Source of the DNA: Oscillospiraceae bacterium | GTDB taxonomy: Bacteria > Bacillota > Clostridia > Oscillospirales > SIG530 | Assembly: GCA_015067075.1 (NCBI GenBank) | Contig: SVND01000015.1 | Location: 1 to 50,421, forward strand | Reading direction: 5' to 3' | Length of the DNA: 50,421 nucleotides | In this document: piece by piece, positions 1 through 50,421 of the stretch | Numbering within the stretch: the first letter of the stretch is position 1 | How the letters are laid out: each line of letters opens with the position of its first letter | Notes under the pieces: model-generated | Databases searched by the model: none | The model's input: the letters and a program-made list of their open reading frames with translations, nothing else | Told to the model about the DNA's origin: nothing | Position numbers and translations under genes: made by a program

Positions 1-1
1 G

Positions 2-118
2 CAGATGGAATATGACGGATCGTTCTGTACGGAGGAGGAGTTTGAAGTTATCAAAGCGGCGGTAGATGCAGCGATTAAAAATCCTTATGAGCTGACGGAT
101 TTTTCAAATTTCAAATAA
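2..118 (+). CDS. 3' end of an unidentified gene (partial)
   Basis: An open frame runs in from the left edge and stops with TAA at 116-118, giving 38 visible residues. They are acidic and helical in character (EEEFEVIKAAVDAAI) and end in DFSNFK. A rho-independent terminator follows directly, so this is probably the last gene of its transcript. The fragment is too short to name and I do not recognise the family. Seen: the frame and stop. Inferred: that it is a real gene end, supported by the terminator. Confidence 0.6.
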   Translation, partial: QMEYDGSFCTEEEFEVIKAAVDAAIKNPYELTDFSNFK

Positions 119-126
119 GACACAGG

Positions 127-152
127 AAAAGCTTGAGTTTTTCAAGCTTTTT
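127..152 (+). terminator. Rho-independent terminator after the first gene
   Basis: A perfect 10-bp inverted repeat (AAAAGCTTGA / TCAAGCTTTT) with a 5-nt loop is followed by T residues, nine bases after the upstream stop codon. Confidence 0.75.
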
Positions 153-205
153 CCGCATAAATAAGCAATTATTGAGCTTTTTTTGAATAATTATTCGCAA
201 AACAC

Positions 206-234
206 TTGACTTTTTTTGAATAAAGGTCTATAAT
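206..234 (+). promoter_or_regulatory. Sigma-A promoter of the amino-acid ABC operon
   Basis: TTGACT at 206-211 and TATAAT at 229-234 are separated by 17 bp, next to a T/A-rich stretch. Only the binding-protein operon lies downstream. Confidence 0.85.
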
Positions 235-267
235 GTATAGACTAAATTAAAGAAAGAGGAAAAGAAA

Positions 268-1116
268 ATGAAAAAAACATTAAGAATCTTCGCGGCTGTT
301 ATGGCAGTTATGATGCTCGTACTCTGCTTCACAGCTTGCGCAGGCACCGCATCATCCAAGGCAAAGGTTATTGAGTTTAAGCTCACAGAAGAAGAGTACG
401 CTTTCGGCGTTGACAAGAATCAGCCTGAGCTTCTCGAAAAAGCAAACGAATTCATCGCAAAGATAAAGGCAGACGGCACGTTTGATGATATCTGCGACAA
501 GTATTTCGGCGACGGCACACCTACAGCTGTTAAGAGCGCCGCTCTCGACGAGTCCAAGGATCAGCTTGTTGTTGCTACAAACGCAGGTTTTGAGCCCTTC
601 GAATACATGATCGGTGAAGATTATTACGGAATCGACCTTGAAATCGCTGCTCTCTTTGCTCAGGAGCTCGGCAAGGAACTCGTTATTTCCAACATGGACT
701 TTGACGCTGTATGCCTTTCCGTTGGTCAGAGCAAGGCTGATATAGCTATGGCTGGTCTTACAATCAAGGAAGACCGCAAGGAGTATGTAAACTTTACAGA
801 TAAGTATTACGATGCTTCTCAGATGCTTATCGTTCCTGCTGACGATACAACATTCGACGCTTGCACATCCGCTGACGAAGTTGCTGCTCTCCTTGAAGAG
901 CTTGACGACACAAAGAAGATCGGTGTTCAGCAGGGTACAACAGGTCAGTTCTATGTTGACGGCGACGAAAGCTGGGGCTTTGCCGGTCTCACAGCTAAGT
1001 CTGTTGGATACAAGTCCGGTTCTCTTGCTGTAAACGATATGCTTAACGGTAACATCGATTACGTTATTATCGACGAAGCTCCTGCTCACTGCATCGTTGA
1101 CGCTATAAACGGTTAA
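268..1116 (+). CDS. Amino-acid ABC transporter substrate-binding lipoprotein, apparently circularly permuted
   Basis: Extracytoplasmic receptor of a polar amino-acid uptake system (SBP_bac_3 type). Residues 1-23 are a lipoprotein signal peptide with FTAC, so Cys24 would carry the lipid anchor. The order of the body is unusual. Residues about 40-84 (EEEYAFGVDK, then LEKANEFIAKIKADGTFDDI, then DKYFG) look like the C-terminal end of ordinary family members. The usual N-terminal start (LVVATNAGFEPFEY) appears only at about 100-113. The chain ends at GNIDYVIIDEAPAHCIVDAI, which normally precedes that C-terminal segment. This reads as a circular permutation at the native termini. A hairpin then the permease and ATPase genes follow. 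The class is confident; the ligand is unknown, with cystine, glutamine or arginine as possibilities. Confidence 0.9.
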   Translation: MKKTLRIFAAVMAVMMLVLCFTACAGTASSKAKVIEFKLTEEEYAFGVDKNQPELLEKANEFIAKIKADGTFDDICDKYFGDGTPTAVKSAALDESKDQLVVATNAGFEPFEYMIGEDYYGIDLEIAALFAQELGKELVISNMDFDAVCLSVGQSKADIAMAGLTIKEDRKEYVNFTDKYYDASQMLIVPADDTTFDACTSADEVAALLEELDDTKKIGVQQGTTGQFYVDGDESWGFAGLTAKSVGYKSGSLAVNDMLNGNIDYVIIDEAPAHCIVDAING

Positions 1117-1137
1117 TAACGGGGATAAACTCCTTAA

Positions 1138-1168
1138 AATGCCTCGCCGTAAGCGGTGAGGCATTACT
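1138..1168 (+). terminator. Intercistronic hairpin between binding protein and permease
   Basis: AATGCCTCGCC and GGTGAGGCATT pair over 11 bp with one G-U and a 6-nt loop. Only a short T run (4 T, interrupted) follows, and the permease ribosome-binding site (AGGGAGG, 1174-1180) is just downstream. It probably acts as a partial terminator or 3'-end stabiliser, giving more binding protein than permease, as is common in such operons. Confidence 0.65.
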
Positions 1169-1187
1169 TTTAAAGGGAGGACATAAC

Positions 1188-1895
1188 ATGGATTTCATGT
1201 CCAAAATTGAAAAATTTATTGAAGTATTCATTGAATACAAGGGCTATACGCGTGTACTTACGGGCTTACAGAATACTGTAATAATCGCTGTAACAGGTCT
1301 TATTATCGGTATCGTTATAGGTACGCTTATCGCCGCCGTGCGCGTTATGCCAAAGTATAAGACGTTGCCGCGCGTACTCAATGGAATATGCACGTTCTAC
1401 GTTGGACTTTTCCGCGGAACACCCATGGTCGTACAGCTTTTGCTGGCGTATTACGTTATTTTGCCGCTGCTCGGTATAAAGATCGCGGCGCTGAACGTAT
1501 GTATTATGGTTTTCGGTCTTAACAGCGGTGCGTACGTTTCGGAAATAATGCGAAGCGGTATAATGTCGGTCGACCCCGGTCAGATGGAAGCGGGACGAGC
1601 CGTAGGCTTAAGCTTCCCTGTAGTAATGATGAAAATCGTAGTTCCGCAGGCGGTAAAAAATATTTTACCCACACTCGGCAACGAATTTATCGTGCTTATA
1701 AAGGAAACGTCTGTCGTAAGCTTTGTCGGCGCCGCTGACCTTTACGTTGCGTTCAACTATATCGGTACGAACAGCTATGAATTCATGGTGCCGTATCTCG
1801 TAATGGCGCTCATTTACATAGTGCTTGTTGTTTTCATAACACTGCTTATAAGAGTAATGGAAAGGAGCCTGAGGAAGAGTGATAGAAGTCGTTGA
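1188..1895 (+). CDS. Polar amino-acid ABC transporter permease
   Basis: A 235-residue inner-membrane permease of the HisMQ/GlnP class. It has about five hydrophobic segments, the N-terminal family signature [10 protein letters not shown] near residues 75-84, and the cytoplasmic EAA loop ([20 protein letters not shown]) that docks on the ATPase. A strong AGGGAGG site lies 7 nt before the ATG. It follows the binding protein and overlaps the ATPase gene by 17 nt, so translation is probably coupled. Only one permease gene is present, implying a homodimer. The family is clear; substrate specificity is not readable. Confidence 0.93.
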
Positions 1896-2700
1896 CCTTG
1901 AAAAAAGCTTTGGTACTCTCAAGGTACTCAATGGGATAAATATCAACATCGAAAAGGGCGAGCGTGTCGTCGTTGTCGGTCCTTCCGGCTCGGGCAAAAG
2001 CACGTTTTTGCGCTGTCTTAACTGCATGGAGGATCCAACAGGCGGCAAGGTAATTTTTGAAGGTACGAATATTGCTGATATGAAGGTTGATATAAACATC
2101 CACCGCAGACATATCGGCATGGTTTTCCAGCAGTTCAATCTTTTCAACAACAAAACCGTTATTGACAATATCATGCTTGCACCTGTTTACGTTGCAAAGC
2201 AGGAGCGCCGCAAGGCAATAAGAAAAAATATTTGTATAAAGATCAAAAATGTTTTTTCAAAAGAAAAGCAGGAGCTTTTGCCTGTAAGAGCCGTTGCGGA
2301 GATAAAGAAGGAAGCTTATGAAAATGCAATGCAGCTTTTAAACCGTATCGGGCTTGAGGATAAGGCGAAGGCATATCCGTCAACGCTTTCAGGCGGTCAG
2401 AAGCAGCGTATCGCTATCGTGCGCTCTCTTGCCATGAATCCGAAGGTGATCCTTTTTGACGAACCTACGAGCGCGCTTGACCCTGAAATGGTCGGCGAGG
2501 TTTTGGACGTTATTAAGGAGCTTGCCGATTCCGGTATGACCATGGTTATCGTTACCCATGAAATGGGCTTTGCAAGGGAAGTTGCAACGCGCGTTATTTT
2601 CATGGATGGCGGTAAGATTCTTGAAGAAGCTCCGCCGCAGGAGTTTTTCGGAAATCCCAAGCATGAACGCTTGCGTGACTTTTTGTCAAAGGTGCTTTAA
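1879..2700 (+). CDS. Polar amino-acid ABC transporter ATP-binding protein with an insertion
   Basis: ATPase subunit of the same uptake system, 273 residues from a GTG start inside the permease gene, preceded by GAGGAAGAG. Walker [10 protein letters not shown] is at 34-42, the Q-loop FQQFNLF at 83-89, the signature LSGGQ at 170-174, Walker [15 protein letters not shown] from 190, and the H-switch THEM after it. The family is usually about 240-245 residues. The excess is a basic, Lys/Arg-rich insertion at about residues 107-140, between the Q-loop and the signature, in the helical subdomain. The rest is textbook GlnQ/HisP type. The insertion is seen; its role is unknown. Confidence 0.94.
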
Positions 2701-2711
2701 TTAAAAAATAT

Positions 2712-2746
2712 GGCGTGATATCATTTTCGGATATCGCGCCTTTTTA
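2712..2746 (+). terminator. Terminator of the amino-acid ABC operon
   Basis: GGCGTGATATC and GATATCGCGCC form an 11-bp stem with one G-U pair and a 7-nt loop, followed by five T residues. Confidence 0.85.
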
Positions 2747-2760
2747 ATTGTGAAAAAGTA

Positions 2761-2791
2761 AAAAATCCTGCACATAAGTGCAGGATTTTTT
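2761..2791 (-). terminator. Terminator of tRNA-Val (works in both directions)
   Basis: AAAAATCCTGCAC and GTGCAGGATTTTT form a perfect 13-bp hairpin with an ATAA loop. It abuts the 3' CCA end of the minus-strand tRNA and ends in a U tract on that strand. Confidence 0.85.
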
Positions 2792-2866
2792 GGTGGACGC
2801 TAACGGAATCGAACCGCTGACCCTTTGCACGTCAAGCAAATGCTCTACCAGCTGAGCTAAGCGTCC
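2791..2866 (-). tRNA. tRNA-Val (anticodon GAC)
   Basis: The reverse complement folds as a 76-nt tRNA. The acceptor is GGACGCT/AGCGTCC, the D stem GCTC/GAGC, the anticodon stem TTTGC/GCAAA with loop TTGACGT, and the T stem AGCGG/CCGTT with loop TTCGATT. The CCA end is encoded. Anticodon GAC reads valine codons GUC and GUU. It stands alone with its own promoter and terminator. Confidence 0.96.
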
Positions 2867-2883
2867 TTTTTTGATGCTTAAAT

Positions 2884-2912
2884 ATTATACTACATAAAAG
2901 CTGAAATGTCAA
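2884..2912 (-). promoter_or_regulatory. Consensus promoter of tRNA-Val
   Basis: On the minus strand TTGACA (2907-2912) and TATAAT (2884-2889) are exactly consensus with a 17-bp spacer, about 17 nt upstream of the tRNA 5' end. Confidence 0.9.
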
Positions 2913-2949
2913 GCACTTTTTTTAAAAATATAATTATATTTTTACCCTA

Positions 2950-2978
2950 TTGACAAGTGGGGTGCCGTATTGTATAAT
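2950..2978 (+). promoter_or_regulatory. Consensus promoter of the SGNH hydrolase gene
   Basis: TTGACA (2950-2955) and TATAAT (2973-2978) have a 17-bp spacer. An AAAGGAGAG ribosome-binding site lies before the ATG at 3005. Confidence 0.88.
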
Positions 2979-3004
2979 ACCGACAACGAAAGGAGAGGAC
3001 GGGC

Positions 3005-3721
3005 ATGATAAAAATTCTTTTTCAAGGCGATAGCATAACTGACGCGGGGCGTGATTATTTTGACAGCCACAATATGGGCTTCGGTTATCCTATGTACGTA
3101 AAGCAGATGCTTTGCGAAAAATACGGTGAGGACAAGTTTGAATTTGTAAATTTGGGTATCAGCGGAAATCAGACATACTGTTTGAAAAACAGGTGGCAAA
3201 AGGATTGCATTGATATTCAGCCTGATATAGTGTCGATAATGATAGGTATCAACGATGTTTGGTCGAGATGTGCCGAGAGAAATTGGCTTGAAAACGAGGT
3301 TTTTGAGAGCAATTACAGATACCTTCTGGAGCAGATAAAGGAAAAAACAAAGGCGAAGATACTTATTTTAGAGCCTTATTTGCTTCCCGTTGAGGACAAG
3401 CTGTATTTCCGAGAGGATCTGAACGGCAAGATAGATATTGTTCGCAAGCTTGCCCGTGAATATGCCGACGCGTACGTGCCGACGGACGGGCTTTTTGCTG
3501 CCGCGCTTTTGCATAGCGATATACCCAGCTTAGGCGGCGACGGCGTGCATCCCATCGAGGGCGGCTGTAAGCTTATAGCAAAGCATTATTATGAAGCGGT
3601 AATTCCGCTTATTGAATCGCTTAAATTTGTTGTGATTATTCTCTTGACTGTGAGGCAGGCGTCTCGACTGTCCAAAAAACGCTTTGCGAGATTGCACATC
3701 CTTAAGGCAAGCCATATATAA
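3005..3721 (+). CDS. SGNH/GDSL-family hydrolase with an atypical C-terminal tail
   Basis: A cytoplasmic esterase/deacetylase-like enzyme of the SGNH superfamily. Block I GDSIT holds the nucleophilic Ser at residue 10. Block II is NLGISGNQT, block III IGINDVW, and block V DGVHP supplies the catalytic Asp/His pair. The normal fold ends near residue 207 (VIPLIESL). It is followed by about 31 residues (VVIILLTVRQASRLSKKRFA and on) that look unlike the family and more like translated non-coding DNA. The natural stop may have been displaced by an insertion. It is monocistronic with its own promoter. The substrate, possibly an acyl or acetyl ester on a sugar, is unknown. Confidence 0.9.
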   Translation: MIKILFQGDSITDAGRDYFDSHNMGFGYPMYVKQMLCEKYGEDKFEFVNLGISGNQTYCLKNRWQKDCIDIQPDIVSIMIGINDVWSRCAERNWLENEVFESNYRYLLEQIKEKTKAKILILEPYLLPVEDKLYFREDLNGKIDIVRKLAREYADAYVPTDGLFAAALLHSDIPSLGGDGVHPIEGGCKLIAKHYYEAVIPLIESLKFVVIILLTVRQASRLSKKRFARLHILKASHI

Positions 3722-3775
3722 CGCTAACCTTCAACAAGACAACGATATTTTTTAATAAGTCAGTATTTATCAAGA

Positions 3776-3813
3776 AAAGGACGGAGAGTGTAAAAACATT
3801 CTCTGTCCTTTAT
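3776..3813 (+). terminator. Hairpin between convergent genes
   Basis: A 16-bp stem (AAAGGACGGAGAGTGT with ACATTCTCTGTCCTTT, two G-U pairs, AAAA loop) lies between the SGNH gene and the convergent lipoprotein gene. A/T-rich stem ends on both sides suggest a bidirectional terminator. Nothing else is visible in the surrounding 172 nt. Confidence 0.6.
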
Positions 3814-3893
3814 CTGTCGGTGCTATATTCTGTTTAACTTAAAACTGTTCTTTAAAGTTCAGCACGTTGCGTATCTGCTTTATCTAAACACTT

Positions 3894-5012
3894 TTATGGC
3901 TCGATGTCCTGATAATTTAAAAAGTCGTTCTTATCCTGCAAAAAATAGCCTTTCATGCCGTCTTCCCACAGGATAGTCTTATACTTATTCTTATAAGAGC
4001 CTACGATAAAACCGTTATTTTTGGGCAAAATAGGTCTTTTTGCGCCTGTTTCTATATCAACGGCATATCCGCCGGAAACTCCGTCATCCATATAGAATAG
4101 AAACATATTATCGGCAACGCAAATCATGGAGCTGCCGCCATATCTTATTTCGTCCCGGTATTGATGGATTTTTTCTGTTTTTCCGGAGTGAATCGACATT
4201 TTATAATAACTTATGTTCCAAAAGCTATCTGTGCTTGAGTCCTCAGAATAAATAATATATTCTCCAAAAGTGCCTAATATCGTCAGCGGCTTTTCGGGGT
4301 AGGATTCAAAAAGGAGTGTTTTTTCCCCTGTATCTATATTTACGGAGTATGCTTGAGCTCTGCCTATGTTCATGATGGTCAAATCATCGAAAAAGCGCAT
4401 ATCGTGCCATACTATAATCTGACGGCCGCTCATTGCGAGCTGTCCCAAGGTAAAAGCGTCCTCGCTGTGGTAGAGCACGGTTGCTTCGCCGTTTTTTATA
4501 TTGACTGAATACACGTTTCCGATGGTTTTTACTTGTTTGTATTGCTCTTCTATAAAAAGATCGGATGCAAAGATCATGGTTTTTCCGTCGAAAAAGATAT
4601 ATTGCGAAATATTTGAGCCGTCAACGGAGCAAACAAGCTGTCTGTTCTCACCGTAAAGATTGCTCTTGTATATATTTATCTTTCCGCTTACTGACTCAAA
4701 AAGATACAAGCTTTTTTTGTGAGCCATGACAGCCGCAAAATTAAAGCTGTTATGAGAAACGGCGCTACAGGTGGGAGATGGATTTTTATCGGTATAGTAT
4801 GGCAAATGCTCACAATTCTCATCACGGCATATGAGCTGCGATGTGCCTTCGCTGTAATCCTTGAAAACTATGGCGCCTGTATTTTCGTAAACGTCACCGT
4901 TATCGAGAAAGGTGTACGAGCTTTCAAATCTCTGAAATGCTTGCTGCTGTGAGCAGCCGAAGCACGAGAGGAGCAGAAACAGGGATAATATAACGAGTGA
5001 AAAACGCTTCAT
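3894..5012 (-). CDS. Propeller-like lipoprotein of unknown function
   Basis: A 372-residue exported lipoprotein. The basic N-terminus MKRF and a hydrophobic stretch lead to LLSC (Cys17) or FGC (Cys20) as candidate lipidated cysteine. The body is rich in beta-strand repeats with aromatic and Gly/Asp turns, suggesting a TolB/DUF5050-like beta-propeller. Near the N-terminus the cysteine pattern CRDENCEH ... CSA recurs in clostridial propeller lipoproteins. No enzyme motif is visible. It has its own promoter and no obvious partner gene. The function is unknown; binding of a surface ligand or display of signals would be speculation. Confidence 0.8.
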   Translation of the reverse strand: MKRFSLVILSLFLLLSCFGCSQQQAFQRFESSYTFLDNGDVYENTGAIVFKDYSEGTSQLICRDENCEHLPYYTDKNPSPTCSAVSHNSFNFAAVMAHKKSLYLFESVSGKINIYKSNLYGENRQLVCSVDGSNISQYIFFDGKTMIFASDLFIEEQYKQVKTIGNVYSVNIKNGEATVLYHSEDAFTLGQLAMSGRQIIVWHDMRFFDDLTIMNIGRAQAYSVNIDTGEKTLLFESYPEKPLTILGTFGEYIIYSEDSSTDSFWNISYYKMSIHSGKTEKIHQYRDEIRYGGSSMICVADNMFLFYMDDGVSGGYAVDIETGAKRPILPKNNGFIVGSYKNKYKTILWEDGMKGYFLQDKNDFLNYQDIEP

Positions 5013-5057
5013 ATTGGCACTCCTTAGATTATTTTGTAAAATTTACTTTACATTTAG

Positions 5058-5086
5058 ATAATAACATATTTTTACCTGCATGTCAA
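5058..5086 (-). promoter_or_regulatory. Promoter of the propeller lipoprotein
   Basis: On the minus strand TTGACA (5081-5086) and TATTAT (5058-5063) are separated by 17 bp, about 46 nt before the start codon. Confidence 0.8.
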
Positions 5087-5126
5087 TAGTAAAATGTTTA
5101 CACCTAAAAGTGGGCGTTTTAGCCGT

Positions 5127-5156
5127 GAAAAAGACCTATCCGTTTTGGATAGGTCT
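5127..5156 (-). terminator. Terminator after the small membrane protein
   Basis: A perfect 10-bp stem (AGACCTATCC / GGATAGGTCT, 5-nt loop) is followed on the minus strand by TTTTTC, just past the stop codon at 5162. Confidence 0.85.
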
Positions 5157-5161
5157 GAAAA

Positions 5162-5365
5162 CTAAAAATCGCGATTGCTATTTTTTGTTTTTATGAGCCG
5201 TACTATGCCGCAGGTGTATGAGCCGAAAAGTGAAATGCCGAGAATGACGGCGAGGGGTGTTATTTTGTCGGGTGACATAGCACCTGCCACCTCGATACCC
5301 AAGGGAATGGATGTGCAGACGGCGATTGCCACAAGTATAAGCTGCAAAATGTAGAGTTTACTCAT
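5162..5365 (-). CDS. Small two-helix membrane protein, function unknown
   Basis: A 67-residue protein with two hydrophobic segments (about 4-28 and 35-57) and a short charged C-terminus (RLIKTKNSNRDF). The ribosome-binding site AAGGAC lies before the ATG. It starts 18 nt after the stop of the PHP phosphatase gene and is followed by a terminator, so it is probably the last gene of that transcript. I do not recognise a family. The coding call rests on operon position, ribosome-binding site and terminator. Confidence 0.7.
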   Translation of the reverse strand: MSKLYILQLILVAIAVCTSIPLGIEVAGAMSPDKITPLAVILGISLFGSYTCGIVRLIKTKNSNRDF

Positions 5366-5383
5366 TTTAACGTCCTTTTATAA

Positions 5384-6157
5384 TTATTTCAGCACGCAGA
5401 TAGTGGGCTGATGGATAAGCTGCAGGTTGTTTTCCTTGACGAGCTTTTCAGCGTAAATTAAGGAGCTCGGATCGTATGCATCGACGGCGCTGTGCGCGTC
5501 GTAGCCGTATACAACGGGACTGCCTACCTCACCTGCGATAGTCCAGAAAAGCTCCTTGGGATAATTTCTTTTTCCACGGATGCCGAGAAAGTTTATTTCA
5601 AGGGGGACTCCGTGTTCCTTAGACGCTTGGCAGATACGACGCATTTGGCTGATGTATACATGGTCGTCGGCGCTGTAATCAAAAAGGTCGGGGTGGGCGA
5701 CATAGGTGAAAACGCCGCTTTTTATGGCTTCGACTACGCAATCGACGTATTCGGTAAGCTGGTCGGAGCTCGGATGATCTCCGCCGCTGTAGGTACCGCC
5801 GGGATGCTCGTTTCCGATGAAATGCTGACCTAAAATAAGGTATTCAGCGCCCCAGCTTTTTGCGTTAGCAAGCATTTTGTCAAAATAGATCGGATAATAT
5901 TCCATTTCAAAGCCGATCTTTATATCTATCTTTTCTTTGTATTCGTTTTTCAGCTTTGTAAGCGTTTCAAAATAATCGGGCACGTCCTTGATCTTCATGC
6001 GATAGCCCGACTCGCTTCCGTCGGGGAAAGCAAAAGGAATATGCTCGGAAAATCCCATTACTTTTATGCCGCCGCTGATGGCGGTTTCGATATATTCACG
6101 CTCCGTGCCGCTTGCGTGACCGCAACGGAAGGTATGCGTGTGCAAATTGGTGTTCAT
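5384..6157 (-). CDS. hisK: PHP-domain histidinol-phosphatase (HisK family)
   Basis: A 257-residue PHP-type phosphoesterase that would remove phosphate from L-histidinol phosphate late in histidine synthesis. Metal-binding positions are visible in order: HTH at 6-8, H39 (FSEH), E84/E86 (FEMEY), H112 (GQHF), H155 (AHPDLF), and D220/H222 (YGYDAHS). The length fits the family. No other his genes are in the window, so the substrate rests on family resemblance, and another PHP phosphatase role is possible. Its start has GGAG 9-12 nt upstream. It lies just past the DegV terminator, so expression may depend on readthrough. Confidence 0.85.
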   Translation of the reverse strand: MNTNLHTHTFRCGHASGTEREYIETAISGGIKVMGFSEHIPFAFPDGSESGYRMKIKDVPDYFETLTKLKNEYKEKIDIKIGFEMEYYPIYFDKMLANAKSWGAEYLILGQHFIGNEHPGGTYSGGDHPSSDQLTEYVDCVVEAIKSGVFTYVAHPDLFDYSADDHVYISQMRRICQASKEHGVPLEINFLGIRGKRNYPKELFWTIAGEVGSPVVYGYDAHSAVDAYDPSSLIYAEKLVKENNLQLIHQPTICVLK

Positions 6158-6194
6158 TTTTTAGCTCCTTAGCTATGAAAAGCTTTTACAGCGC

Positions 6195-6239
6195 AAAAGC
6201 AAGGAGCAGACAGTCAGAACTGCGCTCCTTTGCTTTTTG
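6195..6239 (-). terminator. Terminator after the degV gene
   Basis: AAAAGCAAGGAGC pairs with GCTCCTTTGCTTTT (one bulged base). On the minus strand the stem ends in TTTT shortly after the DegV stop codon. Confidence 0.7.
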
Positions 6240-6252
6240 TATCATTTTCAAA

Positions 6253-7110
6253 TTATTTTAAGGAATAAATTATTCCAAGGCAACCGGGACCGCAATGAGT
6301 ACCGATTACGCATCCTGCGTTAGTTTCGTAGATGTTGTCAAATTTTACGATAGAGTTTATCTTGTTCGCTACAGCTTCGACAGCGCCCGGCTCACAGTTG
6401 TCGGAATGGGTGATAAATATGTAATCGGTGTTGACAAGGTCTTCCTTGCCGCGAAGCTCATCCTCGACCATTTCCTCGTAGCAACGCACGATCTTGCCGC
6501 GGTACTTTTTGCCGACGGTCATCTTGCCACCGTCCTTCGTTACAACGATGGAGGGCTTGATCTTAAGCAGGTTTGCACCGAGGGCGGAAAGAAGGGAGCA
6601 GCGACCGCCCTTGTAAAGAAATTCAAGGGTGTCGATAACGAAAATAACGGTGAATTTCTCGATGTTTGCGGTGAACCACTCGTATATTTCCTTTGCGCTC
6701 TTGCCTTCGTCAGCCATTTTTGAAGCAAGTATTGCCATCTGACCGAAGCCTGTGGAAAGAGACTTTGTATCAACGACGTATACGCTGTCGAACTCAGCGG
6801 CAACAAGCGTTGCCACCTGATATGTGACGGAAAGTGCGGAGCCGATTCCGAAATGCACGATCTCATAGCCCTGCTCCGTCCATTTCTTGAAAAACTCAAT
6901 GAAATCGGCAGGAGCGGGAGCTGATGTTTTGGGAAGATCGCCGCCGTTTTTGACATGCTCGTATATGTCGGCTGTTTTAAGATCTACACCGTCTCTGTAT
7001 GATTTGTCGCCCATATTTACATATAAGGGCAAAACATCGATATTATAGCGTTCAATAAGCTCAGGGGACAAGTCACACGTACTGTCCGCAGTAATCTTTA
7101 CCTTTGCCAA
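6253..7110 (-). CDS. DegV family fatty-acid-binding protein
   Basis: A 285-residue soluble protein of the DegV/FakB type. Such proteins hold a fatty acid for phosphorylation by a FakA kinase, which feeds exogenous acyl chains into phospholipid synthesis. Family hallmarks: DSTCDLSPE at the N-terminus, VLPLYV, the TSAPAPADF loop, KGGRCS near 167, and the C-terminal THCGPGCLGI. No fakA is nearby. AAAGGAG lies 6 nt before the ATG. It is probably cotranscribed with the upstream YdbC gene, 14 nt away. The family is certain; which fatty acid it binds is unknown. Confidence 0.93.
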   Translation of the reverse strand: MAKVKITADSTCDLSPELIERYNIDVLPLYVNMGDKSYRDGVDLKTADIYEHVKNGGDLPKTSAPAPADFIEFFKKWTEQGYEIVHFGIGSALSVTYQVATLVAAEFDSVYVVDTKSLSTGFGQMAILASKMADEGKSAKEIYEWFTANIEKFTVIFVIDTLEFLYKGGRCSLLSALGANLLKIKPSIVVTKDGGKMTVGKKYRGKIVRCYEEMVEDELRGKEDLVNTDYIFITHSDNCEPGAVEAVANKINSIVKFDNIYETNAGCVIGTHCGPGCLGIIYSLK

Positions 7111-7124
7111 TGTAATACTCCTTT

Positions 7125-7346
7125 TTATAAGTTCTCACTCTCGGCATACTGAATGAGAAGCTTGAGCTCTTCACCTGTAAGTGTGGAGCCTTTACCCATC
7201 TTTGTGTGGTCGGGAGACCATTCGCGAATGTCATACTTTGGCTCTCTGCCGTTCCAACTTACAAGGTTGAGTTCCTTAGTCCATCCTGCCGGAGTTTCAG
7301 ATAAAACGCCAAGATTTTTTACGATTTCAAACGTAATTTCAGCCAT
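7125..7346 (-). CDS. YdbC-like PC4-domain single-stranded nucleic-acid-binding protein
   Basis: A 73-residue protein of the bacterial PC4/YdbC family. Homologues form small beta-rich dimers that bind single-stranded DNA or RNA. Recognisable pieces are TFEIVKNLGVLSE, the WTKELNLVSWNG stretch, KYDIREW and the C-terminal GLxLTGEEL-type helix (here TLTGEELKLLIQYAE). The start at 7346 is chosen because GGAG lies 7-10 nt upstream; a longer open frame would begin upstream of the transcription start. It is first in an operon with degV. Confidence 0.85.
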   Translation of the reverse strand: MAEITFEIVKNLGVLSETPAGWTKELNLVSWNGREPKYDIREWSPDHTKMGKGSTLTGEELKLLIQYAESENL

Positions 7347-7398
7347 AGTTTTCTCCTTTTCGCCGTTATCGGCTTTATTTTTATAATACCTAAATAGG

Positions 7399-7427
7399 AT
7401 TATACCACAGCAGTTTATTTTTTGCAA
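7399..7427 (-). promoter_or_regulatory. Extended -10 promoter of ydbC-degV
   Basis: On the minus strand a TGG immediately precedes TATAAT (7399-7404), a TGn extended -10. TTGCAA (7422-7427) stands 17 bp upstream. Confidence 0.78.
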
Positions 7428-7536
7428 TATCAAATAAACTGTTTTTTTATCCAAAAATGCTGTTTATTGTGTCCAAAAACGCTTTTATTTCATAATGTGC
7501 ACAAATTTGGCGTTTTCATCGAAATTTTTTGTTGTT

Positions 7537-8529
7537 TTAAAAATTTTCTTTCGCAAATTTCCATGAACTTGCGCACATGTGTTCAACATTGAGCTGAGCG
7601 CTCCATTCAAGCTCTTTATTTGCTCGGGAAGCGTCGGCATAGCACTCGGCAATATCACCGGGGCGGCGCTCCGTTATCTCATAAGGAATGGTGATGCCGT
7701 TTACGCGCTCAAAGGTAGTAACAAGCTCCAAAACTGACGTGCCGTTTCCTGTGCCCAGGTTGTATGCTTCAGCGCCGCAGCGGATATGCTCAAGCGCTGC
7801 AAGGTGACCCTTTGCGAGGTCCACAACGTGGATGTAATCGCGCACGCCTGTTCCGTCTACGGTTGGGTAATCGTTGCCGAATACATTGAGATGGTCAAGT
7901 CTGCCTGTGGCGACGAAGGTGATGTAGGGCATAAGATTATTGGGAATGCCGTTAGGCTCTTCGCCGATAAGCCCGCTTTCGTGAGCGCCGATTGGATTAA
8001 AATAGCGCAGAAGCGATATTTGCCATTCGTTGTCGGAAACGTAAAGGTCGCGCAGTATCTGTTCGATCATGAGCTTTGTCCAGCCGTAGGGATTTGTTGC
8101 GGAAAGGGGATAATCCTCGCGGAAGGGTGCTTTGTTGCCGAGACCGTAAACGGTGGCAGAGGAGCTGAAAACAAGGGATTTGCATCCGTTTTCAGCCATG
8201 ACCTTGCAAAGAGCAAGAGTGCTCATGATGTTGTTTTCATAATAGCTGAGGGGGGCGGAAACAGACTCGCCTACAGCCTTAAGTCCTGCAAAATGAATGA
8301 CCGCTGTAATGGAGTTTTCCTTAAAAATACGCGTAAGCGCCTGCTCGTTGCGCACGTCATCTTTATAAAATCTGACGGTCTTGCCCGTTATCTGCTCGAT
8401 CTTGCCGACAACGCTCTGCTTGGAGTTGGAAAGGTTGTCGATTATAACGACATCCTTTCCCGCATTGAGAAGCTCCACACAGGTGTGCGAGCCGATGTAG
8501 CCTGTACCGCCTGTTACAAGAATAGCCAT
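7537..8529 (-). CDS. galE: UDP-glucose 4-epimerase
   Basis: A 330-residue short-chain-dehydrogenase enzyme that interconverts UDP-glucose and UDP-galactose using bound NAD. The Rossmann motif GGTGYIGS is at 7-14, Asp31 (IDNLSN) binds the adenosine ribose, SSSATVYG follows at about 122-129, and the catalytic Tyr148/Lys152 are in YGWTK. The C-terminal RRPGDIAECYAD is typical of GalE. GAGGTG lies before the ATG. It starts 12 nt after the glycyl-tRNA synthetase stop, so the two are cotranscribed. It could supply galactose residues for envelope glycans or act in the Leloir route; no other gal genes are present. Confidence 0.96.
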   Translation of the reverse strand: MAILVTGGTGYIGSHTCVELLNAGKDVVIIDNLSNSKQSVVGKIEQITGKTVRFYKDDVRNEQALTRIFKENSITAVIHFAGLKAVGESVSAPLSYYENNIMSTLALCKVMAENGCKSLVFSSSATVYGLGNKAPFREDYPLSATNPYGWTKLMIEQILRDLYVSDNEWQISLLRYFNPIGAHESGLIGEEPNGIPNNLMPYITFVATGRLDHLNVFGNDYPTVDGTGVRDYIHVVDLAKGHLAALEHIRCGAEAYNLGTGNGTSVLELVTTFERVNGITIPYEITERRPGDIAECYADASRANKELEWSAQLNVEHMCASSWKFAKENF

Positions 8530-8541
8530 TTAGTGCACCTC

Positions 8542-9945
8542 TTAAAAATCAATTTTGCTTTCGATAAATGCGCAAAGCTCGCTGATGGGCATTCTTACCT
8601 GCTGCATCGTGTCGCGGTCGCGTACCGTTACGCAGCCGTCTTCAACGGAGTCGAAGTCGTAAGTGATGCAGAAGGGAGTACCGATCTCGTCCTGACGGCG
8701 ATAGAGCTTACCGATGCTGCCTGCGTTGTCAAAGTCAACGGAGAAGCGCTTTGCAAGCATGGTATAGACCTCCATGGCCTGAGCTGTAAGCTTCTTGGAA
8801 AGGGGAAGAACGGCGGCCTTGAAAGGAGCAAGCGCAGGATGGAAGCGAAGAACTGTACGAGTGTCGTTCTTAGCCTCGTCAACTACTTCTTCATCATATG
8901 CATCGCAAAGGAATGCAAGAACGCTTCTTTCCACGCCGAGAGAAGGCTCGATAACGTAAGGAACGTAACGCTCGTTGGCTTCCTGATCGAAATATGTCAG
9001 ATCCTTACCTGATGTATTCTGATGCTGAGTAAGGTCGTAATCCGTACGGTCGGCAATGCCCCAAAGCTCGCCCCATCCGAAGGGGAACAGGAACTCAAAG
9101 TCGGTCGTTGCCTTGGAGTAGAAGCAAAGCTCCTCGGGATCATGGTCGCGAAGGCGAAGGTTTTCTTCACGGATGCCGAGGCTGAGGAGCCAATCGCGGC
9201 AGAAGCTGCGCCAATAATCGAACCATTCAAGGTCTGTGCCGGGCTTGCAGAAGAATTCAAGCTCCATCTGTTCAAATTCACGAACACGGAAAATGAAGTT
9301 GCCGGGAGTGATCTCGTTTCTGAAGCTCTTGCCTATCTGAGCAATACCGAAGGGGAGCTTTTTACGAGTTGTACGCTGTACGTTTGCAAAGTTTACGAAA
9401 ATACCCTGAGCCGTTTCGGGACGAAGGTAAACCGTGTTCTTTGCATCCTCCGTTACACCCTGGAAGGTTTTGAACATGAGGTTGAATTGACGGATATCTG
9501 TGAAATTATGCTTGCCGCAGGTGGGGCAGGGAATGTTGTTTGCTTCAACAAAATCCTTCATTTCCTGCTGAGAGAAAGCGTCGATGGGCTTGGGAAGTGT
9601 GTAGCCCGTTTCGTTGCACCAATCCTCGATAAGCTTGTCTGCACGGAAACGCTCCTTGCATTCGCGGCAGTCCATAAGAGGATCGGAGAAGCCACCAAGA
9701 TGTCCTGAAGCAACCCATGTCTGAGGATTCATAAGGATAGCGGAATCAAGACCTACGTTGTAGGGATTTTCCTGAATGAATTTTTTCCACCATGCGCGCT
9801 TGATATTGTTTTTAAGCTCAGCGCCCAAAGGACCGTAGTCCCATGTGTTTGCAAGACCGCCGTAGATTTCAGAGCCTGCATAAATAAAGCCTCTGCCCTT
9901 GCAAAGAGCAACGATCTTATCCATTGTTTTTTTGTTGTTCTCCAT
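8542..9945 (-). CDS. glyQS: Glycyl-tRNA synthetase, single-chain (alpha2) type
   Basis: A 467-residue class II synthetase that attaches glycine to tRNA-Gly. The N-terminal stretch ([20 protein letters not shown] and on) and [34 protein letters not shown] and EPSLGVERS form the class II core. The C-terminal part (about 360-467) is the anticodon-binding domain, including [19 protein letters not shown]. The start at 9945 is preferred over two upstream ATGs because GGAG lies 8 nt before it. The leader from the promoter is too short for a glycine T-box riboswitch. It is the first gene of an operon with galE. Confidence 0.96.
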
Positions 9946-9992
9946 AGCTGTATCTCCATTCATGTAAATTATGTCAAAATAAATCAGCATAT

Positions 9993-10021
9993 ATTATACA
10001 CCATAATCAAAGCTTTTGCAA
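9993..10021 (-). promoter_or_regulatory. Promoter of glyQS-galE
   Basis: On the minus strand TTGCAA (10016-10021) and TATAAT (9993-9998) are separated by 17 bp. Transcription would start near 9986, giving a leader of about 40 nt. Confidence 0.82.
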
Positions 10022-10071
10022 GCACTATTTTTCTAAAGTAGTGTTTTGTATTTTTGATATATTAAAAATAC

Positions 10072-10100
10072 TTGCCTTTTTTATGAAACCGTGATATACT
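10072..10100 (+). promoter_or_regulatory. Promoter of the ruvCAB operon
   Basis: TTGCCT (10072-10077) and TATACT (10095-10100) have a 17-bp spacer. A second TATAAT lies 6 nt further downstream. The position excludes in-frame starts upstream of 10145. Confidence 0.7.
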
Positions 10101-10144
10101 ATATAATGTTATACCATACCATGTTAAAGGTGGAAAAGGCGAAA

Positions 10145-10648
10145 ATGATAATTCTCGGTATTGACCCGGGCTATGCAATAATCGGATACGGCGTTATAAG
10201 CTATAACGGAAACAGATTTACCGTACTTGATTACGGCGCGATAACGACAGAGGCGGGCTTGCCGATGGCGCGCAGGCTTGAACTGATTTATGAGGGTGTA
10301 CGCCAGCTTATAATAAAATATTCGCCCGATGCCATGGCAGTTGAGGAGCTGTTTTTCAACACAAATGCGAAAACTGTTATCGGTGTAGGACAAGCGCGCG
10401 GAGTTATCATACTTGCGGGGGTCAAAAGCGGCGTTGAGATCGCGGAATACACGCCCTTGCAGGTAAAGCAGGCGCTCACAGGCTACGGAAGAGCGGAGAA
10501 AAATCAGGTCATTCAAATGGTAACCATGTGTCTTAATCTGAAAAAAGCGCCGAAGCCCGACGACGTTGCCGACGCGCTTGCCATTGCAGTGTGCCATGCG
10601 TACAGCGCAGGCTCACGTATTACAGATGCTTTAAGAAGGGGATTTTAA
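10145..10648 (+). CDS. ruvC: Holliday junction endonuclease RuvC
   Basis: A 167-residue RNase-H-fold resolvase that nicks Holliday junctions after RuvAB branch migration. The acidic residues are in place: Asp7 in GIDPG, Glu67 in AVEELFF, and Asp140/Asp143 in [17 protein letters not shown] and [11 protein letters not shown] are family signatures. The ATG at 10145 gives a canonical N-terminus ([16 protein letters not shown]) and lies downstream of the promoter, with AAAGGTGG nearby. It heads a run ruvC-ruvA-ruvB with gaps of 3 and 6 nt. Confidence 0.95.
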
Positions 10649-10651
10649 CGT

Positions 10652-11257
10652 ATGTTTTACTATCTTAACGGAATGCTTGCTGAAGCTTTCAGTGATTTTG
10701 CTGTTATAGATTGCGGCGGTGTTGGCTACAAATGCACCATATCCTTTACAACTCGCTCAAAGCTTCCCGAAATCGGTATGAATACAAAGCTTTTTACATA
10801 TATGAACGTGCGTGAGGATGCAGTTGACCTTTTCGGCTTTGCCGAGCTTGCCGAGCTTGATTGCTTCAAGCTTCTTATCGGCGTTTCAGGCGTTGGCCCT
10901 AAGGCTGCCATAGCTATACTTTCGGAGCTGTCGCCCGACAAATTTGCTCTTGCCGTGTCGAAGGGTGACACCAAGGCGCTGACGAGAGCGGCAGGCGTTG
11001 GCGCAAAGCTTGCGTCGCGCGTTGTGCTTGAGCTTAAGGACAAGGTTGGAAAGAGCGTTGCCGTGTCGGAGGAAACGGCTGAAAGCATTCCCGCTCCTGT
11101 CGCAGACGGCGGCGTATTCGACGATACTGTAGCGTCTCTGATGGCGCTTGGCTATTCGAGGTATCAGGCAGAGCAGGCTGTGCAGTCCCTCGACCTGTCG
11201 GCGCTCAGCGTTGAAAATGCTATAAGACAGGCGCTGAAGATTTTGATGAAGGGGTGA
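10652..11257 (+). CDS. ruvA: Holliday junction branch migration protein RuvA
   Basis: A 201-residue junction-binding subunit. The N-terminal OB-fold begins MFYYLNGML and includes VREDAVDLFGF. The middle holds two helix-hairpin-helix motifs (LIGVSGVGPKAA near 76-87 and AAGVGAKLASRVVLEL near 113-128). The C-terminal domain from about 153 (DTVASLMALGYSRYQAEQAV) contacts RuvB. It sits 3 nt after ruvC. Confidence 0.95.
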   Translation: MFYYLNGMLAEAFSDFAVIDCGGVGYKCTISFTTRSKLPEIGMNTKLFTYMNVREDAVDLFGFAELAELDCFKLLIGVSGVGPKAAIAILSELSPDKFALAVSKGDTKALTRAAGVGAKLASRVVLELKDKVGKSVAVSEETAESIPAPVADGGVFDDTVASLMALGYSRYQAEQAVQSLDLSALSVENAIRQALKILMKG

Positions 11258-11263
11258 TAAGGC

Positions 11264-12316
11264 ATGGGCTATAACGAAAATGAAGATTTTGAACGGCTGA
11301 TAACCTCCTCGTATACGGCTCAGGATACTGAAACGGAGTTGAGTCTGCGTCCGAGAAGCCTTGACGATTACATCGGTCAGGAAAAGATAAAGGAAAAGCT
11401 TCGAATCTATATTGAAGCGGCTAAAAGGCGCGGCGACGCCATTGACCATATGCTGTTTTACGGCCCGCCCGGACTTGGAAAAACTACGCTTTCCTGCATT
11501 ATCGCCAACGAAATGGGTGTAAATATCCGCGTGACCTCGGGTCCTGCCATTGAAAAGCAGGGTGACCTTGCCGCTATTTTGACAAATCTTGCGCCCTTTG
11601 ACGTGCTTTTTATCGACGAGATACACAGGCTTTCCAAAAATGTTGAGGAGCGTCTTTATACGGCGATGGAGGACTATGCAATTGATATAATCCTCGGAAA
11701 AGGACCTTCCGCCCGATCCATTCGCCTTGATCTGCCAAAGTTTACGCTTATCGGCGCGACAACGAGAGCAGGACAGCTTACGTCGCCCCTGCGTGACCGT
11801 TTCGGTATTATCGAAAGGCTTGACCCGTATACACCGGAGGAGCTTGCCCTTATCGTAAAGCGAAGTGCGCACATAATGAATATCCCCATTGCCGACGAGG
11901 GTGCAATGGAGATCGCGTCGCGTTCAAGAGGTACGCCGCGTATTACAAACAGGCTTTTAAAGCGCGTTCGTGACTTTGCCGAGGTCGTTGGAAGCGGTGA
12001 AATAACGAAGGAAATTGCCGATATGGCACTTGGCAGACTTGAAATAGATCCGCTGGGCCTTGATATGACGGACAAGCGAATGCTCATGTCCATAATTAAG
12101 AATTTCGGCGGTGGTCCCGTCGGTCTTGAAACTCTTGCCGCAACTATCGGCGAGGAGGCTATTACTATAGAAGACGTTTACGAGCCTTACCTTATGCAGT
12201 TGGGATTTATAAACAGAACGCCCCGCGGAAGATGCGCCACACCTGCGGCGTATAAGCACATGGGCGTGCCATACGGTGACGGCGATACACAGCAGGTTGC
12301 GATGGATGATAACTGA
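11264..12316 (+). CDS. ruvB: Holliday junction branch migration ATPase RuvB
   Basis: A 350-residue AAA+ motor. The N-terminal [11 protein letters not shown] leads to Walker [10 protein letters not shown] at 67-75, Walker [11 protein letters not shown] around 114-123, and sensor GATTRAG. The arginine finger region is [21 protein letters not shown], and the winged-helix C-terminus includes [16 protein letters not shown]. Length and order are typical. The last 20 residues are slightly extended ([15 protein letters not shown]). Confidence 0.96.
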
Positions 12317-12332
12317 AAGGAAGATACTTAAA

Positions 12333-12872
12333 ATGGTATATATGTTTTTTGCCGACGGCTTTGAGGAGCTTGAGGCTGTAGCGCCCGTCGATGTTTTAAG
12401 AAGAGCAGGCGCAAAGCTTGTTACGGTAAGCATAGGCAAGGATAAGGCTGTAACGGGCAGAAACGGAATAACGCTGGTCTGCGATGCGACGATAGATGAG
12501 ATCGGCGAGGATGGAGATATGCTCATTTTGCCCGGAGGAATGCCCGGCGTTACGAATCTTGCCTCTTGCGAAAAGCTGGTGAATATGCTTAAAAAAGCGT
12601 ATGCTGACGGCAAGTACATCGGCGCTATATGTGCCGCACCGTCCATTCTCGGCGAGCTTGGTATGGTAAAGGGCAGATGTGCCGCCGTATATCCCGGCAT
12701 GGAGGATACGCTCAAGGGCGCAAGCAAGGTGGAAACGGGAGTTTGTGTCGACGGCAACGTTATAACGGCAACTGCCGCAGGCTTTGCCACGCAGTTCGGG
12801 CTTGCCCTTGCAAGCGCACTTTGCGGCGAGGATAAGGCGAAAAGCGTTGCTGATGGGATAGTTTTCAGATGA
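12333..12872 (+). CDS. DJ-1/PfpI family protein (YajL/ThiJ-like)
   Basis: A 179-residue protein of the DJ-1 superfamily. Members act as glyoxalase/deglycase-like or redox-stress proteins. The nucleophile elbow Cys100 is in GAICAAPSIL, and the conserved acidic partner is in the N-terminal GFEELE motif. The LPGGMPG loop and TATAAGFATQFGLAL are also typical. The start at 12333 follows AAAGGAAG. It comes 16 nt after ruvB and overlaps the next gene by ATGA. A physiological substrate cannot be read. Confidence 0.92.
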   Translation: MVYMFFADGFEELEAVAPVDVLRRAGAKLVTVSIGKDKAVTGRNGITLVCDATIDEIGEDGDMLILPGGMPGVTNLASCEKLVNMLKKAYADGKYIGAICAAPSILGELGMVKGRCAAVYPGMEDTLKGASKVETGVCVDGNVITATAAGFATQFGLALASALCGEDKAKSVADGIVFR

Positions 12873-13438
12873 CGGATATTATCAAATCGGAGCTTCGTAA
12901 AAAGGCGAAGCAGATGCGTGCGCAAGCAGAAGCGCAGGAAAAGCTTTTGCGCGACAGAGCGATATACGAGCGCATCATTTCACTTAACGAGTACAAAAAC
13001 GCCGAAACTGTTTTTGTATACTGTGCCCTCAAGGGCGAGGTAGATACGGACGGAATAATAAGCCATGCCCTTGAAAACGGCAAAACGGTTGCCGTGCCCA
13101 GGTGTATTGCAAATACTTCCCTTATGGAATTTTACGAGATAAAAAGTCTTTCCGAGCTTGAAACGGGCGCGTACGGCATAAGAGAGCCGAGCAACAGCGG
13201 AAAACCGATAAACGATGCGGATATATGCATCGTACCTGCGCTTATGTTTGATAATCGGGGATACCGTCTCGGCTACGGAAAGGGATATTACGACAGATTT
13301 TTGAAGGATAAAAAATGCGTCAGAATAGGCGTATGCCATGATTGTTTTGTTGCCGACGAGCTTGTTCACGATATTTACGACGTAAGGGTACAGCTCGTGG
13401 TAACGGAAAAAAGGATGATTAAAACTTATGAAGCTTAA
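12869..13438 (+). CDS. 5-formyltetrahydrofolate cyclo-ligase
   Basis: A 189-residue ATP-dependent enzyme that converts 5-formyl-THF to 5,10-methenyl-THF. The basic N-terminal helix (KSELRKKAKQMRAQ) and the C-terminal phosphate-binding motif GYGKGYYDRFL, followed by RIGVCHDCF, are diagnostic. It overlaps the preceding stop (ATGA) and the following start (11 nt), indicating coupled translation within the ruv run. Confidence 0.94.
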   Translation: MTDIIKSELRKKAKQMRAQAEAQEKLLRDRAIYERIISLNEYKNAETVFVYCALKGEVDTDGIISHALENGKTVAVPRCIANTSLMEFYEIKSLSELETGAYGIREPSNSGKPINDADICIVPALMFDNRGYRLGYGKGYYDRFLKDKKCVRIGVCHDCFVADELVHDIYDVRVQLVVTEKRMIKTYEA

Positions 13439-14336
13439 TTCGGTGAAAGCGTCGTCGCTGCTGCTTTTGATAGTGTTTGTACTGCTTCTTTTATCGAGCC
13501 TTATCCAAGCCCCTGCAATACAGTGGCTTAACACGGCTACGGGCGATACGAGCATGGCAAAATATATTTATATGACGGCGGCGCAGACTGTTATTTTCAT
13601 ACTGCCGAGCGTTGTATATTCCATAATAGTGAAGAAAAAGCCGTCGCAAATGCGATTGCGAGGCTTTCGTCCTGCACATATTCCTCTTATAATATTCCTT
13701 ACGCTGACAACGTCAACGCTTGTTATAGTGCTGAACTACGTGGCGGCGCAGATATTTGGGCAAACGGGCGAAACGTCGCTGTCGGGCTTTACAGCCACGA
13801 ATACACCGCAGATAATTATGGCTATAGTGGCGCTCGTTGTAGTGCCTGCCGTAGCGGAGGAGCTTTTGCTCCGCGGAATAGTGTTGTCCGACTTTGAGTC
13901 GCAGGGAACGAGGTTTGCCATAGTGATGTCGGCTGTGGCGTTTTCCTGCATACACTCGTCCTTTTATAATTTCCTCGGACCGCTTTTGGCTGGACTTGTC
14001 TACGGATATATTACATATAAATTGGGCTCGGTCATCCCTGCCATGCTTTCCCATATGATAAACAATTTGTTTGCCCTTCTGCTCAGCATGTATATAAAAA
14101 GAGCAAATATACAGATAAGTCCCTTTTTGTTCTTTTTTGTATGCCTGATAGTATTTTTGATAATACTTATGATAACGCTGAAGCTTTTGGAGCAAATGCT
14201 GACGGACAGACGTGTAAAAGCTGTCTACGTTCCGCCAAAGCCATTTTATACGGCGCTCAGATCCTTGCTGAATATATGCTTTGTTGTTTTTCTTTTCATA
14301 TGGATCATACGAAGCGTTTTTGAAATAGCGGGATAG
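13428..14336 (+). CDS. CPBP-family intramembrane metalloprotease
   Basis: A 302-residue polytopic membrane protein of the CAAX/CPBP (Abi) glutamic-type protease family, with about eight hydrophobic segments. The catalytic motifs are intact: EELLLRG at 144-150, His176 in FSCIHSSF, and His209 in SHMINN. Such proteins process membrane-anchored peptides or small proteins. Its target is unknown. It overlaps the cyclo-ligase gene by 11 nt. Confidence 0.9.
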   Translation: MKLNSVKASSLLLLIVFVLLLLSSLIQAPAIQWLNTATGDTSMAKYIYMTAAQTVIFILPSVVYSIIVKKKPSQMRLRGFRPAHIPLIIFLTLTTSTLVIVLNYVAAQIFGQTGETSLSGFTATNTPQIIMAIVALVVVPAVAEELLLRGIVLSDFESQGTRFAIVMSAVAFSCIHSSFYNFLGPLLAGLVYGYITYKLGSVIPAMLSHMINNLFALLLSMYIKRANIQISPFLFFFVCLIVFLIILMITLKLLEQMLTDRRVKAVYVPPKPFYTALRSLLNICFVVFLFIWIIRSVFEIAG

Positions 14337-14357
14337 AAAATGAAAGGAAAATGATAT

Positions 14358-14768
14358 ATGGAAACAGGAAGCAAGGACGTCGCGGCGGCGGCAATAAAAA
14401 TGGCAATATCAAGCGGAAGAGATGAAGAAAAGGCGCTTAAGGAAATGTACGCCGAAAAAATGATATTTACTGCGGCGGCAGATTTCGGCGGAGAGTTTAT
14501 TTCATCAATAAATAAAATAATTGAGCGCGCCATAGTGTGTGCAAAAAGAGAAAACGTAATAACGGATTCCCATGCACAGGAGGGCTCCGTTGCGGGAGCT
14601 ACGCGTGAGGCAGTGGCGCAGATAATGAATAAGGCGATCGGTCTGAATGTGGGCGGTAAGATCGGAATTGCACGCCATGACGACCATATCAGCGTTGCCA
14701 TATTCTTCGGTATAGGACTGCTCCATCTCAACGAGGTAGCCATAGGGCTTGGCCACAGAGTGCTTTAA
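14358..14768 (+). CDS. hutP: HutP-family RNA-binding protein
   Basis: A 136-residue protein matching the HutP family. In Bacillus, HutP is a hexameric antiterminator that binds hut mRNA with L-histidine and a metal ion. Recognisable elements: the N-terminal SKDVAAAAIKMA, FGGEFISSINKIIERA, SHAQEGSVAGATREAV, and the C-terminal ISVAIFFGIGLLHLNEVA. No hut genes are in the window, so the target is unknown; clostridial members are commonly orphans. It is last in the run that starts at ruvC and is followed by a terminator. Confidence 0.87.
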   Translation: METGSKDVAAAAIKMAISSGRDEEKALKEMYAEKMIFTAAADFGGEFISSINKIIERAIVCAKRENVITDSHAQEGSVAGATREAVAQIMNKAIGLNVGGKIGIARHDDHISVAIFFGIGLLHLNEVAIGLGHRVL

Positions 14769-14801
14769 AAAAGCGAAGAGGCTGTTGCCCCTCCGCTTTT
14801 C
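14766..14801 (+). terminator. Terminator of the ruv-hutP run
   Basis: AAAAGCG...GAGG pairs with CCTC...CGCTTTT (2-nt bulge, loop about 8 nt) directly at the hutP stop. A/T-rich ends would also allow it to stop the convergent small gene. Confidence 0.65.
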
Positions 14802-14831
14802 AAAGGCTTTACACTTTATTTACAGTATCGG

Positions 14832-14924
14832 TCAGTCGCCGCATACGCAGAGCAATAAGATGATGATGAGGATTATGCAAAGGCAGTTGTTGTCATCACC
14901 GCCGAGAATGTCTCTGATACACAT
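14832..14924 (-). CDS. 30-residue Cys-rich single-pass membrane peptide
   Basis: A minus-strand frame begins at ATG 14924 with a good Shine-Dalgarno sequence (GAGGTGA, 6 nt upstream) and ends at TGA. It encodes 30 residues. A short polar head (CIRDILGGDDNN) precedes an almost uninterrupted hydrophobic helix (CIILIIILLLCVC) and a Gly-Asp end. Five cysteines flank the helix. Small proteins with this hydrophilic-C-I/L-rich-CxCG layout recur in clostridial genomes, often near sporulation genes, but no function is established that I can name. It is below usual annotation cut-offs. Confidence 0.7.
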   Translation of the reverse strand: MCIRDILGGDDNNCLCIILIIILLLCVCGD

Positions 14925-15023
14925 TTGTTTTCACCTCACTTTTTCTCGGTTTGGTATATACTATTCATCGAAGGCAAATTGTGTTACACTTTGACATTAT
15001 ACTTTTTGAAAAGGTTTTAAGAT

Positions 15024-16955
15024 ATGAATAACGAACCCAACAATCTTGATCCTATCGTTCCTATGGGAGTGGACGGAGAAAACGAGACTGCGTCCGAGGA
15101 GCAGATAGCTGAAGTTAGAAATGATGAAAATAAGGAGCAAGCTGCTACGTCCTCATTGGCACAGGGAGTTTCCGCGCTCTCGGAGGGTAAGCTTTTCGAT
15201 CTGGAACAGGTAAAGGCTGTTTTAGCGGAAAAAAGAATGGAAGTAAACGATGAGGAAGGCACGAGAGTCGTACAAAGCGTGCCGCCTATCCCCGTTTTTT
15301 CCGTGGAAGAGCCCGACGGAATGCCGTATAAGGATGCACCCGAAGCGCCGCAAAAAGCGGAAAGCGATGCTTTTTTAGGTGCGACGCCTGCGGTGGAGCT
15401 GTTTGAGCAGGCAGGGGAAGAAAAGGTACAGCCCGATTGGGAAGAGCTTCGCCGCCGCCGAAAGGAAGCGGAACGCTATAACAATGCGGAGCTTGCGGAA
15501 TATGAGCGTGCTCAGAAAAAGCGCAAGCGCGATCAGGCACAGAAAAAACAGCAAAGCAGCCAAGAGCCGATAAAGCGTGCGGCACATGAAGCAGACGGTA
15601 CACGCATGATTCCAAAGCAAAGGGAAGCTGTAAGCGGAGAAAAGCGTGAAAGACCTTCTCGTCCTCGTCCTGAACAGCAGCAGACAAGGGGAGAAAGCCG
15701 TGAGCGTGCGAAACGACCGCGCCCTGTTCAAAATACCGAGGCGCAAAGAGAACGTACTGCGCGTCCCCGTCCAGAGCAGGACACCGCAAAAAGAAGAAAC
15801 ACGGCAAACAGACCCGTTCGCCGACGTGACGACGGTATCATAAGGGCAGAGGAGCTTGACACGGGTAAACCGAAAAGAAATCCCGTGGTGAGATTTTTAC
15901 TTACGTCACTTAAATGGATAATTTATTTTGCCGTCATAATCGCCATATCAGTTTACGGCGGTCAGCTTGCAGTAAGATGGGCAAACGATGCCTTTGCTTT
16001 CGTCAAGGAAAGCAAGGAGGTAAAGGTAACTATCCCCGAAAATGCCACGACGCAGGAGGTAGCTTTAATACTTGCGGAGAGCGGTATAATATCGGAGCCT
16101 GACCTTTTCCGCATTTTCACAATGCTGAAGAAAAACGACGGGCTTTATCTCGGCGGAGAGTATACCCTTGATACGTCCATGGATTACAGCACCATTATGT
16201 CGAAGCTGAAATATACCTATAAGCCTGCCCGTGAAACGCTTCGCTTTACCATACCCGAAGGCTATACGCTGGAGCAGATAGTTGCTCTTTTGGTCAAGCA
16301 CGGACTTGGCACGGAGGAGGAATTCTGGCAGGCACTTCAGTACGGCAAGTTTAATTATGAATTTCTTGCGGACCTTCCCGAATCAAAAACGAGGCTTGAA
16401 GGCTTCATTTTCCCCGATACCTACGAGGTATATAAGGATGAAGGCGCTGAATCCATAATCAAGCGCTTGCTTTCCAACTTCAACAAAAAGTTCAAGGATG
16501 AATATTATGAGCGCGCTCAGGAGCTTAACATGAGCGTTTTGCAGGTGGTAACTTTGGCATCTATAATCGAAAAGGAAGCAGTCAACGTGGCTGAATTTTC
16601 TCTCGTTTCGTCTGTTTTCCATAACAGGCTCAATTCGCCCGACAAATACCCCTATCTGCAATCCTGCGCTACGATCCAGTACGTTCTTCCCGAACGCAAG
16701 CAGGTGCTCAGCGTCGAGGACACAAAAATAGACAGCCCCTATAACACATATACGAATAAGGGCTTGCCGCCGGGTCCCATATCAAATCCCGGTGAAGCCG
16801 CCATATATGCGGCGCTTTATCCTGACACGACAAATTACTATTTCTTCGTCGCATCGGGAAACAACCACGTTTTCTCCACGTCCTATGACGCCCATCTTAC
16901 GGCTATACGCAACGTAGGCTCGCAGGCACAAGGTACGGGAACGATAATTGACTAA
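15024..16955 (+). CDS. mltG: Endolytic transglycosylase MltG (YceG family) with a long cytoplasmic extension
   Basis: A 643-residue membrane-anchored lytic transglycosylase, a candidate terminator of nascent peptidoglycan strands. Residues 1-289 are a cytoplasmic, charged, low-complexity region with repeats like RPRPEQ/RPRPVQ (about 212-251). One TM segment lies at about 290-312. A LysM-like module (KVTIPENATTQEVALIL) and the YceG catalytic domain follow. Catalytic Glu516 is in LASIIEKEA, with FPDTYEV, SVFHNRL, CATIQYVL and GLPPGPISNPG around it. Ordinary MltG is about 340-400 residues, so the cytoplasmic tail is an addition. The start has only a weak ribosome-binding site. Confidence 0.92.
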   Translation: MNNEPNNLDPIVPMGVDGENETASEEQIAEVRNDENKEQAATSSLAQGVSALSEGKLFDLEQVKAVLAEKRMEVNDEEGTRVVQSVPPIPVFSVEEPDGMPYKDAPEAPQKAESDAFLGATPAVELFEQAGEEKVQPDWEELRRRRKEAERYNNAELAEYERAQKKRKRDQAQKKQQSSQEPIKRAAHEADGTRMIPKQREAVSGEKRERPSRPRPEQQQTRGESRERAKRPRPVQNTEAQRERTARPRPEQDTAKRRNTANRPVRRRDDGIIRAEELDTGKPKRNPVVRFLLTSLKWIIYFAVIIAISVYGGQLAVRWANDAFAFVKESKEVKVTIPENATTQEVALILAESGIISEPDLFRIFTMLKKNDGLYLGGEYTLDTSMDYSTIMSKLKYTYKPARETLRFTIPEGYTLEQIVALLVKHGLGTEEEFWQALQYGKFNYEFLADLPESKTRLEGFIFPDTYEVYKDEGAESIIKRLLSNFNKKFKDEYYERAQELNMSVLQVVTLASIIEKEAVNVAEFSLVSSVFHNRLNSPDKYPYLQSCATIQYVLPERKQVLSVEDTKIDSPYNTYTNKGLPPGPISNPGEAAIYAALYPDTTNYYFFVASGNNHVFSTSYDAHLTAIRNVGSQAQGTGTIID

Positions 16956-16973
16956 AGATAAGGATGAAAAATT

Positions 16974-17759
16974 ATGATAACAGTTGAAGATATAAGAGCT
17001 AAAAAAGGCTTTATCTGCGACATGGACGGAGTTATATACCACGGAAATAACCTTTTGCCCGGTGCAGGTGAATTTGTTCAGTGGCTCAAAAATGAAAATA
17101 AGCGGTTTTTGTTCCTGACGAACAGCAGCGAACGCTCGCCCCGTGAGCTTTGCCAGAAGCTTTCACGCATGGGACTTGACGTGAGTGAGGAACACTTTTA
17201 CACAAGCGCCCTTGCCACAGCCGCTTTTGTAAGCACGCAGATGCCTGGCTGCAGCGCATACGTTATCGGCGAGGCGGGACTTGTAAACGCCCTTTACGAT
17301 GCAGGTATAACGATGAACGATGTCAATCCCGACTACGTTATCGTCGGTGAAACGCGCACGTATAATTACGAAAGCATCAGCCGCGCCGTCCGCTTTGTAA
17401 ACGCAGGCTCAAAGCTTATCGGTACGAACCCCGACCTTACAGGACCGACGGAGGCAGGTATCGCGCCCGCAACGAAGGCGCTTATTGCACCCATTGAGCT
17501 TGCAACGGGCAAGCAGGCGTATTTTGTCGGCAAGCCTAACCCCATTATGATGCGTACGGGTATAAAGCTTTTAGGCTGTGCCGACGCTGATACAGCCATA
17601 ATCGGCGACAGAATGGATACGGATATTATCGCAGGCATTGAGTCTGAGCTTGACACGGTTTTAGTTTTAAGCGGTGTTTCCTCCATGGATACGCCCAAGG
17701 AATTCCCATACAGACCTAAGCTCATACTCAAGGGCGTAGGCGACATTGCAAACGTATAA
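16974..17759 (+). CDS. HAD-IIA family sugar-phosphatase (NagD-like)
   Basis: A 261-residue phosphatase. The HAD nucleophile and acid are Asp16/Asp18 in CDMDGV. Motif II is LTNSSERSP, a C2 cap follows, the conserved Lys is in VGKPNP, and motif IV is IIGDRMDTDI. Family members dephosphorylate nucleotides or small sugar phosphates. It starts 19 nt after mltG with AAGGATG upstream, in an apparent operon with the following S66-like gene. The substrate is unknown. Confidence 0.92.
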   Translation: MITVEDIRAKKGFICDMDGVIYHGNNLLPGAGEFVQWLKNENKRFLFLTNSSERSPRELCQKLSRMGLDVSEEHFYTSALATAAFVSTQMPGCSAYVIGEAGLVNALYDAGITMNDVNPDYVIVGETRTYNYESISRAVRFVNAGSKLIGTNPDLTGPTEAGIAPATKALIAPIELATGKQAYFVGKPNPIMMRTGIKLLGCADADTAIIGDRMDTDIIAGIESELDTVLVLSGVSSMDTPKEFPYRPKLILKGVGDIANV

Positions 17760-17773
17760 AGCGAGTGGTGCAA

Positions 17774-18667
17774 ATGAAAATGATATACCCGCCGCGCCTT
17801 GAAAAAGGCGGCACGATAGGCATTGCCGCACCGTGCAGTGCGCCGAATACGGAAAAGCTGGGCAATGCCATATCAGCTTTTGAACAAATGGGTTATAGAG
17901 TGAAGCTGTCGGAGCATATTTACAGCACAGCAGACGGATACGCAGGCTCTTTAAGCGAGCGCGTGGATGACCTTAACAGTCTTTTGCGCGACGAAGGCGT
18001 AAATGCCGTAATGCTTGGCGGCGGTGACGTCGGCAACGAGCTTTTGCCTTATATCGACTATAATGCTGTGGTGAAAACACCGAAACCTGTTATAAGCTAC
18101 AGCAACGGCACTTATATACTAAACGCCATAACCTCGAAAACAGGCGTTATAACGTATCACGGTCAGACTCCGCGTACGTATTACGAAACGGTACCGTATA
18201 ACGTGGCAAGCTTTAACGCTCATATTGCATCGGGCGGTATGCCGAGCCATGAAAAAGCCGCAGATTGGCTTTGCTTTGGCAAAAGCGTAAGCGCACAGGG
18301 TAAGCTTGTGGGCGGATATCTCGGTCATATAGCGATGATGCTTGGCGGAAGCTATTTTGAATATAGCCGAAATGAAAAATATATCCTTTTCCTTGGGGAT
18401 CATCATTGGTTCAGTGCGCCTGAAACGGTGGCGTCCTATCTTGCACATATCGGTCAATCGGGCTTTCTTTCCTGCTGTGAATGCGTTATTTTCGGTCATT
18501 ACGGCGAGGACCAAAGCGACGTATGCCGAGTGCTTGAGCGGTTTTCCGCGCAGTACGGCATATCGGTGATAAAATGTGATGATTTCGGTCACGGAACGTA
18601 TAACGCCGTTTTCCCTATAGGAGCCAATGTACGAATCGAGGATAGCCAAGCGCTTTATTATATATAA
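17774..18667 (+). CDS. S66 peptidase-like protein (LD-carboxypeptidase / MccF family), divergent
   Basis: A 297-residue protein with the S66 layout. An N-terminal Rossmann-like half begins GGTIGIAAPCSAP. The nucleophile elbow SYSNGT carries Ser110. The C-terminal half includes KLVGGYLGHIAMMLGG and a His273 candidate in DFGHGTYNA. In LdcA/MccF the catalytic Glu is expected in an LFLED-type motif. Here that motif reads LFLGD, with Gly at 208. The RGG(Y/F)G-type loop is LGGGDVG. It may therefore be inactive, altered, or use another acid. Placement after mltG and NagD suggests cell-wall peptide work. Start choice (GTG 17765, ATG 17774 or 17780) is uncertain. Confidence 0.82.
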   Translation: MKMIYPPRLEKGGTIGIAAPCSAPNTEKLGNAISAFEQMGYRVKLSEHIYSTADGYAGSLSERVDDLNSLLRDEGVNAVMLGGGDVGNELLPYIDYNAVVKTPKPVISYSNGTYILNAITSKTGVITYHGQTPRTYYETVPYNVASFNAHIASGGMPSHEKAADWLCFGKSVSAQGKLVGGYLGHIAMMLGGSYFEYSRNEKYILFLGDHHWFSAPETVASYLAHIGQSGFLSCCECVIFGHYGEDQSDVCRVLERFSAQYGISVIKCDDFGHGTYNAVFPIGANVRIEDSQALYYI

Positions 18668-18722
18668 ATTCACCTTATTGGTGCAATCTGCATAAGATGG
18701 TATCGAGAAGGGATGTGACATC

Positions 18723-19067
18723 ATGCTCGACGCCTTTTTAAAGGGTATGCTCATATTTTTTGCCCTGATAGGCATAATGGAATTTATATATATTTTGTAT
18801 AGCGTTTTTGCGCTGCGCGTGCTGCGCTCGGATTTTTGGATAGTCGTCAGACCGCAGGAGAATGAAAGTCTGGAGGCTGTGATAAGAAGCCTTAAATCCT
18901 GCGTGGATGAAACGCTTGTAAAACAGACTCAGGCGAGTGTAATAATTTTAAGCGATGACGACAGGTACGATAGGATTTGCGAAAGCTGTAACGCTTTTGC
19001 TTCGGTGCGCAGGTGCACGGCGCAGGAGCTTGCGCAGATAGTTGCTTCAACACAAAACGATGAATAA
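18723..19067 (+). CDS. Single-pass membrane protein of unknown function
   Basis: A 114-residue protein with a ribosome-binding site (AAGGGATG) before the ATG. One or one and a half hydrophobic segments occupy residues 6-33. The soluble remainder contains VVRPQENESLEAVIRSL and then VIILSDDDRYDRICES, patterned like a small alpha/beta domain. It follows the S66-like gene by 55 nt and is closed by a terminator. I do not recognise the family. Confidence 0.72.
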   Translation: MLDAFLKGMLIFFALIGIMEFIYILYSVFALRVLRSDFWIVVRPQENESLEAVIRSLKSCVDETLVKQTQASVIILSDDDRYDRICESCNAFASVRRCTAQELAQIVASTQNDE

Positions 19068-19070
19068 AGA

Positions 19071-19117
19071 AAGAGCCGACTTGATGCTTTGAATTGCATT
19101 GAAGCGGCTCTTTTTTT
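19071..19117 (+). terminator. Terminator of the mltG operon
   Basis: AAGAGCCG-CTT-ATGC pairs with GCAT-AAG-CGGCTCTT (small internal mismatches) and is followed by seven T residues. Confidence 0.85.
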
Positions 19118-19202
19118 GTGCGTTTTTGGCGTAAAAACAGGCAAATCACATAATTTTTCAATCAAAACAAAAAAATATTATATATTTACTTAATTTCTCC
19201 CC

Positions 19203-19231
19203 TTGCAATATCAGTTAATTTGTGGTATTAT
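19203..19231 (+). promoter_or_regulatory. Promoter of the P-loop mini-protein gene
   Basis: TTGCAA (19203-19208) and TATTAT (19226-19231) have a 17-bp spacer with TGTGG adjoining the -10. Confidence 0.75.
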
Positions 19232-19263
19232 ATAATTACTAATTTATTAGGAGGCAACTAATT

Positions 19264-19680
19264 ATGATACAATTGATCGTCGGCGTTAAAGGTACCGGAA
19301 AAACAAAAACACTCATTGATATGGCAAATGAAGCAATAAAGACCAGCAAGGGTCACGTTGTTTGTCTTGAAAAGGGCAACAAGCTTACTTATGATATAAG
19401 CCACAATGTCCGCCTTATTGATGTTGAGGAGTACCGTGTAACCGGCTTCCATACACTTTTGAGCTTCACCTCCGGAATTCTTGCAAGCGATTACGATGTA
19501 ACTGACGTATTTATCGACTCTGCTCTTAAGATCGGTAAGAATAAGATAGATGAGTTCGAAGCATTTATTCAGGGTATTGAATATCTTGCAGAAAGATTTT
19601 CTGTAAACTTCACTATTACATCCTCCTGCGATCCCGCAGATCTCCCTGAATCTCTCAAAAAGTACGTTACTATCCACTAA
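19264..19680 (+). CDS. Small P-loop protein of unknown function
   Basis: A 138-residue soluble protein with a clear Walker A (GVKGTGKT at 7-14) and a candidate Walker B strand (TDVFIDSA). It is much smaller than ordinary ATPases; the remainder is a compact alpha/beta domain ending TITSSCDPADLPESLKKYV. The start has AGGAGG 8-10 nt upstream. Homologues of this size are common in Clostridia, sometimes loosely labelled PilT-like, but no function is established that I can name. It is 24 nt upstream of a sugar-isomerase gene, likely cotranscribed. Confidence 0.82.
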   Translation: MIQLIVGVKGTGKTKTLIDMANEAIKTSKGHVVCLEKGNKLTYDISHNVRLIDVEEYRVTGFHTLLSFTSGILASDYDVTDVFIDSALKIGKNKIDEFEAFIQGIEYLAERFSVNFTITSSCDPADLPESLKKYVTIH

Positions 19681-19704
19681 GTTATCGAATTAGGAGAAAA
19701 TAAT

Positions 19705-20667
19705 ATGAAATTAAGCGTATTGACTGTTCCCCTTTCGGGAATGCCCTTTGAAAAGGCTCTTGATTTTCTTGCGCCTTTAGGCGTTGAAGCTGTTGAGATC
19801 GGTTGCGGCGGTTTCCCCGGAAACGCCCATTGCAACCCTGCGGAGCTTCTTAACAAGCCCGAAGCAATAAAGGCTTACAAGGCGGCTCTTGCCGAGCGCA
19901 ATATGTCTATTGCGGCTCTCAGCTGTCACGGTAACCCCGTGCATCCCAACAAGGATATTGCGAAAAAGGCTCATGATGAATTTACAGCGGCTGTTGAGCT
20001 TGCAAATCAGCTTGAGGTCGAAACTGTTATAACATTCTCCGGCTGTCCCGGCGGCTCGCCCGACGATAAGACGCCCAACTGGGTAACTTGCCCGTGGCCC
20101 GATGATTTTACGGCTGTTCTGGACTACCAGTGGAACGAAGTTCTCATTCCTTATTGGCAGAAGACGGGTGAATTTGTGAAGTCGCGCGGCGTTCGCGTTG
20201 CGTTTGAGATGCATCCCGGCTTTTGTGTATACAATCCCGAAACGATGCTCAAGATCCGTGCGGCTTGCGGAGATGTTCTCGGTGCAAACCTTGACCCGAG
20301 CCATCTGATCTGGCAGGGAATTGAGCTTCCCGCCGCTATCCGTGCCCTTGAAGGCGCTATCTACCACGTTCACGCAAAGGACACGAAGATCGACAAGATA
20401 AATACTGCTGTCAACGGCGTTCTCGACACGAAGCATTACGGCGACGAGATCCACCGCAGCTGGATATTCCGCAGCATGGGCTACGGAAACGACATGGCGT
20501 TTTGGAAGGATGTTGTAAGCAATCTTCGTCTTGTCGGCTACGACCATGTTCTCAGCATTGAGCATGAAGACAGCCTCATGTCCTCTCAGGAAGGCTTGAA
20601 GAAGGCTATCAGCTTCGTTCGCGATATCATTATTTCTGAGCCGCGAGGCGAAATGTTCTGGGCTTAA
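19705..20667 (+). CDS. Sugar phosphate isomerase/epimerase (xylose isomerase-like TIM barrel)
   Basis: A 320-residue AP-endonuclease-2/IolE-like TIM barrel. Candidate metal ligands are the Glu in VAFEMHPG, the Asp in NLDPSHL, the His in YHVHAKDTK and the Glu in LSIEHED. Such enzymes isomerise or epimerise keto-sugars and inositol derivatives. AGGAG lies 10 nt before the ATG. Many positions resemble large barrels annotated as myo-inositol catabolism proteins, but no iol gene is present, so the substrate is unassigned. Confidence 0.9.
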   Translation: MKLSVLTVPLSGMPFEKALDFLAPLGVEAVEIGCGGFPGNAHCNPAELLNKPEAIKAYKAALAERNMSIAALSCHGNPVHPNKDIAKKAHDEFTAAVELANQLEVETVITFSGCPGGSPDDKTPNWVTCPWPDDFTAVLDYQWNEVLIPYWQKTGEFVKSRGVRVAFEMHPGFCVYNPETMLKIRAACGDVLGANLDPSHLIWQGIELPAAIRALEGAIYHVHAKDTKIDKINTAVNGVLDTKHYGDEIHRSWIFRSMGYGNDMAFWKDVVSNLRLVGYDHVLSIEHEDSLMSSQEGLKKAISFVRDIIISEPRGEMFWA

Positions 20668-20681
20668 TTTAAAAGAAAGGT

Positions 20682-20711
20682 TTTACTTTGCGGAAATATT
20701 TGCAAAGTAAA
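20682..20711 (+). promoter_or_regulatory. Hairpin in the leader of the small lipoprotein gene
   Basis: A perfect 10-bp inverted repeat, TTTACTTTGC and GCAAAGTAAA with a 10-nt loop, lies between the isomerase stop and the lipoprotein ATG. No T run follows, so it is more likely a leader structure or operator than a terminator. Confidence 0.5.
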
Positions 20712-20723
20712 TTGGTCACGCAT

Positions 20724-21107
20724 ATGAAAAGAGTTATGGCTGTTGTTTTGGCTGCTTTCATGCTCATATTTGCCGCTTGCGCACCGAGCAAACGACAGAT
20801 AACAGCTACTAAAGCAATTGAAAGTGACGAAAACGGCATTGTTGAGCAGGTTATAAATGCTCGCTGGGCTGACGAGGAAACGCTTGAATATTTCAGATAT
20901 ACGTTCAAGTTCTCCGACGAAGCGAAGGCGAAGCAGATGTATGACGAGCTTGCCGAGGTTATCGGAGATAACAAGGACTACGACCTAAAAATTGAGGGAA
21001 GCAGTGTGTCCTATAACGAAGTGATCACCGATGCGACGGCGGCAAGACCGTATTCTTCCCTGTATGGACAGCTTACGGCTGACGGCTGGACTATTGTAGC
21101 AAAATAA
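20724..21107 (+). CDS. Small lipoprotein of unknown function
   Basis: A 127-residue exported lipoprotein. MKRVMAVVLAAFMLIFAAC gives a signal peptide with lipobox FAAC (Cys19). The mature part is charged and may be a small alpha/beta domain (EYFRYTFKFSDEAKAKQMYD). The ATG at 20724 is chosen because it begins the signal peptide; no strong ribosome-binding site is seen. A TTG at 20688 in the same frame has AAAGG upstream but would put 12 extra residues before the signal sequence and lies in the hairpin. The family is unknown. Confidence 0.75.
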   Translation: MKRVMAVVLAAFMLIFAACAPSKRQITATKAIESDENGIVEQVINARWADEETLEYFRYTFKFSDEAKAKQMYDELAEVIGDNKDYDLKIEGSSVSYNEVITDATAARPYSSLYGQLTADGWTIVAK

Positions 21108-21158
21108 GCCAAAACAGAAGTACCGCACGAAAAGTGATGGAAGCTTCACAAAAGAAGG

Positions 21159-21188
21159 AAAAAGCGGTGCTGAAAGGTGCCGCTTTTT
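21159..21188 (+). terminator. Terminator after the small lipoprotein gene
   Basis: AAAAAGCGG and CCGCTTTTT form a perfect 9-bp stem with a loop of about 12 nt that can be closed further by G-U pairs; the right arm provides the U tract. Confidence 0.7.
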
Positions 21189-21215
21189 ATGTTTTACGAT
21201 ATTAAGGAGGAAAAT

Positions 21216-22505
21216 ATGGATTTTAGTATGATGCATCCCGCCGACCAGATAGTTACCATAATGGAGCGAATTTATAAATACGGCATGACAACGACATCAG
21301 GCGGTAATCTGTCCGTTAAGGACAGCGAGGGTGTAGTCTGGATAAGCCCTGCAAGCGTTGACAAGGGCACGCTTCAAAGAGATGATATTATGAAAATAAT
21401 GCCTGACGGCACCATCGTCGGCAGACATAAGCCATCCAGCGAATATCCGTTCCATCTCGCCACATACAGACAGCGCCCCGACTTAAAGGCTGTTTTGCAC
21501 GCTCATCCGCCGTCTCTCGTGGCGTTCAGTATTGCGCGCAAAATTCCCGATACGACGCTTTTGCCCAATGCAAGACAAGTCTGCGGCGATATAACAATGG
21601 CGCCTTATGCACTTCCGGGAAGTCAGAAGCTGGGCGAAAATATTTCCGAGGAATTTGCCAAGGGTATAAACACGGTAATGCTTGAAAACCACGGAGTCGT
21701 TATCGGTGCGGAAAATCTTTTCAAGGCGTTTACTATTTTTGAGACGCTTGATTATTGCGCGCGCTTGCAGATAAACGCAAACTCCTTGGGCACGCCTCAC
21801 AGCCTTACGCAAAAGCAGTACGCCCTTTATTTGCAAAAGCATCATCCCGAAATGGATGAATTTATCCCCGCAAGAAGAAGCAGTGAGGAGCTTGAGATAC
21901 GCCGCGAGATGTGCGCACTGATCAAGCGAGCCTACGATAACGAGCTTTTTACAAGCGGTCAGGGTACGTTTTCACGCAGACTCAGCGACGGCTCGTTTAT
22001 TATTACGCCCTATGCCAAGGACAGAAAATATCTTGAGCCCGGAGACCTTGTAAGGATAGAGGGCAATAAAAAGGAATTTGGCAAAATGCCGTCGCGCTCA
22101 CTTCGCTTGCATGAGGAAATATACAAAATGCACGATGATATAAATTCCGTTATAATTGCTCATCCGCCTCACATTATGGCGTTTGCCGTAACGGATGCGC
22201 GGTTTAACGCCCGCCTTATTCCCGAAAGCTATATCATGCTCCGTGATATTCAGAAGCTTCCCTTTGGATGCAGTTATCTTCAGCCAAAGGAAACGGCGGA
22301 GAAGATATCCTCGAAAACACCTGTTGTAATTATTGAAAACGACTGTGTCGTTGCGGCAGGCAAGAGCCTTCTCAATGCTTTCGACAGACTTGAGGTTCTG
22401 GAATACAGCGCGAAATCTGTTATTGACGTTAAAAATATCGGCGGCATCGTCAATATAAGCGATGACGAGGTAAAGGAAATAGAAACGGCGTTTAACCTGA
22501 ATTAA
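21216..22505 (+). CDS. Double-domain class II aldolase/adducin-like protein
   Basis: A 429-residue fusion of two class II aldolase domains. The first (about 1-205) keeps TSGGNLSVK, an HAHPP metal pair and ENHGVVIGA. The second (about 215-425) has TSGQGTFSRR but only AHPPH for the metal pair and IENDCVVAAG without the His. One half therefore looks catalytic and the other degenerate. The family uses Zn to cleave or epimerise sugar phosphates such as L-fuculose-1-P or L-ribulose-5-P. The start has AGGAGG 7 nt upstream and lies downstream of a terminator. The actual substrate is not readable. Confidence 0.88.
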   Translation: MDFSMMHPADQIVTIMERIYKYGMTTTSGGNLSVKDSEGVVWISPASVDKGTLQRDDIMKIMPDGTIVGRHKPSSEYPFHLATYRQRPDLKAVLHAHPPSLVAFSIARKIPDTTLLPNARQVCGDITMAPYALPGSQKLGENISEEFAKGINTVMLENHGVVIGAENLFKAFTIFETLDYCARLQINANSLGTPHSLTQKQYALYLQKHHPEMDEFIPARRSSEELEIRREMCALIKRAYDNELFTSGQGTFSRRLSDGSFIITPYAKDRKYLEPGDLVRIEGNKKEFGKMPSRSLRLHEEIYKMHDDINSVIIAHPPHIMAFAVTDARFNARLIPESYIMLRDIQKLPFGCSYLQPKETAEKISSKTPVVIIENDCVVAAGKSLLNAFDRLEVLEYSAKSVIDVKNIGGIVNISDDEVKEIETAFNLN

Positions 22506-22528
22506 AAGATCAAATAAGGACGGAACAG

Positions 22529-23320
22529 ATGAAATATACGGAGATAAAGACCTTTTCAAACAGCATGATAAAAGCGATTGCAAGGCTTGGCAAAAAAAGC
22601 GAGCGCGAGGAAGCGGGCGAGTTTGTCGTCGAGGGTGAAAAGCTGGTTTGCGAGGCTGAAAAAAGCGGAGTTAAAATAATTCGCGTACTTTTTGATTTAG
22701 CTAAAAAGCAACAGTTCAGCGGCATTTTGGAGCGCCTTGCCGACAAGGGTGTACAGCTTTTCGGCTGTGAAGCCGAAATATTCCAAAAAGCGGCTGTGAC
22801 AACGACGCCGCAGGGAATACTTGCCGTCTGCAAGCTGGATGAAAAGTCGAACGAGCTTACCGTGAGTGCAATAAAGCAGGGCGGAAAATATATCGTGCTT
22901 CAATCCATACAGGATCCGGGCAACGCCGGTACTATAGTCAGAACGGCGGAGGCATTCGGACTTGACGGAGTTGTTTTTACGGAAGCGACTGTTGATATTT
23001 ACCATATGAAATTTTTGCGCGCAACGATGGGCTCAAGCTTCAGAATGCCCGTATATTTTTGTGAAAGATGTATTGAGGCTGTGCATATGTTTGAAGATAA
23101 AGGCGTTCATGTGTATGCAACGGCGCTTTTCCCGGGTGCGGTATCCATAAAGGACGTTGATATAACGAAAAACGCCGCCGTTATAATCGGCAATGAGGGC
23201 AACGGTATATCCCGTGAAATTGCGGAGAATACGGATTGTATCATAATCCCCATGACGGGCAAGGTCAATTCCCTCAACGCCGCTATCGCCGCATCGGTCG
23301 TAATGTGGCAAATGCAATAG
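22529..23320 (+). CDS. TrmH/SpoU-family RNA 2'-O-methyltransferase
   Basis: A 263-residue methyltransferase with a substrate-binding N-terminus (VVEGEKLV, about 30-40) and a SPOUT domain with a trefoil knot. Motif 1 is QDPGNAGTIVRTAEAFG, motif 2 is VIIGNEGNGIS and motif 3 is IPMTGKVNSLNAAIAASV. It methylates 2'-OH groups of rRNA or tRNA using S-adenosylmethionine; the target base is unknown. It lies 23 nt after the aldolase-like gene. Confidence 0.94.
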   Translation: MKYTEIKTFSNSMIKAIARLGKKSEREEAGEFVVEGEKLVCEAEKSGVKIIRVLFDLAKKQQFSGILERLADKGVQLFGCEAEIFQKAAVTTTPQGILAVCKLDEKSNELTVSAIKQGGKYIVLQSIQDPGNAGTIVRTAEAFGLDGVVFTEATVDIYHMKFLRATMGSSFRMPVYFCERCIEAVHMFEDKGVHVYATALFPGAVSIKDVDITKNAAVIIGNEGNGISREIAENTDCIIIPMTGKVNSLNAAIAASVVMWQMQ

Positions 23321-23325
23321 AAGAA

Positions 23326-23369
23326 AAGAGAGAGCTTCACGGAAATTTGAAACCGTGTTACTCTCTCTT
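23326..23369 (+). terminator. Bidirectional terminator between convergent genes
   Basis: AAGAGAGAG and CTCTCTCTT plus inner CACGG and CCGTG form a stem with a small internal loop, located between the SpoU gene and the convergent araC gene. Confidence 0.7.
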
Positions 23370-23385
23370 CTGTTTATTGCAGATT

Positions 23386-24171
23386 TTACTTGCGGCGGAT
23401 ATTTACGGGAGCGATGCCGAAATGCTTTTTGAAGCAGACGGAAAAATATTGCAAGGTGTTATAGCCCAGCTTTTCCGCGATTTGTGAAAGCGTAAGCGGC
23501 GAGTTTTCGATAAGTGACATGGCATACTCCATGCGATATTTGTTATGATACTGCTTTATTGTTTGCCCTGTGTGCTTGCAAAATTTATTTCCGAGATAAT
23601 GGGCGGAAATATAAAATTTTTCAGCAAGGTCTGCAACGGAAAGCTGCTCAAAGGGATGTGTTTGCAGATATTCTTTTATGCGCTCGATGAGAATATCGCC
23701 GTCATGCTCTGCGTTTGAATTTTCCGCCAGATTGCGCCAGAATATATCAAGGGGCATGAGCAGCTCCGACGCGTCAGCGCCGCTATCGCTTATATAAAGC
23801 TGTGCCAGCGTTTCAAGCTTTTTCAAAACGCTTTCATCTTCCACCACCGTCATTTCATCCTCGGGAAAGGGTACGGCTATGCCTAAACGGATATAGCTGC
23901 AACCGATGTATAAAAGCACACCGCTGTCGTCTACGGTAATATGGTGGAGTGACGCGGGACGTAAAATAACGGCGTCACCTTTTTTCAGGTGTACGCTTTT
24001 TTTATTGCAATGCACATCCAACTCGCCTTGGGCGGCGTAAAGCGTTTCGGTAAAGGGATGGCTGTGAATATTTCCAACGTAGCGATCATCTGCGCAGACA
24101 TAGCCTAAAAGTTCGTGGCGTACGGTGCCGTCAAGCTCCGTTTGCTTGCGAAATATGGACAAAAAGCTCAC
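23386..24171 (-). CDS. AraC-family transcriptional regulator
   Basis: A 261-residue regulator. An N-terminal cupin-like sensor domain (about 30-90, including HSHPFTETLYAAQGEL and a KKGDAVILRP strand) is followed by a linker and a C-terminal AraC double helix-turn-helix (about 165-261). That part contains LSVADLAEKFYISAHYLGNKF and SQIAEKLGYNTLQYFSVCF. It is divergent from the isomerase/dehydrogenase operon and probably activates it in response to a sugar or derivative. It has its own promoter. Confidence 0.93.
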   Translation of the reverse strand: MSFLSIFRKQTELDGTVRHELLGYVCADDRYVGNIHSHPFTETLYAAQGELDVHCNKKSVHLKKGDAVILRPASLHHITVDDSGVLLYIGCSYIRLGIAVPFPEDEMTVVEDESVLKKLETLAQLYISDSGADASELLMPLDIFWRNLAENSNAEHDGDILIERIKEYLQTHPFEQLSVADLAEKFYISAHYLGNKFCKHTGQTIKQYHNKYRMEYAMSLIENSPLTLSQIAEKLGYNTLQYFSVCFKKHFGIAPVNIRRK

Positions 24172-24193
24172 CGCCTTAATATCAGTTTAAATA

Positions 24194-24222
24194 ATTATAC
24201 AATAAACCGAGGTCTTTGTAAA
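24194..24222 (-). promoter_or_regulatory. Promoter of the AraC regulator
   Basis: On the minus strand TTTACA (24217-24222) and TATAAT (24194-24199) are separated by 17 bp. Confidence 0.75.
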
Positions 24223-24288
24223 TGCAAACACAGAAAAAATGCGCTTTTTATAAATAAATCTGCGTTTAATGGTAGAAAAAATGCAAAC
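24220..24288. promoter_or_regulatory. Candidate AraC operator: direct repeats of AAATGCAAAC
   Basis: AAATGCAAAC occurs at 24220-24229 and 24279-24288 in the same orientation, 59 nt apart. The first overlaps the -35 of the regulator. The second sits where the -35 of the divergent operon would be, upstream of a TAGAAT -10 (24296-24301) that lacks a good -35. This is the geometry expected of an activator site that also autoregulates. Assignment is inferred. Confidence 0.5.
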
Positions 24289-24324
24289 TATTTGTTAGAA
24301 TAAAAAAGAAAGGGGAGAAATAAA

Positions 24325-25149
24325 ATGAAAAACTATTTGTTTCCTAAGTTTTTTAATAATATGTCCATTGAACAGCTGTGCGAGCTTTGTTTAAGGCTCG
24401 GTATAGACGGCCCGACGCTTATGGTAAGAGGCGGATATTGGGTAGATGAAAAAAATATATTTGAAAAGCTTCCGCAGGTGACGGCGGCTATCCGCAGAAG
24501 CGGAGCGCAGGTCAGCTATGCGGACACGAGCTACCGCATGGATATGGCAGACAAGCTGGACGACGTGCTTTCTCTTATGAGCCATAACGGAATTGAGCTT
24601 TTCAGAGTCAGCTACATAGCGAAAAAAAGTCATTCGGCACGTGAGCTTCACGATGCACTTCGCTTTTCCATGGAAAAGGCGGAAAAAGCGGCGAGAAAGC
24701 ACGGAATTAAAGCTGTGGTGCAAATTCACGGAGGTATGTATCCTCACAATGCATCCACTGCATATTTTGCATGCAAGGACCTTGACCCGCAATACTTGGG
24801 AATAAAGATAGACCTTGGCAACAATCTTTGTCAGGAGGGCTTTGAGAATATTGAATATCAGGTAGACCTTCTCGGTGAATATGTTGCGGCTGTTGGTGAA
24901 AAGGACGCGGCGCTCATACGCAAAAACGAAAATGAGGAAGGAAGCAAGGGGTGGGAAAGAGCTTTTGTACCTGCCTACAAGGGCATTGCAAATTACGATT
25001 TGCTCTTTGCGTCGCTTAAGAAAAATAACATATCCGTCCCGGGCGTTTTAATGCCGTTTTACCATGGAGATGAAATGGCGTTGCTAGAAAAGGAGCTTGA
25101 ACGTGAGGTTGCTTATTTCAAGCGATGCCAAGAGGAAAACGGGTTATGA
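24325..25149 (+). CDS. Sugar phosphate isomerase/epimerase (TIM barrel)
   Basis: A 274-residue TIM-barrel protein of the xylose-isomerase-like superfamily. Strand ends such as ADTSYR, VVQIHGG and IKIDLGNN contribute candidate ligands. AGGGGAG lies 9-10 nt before the ATG. It heads a three-gene operon whose next genes overlap by ATGA (a YczE-like membrane protein and a 2-hydroxyacid dehydrogenase). Together these look like a catabolic route for a sugar or sugar acid under the divergent AraC regulator. The substrate is unknown. Confidence 0.85.
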   Translation: MKNYLFPKFFNNMSIEQLCELCLRLGIDGPTLMVRGGYWVDEKNIFEKLPQVTAAIRRSGAQVSYADTSYRMDMADKLDDVLSLMSHNGIELFRVSYIAKKSHSARELHDALRFSMEKAEKAARKHGIKAVVQIHGGMYPHNASTAYFACKDLDPQYLGIKIDLGNNLCQEGFENIEYQVDLLGEYVAAVGEKDAALIRKNENEEGSKGWERAFVPAYKGIANYDLLFASLKKNNISVPGVLMPFYHGDEMALLEKELEREVAYFKRCQEENGL

Positions 25150-25817
25150 GTAAAAAAGAAACGCTTTGCAGATACGGTGTGTTTTTAGTGGGACTTGCCG
25201 TAATGGCGCTGGCTGTTGCAGTAATGTCAAAGGCGGCGCTTGGTATATCGCCCGTTCAGTCTGTGTGCTATGTGATCCATAGAAAATTTCCTGAAAAAAT
25301 AACCTTCGGAACGCTTATTTTTATATGGAATTTTATCCTTGTGATAGCTCAATTCCCGTTTTTAAAGAAAAGCTTCGGTTGGAAAAACATCGTGCAAATA
25401 CCGCTTTCCTTTTTTCTCAGTTTTATGGTAGATATGATAAGCTATGGTCTGGTATGGCTTGAGCCGAAGGGATATGGGGCAAGAGTGATAACGATGCTTT
25501 GCGGAATCGTTATTTTAGCGTTTTCCATAAGTATAACCGTGTCGGCGAAGGCTGTAATGAATCCGGGAGAAGCCTTTGTCGCCGTGCTTGCAAAGGCATT
25601 GTCGCAGCCCTTCGGAAAAATCAAAGCGATATTTGATATTTCCATAATATCGGTGGCTATAATATTGACCGTAGCTTTATTCGGTCAATGGCGGACGGAT
25701 ATTGTAGGGGTTGGAACACTGGCGGCGGCGCTGTTTACGGGTGCGCTGGTAGGACTTATGAATAAACGCGTTGAATGTGCGGTTGAAAAAATATGTACGG
25801 GAGGAAAAGTAAAATGA
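25146..25817 (+). CDS. YczE/YyaS/YitT-family membrane protein
   Basis: A 223-residue membrane protein with five or six hydrophobic segments. Family cues are the N-terminal GLAVMALAVAVMSKAALGIS and the later NPGEAFVAVLAK. Members are poorly characterised integral membrane proteins. The start overlaps the upstream stop (ATGA) and the end overlaps the dehydrogenase start the same way, so the three products are made in step. A transport role for the pathway substrate is possible but unproved. Confidence 0.85.
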   Translation: MSKKETLCRYGVFLVGLAVMALAVAVMSKAALGISPVQSVCYVIHRKFPEKITFGTLIFIWNFILVIAQFPFLKKSFGWKNIVQIPLSFFLSFMVDMISYGLVWLEPKGYGARVITMLCGIVILAFSISITVSAKAVMNPGEAFVAVLAKALSQPFGKIKAIFDISIISVAIILTVALFGQWRTDIVGVGTLAAALFTGALVGLMNKRVECAVEKICTGGKVK

Positions 25818-26824
25818 AAAGTATTTTTGTGGCGCAAAGCGCTGATATAGTCGGAAAGGTATATTGCGACAGCGTAAAGGAGAAGCTTTATACTGAGTTT
25901 GGTATGGTTGACGATAGGGTATATGGGAAAAAAGAGATAATTGCCGATAAAGAAAGCTTTTCCGATACGGAATATATTTTTTCCACATGGTCCATGCCGT
26001 TTTTTACGGAGGAAGAAATAAAGGTGTACTTTCCGAAGCTGAAGGCTGTTTTGTATGCGGCGGGCTCGGTGCAGGGCTTTGCAAGACCGTTTTTAGCAAA
26101 TAACGTGCAGGTTTTCAGCGGTTGGGCGGCAAATGCGATTCCCGTTGCCGAAACGGCTGTTTCCCATATACTTTTAGCCAACAAGGGCTATCATATGTCT
26201 GCGTTCTATTGCTCCAAGGGTGCGGAATATCGCAAAAAAGCGGAAGCGTACGTGCAGAAAAACAGAGGTAATTACGGCTGTAAGGTCGGTATTTTAGGCG
26301 TTGGTATGGTCGGCACGGAGGTTTGTAAGCTTTTGAAGCGACACAAGCTTAATGTTTTGGCTTTTGACCCATTCTGCTCGGAGGAAAAAGCAAAGGAGCT
26401 GGGCATAACGCTTACGTCCCTTGAAACGATCTTCTCGGAATGCGAGGTCATTTCCAATCACCTTGCAAACAATGCGCAGACGAAAAATATGATAAATTAC
26501 GACCTTTTAAAGCTCATGCACGATAATGCTACGTTTATAAACACGGGCAGAGGTGCACAGGTTGTCGAAGCAGATCTTGCAAGGGTGCTTAAAGAAAAGC
26601 CCTATAGCTGTGCTGTACTAGACGTTACGGATCCCGAGCCGCCGAAGGAAGATTGCCCGTTTTTTGAAATGGATAATGTTATTCTGACTCCCCATCTTGC
26701 GGGAAGTCAGCGAGATGAATGGTGGCGCATGGCGGAGTATATGTTCGAGGAAGCGATGGCTGTTGAAAAAGGTGAACCAACGCGCTACAGCGTGACGGTA
26801 AAAATGCTTGAAACGATGGCATAA
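25814..26824 (+). CDS. D-isomer-specific 2-hydroxyacid dehydrogenase
   Basis: A 336-residue NAD(P)-dependent oxidoreductase. The Rossmann motif GVGMVG is at 162-167. The catalytic residues fit the family: Arg in NTGRGAQ, Glu in VTDPEPP, and His in LTPHLAGS. The N-terminal catalytic domain is somewhat divergent. GGGAGG lies before the ATG. It could oxidise or reduce the 2-keto/2-hydroxy acid made in the pathway started by the isomerase two genes upstream. Confidence 0.92.
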   Translation: MKSIFVAQSADIVGKVYCDSVKEKLYTEFGMVDDRVYGKKEIIADKESFSDTEYIFSTWSMPFFTEEEIKVYFPKLKAVLYAAGSVQGFARPFLANNVQVFSGWAANAIPVAETAVSHILLANKGYHMSAFYCSKGAEYRKKAEAYVQKNRGNYGCKVGILGVGMVGTEVCKLLKRHKLNVLAFDPFCSEEKAKELGITLTSLETIFSECEVISNHLANNAQTKNMINYDLLKLMHDNATFINTGRGAQVVEADLARVLKEKPYSCAVLDVTDPEPPKEDCPFFEMDNVILTPHLAGSQRDEWWRMAEYMFEEAMAVEKGEPTRYSVTVKMLETMA

Positions 26825-26827
26825 TAT

Positions 26828-26859
26828 CAATAATTGCATAGTTTTGCGCAATAATTGCA
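26828..26859 (+). promoter_or_regulatory. Tandem 11-bp repeats upstream of the binding-protein promoter
   Basis: CAATAATTGCA occurs exactly at 26828-26838 and 26849-26859, a 21-bp period (two helical turns), with the second copy ending 11 nt before the -35. Such spacing suits a dimeric regulator that contacts one DNA face. Which protein binds is unknown. Confidence 0.55.
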
Positions 26860-26870
26860 CATTTAATGCG

Positions 26871-26900
26871 TTGACAGCGCAAATTTAAGTATGGTATAAT
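26871..26900 (+). promoter_or_regulatory. Promoter of the first sugar-type binding protein
   Basis: TTGACA (26871-26876) and TATAAT (26895-26900) have an 18-bp spacer, with TATGG adjoining the -10. Confidence 0.85.
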
Positions 26901-26938
26901 TGCTGACATAACTCAAAAAAAGAAAGGGCGAAAACACT

Positions 26939-28330
26939 ATGAAAAAAATAATAGCACTCCTTTTAGCGGCCTTAATGATTTTCGCTTTTGTGGCTTGCTC
27001 AGGCGGCGGAAACGGTGAAGATGAATCGACACCTACACCTGCTCTCGGCACAGATGCAACGCCTACGGAAGCTGTAGTTGACCTTACGGAGGGGGGAAAA
27101 TATATGAATGCTCCCGGCGCGAACGGGAACGACGCGTGGAAGCTTCCGGCATATGATTTTCCATCCGATACTATTACAATTTTATACCACGGTGAGATGG
27201 CCGCGCCGTCAATTGACAGATTTAACGCCTTCCGTGATATTTACAATCTTAAATATGAGGTTTTGGCTGTTGCCAACGACGCAAAGGTAAGCAAATTTAT
27301 CTCCTTGAGCATGAGCGGTGAAGCTCCTGACATTCTTATTTATCTGTTTGCTCCGTCCCTTGCAAACAAGGGTTATGCGGGAGCTTGGGATGAATACATC
27401 GACTTTTCCACAGGTCTTTGGGATGATCTTCAAAAATCCCTTGCCAATATTTCTATGAACGGCAAGCATTATTTCATTTCCAAAACGGCAGAACGCCACG
27501 ACAATCTTGTTTGGATAAACAAAGATATATTCGAAGAACTTGCGGTGAAATCGCCTGTTGAATACTATGAAGAGGGAAATTGGAATTGGAATACCTTCCG
27601 TGAATGTGCAATAGCCACTACTGTAGACTCTGATTCCGACGGTACACCCGAAATATGGGGACTTGCCACAGATGACCCCAATGCATTCCTTATTACGACG
27701 GGTATGGACTTTGTTACTTACAACCCGGATGGCACGGCTACCAATAATGTAAAAAATGAAGAAATAGCGCGCGGTGTCAATTTCTACGTTGACCTTTGTG
27801 TGAAAGATAATGTAGTTTATGACGGCGGAGATACAAAGGAAGCATTTGCCATGGGCAGTATTGCAATGATGATGGGACCGCTTTGGTATCGCGGTGCGTT
27901 TTACGAGGCTATCCATGCAGGCAAGATCGATATCGTTCCATGGCCAAAGGATCCTGAAGCTGATAAGTATTATATTTCCGAAGCGTTCGGCAGTTATATC
28001 CGTGGCACAAACAGTGCAAATCCTCAAGGTGCTGCAGCTTATATGAACGCAGCAAGATATGATATTCTTAATACAGATGCCAGCGTTCCCATGGAAAACG
28101 ATGAGCGCTTTGATCTGCAGATAGAAACGCTTGAGATGAACGATAGACTTCAGAAAATTATGTTCAGTGACGATAAATATCCCGTTCTTGAAACGTGGGC
28201 ATCCTTCAATGTTTCTAAATTCTGGGGTGAGATATGGTTTTATACACTCCTTGGCGAGCCGTGGGCAACAACAGCTGAAGAGCTTGCTCCTCAGATAGAT
28301 GCTGAAATTATCAATGTACTCGAAGGCTGA
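26939..28330 (+). CDS. Extracellular solute-binding lipoprotein (carbohydrate ABC type), orphan
   Basis: A 463-residue lipoprotein: signal peptide with FVAC, Cys20 lipidated, then a Thr/Pro linker. DLTEGGKYMN (48-57) begins the mature fold, and later NKDIFEE and NWNWNTFRECA match family-1 sugar-binding proteins. An EF-hand-like loop DSDSDG sits at about 230-235 (Asp230/232/234, Gly235, Glu238). The 461-residue protein at 31301 is a paralogue with the same DLTEGGKYMN and loop. No permease or ATPase gene adjoins, so it must serve a transporter encoded elsewhere or act as a stand-alone binder. Confidence 0.9.
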   Translation: MKKIIALLLAALMIFAFVACSGGGNGEDESTPTPALGTDATPTEAVVDLTEGGKYMNAPGANGNDAWKLPAYDFPSDTITILYHGEMAAPSIDRFNAFRDIYNLKYEVLAVANDAKVSKFISLSMSGEAPDILIYLFAPSLANKGYAGAWDEYIDFSTGLWDDLQKSLANISMNGKHYFISKTAERHDNLVWINKDIFEELAVKSPVEYYEEGNWNWNTFRECAIATTVDSDSDGTPEIWGLATDDPNAFLITTGMDFVTYNPDGTATNNVKNEEIARGVNFYVDLCVKDNVVYDGGDTKEAFAMGSIAMMMGPLWYRGAFYEAIHAGKIDIVPWPKDPEADKYYISEAFGSYIRGTNSANPQGAAAYMNAARYDILNTDASVPMENDERFDLQIETLEMNDRLQKIMFSDDKYPVLETWASFNVSKFWGEIWFYTLLGEPWATTAEELAPQIDAEIINVLEG

Positions 28331-28343
28331 GAATAATTGTAAT

Positions 28344-28380
28344 AAAAAATGAGTCAAGAATCGCTCTTGACTCATTTTTT
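28344..28380 (+). terminator. Terminator of the first binding-protein gene
   Basis: A perfect 16-bp stem (AAAAAATGAGTCAAGA / TCTTGACTCATTTTTT, loop ATCGC) just after the stop. Works in both directions. Confidence 0.9.
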
Positions 28381-28409
28381 ATTGGATTGCGAAAACCACT
28401 GCTTAGTGA

Positions 28410-29207
28410 CTACAGCATTTTTTCTATTGCTTCGATGGCATCGGCGACTGCGCCGTCGTCACAGCTGCAAACGATATGGGTTGCGGCTTTTTTTGCCTGC
28501 TCGATGGCGTTTTGCGGAGCAAAGCTTATGTGTGCGGCGTCGAGCATGGGAATATCGTTCATGTAATCACCGATGGCAAAAACGTTTTTCCATTCAACGT
28601 TCAGATGCCTTGCAAGACGAGAAAGCGCGTTGCCCTTGTCAACGCAGGTCTTTACAAATTCAAGGTGCGTCGGCCAAGAATACATCGTGCCTACACCGTC
28701 AAGCTTATTTTCCTTGATAAAATCCTCTGCGGCTTTTTCAACGCCCTTTGCAAACTCAACGGACGGCAAAATGCTTACGAATTTATTCATATATTCAGCC
28801 AGATGTCTTACGTCGTCCACGCGCAAAAATCCTTCCTTTTCAGCGGAAACATCGTAGACCTTGCCGCGGCTGGAGATGACGAAGACCTCAGTGGGAAATG
28901 CGTTTACGATATATTCAAAAAGAGAAAAGGCGTAAGAAGGCATGAAATCCTGAAAAACGTATTCATCCTTTTGACTGTCGTATATCTGCATACCGTTGCA
29001 CATGAGCAAGGGCGCGTTTGCGCCGAGTATATGAAAAAACGGCGCGATAGTGGCTTGCGTTCTGCCCGTTGCAACGGTGAAATAACCGCCGTTTTCCGTG
29101 AAATATTTTATAGCGTCGCTGTTCCTTTTGGGAATTGCTTCATTGGAAAGAAGCGTACCGTCCAGATCCGATGCTAAAAGAATGCCTGAAAATTTACCTT
29201 GTGCCAA
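28410..29207 (-). CDS. Cof-type HAD-superfamily phosphatase
   Basis: A 265-residue HAD-IIB phosphatase of small sugar or cofactor phosphates. Asp14/Asp16 (SDLDGTLL) are nucleophile and acid; ATGRTQ is motif II, and GDYMNDIPML with its preceding KGNAL is the C-terminal signature. The TTG at 29207 is chosen as start: it has AAAGGAAA 6 nt upstream, directly follows the HflC-like stop, and gives the family's length. Upstream frame would run into hflC. The substrate is unknown. Confidence 0.87.
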   Translation of the reverse strand: MAQGKFSGILLASDLDGTLLSNEAIPKRNSDAIKYFTENGGYFTVATGRTQATIAPFFHILGANAPLLMCNGMQIYDSQKDEYVFQDFMPSYAFSLFEYIVNAFPTEVFVISSRGKVYDVSAEKEGFLRVDDVRHLAEYMNKFVSILPSVEFAKGVEKAAEDFIKENKLDGVGTMYSWPTHLEFVKTCVDKGNALSRLARHLNVEWKNVFAIGDYMNDIPMLDAAHISFAPQNAIEQAKKAATHIVCSCDDGAVADAIEAIEKML

Positions 29208-29220
29208 TTTGATTTTCCTT

Positions 29221-30105
29221 TCAATCAATGGGTGATATGAGAAGCTTGCCCAAAACGGAGTCTTTGCCCAAAATAACTGTTTTTTCACTGCCGCTAAGCG
29301 TTGCTTTAAGGGCATCAAGCGCCTTTATAAATTCATAAAAATCCTTTTTCTCCGCGCTGTTGTAAGCCTCGGCGAGCATTCGCATATATTCCGCTTCACC
29401 GTCAGCCTCTATCTGTGCCGCCTGTGCCTCGGCGTTGGAAACGATAATATTTACCTGCTTGTCAACGTCGTTGCGGATTATGGAAGCCTCGTATTCGCCG
29501 TCGGCGGTGTACTGTGCGGCTATCTGATTTCTGTCGGAGATCATTCTGCTGTAAACGGCTTGCTCGTTATCGCCGGGCAGGTCAAGGCGCTTTACCTTGA
29601 CGTCAACAACGTCGATACCGTACGTTTTTGCAAGCTCTGCAACGTCGGCTGTTATGCCTGAATAAATGTCGTTGCGTATGCCTGCGTCGTCCTGATTGAT
29701 TATATCGTCCTGAACGAGCTTACCCATAAGCGTTTTAAGGGAGTTATAGGTGATCGCATCAAGGCGCACCTCAGCCTCGTTTATTGAGCCAAGTGTCTGA
29801 TAAAATGTGCGCGGGTCGGAAATTTTCCATATAAGATAGCTGTCGACTGTCATATTCTTTTTGTCCATGGTCAAAACCTCGGACTCGGGAATATCGTAAA
29901 GCAGTATGGTTTTCGGGAATGTCATTATAGTGTCGATAAAGGGCACCTTGAAGTGAAGCCCCGGTGTCTCTGTAATGGCTTCCATTTTGGAAAAACGCAC
30001 GATACAGGCGTATTCGTTTTCAGCTACGACGTAAAAGCTGCCTGTCAGAAGAATAAGCGCAAGAATTGCGACGATAGCGATAATTATCCATTTTGCTTTT
30101 TTCAT
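29221..30105 (-). CDS. hflC: HflC-like band 7 / SPFH membrane protein
   Basis: A 294-residue protein with one N-terminal TM helix (about 5-28) followed by a stomatin/prohibitin (SPFH) domain. Hallmarks are ENEYACIVRF, TPGLHFKVPF, the pattern LLYDIPESEVLT, and a coiled-coil rich tail (VSNAEAQAAQIEADGEAEYMR). HflC-type proteins with HflK form large membrane cages that limit FtsH access. Its ATG overlaps the stop of the hflK-like gene upstream. Confidence 0.9.
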   Translation of the reverse strand: MKKAKWIIIAIVAILALILLTGSFYVVAENEYACIVRFSKMEAITETPGLHFKVPFIDTIMTFPKTILLYDIPESEVLTMDKKNMTVDSYLIWKISDPRTFYQTLGSINEAEVRLDAITYNSLKTLMGKLVQDDIINQDDAGIRNDIYSGITADVAELAKTYGIDVVDVKVKRLDLPGDNEQAVYSRMISDRNQIAAQYTADGEYEASIIRNDVDKQVNIIVSNAEAQAAQIEADGEAEYMRMLAEAYNSAEKKDFYEFIKALDALKATLSGSEKTVILGKDSVLGKLLISPID

Positions 30106-31100
30106 TCTGCGGCACCTCCTTGCGTGATGAAGCTTTCAATGGGCAATATTTTTTGTGTTGAGCCGTCGGAAACGTCGATATAGACCTTCGCCTCGGGCAA
30201 TACCTCGGTTATCATTTCGTAATACATACGTGTTTTTGTAATCTCGGGATTGAGTATGTATTCATTATACATAGCTTCGAAAAGCGCGATCTGCTGAATA
30301 GCCTCGTTGATGCGGTTTTGCTTAAGATATTCGGCGTTTTGTATGAGCTTGTCAGCCTCGGCGTTGGCGCTGGGTATTTCCTTGTTCTGATACGCCTTAG
30401 CCTGATTTATGATGGTTTCAGCCTGCTGTTTTGCTGTTTCGACGGATTTGAACGCCTCGATAACTGACTCTGTGGGCGGTTCGCTGTCCTGAATCTTAAC
30501 GTCGGTCAGCGCAAGTCCGATGTCATACTGTTCAAGCACCTCGGTGATAAGGTCCTTTACCTGACGCTGGATCTCGGTCTTACCGTCTGTAAGAACGCTG
30601 TCAACGGTGCATGAGCCGACAACGTTTCGTATCTGGCTTTGGACGAGATTTTTCAAAATAAGCTCGGGCTGCTTGGAGCTGTAAAGGTATTTTTGCGGAT
30701 TTGATACCTTGTATTCGACGAAAAAGTCAACGTTGACGATGTTGTAATCGCCTGTGATCATCTTGCTTTCCTTGTCGACCACTTCAATTGAGTCGTTGCC
30801 CTTTGTTCTGTAGCCTATCTCGATCTTCTGATAGACGTTTACGTCAACCTTTTTAACTTTCTGAATACCGAAGGGGAGCTTGAAGTGCATACCAGCACCT
30901 GTGATTCCAGTAACCTTGCCGAAGGTCGTGACAACTGCCTGCTGTTTTTCATCTACGGTATACCAGCATGAGCCGGCAATAGATATTACCAGCAAAGCGG
31001 CGATACATACTAAAATGATGTTGCGAAGCTTCTTGCCGCTTATTTTTACGGGCGGCTTTGTTTTTGGCGGAAATGGGTTTCCTTGATAGTTGTATTCCAT
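30102..31100 (-). CDS. hflK: HflK-like band 7 / SPFH membrane protein
   Basis: A 332-residue partner of the HflC-like protein. A short cytoplasmic N-terminus (Pro-rich, NPFPPKTKPPVK) precedes one TM segment at about 27-47. The SPFH domain follows (EKQQAVVTTFGKV, GAGMHFKLPF), then a helical tail rich in Ala/Gln/Glu. Gene order hflK-hflC is as in other bacteria. Its own promoter lies upstream, and the pair then reads through to the Cof-type phosphatase. Confidence 0.9.
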   Translation of the reverse strand: MEYNYQGNPFPPKTKPPVKISGKKLRNIILVCIAALLVISIAGSCWYTVDEKQQAVVTTFGKVTGITGAGMHFKLPFGIQKVKKVDVNVYQKIEIGYRTKGNDSIEVVDKESKMITGDYNIVNVDFFVEYKVSNPQKYLYSSKQPELILKNLVQSQIRNVVGSCTVDSVLTDGKTEIQRQVKDLITEVLEQYDIGLALTDVKIQDSEPPTESVIEAFKSVETAKQQAETIINQAKAYQNKEIPSANAEADKLIQNAEYLKQNRINEAIQQIALFEAMYNEYILNPEITKTRMYYEMITEVLPEAKVYIDVSDGSTQKILPIESFITQGGAAE

Positions 31101-31133
31101 TGCTGTGTCCTTTCTTTATGGAGTGTTGGATAT

Positions 31134-31162
31134 ATTATAAAACATTTTGATTTTTTTTGCAA
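31134..31162 (-). promoter_or_regulatory. Promoter of the hflKC operon
   Basis: On the minus strand TTGCAA (31157-31162) and TATAAT (31134-31139) are 17 bp apart. Confidence 0.8.
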
Positions 31163-31253
31163 TATGTATTTTAAAATTGTGGCAAGGAAATAGATCGCGG
31201 ACGCCTGTTGAGTGAATGGCGAACACAGCGCACCGTTGCGGCGTGAATGCTTG

Positions 31254-31294
31254 AAAAAATACCGAGCCAATTTCGATTTTGGCTCGGTATTTTT
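31254..31294 (-). terminator. Terminator of the second binding-protein gene
   Basis: AAAATACCGAGCC pairs with GGCTCGGTATTTT (12-nt loop); on the minus strand it ends in TTTTTT after the stop at 31301. The 90 nt between it and the hflK promoter (31165-31253) hold no gene I can support. Confidence 0.85.
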
Positions 31295-31300
31295 GTGCAA

Positions 31301-32686
31301 TTATTCGCAAAGCTCTGCGATCTTATCGTCTATCGAGGGAGCTATCTCTTCAGCAATGGCTGACCAGGGTTCGCCCATGAGAGGACGGAACCACATATCG
31401 CCCGACCAAGGAGAAATATCGAAGAAGGTTGCGGGGGAAAGAACGGGAGTTTTTGTGGATGTGTTTGTAAATTCATCGTATATCCACTTTTCCATGTCGC
31501 CTGTCCAGCCGTAAAGCTCGACCTGCTCGGAGGGAGAAAGGCCATCGAATTTTGCTGTGATATTTGTGACCTTATTAAGGTAATTGTATCTTCCGGAAAT
31601 CGCATAAGCGGCAGACGCCTTGGGGTTGGGTGCGTTGGAGGGCACGGCAAGCATACCGAAGGTTTCGGGGATATAGTAGATATCGGATTCGGGATCCTTG
31701 GGATAGGGTACGAAGCCTACGTCGCCTTTTACGATAAGCTCGCCGAAGGCAACTCTGTACCAAACGCCCGAGGACATCATGGCTATCTTGCTCTGACCGA
31801 AGGCTTCCTTCTTGTCACTACCGTCGTAGTTGGAGCCGTCGTTGTAAATATCGGCGAACATCTGTATACCGCGGGCAACGCCTTCGGTAAGGATGTTGTT
31901 CGTTATCTGACCGTCCTTGAGCGAAACCCACATGGTGCCCGTCGTTTCAACGAACATCATCGGCTCGCTTATGCCGCAGCCCCATACCTCCGGAATACCG
32001 TCGCTGTCAGCGTCGATGGTCATGGCTTTCGCAAGATCGCGGAAGGTGTTCCAATCCCATGTGCCTTCAAGGTAATGGTCCATGGGGTTTTTCACGCCTT
32101 GCTCCTCAAACAGCGCATAGTTGAACCAGACAAGTCCCTGACGGGCGGCGCTTTCGCTGACGGTATATATTTTTCCTCCAAAGCGAACGCCCTCGATGCT
32201 TTCACGCAGATCCTCCCAAAGACCGAGGGAGAAATCTATGTACTGCTCCCAATCGGCAAGGTAGCCCTTGTTGATAAGAGAGGGGTTTATACCTGTAAAT
32301 GCAACGATATCGGGGGAAGAGTTTGCCATGAATTGGCTGATGAATTTTGTAATGATGTCGTTTGTGAGGTCGGTTTGAGAATCAAGCCCGTAAACGTCGC
32401 GAAACGCGTGAAAATCAGTAGATTCGATGTTGTGATTGTTGTTGGAGATGACGGTGATCGTATTGGAGGTGAAGCCGGAAAGAGCCTGAAGCTTATGGGC
32501 GGGATTGCCTGCCGCACCTTCGTAGTTCATGTATTTGCCGCCTTCCGTAAGGTCGATCATAGCAGGCGTTTCCGTTGGGTCTTCGGATGGTGTGGGTGTA
32601 GCATCACCGTTTGAAGGAGTGTTACCGCAGGCAACGAGTGTAAACAACAGGGCGAAGATGATGAGACAAGAGAGTAAACGTTTCAT
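31301..32686 (-). CDS. Extracellular solute-binding lipoprotein (carbohydrate ABC type), paralogue
   Basis: A 461-residue lipoprotein with signal peptide ending LVAC (Cys20) and a Thr/Pro-rich linker. DLTEGGKYMN at 45-54 and the loop DADSDGIPEVWG match the protein at 26939, as do TWDWNTFRDLA and PKDPESD. It is separately promoted, in the opposite orientation, and closed by its own terminator. Again no permease or ATPase gene lies beside it. A catabolite-response-type palindrome lies upstream, which suggests sugar control. Confidence 0.9.
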   Translation of the reverse strand: MKRLLSCLIIFALLFTLVACGNTPSNGDATPTPSEDPTETPAMIDLTEGGKYMNYEGAAGNPAHKLQALSGFTSNTITVISNNNHNIESTDFHAFRDVYGLDSQTDLTNDIITKFISQFMANSSPDIVAFTGINPSLINKGYLADWEQYIDFSLGLWEDLRESIEGVRFGGKIYTVSESAARQGLVWFNYALFEEQGVKNPMDHYLEGTWDWNTFRDLAKAMTIDADSDGIPEVWGCGISEPMMFVETTGTMWVSLKDGQITNNILTEGVARGIQMFADIYNDGSNYDGSDKKEAFGQSKIAMMSSGVWYRVAFGELIVKGDVGFVPYPKDPESDIYYIPETFGMLAVPSNAPNPKASAAYAISGRYNYLNKVTNITAKFDGLSPSEQVELYGWTGDMEKWIYDEFTNTSTKTPVLSPATFFDISPWSGDMWFRPLMGEPWSAIAEEIAPSIDDKIAELCE

Positions 32687-32715
32687 AATATTGCTCCTTT
32701 CAAGGTTATATCTCT

Positions 32716-32744
32716 ATTATACTGCTGCATTTTCCATATGTCCA
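32716..32744 (-). promoter_or_regulatory. Promoter of the second binding protein
   Basis: On the minus strand TGGACA (32739-32744) and TATAAT (32716-32721) have a 17-bp spacer. Confidence 0.75.
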
Positions 32745-32789
32745 TGCACAAAAGCAAGGAAAATTTGCACAAAAACAAGTTTTTTAAAA

Positions 32790-32804
32790 ATGTAACCGAT
32801 TACA
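32790..32804. promoter_or_regulatory. cre-like / LacI-family operator palindrome
   Basis: ATGTAACCGATTACA agrees at every defined position with the Bacillus catabolite-response-element consensus WTGNAANCGNWWNCA, and is a near-perfect palindrome about the central CG. It lies between the divergent binding-protein promoter and the first str-operon promoter, roughly 80 bp upstream of either predicted start. Confidence 0.65.
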
Positions 32805-32838
32805 TTAAAATAAAAATATGAATTTTTAAAAATAATAC

Positions 32839-32867
32839 TTGACAAAACAAATAATATAATGTAAAAT
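32839..32867 (+). promoter_or_regulatory. Upstream promoter of the str operon (P1)
   Basis: TTGACA (32839-32844) and TAAAAT (32862-32867) with a 17-bp spacer. It is preceded by an A/T-rich block shared with the tuf promoter. Confidence 0.75.
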
Positions 32868-32919
32868 TATAAAGCCTTATTGCGCGATACGCGAAAGTAA
32901 GCATAAAAAAATAAAATGC

Positions 32920-32948
32920 TTGACAAACAGCAGAATTAGTAGTATAAT
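32920..32948 (+). promoter_or_regulatory. Consensus promoter of the str operon (P2)
   Basis: TTGACA (32920-32925) and TATAAT (32943-32948) are consensus with a 17-bp spacer, 58 nt before the L7Ae-like start codon. Confidence 0.9.
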
Positions 32949-33006
32949 ATTAATGTTCTGCGGTTTTTGATGCAGAAATTATTTCAAACACCACGGAGTG
33001 CATGAA

Positions 33007-33246
33007 ATGTTGGAATTGTCCGATAAAAATATGGTTATCGGCTTGAAGCAATCGAAGCGCGCTTTGGAAGAAGGTCGTGCCGCTTGTGTGTTCATCGCAA
33101 TGGACGCTGATGAGCATATCAAGGACGGAATACTCCGAATTTGTAAGGAAACGGATATCCCCGTTGTTTTTGCCGATACTATGAAGGAGCTGGGCGAAAG
33201 CTGCCAAATCGACGTTGGCTGCGCTGTCGCCGCAGAGCTCAGATAA
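33007..33246 (+). CDS. L7Ae/YbxF-like RNA-binding protein
   Basis: A 79-residue protein of the L7Ae/L30e/S12e superfamily. In Bacillus the counterpart YbxF lies just upstream of rpsL and binds kink-turn RNA. Visible family elements are VIGLKQSKRALEEGRAACVF, AMDADEHIK, and the C-terminal MKELGESCQIDVGCAV. ATG 33007 is preferred over an in-frame GTG at 32998 because GGAG (32995-32998) is 8 nt upstream. It is first in the str operon. Confidence 0.86.
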   Translation: MLELSDKNMVIGLKQSKRALEEGRAACVFIAMDADEHIKDGILRICKETDIPVVFADTMKELGESCQIDVGCAVAAELR

Positions 33247-33249
33247 AGG

Positions 33250-33279
33250 TTGACAAGGGTTTACACCTTATCATATATT
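33250..33279 (+). promoter_or_regulatory. Possible internal promoter before rpsL
   Basis: TTGACA (33250-33255) and TATATT (33274-33279) with an 18-bp spacer; it lies immediately after the L7Ae-like stop. It may boost S12 transcription. Confidence 0.55.
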
Positions 33280-33304
33280 TATTATTCGAGAAAGGAGGAA
33301 AATT

Positions 33305-33727
33305 ATGCCTACATTTAACCAGTTGGTTCGTAAGGGCAGAGATGTTATCGCTAAGAAGTCCAAGTCACCGGCTCTTCAGAAGGGTGTTAACACGATCAAG
33401 AATGTCTCCACAGACGTAAGCTCTCCGCAAAAGCGTGGTGTTTGCACAGTTGTTAAGACTGACACACCTAAGAAGCCGAACTCTGCTATGAGAAAGATCG
33501 CGAAGGTAAGACTTACAAACGGTGCGGAAGTTATTTCCTACATCCCCGGCGTTGGTCACAATCTTCAGGAGCATAGCGTTGTACTCATCCGTGGCGGAAG
33601 AGTTAAGGACTTGCCCGGTGTACGTTACCACATCATCCGCGGCACACTTGATACTCAGGGCGTTAACGGCAGAATGCAGAGCCGCTCCAAGTACGGTGCA
33701 AAGAGACCGAAAGCAGGTAAGAAGTAA
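33305..33727 (+). CDS. rpsL: 30S ribosomal protein S12
   Basis: A 140-residue protein of the decoding centre. [20 protein letters not shown], the KRGVCT and [13 protein letters not shown] motifs, and the basic tail are standard S12. AGGAGG lies close to the ATG. The Lys residues that govern streptomycin response appear wild type in TPKKPNS and RVKDLPG. Confidence 0.97.
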
Positions 33728-33841
33728 TCTGCAAGCGGTTTAACCGAAAAAAGAAAAAATTTACCCCGCAAATGTTGCAGCGGTAATTAACATATATATA
33801 TTTACATTTATTATATACGTGTTTGAACCCGTCTGCACAAA

Positions 33842-33861
33842 CGAAACAGAAATCTGTTTCG
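33842..33861 (+). promoter_or_regulatory. Hairpin in the rpsL-rpsG spacer
   Basis: CGAAACAG and CTGTTTCG form a perfect 8-bp stem with an AAAT loop in a 174-nt A/T-rich spacer, ending about 40 nt before rpsG. No U tract follows. In E. coli S7 represses through the rpsL-rpsG spacer, so a similar RNA role is conceivable here. Confidence 0.45.
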
Positions 33862-33901
33862 AGTACCTATGATATCAATTTTTATGAAGGAGGGAAGTAA
33901 A

Positions 33902-34372
33902 GTGCCGAGAAGAGGTTCAATCCCGAAAAGAGATGTTCTCCCGGATCCGCTTTATGGAAGCAAAATGGTAACACGCCTTATCAACAACATCATGTATGAT
34001 GGTAAGAAGGGTGTTGCTCAGCGTATCGTTTATGATGCTTTCGAAATCATAAAGGAAAAGACCGGTAAGGATCCGCTTGAAGTTTTCGACCAGGCGTTGG
34101 CTAACATTATGCCGTCCTTGGAAGTTAAAGCTAAGCGTGTCGGCGGTGCAAACTACCAGGTTCCTATGGAAGTTCGCCCTGCAAGACGTGAAACACTTGG
34201 TCTTCGTTGGCTCACAGTCTATGCTCGTGCAAGAAGCGAACGCACAATGTGCGAAAGACTTGCAAACGAGCTTATGGATGCTGTTAACGGACTTGGTAAC
34301 GCTGTCAAGAAGAGAGACGATACTCATAAGATGGCAGAAGCAAACAAGGCGTTTGCACATTTCAGAGCTTAA
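33902..34372 (+). CDS. rpsG: 30S ribosomal protein S7
   Basis: A 156-residue 16S-rRNA-binding assembly protein of the 30S head. The canonical N-terminus [19 protein letters not shown] follows the GTG at 33902, chosen because GGAGG lies upstream and the length is exactly standard. [15 protein letters not shown] and the C-terminal [19 protein letters not shown] are diagnostic. Confidence 0.97.
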
Positions 34373-34426
34373 TTTTAAGTTTGTTTATATATTTAAGAAG
34401 TTATTTGAAAGAAAGAGGAGGCAATT

Positions 34427-36508
34427 ATGCCTAGAGAGTTTCCCCTTGAAATGACAAGGAATATCGGTATTATGGCTCATATCGACGCAGGTAAGACCAC
34501 TACTACCGAACGTATACTTTATTATACGGGGAAAACGCACAAGCTTGGCGAAACGCATGACGGTGCGGCAACAATGGACTTCATGGATCAGGAACGCGAA
34601 CGCGGTATTACCATCATGTCCGCTTGCACCACATGTGCATGGAAAAACCATCGGATTAACATCATAGATACCCCGGGACACGTTGACTTTACCGTTGAGG
34701 TTGAACGTTCATTGCGTGTATTGGACGGTGCTGTTACCGTTTTCTGCGCTAAGGGTGGCGTTGAACCCCAGTCTGAAACCGTTTGGCGTCAGGCAAATAA
34801 ATACGGCGTACCCCGCATGGCGTATGTCAATAAAATGGACATCATGGGCGCTAACTTCTATCGCGTTGTCGATATGATCTCCGAGCGTCTCAAGAGCCGT
34901 CCCGTTCCGATCCAGCTTCCCATCGGTGCCGAAGAAGAATTCAAAGGTGTTATTGATCTTCTCGAGATGAAAGCTCATATCTATTATGATGATAAGGGCA
35001 TGGATGTGCGCATCGAAGAGATTCCTGCTGATATGCTTGAAAAAGCAGAGCAGTACCGTTTCGAACTTATTGAAACGATTGCGGAAACCAACGATGAACT
35101 TATGGAAAAGTATCTCGGTGGTGAGGATCTCACAATTGATGAGATCAAAAAAGGCATCCGTGAAGCAACTATTTCCAATGCTATAATCCCCGTTCTCTGC
35201 GGCACATCCTATAGAAATAAGGGTGTTCAGCAGCTGCTTGACGCGGTAATCGAATATATGCCGTCTCCGTTGGACGTTCCTCACATCAAGGGTATAATCC
35301 CCGGAACAGATGAGGAAACTGAACGTGTCACAGGTGACGATCAGCCGTTCGCCGCGCTTGCATTCAAGATCATGACAGACCCGTTCGTAGGTAAGCTCTG
35401 CTTCTTCAGAGTATACTCCGGTCAGATCACAGCGTCTTCTTCCGTTTATAACGCGACTAAGGGCCACCGTGAACGCTTTGGACGTATCCTTCAGATGCAC
35501 GCTAACCACAGAGAAGATATCGAATGTGTTTACTCCGGCGATATCGCTGCTGCTGTCGGTCTTAAAAACACAACCACAGGTGACACACTTTGCGACGAAA
35601 AGAATATGGTTATCCTCGAGTCCATGGAATTCCCCGATCCCGTTATCAAGGTTGCTATCGAGCCTAAGACAAAGGCGGGTCAGGAAAAGATGGGTATCGC
35701 TTTGGCAAAGCTTGCTGAAGAAGACCCCACCTTCCGTGTTTCCACAGACGAAGAAACAGGACAGACCATTATCGCAGGTATGGGCGAGCTTTATCTTGAA
35801 ATCATCGTTGACAGACTTCTTCGTGAATTCAAGGTTGAAGCAAACGTCGGTAAGCCTCAGGTTGCATATAAAGAAACTATCCGCCGCGCTGCAAACTCCG
35901 ACATGAAGTATGCACGTCAGTCCGGTGGTAAAGGTCAGTACGGTCACGTTAAGATCACTCTTGAACCCAATGAAGCGGGCAAGGGCTATGAATTCATTAA
36001 CAAGATCGTCGGCGGTGCTATTCCGAAGGAATACATCGGACCTGTTGACGCAGGTATTCAGGGCGCAATGCAGAATGGTATTCTTGCAGGCTTCCCCGTA
36101 GTCGACGTCAAAGTAACTCTTTACGACGGCTCTTATCACGAGGTTGACTCCTCTGAAATGGCTTTCAAGATCGCCGGTTCCATGGCGTTCAAGGATGCTA
36201 TGAAGAGTGCAGACCCTGTTCTTACAGAGCCCATCATGAAGGTTGCAGTTGTTGTTCCCGATGAATATCTGGGCGACGTTATCGGCGACCTTAACTCCCG
36301 CCGCGGTCAGATCCAGGGTATCGATTCCCTTTCCGGCGCGCAGCAGGTAAACGCTTTTGTACCTCTTTCCGATATGTTCGGATATGCTACAGACCTTCGT
36401 TCCAAGACGCAGGGCCGCGGCGTATTCTCCATGGAGCCCAGCCACTATGCTGAAGTTCCCAAGAGCATTCAGGAGACTATCATCAGCGGAAAAGGCAAAA
36501 AAGAGTAA
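34427..36508 (+). CDS. fusA: Translation elongation factor G
   Basis: A 693-residue translocase GTPase. G1 is [11 protein letters not shown]3 is DTPGHVDF, and G4 is NKMD. Domain II follows, and the C-terminal domains are full length, ending [22 protein letters not shown] precedes the ATG. It lies 54 nt after rpsG as in classical str operons. No resistance-type change is evident by eye. Confidence 0.98.
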
Positions 36509-36536
36509 TATTTTATTGAATTTTTAAAAATAATAC

Positions 36537-36565
36537 TTGCATTTTGCAGCAAAATAATATAAAAT
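36537..36565 (+). promoter_or_regulatory. Promoter before tuf
   Basis: TTGCAT (36537-36542) and TAAAAT (36560-36565) are 17 bp apart. The 23 nt ending inside its -35 are identical to those before the str operon P1. Confidence 0.7.
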
Positions 36566-36608
36566 AATAATTAATATAATTTCTTATCCACAAAGGAGGA
36601 AAATAACA

Positions 36609-37808
<1,200 letters not shown>

Positions 37809-37822
37809 TTAAAAGCTTTACG

Positions 37823-37859
37823 AAAGGGTTGTAGCATTATGTTACAACCCTTTATTTTT
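37823..37859 (+). terminator. Terminator of the str operon
   Basis: AAAGGGTTGTA and TACAACCCTTT form a perfect 11-bp stem with a 9-nt loop, followed by ATTTTT. Confidence 0.88.
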
Positions 37860-37877
37860 AACTTGGAGGAAACGCCA

Positions 37878-38522
37878 ATGAAGGAAAGAACAAAGCAAAT
37901 TTTTGATACACTTTATGAAAGATATCCTGCTCTTGAGTGCTGCCGTGAGAGTATCGCAAGGGCGTATGAGATTATTCTCAATTGTTACAAAAACGGCGGA
38001 ACAGTTATGATCTGCGGTAACGGCGGAAGCTCTGCCGACTGTGAGCATATCGTCGGCGAGCTTATGAAAGGCTTTATGAGCAAGCGTAAGATGACAGCGG
38101 AAACAGCGGAGCAGTTCAAGGCTGTTTTAGGCGACGGTGCTGACGAATACATTGAAAAGCTTCAGGGCGCACTGCCTGCAATTTCTCTTGTGAGCCAATC
38201 GGGTATTCAGACGGCATTCGCCAACGACGTTGATCCTGCCATGGGATACGCTCAGCAGGTATACGGCTACGCACGCAAGGGCGACGTTGTAATCGGCATT
38301 TCCACTTCTGGCGGTGCGAAAAACGTGCTTCACGCATTCAATACGGCGAAGGTCTTGGGTGCAAGCTCTGTTTTGCTTTCAGGCGGAACAGGCGGAGTTT
38401 GCGCAAAAGCGGCTGACGTTGCCATAATCGTACCTGAAAAAGAAACGTATAAGGTTCAGGAGTATCATCTTCCCGTTTACCATTGTCTTTGTGCCGTTAT
38501 TGAAAGCGAAATGTTTGAATAG
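37878..38522 (+). CDS. SIS-domain phosphosugar isomerase (GmhA/DiaA-like)
   Basis: A 214-residue SIS-fold protein. CGNGGSSADCEHIVGEL, LVSQSGIQTAFANDVDPA, GISTSGGAKNVL and the C-terminal EYHLPVYHCLCAVIE correspond to sedoheptulose-7-phosphate isomerase GmhA or its relative DiaA. The start is chosen at 37878 because GGAGG lies 8 nt upstream; the frame upstream runs through the tuf terminator. Expression probably comes from readthrough. In a Gram-positive context it may serve heptose-containing surface glycans or another sugar phosphate. Confidence 0.9.
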   Translation: MKERTKQIFDTLYERYPALECCRESIARAYEIILNCYKNGGTVMICGNGGSSADCEHIVGELMKGFMSKRKMTAETAEQFKAVLGDGADEYIEKLQGALPAISLVSQSGIQTAFANDVDPAMGYAQQVYGYARKGDVVIGISTSGGAKNVLHAFNTAKVLGASSVLLSGGTGGVCAKAADVAIIVPEKETYKVQEYHLPVYHCLCAVIESEMFE

Positions 38523-38557
38523 TCAAAAAATTTTAAAGCAATCAAAAAAATTTGTTA

Positions 38558-38586
38558 TTGACTTTTGTCCTGTAATGGAGTATTAT
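38558..38586 (+). promoter_or_regulatory. Promoter of the third TIM-barrel isomerase
   Basis: TTGACT (38558-38563) and TATTAT (38581-38586) with a 17-bp spacer. It fixes the true start at the downstream ATG. Confidence 0.8.
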
Positions 38587-38618
38587 TTATTCAAAAGCAC
38601 CCAAAAGGAGTTGTTATT

Positions 38619-39515
38619 ATGAAAAATATTATTCGTATTGGAACGATGCTTGGCGCGGACGCTGTACCGCCCCTCGGTCAAAAGCTTTTTGATTTCGGCT
38701 TTGAATGTCTCGCCGTCGGATTTGGCTCTAGGTCATATATGTCTGATATGGCTGTATATGAGGACAGAGTAATGGGCACTATCGCCGACAACGACGTTAA
38801 GGTGTCTTGCCTTACCTGCTATTCCAACCTGCTCGGATATGAGCAGGACGATGAGGATGGCAGAAAGACTTGGGAAGCGCTTATTGATAACGCTCACAGA
38901 TTCGGCACAGACCTTGTTTGCGGATTTGCGGGAAGAGTTCCCGACATGCCTATCCATGAAAATATGGCTCGTTTCGCTGAAATCGTCACACCTTTGGCAA
39001 AAAGAGCAGCTGATAAGGGCGTTAGACTTGCCTTTGAAAACTGCTCAATGGGCGGCAACTGGTGGAAGGGCAGCTACAATATTGCACACAATCCGAAGGC
39101 ATGGGAAATGATGTTTAACGCCGTTCCCATGGATAATATCGGACTTGAATGGGAGCCGTGCCATCAGATGGTTCAGCTTATCGACCCCATCCCTCAGCTT
39201 AAAAAGTACGCGAAGGCAGGCCGCATTTTCCATATCCACGGCAAGGATGCGACTATAGATTGGGATGCTATCAAGGAGCACGGTATCTTTTCACCTGACC
39301 AGTGGTGCTGGCACAGAACACCTGGCTTTGGCGATTGCAATTGGGCTGACATTATCTCCATTTTGCGCATGAACAATTATCAGGGCAATATTGATATTGA
39401 AGGATACCATGATCCTGTTTACCGCGAGGAGTTTGAAACTATGGGTCAGGTCCATGCACTTGAGTATCTCAAGTTTGCACGCGGTGGCACATATACTCCC
39501 AACATTTTCGGTTAA
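38619..39515 (+). CDS. Sugar phosphate isomerase/epimerase (TIM barrel)
   Basis: A 298-residue xylose-isomerase-like barrel. Candidate metal ligands are the Glu in LAFENCSMGG, His/Glu around LEWEPCHQM, His in FHIHGKDA and the Glu in IDIEGYHD. AAGGAG lies before the ATG. It is monocistronic and ends overlapping the stop of the convergent flippase gene. It is the third such barrel in the window; each has a different context, and none has an assigned substrate. Confidence 0.88.
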   Translation: MKNIIRIGTMLGADAVPPLGQKLFDFGFECLAVGFGSRSYMSDMAVYEDRVMGTIADNDVKVSCLTCYSNLLGYEQDDEDGRKTWEALIDNAHRFGTDLVCGFAGRVPDMPIHENMARFAEIVTPLAKRAADKGVRLAFENCSMGGNWWKGSYNIAHNPKAWEMMFNAVPMDNIGLEWEPCHQMVQLIDPIPQLKKYAKAGRIFHIHGKDATIDWDAIKEHGIFSPDQWCWHRTPGFGDCNWADIISILRMNNYQGNIDIEGYHDPVYREEFETMGQVHALEYLKFARGGTYTPNIFG

Positions 39516-41023
39516 TCGGTAAAGATCGAGCTGAAATATTTTTTGTAATCCACTCCGCAAAGGCGGATGAAAATTACATAAAGAACGGTACATACGGCGG
39601 CAGAAAAAACAACTGCTGCCGTTTCGTTTTGCAAAAATGTAAAAAAGCTTAAATAAAAAGGCTTTGCGCAGAAAAAAACTAATATACCGCCGAAAAGCGG
39701 ATTTAAAAGCCAGTTGCGCCATTGAATTTTAAGGCGAGTGCGCCCTATAATGCCTGTAATATTGATAAGAAACGCCGTCAGACTCCCGATAATTTCACCT
39801 GAAATATAGCCGTTTATACCGAGATGAAGCGTGCCGATACCAAACCAAATAAAGGCGAGAGAAATAATACCGCTGACGGAGACTGAAAAAGCGGCGCGGC
39901 TTTGCATACCAAGTCCGTTTAATAATGATGCGGTAACCACTTGAAAAAATCCGAAAACGGCATCGATGGCAAGAGGCAACGTGTAATTGCCTGCGCTTTT
40001 TACACCGTAAATAAGCAGGGCGAGTTTTCCACCCATAACGGCGAGAAAGGCGAGGGCAGGAAAGGCTAAAAGGGAAGTTGCGTGGAGCGTTTTGCCTATT
40101 TTGCGTCTTATATAGCCGCTGTCGCCGTTTTGCATACCGATGGCAAGCTTAGGCATAATTACAGTTGTAAGCGGAAAAATAAATGCCGACGGAAGCCATA
40201 AAAGCGGTACGGTCATTCCCGTGAGCGTGCCGAAGATGTCCATTGCCGCCGTATGAGTCATGCCCGAAGCCATAAGACGCTGTGGAATGAGCACGGTGCA
40301 AAGCGAGCCGATGGCACGGGTGAAAAGAGAAGAGCAAGCAACGGGAAAGGCGATGTGCGCTATTTGTGAATAAGGGGGAGAGCTTTCCTTCGTCGGCGTA
40401 ATGCTTTTTTTGTAAAAAAGGTACATGACGAAGAGGAGCGCTACGCTTACAAGCTCGCTTATGACCATGCCTGCGGCGATAAGTGCGGAGGAAAATGCGG
40501 GCGATGCAGGTGAAAGCAGAAAAAACAGCGCGGCGACGGCGATAATGCGTACAATTTGCTCTGTAATTTCAGAAATTACAGGGAATTTTACCTTGTCAAT
40601 GCCGTGAAAAGCTGATTTGAATATATTTTCGATGCCTGTTAAAAATAAGCAGGGGAGCAATATTAAAATCGTTGCCAAGGTGCTTTCGTCACCTAAAATC
40701 CGACGGGCAACGAAGGGGCTTGCAAGCGCTACAGGCGCGGCTAAGGCGGAAAAGATCACGGCGAAGATGAAAAACGCCTTGCGTATCACGCCGGTGCTTT
40801 TGCGTTCGGCGCAGATTCGTGTGACGGCAAGCGTTATACCTGACAGAGAGCAGGCATAGATCAGCGAATAAACGGGGTTTGCAAGCTGGAAAAGTGCCAA
40901 CGCTTGTGCGCCTGCGGCACGGCTTAAAAGAATGCGGTATAAAAAGCCTAAAAGCTGTAAAAGACTGCCTGAGGCGGTGAGAATGAGAGCACTGTAAAAA
41001 ACGGTATTTTGTTTTATTTTCAT
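39512..41023 (-). CDS. SpoVB-like / MOP-superfamily flippase
   Basis: A 503-residue multispanning membrane protein with about 13-14 hydrophobic segments, of the polysaccharide/SpoVB family within the MOP superfamily. The N-terminal FLYRILLSRAAGAQALALFQ resembles SpoVB/MurJ-type lipid-linked precursor flippases. SpoVB acts in spore-cortex formation, and relatives move undecaprenyl-linked glycans. Its stop codon and the convergent gene's stop overlap within a TTAA palindrome. A YlmC/YmxH-like gene lies just upstream on the same strand. Confidence 0.88.
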   Translation of the reverse strand: MKIKQNTVFYSALILTASGSLLQLLGFLYRILLSRAAGAQALALFQLANPVYSLIYACSLSGITLAVTRICAERKSTGVIRKAFFIFAVIFSALAAPVALASPFVARRILGDESTLATILILLPCLFLTGIENIFKSAFHGIDKVKFPVISEITEQIVRIIAVAALFFLLSPASPAFSSALIAAGMVISELVSVALLFVMYLFYKKSITPTKESSPPYSQIAHIAFPVACSSLFTRAIGSLCTVLIPQRLMASGMTHTAAMDIFGTLTGMTVPLLWLPSAFIFPLTTVIMPKLAIGMQNGDSGYIRRKIGKTLHATSLLAFPALAFLAVMGGKLALLIYGVKSAGNYTLPLAIDAVFGFFQVVTASLLNGLGMQSRAAFSVSVSGIISLAFIWFGIGTLHLGINGYISGEIIGSLTAFLINITGIIGRTRLKIQWRNWLLNPLFGGILVFFCAKPFYLSFFTFLQNETAAVVFSAAVCTVLYVIFIRLCGVDYKKYFSSIFTD

Positions 41024-41028
41024 CCGCG

Positions 41029-41298
41029 TTACCTTTTTCGAAGGGGGCGCTCCGTGCAGGTGCAGGAGCTCACATCGACTAAAATTATATCCTCACCGAT
41101 ACGGCAAATACTGTCCCACGGGATAACGTATTCACGGCATCTGCCGAAAATACTGCGCAGGGAAAATTCAGCAGGAACGATTATTGATAAGATCTTACCG
41201 CATTTGATGTCAAGCTCAAGATCGCATATGTAGCCCAGCCTTTTGCCGTCGCATTCGTTTATGACCTCCTTGTTTTTCAGCTCGTCAAGCCTGCACAT
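41029..41298 (-). CDS. YlmC/YmxH-family PRC-barrel protein
   Basis: An 89-residue protein of the YlmC/YmxH family, annotated as sporulation-associated. MCRLDELKNKEVINECDGKR and GYICDLELDIKCGKI form the PRC-barrel strands; IPWDSICRIGEDIILVDV ends the fold. Two cysteines close to the C-terminus follow. AAGGAG lies 8-9 nt upstream of the ATG at 41298, chosen over an upstream ATG lacking a site. It probably forms an operon with the flippase. Confidence 0.85.
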   Translation of the reverse strand: MCRLDELKNKEVINECDGKRLGYICDLELDIKCGKILSIIVPAEFSLRSIFGRCREYVIPWDSICRIGEDIILVDVSSCTCTERPLRKR

Positions 41299-41433
41299 GA
41301 TAATTTCTCCTTCCAAAATGAATTTACGGTACATTTTATGCGAAAAAAATTTAAATATTTGTTAAAAATAAAGAAGGAGTTTTGCATTTTTTGTTGAATA
41401 ATGAAGTAGAAGATAAAAAAGGAGGCGGACGTA

Positions 41434-43203
41434 ACGGCACTGCCAAAGGATTTTTTGGACGAGCTTAAGCATAAAGCGAATATTACGGATATATTGTCGC
41501 GGTTTGTAAATCTACAGCGGCGAGGCAGTGTATACGTGGCAAACTGCCCGTTCCACAGCGAAAGAACACCGTCCTTCACCGTTTTCCCTGACACACAGAA
41601 TTATTACTGCTTCGGCTGTCATGCAGGAGGAGACGTTATTACGTTTTTGCGTGCATCGCAAAATCTGGAATACGTTGACGCTGTGCGAATGCTCGCAGAT
41701 ATGACGGGTGTACCCTTCCCCGAGGATACGGGTGAACGCGAAAGCGGACGGATAAGAAAACAGCTTTTGGAAGCCAACAAGGAAGCGGCGCGGTTTTTCA
41801 ACAAGGTGCTCATGTCAGAGCAGGGAAAAGCGGGACTTGAATACCTTATGGGAAAAAGAAGGCTTACAGCGCAGACTATTACAAAATTCGGCTTGGGATT
41901 TGCTCCCGACAGCTGGGATATGCTGACACGCCATTTGATGAAAATGGGTTTTTCAAAGGAGATACTGAAGCTTGCAGGACTTTGCAGAACAGGTAAAAAC
42001 GGCAAGGAATACGATATGTTCCGCAACCGCGTGATGTTTCCCATAATTGACACGTCGGGCAACGTGGTCGCTTTCGGCGGCAGAGTTATGGACGGCTCTG
42101 AGCCGAAATATCTGAACACGTCGGAAACACCTGTTTTCAAAAAGAGCAAAACGCTTTTTGCCTTGAATTTTGCAAGGACAAGCTGTAAGGAGCGCATGAT
42201 ACTTGCCGAGGGCTATATGGATGTAATAGCATTGCATCAGGCGGGCTTTACATACGCCGTTGCAACGCTCGGTACGGCAATGACGCCTGACCATGCGCGG
42301 ATAATGGGCAATTACACAAAACAGCTGATCGTTGCTTATGACAGTGACAAGGCAGGAAAGGCGGCGACGCAGCGCGCCATAGAGCATCTTAACGAAGCGG
42401 GAGTCGCCGTAAAGATACTGCGTATAACGGGCGGTAAGGACCCTGACGAATTTATAAAAACGTACGGTGCGGACAAGTTTAAGCTGCTGCTTGACAAGTC
42501 CGAGGACCATGCAGAATATCGCCTTGACGAGATACTTGCCAAATACGATATATCGGAAACGGCGCAAAAGGTAGCTTGCGCAAAGGAAATGGCATCGCTT
42601 ATCGCCACCTTTGCAAACGGTGTTGAGCGTGAGATATACACGGTAAAGGCGGCGGAGCTTTGCGGCGTTGACAAGACGGTGCTTACGTCGGAGATAGCGC
42701 GGCTTTATAAGCAGAAAGCAGGTGCACAGCGAAAAAAACGCTTTTCCGAGGACAGCGCCGCGCTGACAGGAATAAGCGACAAGGTGAATACAGAAAAGTA
42801 TGGCAATCTCGGTCAGGCGCGGGCAGAGGAATATCTGCTCACCCATATGCTAAGGCGTCCCGAGGATATTGAAAAGATAAGCAAAGCCATAGCGCCCGAT
42901 GAGTTTGTAACGGAGTTTGACAGGCGCGTGTACATAGCGATACAGCAAATGTATGCAGAGCACGGTGAAATAGACATTGCGGTGCTGGGCGAGAGCTTTA
43001 CCGTAGCCGAGATCAGCCGCATATCGGAGTTTATGCGGCGCGAGCTTTACGACGACGAGCAAAGAGCCGTCAGAGATTGCATCGAAAAGCTGAAAAACGC
43101 CCACAGCAAGGTGAAAAAGCCTGAAATTGAGCAGATGCAGGATGACGAACTGCTCGATATAATAGGTAAAATAGGAAAAGCTAAACAAAACAGAAATACA
43201 TAG
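41434..43203 (+). CDS. dnaG: DNA primase, with a non-canonical (ACG?) start
   Basis: A primase that makes RNA primers for the replisome. The zinc-binding domain (Cys38 in [20 protein letters not shown]), the TOPRIM core ([30 protein letters not shown]) and a DnaB-interacting C-terminus are all seen. Annotators would pick the TTG at 41455, but that lacks a Shine-Dalgarno and truncates the family N-terminus. GGAGG (41421-41425) sits 8 nt before an ACG at 41434; reading from it gives [11 protein letters not shown], as in other DnaGs. No ATG/GTG/TTG lies between the in-frame stop at 41407 and 41455. A sequence error is the alternative. Confidence 0.93.
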
Positions 43204-43220
43204 AAAAAAGGATGGAAGAT

Positions 43221-44330
43221 ATGGACAACATGGCAAATCAAAAGGCAATAATTCGTGAGCTTATTGATACAGGTAAAAACAGAGGCTCGCTGACTCAAAA
43301 GGAAATTCTCGATTCTCTGGAGGAGATCGACCTTTCCGTCGAGCAAATAGAAAAGATATATTCAACTCTTGAGCATTTTGGTATTGAGATAATCAACGAT
43401 TTCGTTGACGATGATATCCTTGCCAACGACGATTTTGACATCGACTCCGTTCAGGAGGAAACGGCGGAGGACCTTGAAAATGCTCTCGCTACAGACGGTC
43501 TTGCTGTTGACGACCCCGTAAGAATGTATCTTAAGGATATCGGTAAAGTGCCGCTTTTATCCCCCGATGAGGAGACGGAGCTTGCTGTAAGAATGGCAAA
43601 CGGCGACGTTGACGCTAAAAAGCGCTTGGCAGAGGCAAACCTTCGTCTTGTTGTAAGTATAGCAAAGCGCCATGTGGGACGCGGCATGCTTTTCCTCGAC
43701 CTTATTCAGGAGGGTAACTTAGGTCTTATCAAGGCTGTTGATAAGTTCGACTACACGAAGGGCTACAAATTCTCCACATATGCTACATGGTGGATAAGAC
43801 AGGCTATCACCCGTGCTATCGCTGATCAGGCGAGAACAATAAGAATTCCCGTTCACATGGTTGAAACTATCGCCCGCGTTGTAAGGGTACAGCGCCAGCT
43901 TGTTCAGGAGCTTTGCCACGAGCCGACGGCGGCTGATATTGCGGCGGAAACAGGTATGTCCGTTGAAAAGGTGCGCGAGGTAATGAAGATCGCACAGGAG
44001 CCCGTTTCCCTCGAAACACCCATAGGCGAAGAAGAGGATACACATCTGGGCGACTTTATCCCTGACGACGATGCACCTGCTCCTGCGGAAGCGGCATCCT
44101 ATACGCTTTTGAAGGAACAGCTTGTGGAGGTACTTAAGACGCTTACGCCGAGAGAAGAGAAGGTGCTTCGCCTTCGATTTGGACTTGAGGACGGAAGAAC
44201 GAGAACACTTGAAGAGGTTGGCAAGGAATTTGACGTTACACGTGAAAGAATACGCCAGATCGAAGCTAAGGCACTTCGCAAGCTTCGTCATCCCAGCCGC
44301 TCAAAGAAATTGAAGGATTTTGTTGACTAA
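43221..44330 (+). CDS. rpoD: Primary sigma factor RpoD/SigA
   Basis: A 369-residue housekeeping sigma factor. The N-terminal part (about 1-90) is an acidic region 1.1-like domain. Then come region 1.2 ([15 protein letters not shown]), region 2 ([52 protein letters not shown]), region 3 and region 4 ([19 protein letters not shown]). Lacking the long non-conserved insert of proteobacterial sigma-70, it is typical Gram-positive length. ATG 43221 is preferred: AAAAGGA is 8-9 nt upstream, whereas the ATG at 43212 abuts it. It follows dnaG in the usual order and overlaps rsmA by one base. Confidence 0.96.
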
Positions 44331-45196
44331 TGGAAAACCTGACTGATATAAGAACAATAAAAGCTGTTATCGCGCGCCACGGCTTCACCTTTTCCAAGGG
44401 CTTGGGACAAAACTTTCTTACCGATGAAAGCGTGCCCGAACAAATAGCGGAGGAGAGCCTTGTAGATGAAAACACGGGAGCTGTGGAGATAGGTCCCGGT
44501 ATAGGTACGCTTACAGCATCTCTTTGCAAAAGGGCGAAAAAGGTAGTTGCCGTTGAGCTTGATAAGCGCCTTTTGCCCGTCCTTGCCGATACGATGGCGG
44601 ACTACGACAATTTCAAGGTGATAAACGCCGATGCGCTGAAAACTGACTTTGCAAAGCTGATAGAAGAGGAAATGACGGGACTTCGCCCTGTGCTTTGCGC
44701 TAATTTGCCATACTATATAACAACGCCCATAATTACGAGCTTGCTTGAAAGTAAAGCGCCCTTTGAAACCATGACGTTTATGGTACAAAAGGAGGTTGCA
44801 CAGCGGCTTTGTGCAAGTCCTGCAAGCAAGGCATACGGCGCAATAACAGCTATGGTACAGTACTACAGCAGAGCTGAAATGCTTTTTGACGTGCCTGCAT
44901 CCAGCTTTATTCCCGCGCCGAAGGTGGACAGCGCAGTTGTAAAGCTTACGGTCTACAAGCAGCCGCCTTTTCAGGTGCGCTCGGCTGAAAATATGTTCAG
45001 GCTTGTAAAGGCATCCTTTGCCCAAAGGAGAAAAACTCTCGTCAATGCGCTTTTGGGCGGACTTGGCGGCAGCTTTTCCAAGCAGCAGATAGAGCAGGCT
45101 ATCACAGCCATAGGCTTTGATACGAATATAAGGGGCGAATGCTTATCCATTGAGGATTTTGGCAGATTGTCCGACGTGCTTTACGAGAATAAATAA
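44330..45196 (+). CDS. rsmA: 16S rRNA dimethyladenosine transferase RsmA (KsgA)
   Basis: A 288-residue S-adenosylmethionine-dependent enzyme that dimethylates two adjacent adenines near the 16S 3' end. GLGQNFLTDE, the SAM motif EIGPGIGTLT, VDLDKR-like VELDKR and the catalytic NLPYYITTPI are present. The C-terminal region with SFAQRRKTLVNAL is normal. The ATG overlaps the last base of rpoD. Confidence 0.96.
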   Translation: MENLTDIRTIKAVIARHGFTFSKGLGQNFLTDESVPEQIAEESLVDENTGAVEIGPGIGTLTASLCKRAKKVVAVELDKRLLPVLADTMADYDNFKVINADALKTDFAKLIEEEMTGLRPVLCANLPYYITTPIITSLLESKAPFETMTFMVQKEVAQRLCASPASKAYGAITAMVQYYSRAEMLFDVPASSFIPAPKVDSAVVKLTVYKQPPFQVRSAENMFRLVKASFAQRRKTLVNALLGGLGGSFSKQQIEQAITAIGFDTNIRGECLSIEDFGRLSDVLYENK

Positions 45197-45208
45197 GGAG
45201 AGATCACA

Positions 45209-46183
45209 TTGCTTTATTGCGGTTTTGATATAGGCGGCACGAAATGCGCCGTTTCCATAGGTACATATGAAAAGGGAGAGGAGCTGAATATTCTTTCCCG
45301 AATACAGTTTAAAACTAAGGATATTCCGTCGCCCTATGCAGTTATCGACGAAATGATACGGCTGATGGGTGAAGCTTGCGAGCAGGCGAAGGTGGAGGTA
45401 AAGGACGTTGCCGCCATCGGTGTAAGCTGCGGCGGTCCTTTGGACAGCAAGCGCGGAGTTATACTTTCTCCGCCTAACCTTATCGGCTGGGATAATATTG
45501 AGATAGTAGATTACGTGCAGAAGAAAACAGGGATAAAATGCGCTTTGCAAAATGATGCAAACGCCTGCGCTCTGGCAGAGTGGCTTTTCGGTGCAGGTAA
45601 GGGCACGCGCAACATGATATTTTTCACCTTTGGCACGGGGCTTGGCGCAGGGCTTATCCTTGACGGCAAGCTTTACTCCGGCACTAACGATAACGCAGGC
45701 GAGGCAGGTCATATGCGTTTAGGTGATTACGGTCCCGTTGGCTACGGCAAAAACGGTTCGTTTGAGGGCTTTTGCAGTGGAAACGGTATTGCGCAAATAG
45801 GCAGAACGTACGCCATGGAGCTTTTACAGCAGGGAAAGACCTGTGCATATGCAAAGAGCATGGCCGACCTTGACTCCGTTACGGCGAAAACCGTCGGAGA
45901 TGCGGCGGAGGCAGGGGATGAAACTGCCATAAGAGTTTATGCTGAAAGCGGAAGAAGACTTGGTCAAGGCTTGTCTGTTATCGTTGACCTTTTCAATCCT
46001 GAGCTCATCGTTATCGGCGGCGTTTTCATGCGAAGCAGTGACCTTTTGTATCCTTATGCTGACGAGGTCATGAGGAACGAATGTCTGCCTTTAGCATATA
46101 ATGTATGTAAGGTAGTTCCTGCGAAGCTGTCTGAAAATATCGGAGATTATGCGGCTTTAGCCATTGCGGCAAACAGCATGTAA
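45209..46183 (+). CDS. ROK-family sugar kinase
   Basis: A 324-residue kinase with the ATP-binding DIGGTKCAVSIG start, the ROK acceptor-site motif LQNDANACALAEW and phosphate-binding FGTGLGAGLI. Typical ROK proteins bind zinc through CxCGxxGC; here the corresponding stretch is GYGKNGSFEGFCSG, so the cysteines are largely missing. TTG start, with AAGGAG 11-12 nt upstream. It follows rsmA by 12 nt and precedes KDPG aldolase. The substrate is unknown; glucose or a related hexose is the usual guess. Confidence 0.88.
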   Translation: MLYCGFDIGGTKCAVSIGTYEKGEELNILSRIQFKTKDIPSPYAVIDEMIRLMGEACEQAKVEVKDVAAIGVSCGGPLDSKRGVILSPPNLIGWDNIEIVDYVQKKTGIKCALQNDANACALAEWLFGAGKGTRNMIFFTFGTGLGAGLILDGKLYSGTNDNAGEAGHMRLGDYGPVGYGKNGSFEGFCSGNGIAQIGRTYAMELLQQGKTCAYAKSMADLDSVTAKTVGDAAEAGDETAIRVYAESGRRLGQGLSVIVDLFNPELIVIGGVFMRSSDLLYPYADEVMRNECLPLAYNVCKVVPAKLSENIGDYAALAIAANSM

Positions 46184-46202
46184 AATAAGAGGAGAGAAAG
46201 TT

Positions 46203-46823
46203 ATGTTTGAATTGATACGAGGCTATAAAATAGTCCCCGTTGTGAAAATTGACGATGCTGAAAAGGCTGTACCGCTGGCAAAGGCGCTCATTGATGCAGG
46301 ACTGCCTGTGGCGGAGATAACGTACAGAACTGCGGCGGCGCAGGAAAGCATAAGGAGAATAGCCGAGGCGTTTCCGCAAATGCTCGTTGGTGCAGGCACT
46401 GTGCTGACAACACAGCAGGTGGACAGCGCAATAAGCGCAGGCGCAAAGTTTATCGTGTCACCCGGCTTTAACCCGAAGGTCACGTCCTACGCCATGGAGA
46501 AGGGTATTACGATGATACCCGGTGTATGCACACCAACGGAGCTTGAAGCGGCAATGGAGCTTGGACTGCGTACGCTTAAGTTTTTCCCTGCCGAGCAGGC
46601 AGGCGGCGCAAGCTTTATTAAGGCTATCGGTGCGCCCTACGGCGACGTTTCCTTTATTCCCACGGGTGGAATTTCCGAAAGCAATATGAAGGAGTATCTC
46701 AGCCTTAAAAACGTGCTTGCCATCGGCGGTTCGTGGATGGTCAAATCTGACCTTATTGCAAACGATGAATTTGCTAAAATCACGGAGCTCACGAAAAAAG
46801 CAGTAGAGCTTGCGGCAAAATAA
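46203..46823 (+). CDS. eda: KDPG aldolase
   Basis: A 206-residue class I aldolase that splits 2-keto-3-deoxy-6-phosphogluconate to pyruvate and glyceraldehyde-3-P. Glu38 is in AEITYRT, the VGAGTVLT loop follows, and the Schiff-base Lys126 is in TLKFFPAE. PTGGISESNM completes the phosphate site. ATG 46203 has GGAGAG upstream. It is next to KDG kinase, forming the final two steps of hexuronate breakdown or Entner-Doudoroff metabolism. Confidence 0.94.
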   Translation: MFELIRGYKIVPVVKIDDAEKAVPLAKALIDAGLPVAEITYRTAAAQESIRRIAEAFPQMLVGAGTVLTTQQVDSAISAGAKFIVSPGFNPKVTSYAMEKGITMIPGVCTPTELEAAMELGLRTLKFFPAEQAGGASFIKAIGAPYGDVSFIPTGGISESNMKEYLSLKNVLAIGGSWMVKSDLIANDEFAKITELTKKAVELAAK

Positions 46824-46835
46824 CGGAGGATAAAA

Positions 46836-47852
46836 ATGAAAGTAGTAACACTTGGCGAAATAATGCTCAGACTTGCGCCTGAGGGCTATTTGCGCTTTAC
46901 GCAGGCTGATAAATTTACGGCGACGTACGGCGGCGGCGAAGCAAACGTGGCAATTTCACTTGCAAATTACGGCGCAGATGCGTGTTTTATAACGAAATTG
47001 CCCGACAATGATATCGGTCAGGCGGCAATAAATTCACTTCGCAAATTCGGCGTTGATACGTCACATATCGTTCGCGGCGGCAAGCGCGTGGGAATTTATT
47101 ACCTTGAAAAGGGCGCATCACAGCGTGCATCCAAGGTTATTTATGACAGAGCGGGCTCGTCCATATCCGAGGCGAAGGCGGAGGAATTCGACTGGGACAG
47201 CATTTTTGCAAACGCCGATTGGTTCCACTTTACGGGAATAACTCCCGCCATAAGCGATGCTTGCGCTGAGCTTACAAAAGCGGCGTGTGAGCAGGCGAAA
47301 AAGCGCGGTGTTTCCGTTTCGTGCGACCTTAACTATAGAAAAAAGCTGTGGAGCCGTGAAAAAGCGAAAAATGTTATGAGTGAGCTTATGCAGTACGTTG
47401 ACGTGTGCATTGCAAACGAAGAGGATGCCAAGGATGTATTTGGAATTGAAGCTGAAAAAACAGATATAACGGGCGGCAAGCTCCATAAGGACGGTTATAA
47501 GAGCGTTGCTTTACAGCTTGCAAAGCAGTTTGGCTTTAAAAAAGTTGCTATAACGCTTCGCACATCCATTTCCGCCAGCGAAAACAATTGGGCGGCGATG
47601 CTTTATAACGGCGAATATCTGTTTTCCAAGGAATATAACATTAAAATTGTTGACAGAGTCGGCGGCGGCGACAGCTTTGGCGGCGGTCTTATTTACGGCT
47701 TGCTGTCGGGCATGGACGACGGCGCGGCGCTTGAGTTTGCCGTTGCGGCAAGCTGTTTGAAGCACAGCATCGAGGGCGATTACAACCTCGTTTCTGTGGA
47801 TGAAGTTAAAAAGCTTGCGGAAGGCGACGGCTCAGGCAGAGTTCAAAGATAG
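46836..47852 (+). CDS. kdgK: 2-keto-3-deoxygluconate kinase (PfkB family)
   Basis: A 338-residue ribokinase-fold enzyme that phosphorylates KDG to KDPG, the substrate of the preceding aldolase. TYGGGEANVAISLANYG is PfkB signature 1, and DRVGGGDSFGGGLIYG contains the catalytic Asp of signature 2. The C-terminal HSIEGDYNLVSVDEV is characteristic of KDG kinases. It lies 12 nt after eda. Confidence 0.94.
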   Translation: MKVVTLGEIMLRLAPEGYLRFTQADKFTATYGGGEANVAISLANYGADACFITKLPDNDIGQAAINSLRKFGVDTSHIVRGGKRVGIYYLEKGASQRASKVIYDRAGSSISEAKAEEFDWDSIFANADWFHFTGITPAISDACAELTKAACEQAKKRGVSVSCDLNYRKKLWSREKAKNVMSELMQYVDVCIANEEDAKDVFGIEAEKTDITGGKLHKDGYKSVALQLAKQFGFKKVAITLRTSISASENNWAAMLYNGEYLFSKEYNIKIVDRVGGGDSFGGGLIYGLLSGMDDGAALEFAVAASCLKHSIEGDYNLVSVDEVKKLAEGDGSGRVQR

Positions 47853-47857
47853 AGTGT

Positions 47858-47890
47858 GGGCGTTGTGCTTTTTTGGCGCAACGCCTTTTA
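47858..47890 (+). terminator. Terminator after kdgK
   Basis: GGCGTTGTGC and GCGCAACGCC form a 10-bp stem (one G-U pair, T-rich 7-nt loop) followed by TTTTA, directly before the ZIP gene's ribosome-binding site. Confidence 0.7.
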
Positions 47891-47903
47891 CGGAGGAAAT
47901 ATA

Positions 47904-48659
47904 ATGGAAATGGTATTGTTAACGGCACTCGGCGTTGGCGGAGCAACCGTTATGGGCGCTATAATTGGTTTTATTTTCAAAGGAATATCCCATCGGTTCA
48001 GCGATATAGTTCTTGCCTTTGCCGCAGGTGTTATGCTTGCGGCGGCTGTTCTCGGTCTTGTGCTTCCCTCCGTTGAATACGGCGGTGAATATGGGCTGAT
48101 TATCGCTGTTATCGGTATTTTCGTGGGCGCAATATGTCTTTTTGCCGTCGATAAGCTGGTACCTCACTTGCATAAAATGTCGGGGAAGGACAGCGAGGAG
48201 CACACGGCAAATGAGCGGCTGAGCAAGGTAATGCTCTTTGTCATGGCCATAGCCATACACAATCTGCCCGAGGGTATCGCGGCGGGCGTTGGCTTTGGCG
48301 CAGGAAACACGTCGCAAGCGCTCATGATCGCGGCAGGTATCGCTCTTCAGAACGTACCTGAGGGTATGGTAATTATAGGTCCTATGCTTGCGGCAGGCGT
48401 AAAACCGAGAAGGACGTTTATTTACGCTATGCTGACGGGACTTATTGAGGTCGTTGGCACGATGATAGGCTACTTTGCCGTAAGTATTGCATCGACCATA
48501 TTGCCCTTTGCCCTTGCTTTTGCAGGCGGTACGATGCTTTACGTAATAAGCGATGAAATGATTCCCGAAACCCACGCTCACGGAAGCGAAAAAGCGGCGA
48601 CCTTTGCGCTTCTCGTGGGATTTTGCTTGATGCTGGTGTTCGACCATTTGTTAGGATAA
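47904..48659 (+). CDS. ZIP-family metal transporter
   Basis: A 251-residue membrane protein of the ZIP/GufA type, with about eight hydrophobic segments. The metal-binding helices carry AIHNLPEGIAAGVGF and ALQNVPEGMVIIG. A short cytoplasmic, His-containing loop (PHLHKMSGKDSEEH) lies between TM3 and TM4. It would import zinc or another divalent cation. ATG 47904 is set by GGAGG upstream. It probably has weak readthrough from kdgK. Confidence 0.92.
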   Translation: MEMVLLTALGVGGATVMGAIIGFIFKGISHRFSDIVLAFAAGVMLAAAVLGLVLPSVEYGGEYGLIIAVIGIFVGAICLFAVDKLVPHLHKMSGKDSEEHTANERLSKVMLFVMAIAIHNLPEGIAAGVGFGAGNTSQALMIAAGIALQNVPEGMVIIGPMLAAGVKPRRTFIYAMLTGLIEVVGTMIGYFAVSIASTILPFALAFAGGTMLYVISDEMIPETHAHGSEKAATFALLVGFCLMLVFDHLLG

Positions 48660-48668
48660 GGTGAAAAA

Positions 48669-50009
48669 ATGAAAATACTTGTGATAAACGGAAGTCCGAA
48701 GGGCGAAAACAGTATAACGCTGCAAACGGTGAAATATCTGCAAAAGCTGTACACAGCCCACGACTTTCAGGTGATAAATGCAGGACAAAGGGTAAGAGCG
48801 CTTGAAAAGGATTTTTCCGAGGCGAAAAATGCGCTGGAAAGTGCGGAGCTGATAATTTTTGCTTACCCTGTTTACACCTTCATTGCGCCGTATCAGCTTC
48901 ACAGATTTATTGAGCTGATGAAGGAAAGCGGCGCTGATATAGAGGGAAAATTTGCAACTCAGATAACGACCTCCAAGCATTTTTACGACGTGACTGCCCA
49001 CAGATATATCAAAGATAACTGCATGGACGTCGGGCTTAAATGTATTGAGGGCTTGTCGGCTGATATGGACGATCTTTTGTCGGAAAAGGGACAAAAGCAG
49101 GCTCGCGGCTTTTTTGAATACGCCGTATGGTGCGTGGAAAACAACGTATATGAAGCGCCTTGCCCGAAAGGAGAGAAAAAAGCTCCCTGCAAGGTAACGG
49201 AGCTTGAAATAACGGGTGAAAAGAAGGGTGACGTGGTTATCGTTACCGATTGCGAGGAGGAAAATTTACAGCTTAAGTCGATGATAAATCGTTTCCGTGC
49301 TGTTTTTCCGAGAAAAACGAGGATAGTTAATATAAGGGAATATCCGTTTAAGGGCGGATGTCTCGGCTGTTTCGGCTGTGCCGTGACGGGAAAATGTGTT
49401 TATACCGACGGCTTTGATGAGTTTTTGCGAAGCAATATCCAATCGGCGCAGGCGATAGTTTACGCCTTTACCGTGAAGGATCATTCCATGGGCTCGCGCT
49501 TTAAGCTGTACGACGACAGGCAGTTTTGTAACGGTCACCGTGCCGTGACAATGGGAATGCCCTTTGGTTATCTCGTCAGCGGTCAGTTGAGCGAGGAGAA
49601 AAATCTGCAGACCGTAATTGAGGCACGCGCGCAGGTGGGAGGAAATTTCCTTGCAGGCGTTGCAACTGACGAGCAGGATGCTGACGGCGCGATCGACCGT
49701 ATGGCAAAAACGCTGGAATATGCACTTGAGAAAAAGCATGAAATGCCGCAGAATTTTTACGGAATCGGCGGAATGAAAATATTCCGCGACCTTATTTGGC
49801 TGATGCAAGGTATGATGAAGGCGGATCATAAGTTTTATAAAGCCCACGGTCAGTATGATTTTCCGCAGAAAAAGTGGGGAATGATGCTGAAAATGTATCT
49901 TGTAGGCGCGCTGATATCGTCGGAAAAGATAAAAAAGAAAATGGGCAATAAAATGACAGAAGGTATGCTCATGCCCTATAAAAAAGTTTTGGATAAATTG
50001 GAAAAGTGA
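48669..50009 (+). CDS. Tandem flavodoxin-like NAD(P)H-dependent oxidoreductase
   Basis: A 446-residue protein of two flavodoxin-like halves. The first (about 1-165) starts LVINGSPKGENSITLQTVKYL, a flavin-phosphate loop. The second (about 185-400) carries GGCLGCFGCAVTGKC, a CxxCxxC...C motif, and resembles iron-sulfur flavoproteins that contain an Fe-S site beside FMN, though it has no clear phosphate-loop. The C-terminal tail is basic/amphipathic. AAGGTG lies before the ATG. It could reduce quinones, nitro compounds or act as an electron carrier; no partner is seen. Confidence 0.85.
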   Translation: MKILVINGSPKGENSITLQTVKYLQKLYTAHDFQVINAGQRVRALEKDFSEAKNALESAELIIFAYPVYTFIAPYQLHRFIELMKESGADIEGKFATQITTSKHFYDVTAHRYIKDNCMDVGLKCIEGLSADMDDLLSEKGQKQARGFFEYAVWCVENNVYEAPCPKGEKKAPCKVTELEITGEKKGDVVIVTDCEEENLQLKSMINRFRAVFPRKTRIVNIREYPFKGGCLGCFGCAVTGKCVYTDGFDEFLRSNIQSAQAIVYAFTVKDHSMGSRFKLYDDRQFCNGHRAVTMGMPFGYLVSGQLSEEKNLQTVIEARAQVGGNFLAGVATDEQDADGAIDRMAKTLEYALEKKHEMPQNFYGIGGMKIFRDLIWLMQGMMKADHKFYKAHGQYDFPQKKWGMMLKMYLVGALISSEKIKKKMGNKMTEGMLMPYKKVLDKLEK

Positions 50010-50028
50010 TAAAAAAGCCACCTGCGTT

Positions 50029-50061
50029 GCCCAACTTCTCATAAGGAAGTTGGGCAGTTTT
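50029..50061 (+). terminator. Terminator after the oxidoreductase gene
   Basis: GCCCAACTTC and GAAGTTGGGC form a perfect 10-bp stem (TCATAAG loop), followed by AGTTTTA. Confidence 0.85.
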
Positions 50062-50220
50062 ATTCGCCTGCGGCGAGTGATATTGCTTCGCAGTGGTATT
50101 CGGCTCACGCCGAGTGGTATTTGCTTCGCAAGTTTTTGGAGGCGAATAAAATATCACTGAAGCCGTAAGGCTTCAATATCACGATCGCGCACGCGATCAT
50201 ATCACTCCGACGAAGTCGGA
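50058..50220. repeat. Cluster of short palindromes spaced by GTGATAT / ATATCAC
   Basis: Seven small hairpins in about 160 nt: CGCC-TGC-GGCG (50065), TGC-TTC-GCA (50084), CGGC-TCAC-GCCG (50101), TTGC-TTC-GCAA (50121), GAAGCC-GTAA-GGCTTC (50159), GATCGCG-CA-CGCGATC (50183), TCCGAC-GAA-GTCGGA (50206). They are separated by linkers reading GTGATATT or GTGGTATT in the left half and ATATCAC in the right half. An outer repeat TTTTATTCGCC (50058) pairs with GGCGAATAAAA (50141), so the left half can fold as a multi-arm structure. It encodes nothing. Confidence 0.85.
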
Positions 50221-50229
50221 ATATAACTC

Positions 50230-50258
50230 TTGCTTTCTCTGCTGATTTGTTATATAAT
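50230..50258 (+). promoter_or_regulatory. Promoter after the palindrome cluster
   Basis: TTGCTT (50230-50235) and TATAAT (50253-50258) with a 17-bp spacer. The leader then carries a perfect hairpin GCCTTTGT-ATT-ACAAAGGC (50285-50303). Confidence 0.75.
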
Positions 50259-50336
50259 GAATAGGGGTCTGGGCTTTGCCCTCTGCCTTTGTATTACAAA
50301 GGCGAAACTGGCGATAAAACAGAAAGGAATTTATCT

Positions 50337-50421
50337 ATGAAAAACCAATACAAAATCACAAAAGATTTAATGCAAACATGGGCAAAGGAGTATCATTTAC
50401 ACGGTGCTGCGAATGTAATAT
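50337..50421 (+). CDS. 5' end of an unidentified gene (partial)
   Basis: ATG 50337 with AAAGGA 8 nt upstream opens a frame that continues past the window end. The 28 visible residues (MKNQYKITKDLMQTWAKEYH and on) are polar. They follow the palindrome cluster, its promoter and a leader hairpin, so they may be cargo of, or regulated by, that element. I cannot assign a family. Confidence 0.7.
   Translation, partial: MKNQYKITKDLMQTWAKEYHLHGAANVI

Follow-up and report, generated by a model that had tools for sequence, protein, structure and literature searches.

A probable natural circular permutant of a type II polar-amino-acid ABC receptor, and the recurrence of permutation in the SBP_bac_3 family

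We describe a receptor gene that is very likely (with a probability of roughly 0.9) a natural circular permutant of a type II polar-amino-acid ABC receptor, derived from a canonical gene by head-to-tail duplication and truncation. It encodes an SBP_bac_3 receptor lipoprotein of 282 aa and occupies positions 268 to 1116 of the forward strand in the window, as we call the whole 50,421-nucleotide stretch of Oscillospiraceae DNA that was analyzed; the identification combines the open reading frame, Pfam, PDB sequence matches and an orthologue alignment. As a rule, a natural circular permutant is known as the outcome of one ancient event. In SBP_bac_3, natural circular permutation recurs, with different cut points.

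Segment order and structure model

The whole protein matches PF00497 with an E value of 3.7e-30 (104.8 bits against a gathering cut-off of 26.4), and the profile lies on it in reversed order, with positions 97 to 131 at nucleotides 250 to 510 followed by positions 1 to 112 at nucleotides 565 to 912. The canonical SBP_bac_3 order (lobe 1, lobe 2, lobe 1) is therefore not that of the window receptor, which Pfam, NCBIfam and Foldseek all place among type II amino-acid receptors. The PDB sequence search also gave two pieces, residues 99 to 276 matching the N-terminal ~165 residues of solved canonical receptors (AncQR 11 to 174, domain E value of 2.4e-17) and residues 32 to 82 matching their C-terminal 50 (AncQR 183 to 233, domain E value of 6.2e-5), with the same two-piece match to GlnBP, B. 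pseudomallei GlnBP and others. The top PDB match was 6h30, a GlnP-type tandem SBD1-SBD2, and ran across the domain junction, because such a tandem junction has the identical segment order. No colinear match to any solved chain was found in the PDB by sequence or with the 71-orthologue profile, and no solved permuted structure was found there by fold with Foldseek.

The chain can be read as follows. A lipoprotein signal peptide (268 to 339; model helix at residues 2 to 22) leads up to Cys24 (codon 337 to 339). It is followed by the relocated native C-terminal segment (364 to 513), which comprises the last lobe-2 strand, the second hinge and the two closing helices, as judged from the C-termini of solved receptors, Pfam profile positions 97 to 131 and model helices at residues 53 to 68 and 71 to 80. 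A first-pass annotation had already recognized this closing segment and bounded it at residues 40 to 84; PDB and Pfam matches uphold its identity, while the segment is slightly longer than proposed, at about residues 33 to 82. The linker from the native C-terminus to the native N-terminus (GDGTPTAVKSAALDESKD; residues 83 to 98, 514 to 561) was delimited by profile positions, according to which the old termini are bridged by about 15 to 19 residues in the window clade. The remainder (562 to 1113; Pfam, PDB sequence matches and model) runs from the native lobe-1 N-terminal strand into lobe 2. That strand, at residue 99 by the PDB matches, indeed comes after the closing segment, as the annotation had held. 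So, too, does the chain stop where ordinary members continue: past helix DEAPAHCIVDA of lobe 2, within the loop ahead of the last lobe-2 strand, just before the moved segment would resume.

The position of the cut differs from the one first suggested, a reopening in the hinge-side crossover. Residues T40 to Y44 align with GlnBP 181 to 185 in the PDB sequence alignment, the second hinge of GlnBP, which places the new N-terminus one lobe-2 strand, ~7 residues, before the hinge and thus within lobe 2. An AlphaFold model built with 71 orthologues was confident (pLDDT of 92.4 and pTM of 0.79). Most of the moved segment scored 95 to 98 and showed the expected strand-strand-helix-helix pattern; the model does not contradict a packing of residues 33 to 82 as the native C-terminal helices. 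Foldseek, which is bound to chain order, aligned only ~186 columns of the model to canonical amino-acid receptors, as is expected of a permutant.

Operon, orthologues and source genome

The receptor is the first gene of an operon, followed on the same strand by a permease and an ATPase according to Pfam and NCBIfam profiles. A putative sigma-A-like promoter (TTGACT-17-TATAAT, 206 to 234) was picked out by a consensus scan as a consensus match, with 11 of 12 positions matching. The permease (1188 to 1895) is of the PAAT type, matching BPD_transp_1 and scoring above the TIGR01726 HEQRo_perm_3TM cut-off; a profile match identifies the GlnQ-like ABC ATPase (1879 to 2700), and a sequence scan placed a candidate intrinsic terminator hairpin at the operon end (2712 to 2740). 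Between the receptor and permease genes lies a stable hairpin (1136 to 1166; RNA fold z = -4.55, with 0 of 200 shuffles as stable), in the outer stem of which CUCC is paired with the GGAGG of the permease. By its sequence and position, this hairpin might be an attenuator or an element that masks the ribosome binding site, and it could control the receptor-to-permease ratio. No riboswitch or T-box that might hint at the ligand was seen in the window or near 13 of the orthologues.

We found 80 homologous loci in other clostridial genomes, 61 to 74% identical, full-length and colinear, including the isolates Acetivibrio mesophilus, A. straminisolvens, Thermoclostridium caenicola and Mediterraneibacter massiliensis. 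All keep the permuted order, which excludes chance. The 78 single-domain orthologues (one of which, L054, is cut by its contig end) carry at most 6 residues past the last matched position, and among those with the gene end present in the contig not one has the additional C-terminal copy of the segment, which had been named beforehand as one of two findings that would speak against permutation. In one locus, L061, a window-type permuted receptor is fused in frame to its own permease, giving a protein of 534 aa. Where enough sequence is available, the permease directly follows the receptor in 76/76 orthologous loci and the ATPase is present in 67/67. Full-length window-type matches were confined to the same class in a 250-genome sample of the phylum.

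Alignments with GlnBP and AncQR located the ligand-site residues. T165 and R170 align with the carboxylate-binding Thr70 and Arg75 of GlnBP, and F108 and F145 align with F13 and F50; D269 lies in the motif that bears GlnBP Asp157. All five window residues, as well as Cys24, are invariant in the 71-row orthologue alignment, so that the conserved alpha-amino-acid site of SBP_bac_3 (Thr/Arg plus Asp) is present. Most likely the window receptor binds an amino acid and hands it to the importer encoded beside it, as its canonical relatives do. The proposal that a permutation was fixed in evolution while the lipid anchor was carried along is well supported by the segment order, the 80 orthologues, the invariant Cys24 and the confident model.

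The window gene comes from a gut bacterium and places the normal tail of the protein first in its chain. A six-frame family search of this genome, a draft that is 95.9% complete, recovered only two SBP_bac_3 genes, both permuted, and none in canonical order. The product of the second gene, on contig C67, shares about 24% identity with that of the window gene and has the same cut. This gene (L001/L130, G000:C67) belongs, with L120 to L126 and L209 to L211, to a second, very divergent permuted clade with the window-type cut.

Recurrence of permutation in the family

A class-wide search revealed further permuted receptors, which fall into three classes of cut point, all in lobe 2. With every cut found, the chain still begins with a signal peptide or lipobox, and the anchor has moved to lobe 2. 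L093 to L096 are cut as in the window gene, yet their closest grouping is with L103, which is canonical. The cut is also the same in a permuted set from genus g57, where 16 of 59 genomes carry a full-length permuted orthologue (81 to 100% identity to that of G058) and the remaining ones mostly a canonical orthologue with the segment directly downstream. At the g57 loci (L132 to L164), one and the same receptor thus occurs in both permuted and canonical form within a single genus, and the neighboring genes on both sides are the same in G058 (permuted) and in G085 and G135 (both canonical). Type 2 receptors (L098 to L100, L102, L104, L115, L117 and L176) are cut just after the first strand of lobe 2, and type 3 receptors, L173 (G309) and L174 (G275), slightly later, after the first helix of lobe 2. 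Since the latter two are close to the window clade, their sequences suggest that the cut point itself can move.

For the trees, permuted proteins were rotated to canonical order, giving a careful tree of 69 rows and a quick tree of 94; L128b and L129 were excluded from the tree tests for their very long branches, and the distant clade C features in the quick tree but not in the careful one. Both trees require six switches between canonical and permuted order. In the careful tree the g57 permuted set forms one clade (100/98) nested among canonical relatives, L093 to L096 form another (100/98) beside canonical L103 (100/98), and the window clade and its near relatives are separate (100/99). Approximately unbiased (AU) tests rejected one origin for all type 1 cuts (p of 6e-6), as well as a common origin of the g57 permuted set with L093 to L096 (p of 2e-36) and of the window clade with the g57 permuted set (p of 0.007) or with type 2 (p of 0.015). 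A common origin of the window clade and L093 to L096 was not rejected (p of 0.11 and 0.063). Parsimony gives no direction to the switches; canonical order was taken as ancestral because it is universal outside the permuted clades and paraphyletic in g57. The topology tests force at least two origins of permutation in SBP_bac_3, and there were probably five or more. Consequently, permuted homologues do not cluster in one clade, a pattern for which the first-pass annotation had proposed a survey.

Origin, meaning of the moved anchor and known systems

The most plausible route begins with a canonical receptor gene that would have been duplicated in frame, head to tail. Truncation would then have trimmed copy 1 at its front, behind the signal peptide and lipobox, and copy 2 at its back. 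In the product, the signal peptide would be followed by the last strand of lobe 2 with the closing helices, then by the linker, lobe 1 and most of lobe 2. This protein would retain the fold and the amino-acid site, and a short tether would connect the lipid anchor to lobe 2 rather than to lobe 1. It would presumably trap its amino acid by lobe closure and pass it to the neighboring permease and ATPase. A linker does join the old C-terminus to the old N-terminus in the window receptor, and the g57 linkers still display both old ends (YIP.., then FTT(I/V)E.GKLIMATN), as expected of two copies joined head to tail and trimmed. Elsewhere in the family, L193 (G312:C391) is a lipoprotein of 549 aa with two complete canonical receptor domains in tandem and no permease, which by its architecture looks like a first step toward permutation; it adjoins a single-domain paralogue. 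Permuted-phase domains are fused to a permease singly in L117, in pairs in L127 and L128 and in threes in L119, with more examples in L194 to L206; these fusions start in lobe 2, and their last lobe-1 half runs through a lobe-2 strand into the permease. The tandem canonical and tandem permuted-phase forms look like duplication intermediates and show that duplication occurs in this receptor family. Neither a canonical-order relative nor a tandem intermediate was found inside the window clade among the relatives compared, so its duplication step is drawn from other clades. We infer the ligand, the transport function and the exact duplication-truncation path of the window clade.

The same segment order might instead reflect a leftover of an upstream copy, with the fold completed by another chain or by a segment swap in a dimer. 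TmArgBP, which swaps its C-terminal helix, is among the closest Foldseek matches, and the tandem junction of 6h30 has the same order. However, the protein has no C-terminal segment other than the moved one, which 71 orthologues conserve strongly, a second copy appears in no orthologue, and the six-frame search of the draft genome showed no canonical SBP_bac_3 gene to act as donor, making this reading improbable. That pieces of two genes were joined during assembly or binning might be suspected in a draft of 85 contigs where the window starts at a contig end, yet we give this practically no weight, as the same order appears in 80 independent assemblies, several from isolates, and a separate case occurs in 16 genomes of another genus.

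Given a permutation by duplication and truncation, why it recurs can be read in two ways. The events may be neutral, with duplication and truncation frequent and lobe-2 surface loops tolerating any cut that keeps the signal peptide and the fold; the independent origin of several permutants, in at least three cut classes, and the coexistence of permuted and canonical g57 orthologues in an operon without obvious change fit this account, to which we would give even odds. Against it, every cut found is in lobe 2 and relocates the anchor there, the window clade is widespread and conserved, and permuted g57 orthologues have a shorter lipid tether than canonical ones (median of 4 versus 21 residues; Mann-Whitney p of 2e-5, uncorrected for shared ancestry), a difference that is a hint only, since the rows are related and the two classes differ in how their strand starts were placed. 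The permutation may alter how the receptor faces its permease. A more tentative and rather less probable idea is that recurrent permutation is adaptive: once the anchor (or the permease, in fusions) sits on lobe 2 rather than lobe 1, lobe closure or docking would be coupled to the membrane in a different way. If so, permutation would be an adaptive way of re-tethering a receptor, and fusions in which a lobe-2 strand enters the permease would be comparable to ionotropic glutamate receptors with their S1-to-channel connection, a junction similar to the exit point of these fusions. The relation between anchor position and receptor-permease coupling can now be addressed by a simple swap experiment. 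Canonical and permuted orthologues coexist in g57 with common gene surroundings (shown for G058, G085 and G135), which makes both mechanism and consequence directly testable and the pair an ideal natural experiment. Profile-based annotation silently scores permuted receptors as two fragments.

No report of a natural permutation in SBP_bac_3 was found in the open-access literature, which yielded only engineered sensors and TpMglB-2, the nearest precedent. TpMglB-2 (Tp0684) of Treponema pallidum is a circularly permuted glucose-binding lipoprotein ("Type Ic/Cluster Bc") with homologues in gut Gram-positives, for which the authors proposed a link to membrane tethering (PMC4990184). Like the window receptor, it is a tethered ABC receptor that was circularly permuted in nature; it differs in being a type I sugar receptor of another fold, with N-lobe strands moved C-terminally, a fourth crossover and a poor sequence match of the permuted part. 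The two events are unrelated. The type II assignment by Pfam, NCBIfam and Foldseek places the window receptor outside Type Ic/Cluster Bc. The junction in GlnP-type SBD1-SBD2-permease proteins (6h30) has the local order of the window receptor, and such a protein is a plausible kind of ancestor, although each GlnP domain is complete and canonical, whereas here there is a single permuted domain, or concatemers in permuted phase (L117, L119, L127 and L128). Canonical PAAT receptors (PF00497: GlnH/GlnBP, ArtJ, HisJ and AncQR) share with the window receptor the common two-lobe family, the site residues corresponding to T165, R170 and D269 and an operon with permease and ATPase. They are anchored on lobe 1, while the window receptor has the permuted order, its closing helices at the N-terminus and its anchor on lobe 2.
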